From a bacterium (GTDB lineage: Bacteria; 4484-113; JALSIF01), in assembly GCA_026981635.1 (NCBI GenBank), contig JALSIF010000316.1, positions 1-7,339 of the forward strand: 7,339 bases of DNA, written 5' to 3'. The notes beneath the pieces were generated by a model. The model was not told where the DNA came from. It saw only the letters and a program-made list of their open reading frames with translations, and ran no database searches. This document shows, in pieces, positions 1-7,339 of this stretch. The position numbers were made by a program, and so were the translations under genes. The number at the start of each line of letters is the position of its first letter. The first letter of the stretch is position 1.

Positions 1-218
1 GTGGGCTCGCCAACATAGGGGCCGAGGTAGAGGGTGTCGCCCTCCAGCAGGTAGATGCCGGTCCAGTTGAAGTGGGGCACCGCGGAGAGGGCCTTCACGG
101 CCGCCCAGCAGGCGCCGATGGGGCCGGGGGCGGCGGCGATGGCCCGGCTGGCCCGCTGGGCTATGTGCTCGGCGGTCTGCGGAGTGAGCCGGTCAGGCGA
201 GAGATCTTTTTCCATCAT
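1..218 (-). CDS. GAF-domain protein, fRMsr-like (5' part only)
   Basis: This is the N-terminal part of a gene that runs off the left edge; about 72 residues are visible. The translation begins MMEKDLSPDRLTPQT and reaches HFNWTGIYLLEGDTLYLGPY followed by VGEPT. The block NW-G-YLL-(D/E)G--L-LGP--G-P is the hallmark start of the GAF domain of free methionine-(R)-sulfoxide reductases and related small GAF proteins (known family). Such enzymes reduce free methionine-R-sulfoxide in the cytoplasm using catalytic cysteines. Those cysteines lie further on and are not in the window, so the enzyme and a cysteine-less GAF protein cannot be told apart. Two adjacent ATGs (at 218 and 215) can serve as start; neither has a strong Shine-Dalgarno sequence. 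The gene is divergent from aroA with 35 bases between the two starts. Confidence 0.75.
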   Translation of the reverse strand, partial: MMEKDLSPDRLTPQTAEHIAQRASRAIAAAPGPIGACWAAVKALSAVPHFNWTGIYLLEGDTLYLGPYVGEP

Positions 219-241
219 GGGACTAACTCTACTACCATCTT

Positions 242-248
242 GGAAGGA
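242..248 (+). promoter_or_regulatory. Ribosome binding site of aroA
   Basis: GGAAGGA ends five bases before the ATG at 254. It fixes the aroA start and agrees with the position of the conserved N-terminal block of the protein. Confidence 0.7.
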
Positions 249-253
249 TTACT

Positions 254-1603
254 ATGCCGGCGGAGGAGAGGCCAGCGGGGACGGTCCGGGTAAGGGGGCC
301 CTTCCGCCCCAGGGGGGCCCTGGTGGTGCGGCCGCCGGGGGACAAGTCCATCACCCACCGGGCCTACCTGCTCGCCCTGCTCAGTTCGGGCAGGTCAACC
401 CTGCTCGGACCCCTGGTGAGCGACGACACCTCCCGCACCCTCAGCCTGGTGGAGGGGCTGGGGGCGGGCACCCGTTGGGTAGAGGGAGGGGTGGAGATCG
501 CCGGAGTGGGCCTCGGGCGGCTGAGGACCGCCCCCGGCCGCAGGCTTTCCACCAGCTTCTACCTGGGCAACTCGGGCACCACCGCCCGACTGGCGCTGGG
601 CCTGCTATCCCCCCTCAGGGGGAGGGAGTTCTACCTGGACGGGGACGAGTCCCTCTGCCGGCGTCCCATGGAGCGGGTGGTGGACCCCCTGAGGGAGATG
701 GGGGCGGAGGTGAGCTACCTGGGCGAACCGGGGAGGCTCCCCCTGATGGTCCGGGGGCGGGAGCTTGCGGGGGGAAGTTTCACTATTGCGGTGGCCTCGG
801 CCCAGGTAAGGTCGGCATTGCTCATAGCTGGGCTGGTGGGAGGGGTGGGGGTGGCGGTAAGCCTCCCTTCCCCCGTCCGCGACCACCTGGAGCGGCTGAT
901 GGCCTTCCTGGGCCTGCCGGTGGAGGTGGAGGAAGGAACGGTGGAGCTTTCCCGGGTGGATGAGGTGCCGCCCCTGAATCTGCCCATCGTGGGGGACCTG
1001 AGCGCGGCGGCCTTCTGGCTCGCCCTGGGATGCACAAGGCCGGAGCTTTTGCCCTTGCGCATCGTGGGGGTGGGGCTCAATCCCACTCGCCTGGGGATGG
1101 TGGAGGCGCTCATCTCGGCGGGGGCGGAGGTGGAGCTTCTGCCCGAGGAGGAGTGGGGGGGCGAGCCGGTGGGGGAGATCCGCCTCCAGGCACCACCGCA
1201 GGAGCCCATCAGGGTGGGGCCCGGAGAGGTCCCCCGCCTGGTGGACGAGCTTCCCCTGCTCGCCCTGGTGGGGGCGGTGGGCAGGGGAATGGAGCTTTGC
1301 GGGGCGGGGGAGCTCCGGGTGAAGGAGAGCGACCGGCTGGCGGGGACCCGGGAGGTACTTGCCTGCTTTGGCATCGGGGTTGAGCTGGCGGAAGATGGCT
1401 GGCAGGTTGAGGGAGGCCAGCGGCCCCGGGCCGGCGAGTGTATGGGGCTCAGCGACCACCGGCTGGTGATGCTGGCACTGGCGGCGGCCCTTACGGCAGA
1501 GGGGGAGAGCCGTGTTGGGGGAGTGGAATGGCTCTCGGTAAGTTACCCGCAGCTGCTGAGGGAGCTTGTCCTCTTGGGGGCGGAAGTAGAACCGGCCGGC
1601 TAG
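254..1603 (+). CDS. aroA: 3-phosphoshikimate 1-carboxyvinyltransferase (EPSP synthase)
   Basis: A complete protein of 449 residues, normal for the family. It joins shikimate-3-phosphate and phosphoenolpyruvate to give EPSP plus phosphate, the sixth step of the shikimate pathway, in the cytoplasm. Landmarks seen in order: PPGDKSITHR (27-36, substrate-binding K31, S32, R36); LGNSGTTAR (104-112, PEP-binding loop); GDESLCRRPM (130-139); SAQVRSALL (182-190, Arg where many relatives have Lys); RDH (209-211); GDLSAAAF (247-254); VGLNPTR (273-279); PRLVDELP (327-334, with D331 matching the catalytic Asp); ELRVKESDR (353-361); SDHR (400-403). The GNSGTT form resembles enzymes of the Bacillus type rather than the GNAGTA form of E. 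coli, and the glycine linked to glyphosate sensitivity is present (inference by motif alignment). The start is supported by GGAAGGA five bases upstream. It overlaps the convergent lptB by four bases at the stop codons. No other aromatic-pathway gene is visible nearby. Confidence 0.97.
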   Translation: MPAEERPAGTVRVRGPFRPRGALVVRPPGDKSITHRAYLLALLSSGRSTLLGPLVSDDTSRTLSLVEGLGAGTRWVEGGVEIAGVGLGRLRTAPGRRLSTSFYLGNSGTTARLALGLLSPLRGREFYLDGDESLCRRPMERVVDPLREMGAEVSYLGEPGRLPLMVRGRELAGGSFTIAVASAQVRSALLIAGLVGGVGVAVSLPSPVRDHLERLMAFLGLPVEVEEGTVELSRVDEVPPLNLPIVGDLSAAAFWLALGCTRPELLPLRIVGVGLNPTRLGMVEALISAGAEVELLPEEEWGGEPVGEIRLQAPPQEPIRVGPGEVPRLVDELPLLALVGAVGRGMELCGAGELRVKESDRLAGTREVLACFGIGVELAEDGWQVEGGQRPRAGECMGLSDHRLVMLALAAALTAEGESRVGGVEWLSVSYPQLLRELVLLGAEVEPAG

Positions 1604-2499
1604 GCAGGGGGCTCCTGAGGGGAGGACTCCCCGCCGGGGGGAGGTTCGGCGCGCATCATCACCGTGCGGGTGTGGGGGCTTCGCTCCAGGCGGAAGCGCT
1701 GGCCGAGGAAGTATTTGCGGGCCAGCTCGTTCTCGGCGATCTCCTCGGGGTGGCCGCTCACCAGCACCTGGCCGTCCACCATGATGTAGGCCCGGTCGCA
1801 GATGGGCAGGGTGGCCTGGACGTTGTGGTCGGTTACCAGCACCCCCAGCCCGCGTTCCTTGAGGCCGACGATGATCTCCTCCAGGGACTCAATGGTGATG
1901 GGGTCAATGCCGGTAAAGGGCTCGTCCAGCATGATGAAGTCGGGGTCGTTGGCCAGGGCGCGGGCCACCTCCACCCGGCGCCGCTCACCCCCCGAGAGGA
2001 CGTAGGCGGGGGCGTTTCTCAGGTGCCAGATGCCAAACTCGCTGAGCAGCTCCTTGAGGCGCCTCTCCTGCTCGCGGCGGGGGATTCCCCGCGCCTCCCA
2101 CACCAGGCGGATGTTGTCGGCCACGGTGAGCTTCCTGAATACCGAGGGCTCCTGGGCGAGGTAGCCGATGCCCAGACGGGCCCGCTGGTAGATGGGTAGG
2201 CGGGTGATGTCTTCGCCGTTGAGGTAGATGTGGCCTTCGTCGGGGCTGACCAGGCCGATGGTCATGTAGAAGGTGGTGGTCTTGCCGGCCCCGTTGGGGC
2301 CGAGGAGCCCCACAATCTCGCCGGGGTAGAGCTCAATGGTCACGTGGTCCACCACCGCCCGGCCCCGGTAGCGCTTGACCACCTCCTTTACCAGCAGCTG
2401 CTTCTGTGGGGCCTTGGGGGCGGCGGTGGCAATGTCCGCCTGGGAGTGGGGCAGGTCTTCGCCCTGTTCCTCTGGCTGGGGTGTCTGGTGGGTCTCCAT
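1600..2499 (-). CDS. lptB: LPS export ABC transporter ATP-binding protein LptB
   Basis: A 299-residue cytoplasmic ATPase of the Lpt system. In the known family, a LptB dimer works with LptF and LptG to drive lipopolysaccharide from the inner membrane across the periplasm. Seen: Walker A GPNGAGKTT (67-75), the LptB-typical run TTTFYMTIGLVSPDEG (74-89), ITRLPIYQRARLGIGYLAQE (98-117, Q-loop Q116), FRKLTVADNI (121-130), signature LSGGERRR (168-175), Walker B FIMLDEP (188-194, E193), D-loop GIDP (197-200), switch H225, and the LptB C-terminal block ARKYFLGQRFRL (260-271). The nucleotide-binding core is preceded by about 34 residues rich in Pro, Gln and Ala and followed by about 28 residues rich in Pro and Arg. 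Both are longer than the roughly 240-residue classical protein. The ATG at 2499 has only a weak AAGG upstream and no better start is seen. lptA, lptC, lptF and lptG are not in the window. The PqaA-like gene lies 51 bases upstream on the same strand. Confidence 0.95.
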   Translation of the reverse strand: METHQTPQPEEQGEDLPHSQADIATAAPKAPQKQLLVKEVVKRYRGRAVVDHVTIELYPGEIVGLLGPNGAGKTTTFYMTIGLVSPDEGHIYLNGEDITRLPIYQRARLGIGYLAQEPSVFRKLTVADNIRLVWEARGIPRREQERRLKELLSEFGIWHLRNAPAYVLSGGERRRVEVARALANDPDFIMLDEPFTGIDPITIESLEEIIVGLKERGLGVLVTDHNVQATLPICDRAYIMVDGQVLVSGHPEEIAENELARKYFLGQRFRLERSPHTRTVMMRAEPPPGGESSPQEPPA

Positions 2500-2550
2500 G
2501 GGAAGTCGCCTTGCCGGATTATAGACGGGGTTCGGCGCGACGGGTTCGCC

Positions 2551-3903
2551 CTAGTCCTGGGGCAGGGCGATGGGCGGGGTGCTGAGGTAGAGGGTAAGGC
2601 CGCCCAGGCGGTACTCAAACTCCACAAACAGGGCAGTGTACCCATCCTCGGGCAGGCTGACTTCGGCCTTTATTCCCTTGCCCTCCGGGAGGGAGGAAAG
2701 CTTTAGCTCCTGGGAGTGGAACTCTGCTTTCCTGAAGTCGCGTACCGCCGAGGTTGCCTGCCAGAGGCGGGCGGCGCGGGGGGCGGGGTCTGACCAGGCG
2801 GAGATGGAGAGCTTCCCCTCCTTCTGCTCGTAGCGGTAGCCCACCGCGGGGAGCTCTGCCCGGCCCGCCCCCACCAGGGTCATGAAGGCAACGGCGGGGA
2901 GTAGGCGGGAGTAGTCCTCCGCTCCGTGGCCCCGGTTGGGGACGATGAGCAGGGCGCGGGGCGGGGGGAGCTTGCCGAAGTAGAGCTGGGAGGCGTCAAC
3001 CGGCCAGTAGGGGTCGTTTGAGCCCACGATGGCAAGCTTGGGCAGGGTGAGGTGCTCCAGGTAGGAGAAGGGGTCCACGGTGGAGACCAGGAGGTCGCCC
3101 CGCGGGGTGCCCACCACCTGGGGCAGGCCCTTCTCGGTGTAGGCGGCGATCATCTCCGAGTAGTCGCCCCAAAACTCCACCTGGTGGGGGAGCTGCTTGG
3201 GGAAGTTGAGCATGTCAAAGGCGATGGGGGCGATGGCGCTCACCCGGGGGTCCAGGGCGCCGGCAAGCCAGGTGGTCCAGCCCCGCTTGGAGGCGCCGGT
3301 CAGGGTGAAGGTGGCGATGGGGACCCCATGCCCTGCCGCCACCTGCTGGACGGCGTCCATCGCCCTAACTACCGCCTTTACCATGGGAAGCAGGATGGGC
3401 CAGTCCTCCTCGCCGCTGGCCATGAACTGCTCAAAGGTGTGGGAGAGCAGATCGTCCTCGGTGAGGCCGCCAAACAGGGGCTGGAAGGGGACCTGGCGCA
3501 GGATGGCTACCGGCTGGCCGGTGAGGTCGGTGACCATCTTGCCCTGGCGGCAGTATTCCCGAAGGTCGGCCTTGAGCCGGCTATCGCTTAGGTCGTTTTT
3601 GGTGCCGCCGGTGATGTAGAGGAGGGCGTGGGGGGCAGGAGGGGGTGAGGCGGGAAGGACCAGGAAGAGCTCGTGCTGCCAGGTGACGGTGCGCCAGGTC
3701 TGGCTGGTGAGGCGAAGGCCCAGGCAGGTGGTGCCGGCGATGCCCACCTCGTCAACCTGCGAAAGCTCAAAGCTTGGGTCGGGGCGGTGAAGGTAGGCGG
3801 GAAGCAGGGAGGGATGGGCAGCGTGGGCGGGCAGGGCAAGGAGGCCAAGGGCCACAAAGAACAGGGAGAGAAACCTTGGGACCATCCGCATCATGGGAAC
3901 CAT
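2551..3903 (-). CDS. PhoPQ-activated pathogenicity-related (PqaA) family secreted hydrolase
   Basis: About 450 residues when started at the ATG at 3903. The family (PhoPQ_related, named after Salmonella PqaA) has an alpha/beta-hydrolase fold; substrates are poorly known. Seen: a basic-hydrophobic signal peptide (RMVPRFLSLFFVALGLLAL then PAHA, with likely signal peptidase cleavage near residue 28), so export is expected. Family blocks follow: LTSQTW, LLYITGGT, AILRQVPFQPL, EDW-ILLPMVKAVVRAMD, LTGASKRGWTTWL, VDPFSYL and SNDPYW. By position, the Ser of GASKRG (S205), Asp of SNDP (D297) and His of RGHG (H326) form a plausible catalytic triad (inference). The frame is open upstream to 4089, but those 62 codons lie in palindromic repeats and read as Pro/Gly/Arg-rich nonsense, so I reject that start. 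Other ATGs at 3894, 3891 and 3885 are possible; none has a clear Shine-Dalgarno sequence. It lies 51 bases upstream of lptB and is probably co-transcribed with it. Confidence 0.88.
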   Translation of the reverse strand: MVPMMRMVPRFLSLFFVALGLLALPAHAAHPSLLPAYLHRPDPSFELSQVDEVGIAGTTCLGLRLTSQTWRTVTWQHELFLVLPASPPPAPHALLYITGGTKNDLSDSRLKADLREYCRQGKMVTDLTGQPVAILRQVPFQPLFGGLTEDDLLSHTFEQFMASGEEDWPILLPMVKAVVRAMDAVQQVAAGHGVPIATFTLTGASKRGWTTWLAGALDPRVSAIAPIAFDMLNFPKQLPHQVEFWGDYSEMIAAYTEKGLPQVVGTPRGDLLVSTVDPFSYLEHLTLPKLAIVGSNDPYWPVDASQLYFGKLPPPRALLIVPNRGHGAEDYSRLLPAVAFMTLVGAGRAELPAVGYRYEQKEGKLSISAWSDPAPRAARLWQATSAVRDFRKAEFHSQELKLSSLPEGKGIKAEVSLPEDGYTALFVEFEYRLGGLTLYLSTPPIALPQD

Positions 3904-3930
3904 GATAGCGGGAAACCCCACCCCTGGCCC

Positions 3931-4069
3931 CCTCCCCGCAGGCGGGGAGGGGAGAACACCCCTCCCCCTAACCCCCTCCCCGCAAGCAGGGAGGGGGGAG
4001 TTTTCGTAATCCCTCCCCTCGTGAGGGGAGGGTGGCCGCCGTGAGGCGGGCGGGTGGGGTGGAGCTTGG
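3931..4069 (+). repeat. 139-base direct repeat, copy A
   Basis: This unit matches the stretch at 4549-4687 base for base, with 3 substitutions in 139 and no gaps, in the same orientation. It contains three of the palindromes, a conserved centre (TTTTCGTAAT) and a G-rich right end reading GGCGGGCGGGTGGGGTGG at 4045-4062. The substitutions fall within palindrome arms and centres. Confidence 0.93.
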
Positions 4070-4082
4070 CCTCCGCAGGAAG

Positions 4083-4125
4083 ACCCCACCCCCTAGCCCC
4101 CTCCCCGCAAGCAGGGAGGGGGGAG
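4083..4125 (+). repeat. Truncated extra repeat unit
   Basis: It begins ACCCCACCCC like the stretch at 3915 and holds one palindrome (4098-4121). It then breaks off where the TATAAT of the small gene begins. It lacks the TTTTCGTAAT centre and the right-hand half seen in the 139-base units. Confidence 0.7.
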
Positions 4126-4128
4126 AGA

Positions 4129-4134
4129 TATAAT
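4129..4134 (+). promoter_or_regulatory. Candidate -10 box of the small membrane gene
   Basis: A perfect TATAAT lies immediately to the right of the last palindrome and 36 bases before the start codon at 4171. At a 17-base spacing the -35 position reads CGCAAG inside the repeat, which is a poor match. The promoter would therefore depend on the -10 box, an activator or the repeat context. This is inference from one hexamer, but TATAAT is unusual in such GC-rich surroundings. Confidence 0.45.
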
Positions 4135-4139
4135 CCGCT

Positions 4140-4156
4140 CTGGAAACTGGTTCCAG
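4140..4156 (+). promoter_or_regulatory. Inverted repeat CTGGAA-N5-TTCCAG (operator or 5' hairpin)
   Basis: CTGGAA and TTCCAG are perfect six-base arms around ACTGG. The element starts six bases after the TATAAT and ends two bases before the GGGAGG ribosome binding site. At that position it could be an operator over the transcription start, or a small hairpin at the 5' end of the mRNA that affects ribosome access. Its role is inference; the symmetry is seen directly. Confidence 0.5.
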
Positions 4157-4158
4157 AC

Positions 4159-4164
4159 GGGAGG
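4159..4164 (+). promoter_or_regulatory. Ribosome binding site that decides the small-gene start
   Basis: GGGAGG lies six bases before the ATG at 4171. An in-frame ATG at 4165 directly abuts it and is too close, so 4171 is chosen. Confidence 0.65.
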
Positions 4165-4170
4165 ATGGCT

Positions 4171-4461
4171 ATGGAAGAGCTGGTTCAAGAGCTCAGGAAG
4201 AAGAATGACTTTCTTCTCTGGAGCTTCTGGGCGATGGTGATTATGAGTGATTGGACGATGGGTTGGAGAAGGCCAGCTAGTCCAATTGAAACGATCGGGG
4301 AGTGGATTGTTCTTTTTGTCCTGGTTGTGCTTGTTCCCACTCTGGTGATCAAGTTCAGGCGGATAGGTGAGAAGGGCCTGGAGCTGTGGATCGTGATAGT
4401 CGTTATCTTGATTTCTTGGTTGGGAAGTCTGGTCTTCGCGGTGAATCGGCTTATTCTTTAA
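4171..4461 (+). CDS. Small hypothetical membrane protein (96 aa)
   Basis: I do not recognise a family. The protein begins with a charged amphipathic stretch (MEELVQELRKKND). Three hydrophobic segments follow: about 13-31 (LLWSFWAMVIM, ending in a Trp-rich stretch), about 45-60 (WIVLFVLVVLVPTLVI) and about 71-91 (ELWIVIVVILISWLGSLVF). A basic loop KFRRIGEK lies at 61-68. It is probably an inner-membrane protein. The start at 4171 is set by GGGAGG six bases upstream; the frame is open back to 4054, but that extension is translated repeat. Codon use differs from all neighbours: many A/T-ending codons (GAA, ATT, CTT, TTG) and about half G+C, against about two-thirds around it. The gene is flanked on both sides by the same repeats and opposes both minus-strand neighbours. 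This suggests acquisition as a cassette (inference). A true gene is favoured by the ribosome binding site, promoter-like box and coherent hydrophobic pattern. Confidence 0.7.
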   Translation: MEELVQELRKKNDFLLWSFWAMVIMSDWTMGWRRPASPIETIGEWIVLFVLVVLVPTLVIKFRRIGEKGLELWIVIVVILISWLGSLVFAVNRLIL

Positions 4462-4479
4462 GGGCGAGTGCTTGAGACA

Positions 4480-4517
4480 ACATTCCCGAATCTTTCCTGA
4501 TTGAGGGACATTCCCGA
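4480..4517 (+). repeat. Short direct repeat ACATTCCCGA
   Basis: ACATTCCCGA occurs at 4480-4489 and again at 4508-4517, just after the small gene and just before the palindromic block. It may mark the edge of an inserted element, or be chance. Confidence 0.4.
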
Positions 4518-4521
4518 CCCC

Positions 4522-4615
4522 TCCCTGTGAGCAACCCCTCCCCCGACCCCTCCCCGCAGGCAGGGAGGGGAGAACACCCCTCCCCCTAACCCCCTCCCCG
4601 CAGGCGGGGAGGGGG
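4522..4615 (+). repeat. 94-base direct repeat, first copy
   Basis: It begins TCCCTGTGAGCAACCCC and contains two palindromes. It matches 4688-4781 with 2 substitutions and no gaps. Its right part overlaps the 139-base copy B. Confidence 0.9.
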
Positions 4616-4687
4616 GAGTTTTCGTAATCCCTCCCCTCGTGAGGGGAGGGTGGCCGCCGTGAGGCGGGCGGGTGGGGTGGAGCTTGG
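4549..4687 (+). repeat. 139-base direct repeat, copy B
   Basis: The second copy of the unit at 3931-4069, offset by 618 bases, same orientation, 3 mismatches. The small membrane gene and its control region lie between the copies. The G-rich right end is at 4663-4680. Confidence 0.93.
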
Positions 4688-4781
4688 TCCCTGTGAGCAA
4701 CCCCTCCCCCGACCCCTCCCCGCAGGCAGGGAGGGGAGAATACCCCCCCCCCTAACCCCCTCCCCGCAGGCGGGGAGGGGG
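4688..4781 (+). repeat. 94-base direct repeat, second copy
   Basis: It matches 4522-4615 with 2 substitutions. One of them turns a broken C-tract into an unbroken run of ten C at 4743-4752. It starts exactly where copy B of the 139-base unit ends, as if a composite unit of about 166 bases had begun to repeat in tandem and broken off at 4781. Confidence 0.9.
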
Positions 4782-4841
4782 AACGCGTGGGGGGCGGGTT
4801 TTTATGGAGATGGGGTAATTCGGAGGGATGTGGGAATGGGG

Positions 4842-5885
4842 CTAGCTGTTTACCCGACTTAGCTCCTCTATCACCTTCTCTGCCGGGATGTCCAGGTCGC
4901 AGAGGGCATTGGTGAACTCCACTGCGCGGGCAAGGTGGGCAGGATCGGCGGGAAGGCCGGCGTTTACCTGCTCAACCATAAGCTTCAGTCCCGCAATCAC
5001 CCGGTAGAAGTTGAGCGCCGCCTGGTCAAGGGGAGGGTCGCCGAAGACCCGGCGCTGGTCCTGGTAGCTCTCAATGAACTTGGCCCCGATAACCTCGGAG
5101 TAGAAGACCCGAAGGTGAAGCTCGGCCACTGCCACGTCAAAGAGGGGGTCCCCCATGAGGGAGTCGCCCCAGTCAAGGACTGCCTTTACCACCTCCCCCT
5201 GGACGATGACATCGTCGGGGGTGAAGTGGCCGTGGAGCAGGCGGTAGCCGGTGCAGGGGAAGCTCTGCCAGCGCTCAAGGATCCACTGGCACCAGGGCTG
5301 GAGGGGGGCGTAGAGGGGGTTTTGGGCAAACCCCTCGGCGATGGAGCCCATCAGGGCGGCAAAGGATAGCTCGTCATCAAGCATGGGGTAAGGCAGGGGG
5401 AGGTGCTCGCTGCCCCGCAGGTGGTGGAGGTGGGAGAGCTGGAGGGCGAGCTGGTAGGTGCGGGTGAGGCCCAGCTCGCCGAAGCGGTCGGTAAGTCCGG
5501 GGCGAAGGTCGGGGGCGCTCCCCTCCACATAGTCCATCACCAGAAATGGCTCCCCCAGCGCCTCGGCGTCGGTCTCCACGCTCCAGGCGAAGGGGACCGG
5601 GTAGCCGTGGCCGTGAAGGAACTGGAGGACGGAGAACTCCCTGAGGGCAGAATCGGGGGCGGGGCGGATGTCGGTGTCGCGGTGTAGCTTGATCACCCAG
5701 TCCAGGGGCTTCTTCTTGCCGGTGAGGGAGTGGTAGAGGCCGCGAAAGCGGTAGAGCTGGTGGCGGGGACCAAGCTTTAGCACCGAAAGCTCAGGGGAGG
5801 AGATCTCCCCCCTAAGGCCCGCCTTGCGGCGCAGAAAGGTGATGAAGCGGTCCCTGAGCCCGGCAAGTTCTGCCTTGGTGACCAT
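4842..5885 (-). CDS. Aminoglycoside phosphotransferase-fold protein, catalytic loop altered
   Basis: 347 residues from the ATG at 5885. An upstream frame to 5954 overlaps the ABC gene and has no advantage. The fold is that of the APH/choline-kinase family, which phosphorylates small hydroxylated molecules with ATP. Seen: WVIKL (63-67, Lys K66), ALREFSVLQFLHGHGYPVP (80-98, Glu E83), EPFLVMDYVEG (112-122, hinge), the loop HGHFTPDD (218-225), then VLDWGDSLMGDPLFDVA (236-252, metal-binding D238). The usual loop is HGD----N. Here the catalytic Asp is His and the Asn is Asp, while the Lys, Glu and DWGD motifs are intact. It may therefore be a pseudokinase, or an enzyme with a changed mechanism (inference). 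A second charged stretch near the C-terminus (DIPAEKVIEEL) is unremarkable. AAGGAG lies only two bases before the ATG, which is close. The gene follows the exporter by 22 bases, probably in one operon. It is not evidence of antibiotic resistance. Confidence 0.82.
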   Translation of the reverse strand: MVTKAELAGLRDRFITFLRRKAGLRGEISSPELSVLKLGPRHQLYRFRGLYHSLTGKKKPLDWVIKLHRDTDIRPAPDSALREFSVLQFLHGHGYPVPFAWSVETDAEALGEPFLVMDYVEGSAPDLRPGLTDRFGELGLTRTYQLALQLSHLHHLRGSEHLPLPYPMLDDELSFAALMGSIAEGFAQNPLYAPLQPWCQWILERWQSFPCTGYRLLHGHFTPDDVIVQGEVVKAVLDWGDSLMGDPLFDVAVAELHLRVFYSEVIGAKFIESYQDQRRVFGDPPLDQAALNFYRVIAGLKLMVEQVNAGLPADPAHLARAVEFTNALCDLDIPAEKVIEELSRVNS

Positions 5886-5907
5886 GGCTCCTTTTTCTAC
5901 CTTAGGG

Positions 5908-7339
5908 CTAGCCTCCCCGGCTGGCCACCTCCTCCTCCAGGTAGAAGGAGGCATAGACCCCGCCGCGGCGGATGAGCTCCCGATGGGTGCCGGTCTCCAC
6001 GATGGCCCCGTCCCTTATCACCACGATGAGGTCGGCGTCCTTGATGGTGGAGAGGCGGTGGGCGGCGATCAGGGTGGTCCTGCCATACATGAGCTTCTCC
6101 AGCGCCCGCTGGACCACCTGCTCGCTCTCCTTGTCCAGGGCGGAGGTGGGCTCGTCCAAGAGGAGGATGGCGGGGTCCTTGAGCAGGGCGCGGGCGATGG
6201 CGATGCGCTGCTTCTGGCCGCCAGACAGCCCCACCCCGCCTTCGCCGATCACCGTGTCGTAGCCGCGGGGAAGCTCAATGATGAAGTCGTGGGCGCCGGC
6301 CGCCATGGCGGCGTTGAGCAGATCTATCTCGTCCACCCCCTGACAGCCGTACATCAGGTTCTCGCGCACCGTGCCGTGGAAGAGGATGGTCTCCTGGGCA
6401 ACGTAACCGATGTGGCGGCGAAGGCTGGCAAGCTTTATGTCGCGCACGTCAATCCCGTCAATCAGCACCCGGCCCCGCTGGGCCTCGTAGAAGCGGGGGA
6501 TGAGGTTTAGGATGGTTGACTTTCCGGCCCCGCTTGCCCCCACCAGGGCCACCGTCATGCCGGGGCGGATGTGGAGGTTGAAGTCCCTAAGCACCTCCTC
6601 CCCGCCCGGGTAGCTGAAGTAGACGTGGTCAAAGAGGATCTCCCCGCGGCACTCCCTAAGCTCAACCGCCCCCGGGCGGTCCTCAATCTCAATGGGCAGG
6701 TCCAGGATCTGGAAGATGCGCTCGGCGGGGGCGGTCCCCTGGGCGATGGTGACAAAGACCCGGCTAAGCTTGGTAAGCGGCGAGACCATGAGGGCGGCAA
6801 GGCCGGCCAGGGCCAGAAGCTCGCCCGCACTCATCACCCCCTGGGCGATCTGGACCGCCACGTAGTAGAAGATGACCACCGGGCCCAGAAAGCCCAAAAA
6901 CTCCACGAAGGGGACCAGGAAGCTGGCGTACCAGGCAAACCTCAGGCCCTCGGCGAGGCCCTGGCGGTTGATGCGGCGGTAGCTTTCAAACTCCTGCTCT
7001 TCGGTGCACTGGGTCTGGACCAGGCGGAGGATGGCGATCCCCTCCTGGAGCTCGCCGGTGAGCCGGCCCAGGATCTCCATCAGCTGGCGGTTGATGTCGC
7101 GAAGCAGGGGGGTCATGAAGCGAAGGAGGAGGAAGACCACCCCCATGATCACCGCCATAAGGATCAGCACCCGCCAGTCGATCAGGGCGATGGCGATGAT
7201 GCCGGCAAGCACGGTGATGGGGGCGGTGACCAGGCTCTCCTGGGCGGAGTTTAGGAAGTCGCCCAGCTTCTGGACGTCGTTGGTGATGCGGGCCATGAGC
7301 TCGCCGGTGCGGCTCTGGTCCAGGGTGGCAAAGGAGAGG
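5908..7339 (-). CDS. ABC exporter half-transporter, MsbA-like (5' end missing)
   Basis: 477 residues are visible; the start lies beyond the right edge. The first residues in frame read LSFATLDQSRTGELMARITNDV, the usual region after the second membrane helix of type IV ABC exporters. About four hydrophobic helices follow (visible residues about 35-54, 56-74, 136-161 and 171-186). The ATPase domain then shows FSYPG (A-loop Tyr), Walker A GASGAGKST (267-275), Q-loop at 315, signature LSGGQKQR (371-378), Walker B ILLLDEPTSALD (391-402) and H-loop AAHRLST. In this family, dimers of such half-transporters flip lipids or drugs across the inner membrane. IGYVAQETILFHGTVRENL resembles the MsbA branch, and the presence of lptB in the window fits lipid A-core flipping. 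Substrate cannot be proven from sequence, so no symbol is given. Confidence 0.92.
   Translation of the reverse strand, partial: LSFATLDQSRTGELMARITNDVQKLGDFLNSAQESLVTAPITVLAGIIAIALIDWRVLILMAVIMGVVFLLLRFMTPLLRDINRQLMEILGRLTGELQEGIAILRLVQTQCTEEQEFESYRRINRQGLAEGLRFAWYASFLVPFVEFLGFLGPVVIFYYVAVQIAQGVMSAGELLALAGLAALMVSPLTKLSRVFVTIAQGTAPAERIFQILDLPIEIEDRPGAVELRECRGEILFDHVYFSYPGGEEVLRDFNLHIRPGMTVALVGASGAGKSTILNLIPRFYEAQRGRVLIDGIDVRDIKLASLRRHIGYVAQETILFHGTVRENLMYGCQGVDEIDLLNAAMAAGAHDFIIELPRGYDTVIGEGGVGLSGGQKQRIAIARALLKDPAILLLDEPTSALDKESEQVVQRALEKLMYGRTTLIAAHRLSTIKDADLIVVIRDGAIVETGTHRELIRRGGVYASFYLEEEVASRGG

What the first reader, a model, noticed from the sequence alone, without database searches (positions are those of the whole stretch)
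3915..4790. Foreign-looking small membrane gene enclosed by repeats on both sides
A 96-residue membrane-protein gene with lower G+C and different codon use sits between blocks of the same palindromic repeat, in opposite orientation to the minus-strand genes around it. It has its own promoter-like box and ribosome binding site. The arrangement looks like a compact non-autonomous cassette: cargo carried between repeat arrays, with no transposase present. The protein family is unknown to me.
Basis: partly seen in the sequence, partly recalled or inferred. Interest (0 to 1): 0.6.

Follow-up and report, generated by a model that had tools for sequence, protein, structure and literature searches.

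The report
Repeat-bracketed foreign gene inserts
A small membrane-protein gene of unknown family sits between two same-facing blocks of a hairpin-forming repeat, and the same genome has at least three other such repeat-bracketed inserts of unfamiliar genes, one of them at a place where related bacteria have nothing, which suggests the repeats are joints where new genes get spliced in.

Summary
A 96-residue, helical, probably membrane-spanning ORF (4171-4461, +, GC 0.48, GC3 0.61) lies between two direct-oriented blocks (3912-4126; 4522-4782) of a mosaic palindromic repeat. Its neighbours have GC3 0.84-0.90. It has an ideal Shine-Dalgarno. The "promoter" is only a TATAAT with no -35. No homologue was found in 385 genomes, a genome-contig scan, viral contigs, plasmids, phages or family libraries, apart from sub-threshold hits.

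Repeat blocks occur on only 6 contigs. Four pairs bracket different ORFs (seven in all, none above a family threshold), and each bracketed interval is in the lowest 1-3.5% of genome GC. One pair plus cargo splits two genes that are adjacent in four class relatives (empty site). The window segment lies between an ABC exporter and LptB, which are adjacent in two relatives.

There is no evidence for transposition: no target-site duplication, no symmetric outer ends, no Y1 transposase, no integron boxes. I favour homologous recombination between repeat blocks, as proposed for neisserial repeat arrays and minimal mobile elements. Passive accumulation in the same dispensable gaps is the main rival. 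New variant of a known kind; moderate interest.

The parts
3912..4126 (+). Left repeat block: P1, P1, P2, P3 hairpins (unit 3915-4060, inverted ends ACCCCACCC...GGGTGGGGT), then a truncated unit with one P1
4129..4134 (+). TATAAT box at the edge of the left block; no recognisable -35 hexamer
   Evidence: sequence; two-hexamer scan negative
4159..4164 (+). Shine-Dalgarno GGGAGG, 6 nt before the ATG at 4171
   Evidence: sequence
4171..4461 (+). Small protein gene, 96 aa, three predicted helices with two strongly hydrophobic segments (about residues 41-59 and 69-91), GC 0.48, no family
4522..4800 (+). Right repeat block, same orientation as the left one; complete unit about 4532-4678 plus a tandemly duplicated partial unit (4688-4782) ending in GGGTTTTT
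3972..4007 (+). P1 hairpin followed by GAGTTTTCGT: terminator-like in + orientation (copy at 4590-4625)
2551..3894 (-). PhoPQ-activated (PqaA-like) protein, part of the segment between LptB and ABC; not found in class relatives
4842..5885 (-). APH-type phosphotransferase-fold protein, same segment; not found in class relatives
1600..2499 (-). LptB-like ABC ATPase: conserved left boundary gene, 65-70% identical in class relatives
5908..7338 (-). ABC exporter (membrane + ATPase): conserved right boundary gene, adjacent to LptB in G003 and G006

Best explanation
The small gene is lineage-specific, foreign-looking DNA inserted into the chromosome between two direct-oriented mosaic palindromic repeat blocks. 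Several such blocks are scattered in this genome. Shown: the blocks, their direct pairing, the low GC and family-less content between them, and the insert nature of one bracketed segment. Inferred: a resident block serves as the patch of homology at which incoming DNA carrying a similar block is joined by homologous recombination (circle-plus-block single crossover, or double crossover). That leaves a block on each side in the same orientation, and the reverse event would delete the cargo and leave a single block such as the one on C133. The hairpins may also terminate or insulate transcription around the cargo. The 96-aa protein is probably a small inner-membrane protein whose role is host- or niche-specific rather than part of the movement machinery, because the other blocks carry unrelated ORFs.
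For: Blocks were detected on only 6 of 317 contigs, yet come in close direct pairs: C316, C29, C297a, C297b. The bracketed intervals are each at the 1.0-3.5% low tail of mean GC against random intervals of equal length in the same genome. The seven bracketed ORFs match nothing in Pfam or NCBIfam above threshold, nor in PHROGs or PADLOC. Empty site: TM180 and HisC lie 0-112 nt apart in G003, G004, G006 and G009 (two families), but 1.8 kb apart on C297, the difference being block-ORFs-block. The ABC exporter and LptB are 70-93 nt apart in G003 and G006, but 3.4 kb apart in the window. Not a binning artefact: LptB and HisC on these contigs are single copy and closest to same-class genomes. Repeat-array-promoted exchange next to surface genes, and whole-gene cassettes joined purely by homologous recombination, are described for Neisseria (PMC3898611).
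Against: No close relative (same genus, family or order) is held, so gain, loss or exchange at a block was not watched directly. Relatives with the empty site lack the repeats altogether, so the state 'solo block at the same site' was not seen. [quoted passage not shown] only the window pair is. Direct orientation could also reflect local duplication. Two or three blocks (C133, C138, C158 end) bracket nothing visible.
Confidence: 0.5

Rival explanations
1. Passive co-residence: palindromic intergenic repeats and short-lived orphan genes both pile up in the same dispensable gaps. The repeats spread and duplicate locally and have nothing to do with how the genes arrived.
For: Repeats are intergenic. 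One block lies between core genes without cargo (C133). The right block has an obvious local tandem duplication. Many low-GC islands in the same genome have no repeats: 16 of 21 islands in 391 kb sampled lie on contigs without blocks. Similar palindromes occur in unrelated bacteria without cargo, in a Rhizobium nirB-nirD gap and upstream of a murA-like gene in G140.
Against: On all three contigs with two or more blocks, blocks enclose low-GC ORFs on both sides within about 0.6-0.8 kb. Seven of ten blocks lie next to DNA in the lowest 8% of local GC.
Confidence: 0.33
2. Composite non-autonomous transposon: two miniature elements with inverted ends (ACCCCACCC / GGGTGGGGT) and a core are moved in trans by a transposase, as in TIME-COMP elements or mobile insertion cassettes.
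For: The unit has short inverted ends and MITE-like size. TIMEs flanking a core are known to transpose (PMC4133298).
Against: No target-site duplication at any of four inserts. The outer right end of the window insert is a truncated unit without the inverted end. No Y1 transposase in the 85% complete genome. Arrays are mosaics, not clean copies.
Confidence: 0.1
3. The 96-aa ORF is not a functional gene, or is a decayed remnant; the segment is just leftover foreign DNA.
For: Chance of an ORF of at least 96 codons between the blocks is about 4%. No homologue anywhere searched. No two-hexamer promoter.
Against: SD at ideal spacing, codon-position GC pattern expected of coding DNA (GC3 0.61 > GC1 0.51 > GC2 0.33), coherent helices and hydrophobic segments.
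Confidence: 0.2

Closest known systems
Neisserial intergenic mosaic elements (dRS3/RS repeat arrays) and minimal mobile elements
   Same: Mosaic arrays of short palindromic units next to variable, often surface-associated genes; inserts between two conserved genes without transposase, attributed to homologous recombination (PMC3898611).
   Different: Different repeat sequence and phylum; here arrays sit on both sides of the insert, a dozen blocks rather than hundreds; exchange between strains not shown.
TIME-COMP elements / mobile insertion cassettes
   Same: Two small non-autonomous elements around a cargo core, no transposase inside (PMC4133298).
   Different: No target-site duplication, no intact symmetric ends, no related transposon family recognised.
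MITE-flanked integrons in Acinetobacter
   Same: Cargo flanked by MITEs, which are noted as homologous-recombination hotspots (PMC10969869).
   Different: There the flanking MITEs are identical copies around resistance integrons; here they are diverged mosaic arrays around orphan ORFs.
REP / REPIN palindromes (GTAG and CGTC superfamilies)
   Same: Short intergenic hairpins, often clustered, possibly transcribed and terminator-like (PMC3733652).
   Different: No GTAG or CGTC tag seen in the window blocks, longer GC stems, no Y1 transposase found.

Membership tests
Minimal mobile element (MME) | Whole-gene insert between two genes that are neighbours elsewhere | tested here: met
   TM180-HisC adjacent in 4 relatives, split by block-cargo-block on C297; ABC-LptB adjacent in 2 relatives, split in the window, there together with the PqaA and APH genes
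Minimal mobile element (MME) | Different cassettes at the same site in different strains | not testable with these tools
   No genome of the same genus, family or order is held
Minimal mobile element (MME) | Joined only by homologous recombination, no own recombinase | tested here: inconclusive
   No recombinase gene in the bracketed segments (family searches); the recombination itself was not observed
Neisserial intergenic mosaic element | dRS3 (CGTC-1) repeat sequence | tested here: not met
   Unit sequence unrelated (definition in PMC3733652)
MITE | Small multicopy element with terminal inverted repeats, no ORF | tested here: met
   About 140-nt unit, ACCCC[AT]CCC...GGG[TA]GGGGT ends, about ten blocks
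MITE | Target-site duplication | tested here: not met
   Flanks of the four inserts share nothing beyond chance; single-unit insertions without their array could not be compared
REP/REPIN | Terminal GTAG or CGTC tag | tested here: not met
   Inspection of the window blocks
REP/REPIN | REP-associated Y1 transposase in the genome | tested here: inconclusive
   PF01797: none, control genomes ring, but the genome is 85% complete
TIME-COMP / mobile insertion cassette | Intact transposon ends at both outer borders and target-site duplication | tested here: not met
   Outer right end truncated; no duplication
Integron cassette array | attC core sites RYYYAAC / GTTRRRY in the repeats | tested here: not met
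   None on either strand of four blocks
DUF805 (small protein) | Score above Pfam gathering threshold | tested here: not met
   17.3 bits against cut-off 25.7

The most novel reading that the evidence does not exclude
A dispersed, transposase-free cassette system: structured mosaic repeat blocks act as docking sites where sets of otherwise unknown membrane, lipoprotein and cysteine-rich secreted genes are integrated and exchanged as direct-repeat-bracketed inserts, in a lineage outside the well-studied phyla.
Probability: 0.2. Interest if true: 0.65.

Novelty: new variant of a known kind. Interest (0 to 1): 0.42.

Why it matters
Repeat arrays as landing places for new genes have been argued mostly from Neisseria. 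Here an unrelated, uncultured lineage shows several repeat-bracketed inserts of family-less genes, one with an empty site in four relatives. This gives a concrete, testable way in which orphan membrane and secreted genes could enter genomes without transposases, and a rule for finding more of them: search between direct-oriented repeat blocks.

Tried and rejected
Contamination of the genome bin by repeat-rich contigs: rejected (single-copy LptB and HisC closest to same-class genomes). Known RNA family: no Rfam match near its gathering score. Structure search with the 96-aa model (pLDDT 72, pTM 0.35): no PDB match better than E 1.4, uninformative. PDB sequence search: none. Homologues in viral contigs, phages, plasmids: none. 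Weak hit in G029 (29% over 59 aa, E 7e-4) treated as chance hydrophobic similarity. Homology among the bracketed ORFs: none. Plasmid match in an Azospirillum urea carboxylase gene: coding-sequence coincidence. Literature search with the repeat letters: no description found. My first palindrome pattern had the wrong loop length and was replaced.

Full report
What is there. The window is the whole of contig C316 of an 85%-complete, 1.75-Mb genome in 317 contigs whose nearest held relatives are only of the same class. The contig carries AroA, then on the minus strand LptB, a PqaA-like protein, an APH-type protein and an ABC exporter. Between the PqaA and APH genes lie 948 bases holding a left repeat block, a small plus-strand ORF and a right repeat block.

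The small gene. It has 96 codons (4171-4461) with a Shine-Dalgarno GGGAGG six bases before the ATG. GC is 0.48 and GC3 0.61, against GC3 0.84-0.90 for the other window genes. Two strongly hydrophobic segments and a weaker amino-terminal one are seen, and the single-sequence model is three helices. No family passes its threshold (DUF805 at 17.3 bits against 25.7). No convincing homologue was found in 385 representative genomes, a genome-contig scan, viral contigs, plasmids, phages or the PDB. A chance ORF of this length between the blocks has p about 0.04, so its coding status is likely but not proven.

The repeats. Each block is a mosaic of a unit of about 140 nt with inverted ends ACCCC[A/T]CCC ... 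GGG[T/A]GGGGT. The unit contains one or two P1 palindromes (CCCCTCCCCGC-NN-GCGGGGAGGGG), a T-rich spacer, a P2 palindrome (CCCTCCCCTCGTGAGGGGAGGG) and a small P3 hairpin. Twelve units aligned from five contigs keep 92% of 28 pairs. Five pairs change on both sides, and the covariation score exceeds all 500 shuffles and all slid controls. So the hairpins are maintained or copied as hairpins; with so few, related copies this is suggestive rather than proof of selection. P1 plus its T-rich tail reads as a terminator in the plus orientation. The window blocks are 92% identical to each other (98% over the 135-nt core), closer than other blocks (75-91%), so one of them is probably a copy of the other.

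The rest of the genome. The unit was detected on only six contigs: C316, C297, C29, C133, C138 and the end of C158. It is absent by pattern from nine class relatives and nearly absent from 385 genomes. On every contig with two or more blocks, the blocks form direct-oriented pairs around low-GC ORFs. C29: a cysteine-rich secreted-looking ORF plus a lipoprotein-like ORF. C297a: a short signal-peptide ORF plus a lipoprotein-like ORF. C297b: two secreted-looking ORFs. C316: the small membrane ORF. A 0.29-GC small membrane ORF also abuts block 3 of C297. The seven bracketed ORFs and this neighbour match no family in Pfam, NCBIfam, PHROGs or PADLOC at the thresholds used, and they are not related to each other. 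Compared with random intervals of the same length, the four bracketed intervals have mean-GC ranks of 1.1%, 1.0%, 1.1% and 3.5%. Against this, 16 of 21 low-GC islands in the 391 kb sampled have no block nearby, and C133 has a block without cargo between MiaB and a large ATPase-like gene.

Empty sites. In G003, G004, G006 and G009 the orthologue of the C297 180-aa protein ends 0-112 nt before HisC. On C297 the two are 1.8 kb apart, and what lies between is block, two ORFs, block. In G003 and G006 the ABC exporter is followed directly by LptB. In the window these two genes, in the same order and strand, are separated by 3.4 kb holding APH, block, small gene, block, PqaA, and the APH and PqaA genes were not found in the class relatives searched. 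These relatives belong to other families, so the inserts are only dated as younger than that split, and loss in the relatives is less parsimonious but possible for the window site. Contig misbinning is unlikely: LptB and HisC are single copy and closest to same-class genomes.

Mechanism. Transposition as a unit is disfavoured: no target-site duplication at four inserts, a truncated outer end, no Y1 transposase. Integron-type sites are absent. Direct-oriented blocks on both sides are what homologous recombination between a resident block and block-carrying incoming DNA would leave. This is inferred, not observed. The main rival is that repeats and orphan genes merely share dispensable gaps.

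Comparison. The nearest described situation is the neisserial one, where mosaic repeat arrays are associated with surface-protein genes and proposed to promote exchange, and where minimal mobile elements are whole-gene inserts between conserved genes joined by homologous recombination (PMC3898611). Composite TIME elements (PMC4133298) and MITE-flanked integrons (PMC10969869) show the cargo-between-small-elements layout with transposition. GTAG and CGTC tags that define the two REP superfamilies (PMC3733652) are not seen here. I recall from memory that GC-rich palindromes of this general type are common between genes in many bacteria; the Rhizobium and G140 matches fit that, but it was not tested systematically. 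I therefore call this a new variant of a known kind.

Noticed in passing
window 2499-5908: ABC exporter and LptB, neighbours in two other-family relatives, are split by 3.4 kb here; the PqaA-like and APH-type genes in the gap are themselves missing from the class relatives searched.
   Followed up: partly
L035 (C297) 4392-4703, minus: Another small membrane ORF with GC 0.29, no family, next to repeat block 3 and downstream of the HisC-PlsC pair.
   Followed up: partly
L036 (C29) 697-1938 and L035 (C297) 1070-2305, 5272-6552: Bracketed segments tend to hold a short or cysteine-rich secreted-looking ORF next to a lipoprotein-like or secreted ORF; the pairs are not homologous to each other.
   Followed up: partly
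window 4522-4616 and 4688-4782: Tandem duplication with a 166-base period inside the right block.
   Followed up: yes
L041 (C275) 622-2487: A DNA methyltransferase-like ORF (DPPY motif) followed by a GC 0.35 ORF: a likely restriction-modification island without these repeats.
   Followed up: no
L126 1430-1545 (Rhizobium plasmid) and L121 1452-1540 (G140): Similar GC-rich palindromes between nirB and nirD, and upstream of a murA-like gene, in unrelated bacteria and without cargo.
   Followed up: partly
L037 (C133) 1131-1310: A complete repeat block between MiaB and a large ATPase-like gene with no cargo.
   Followed up: no
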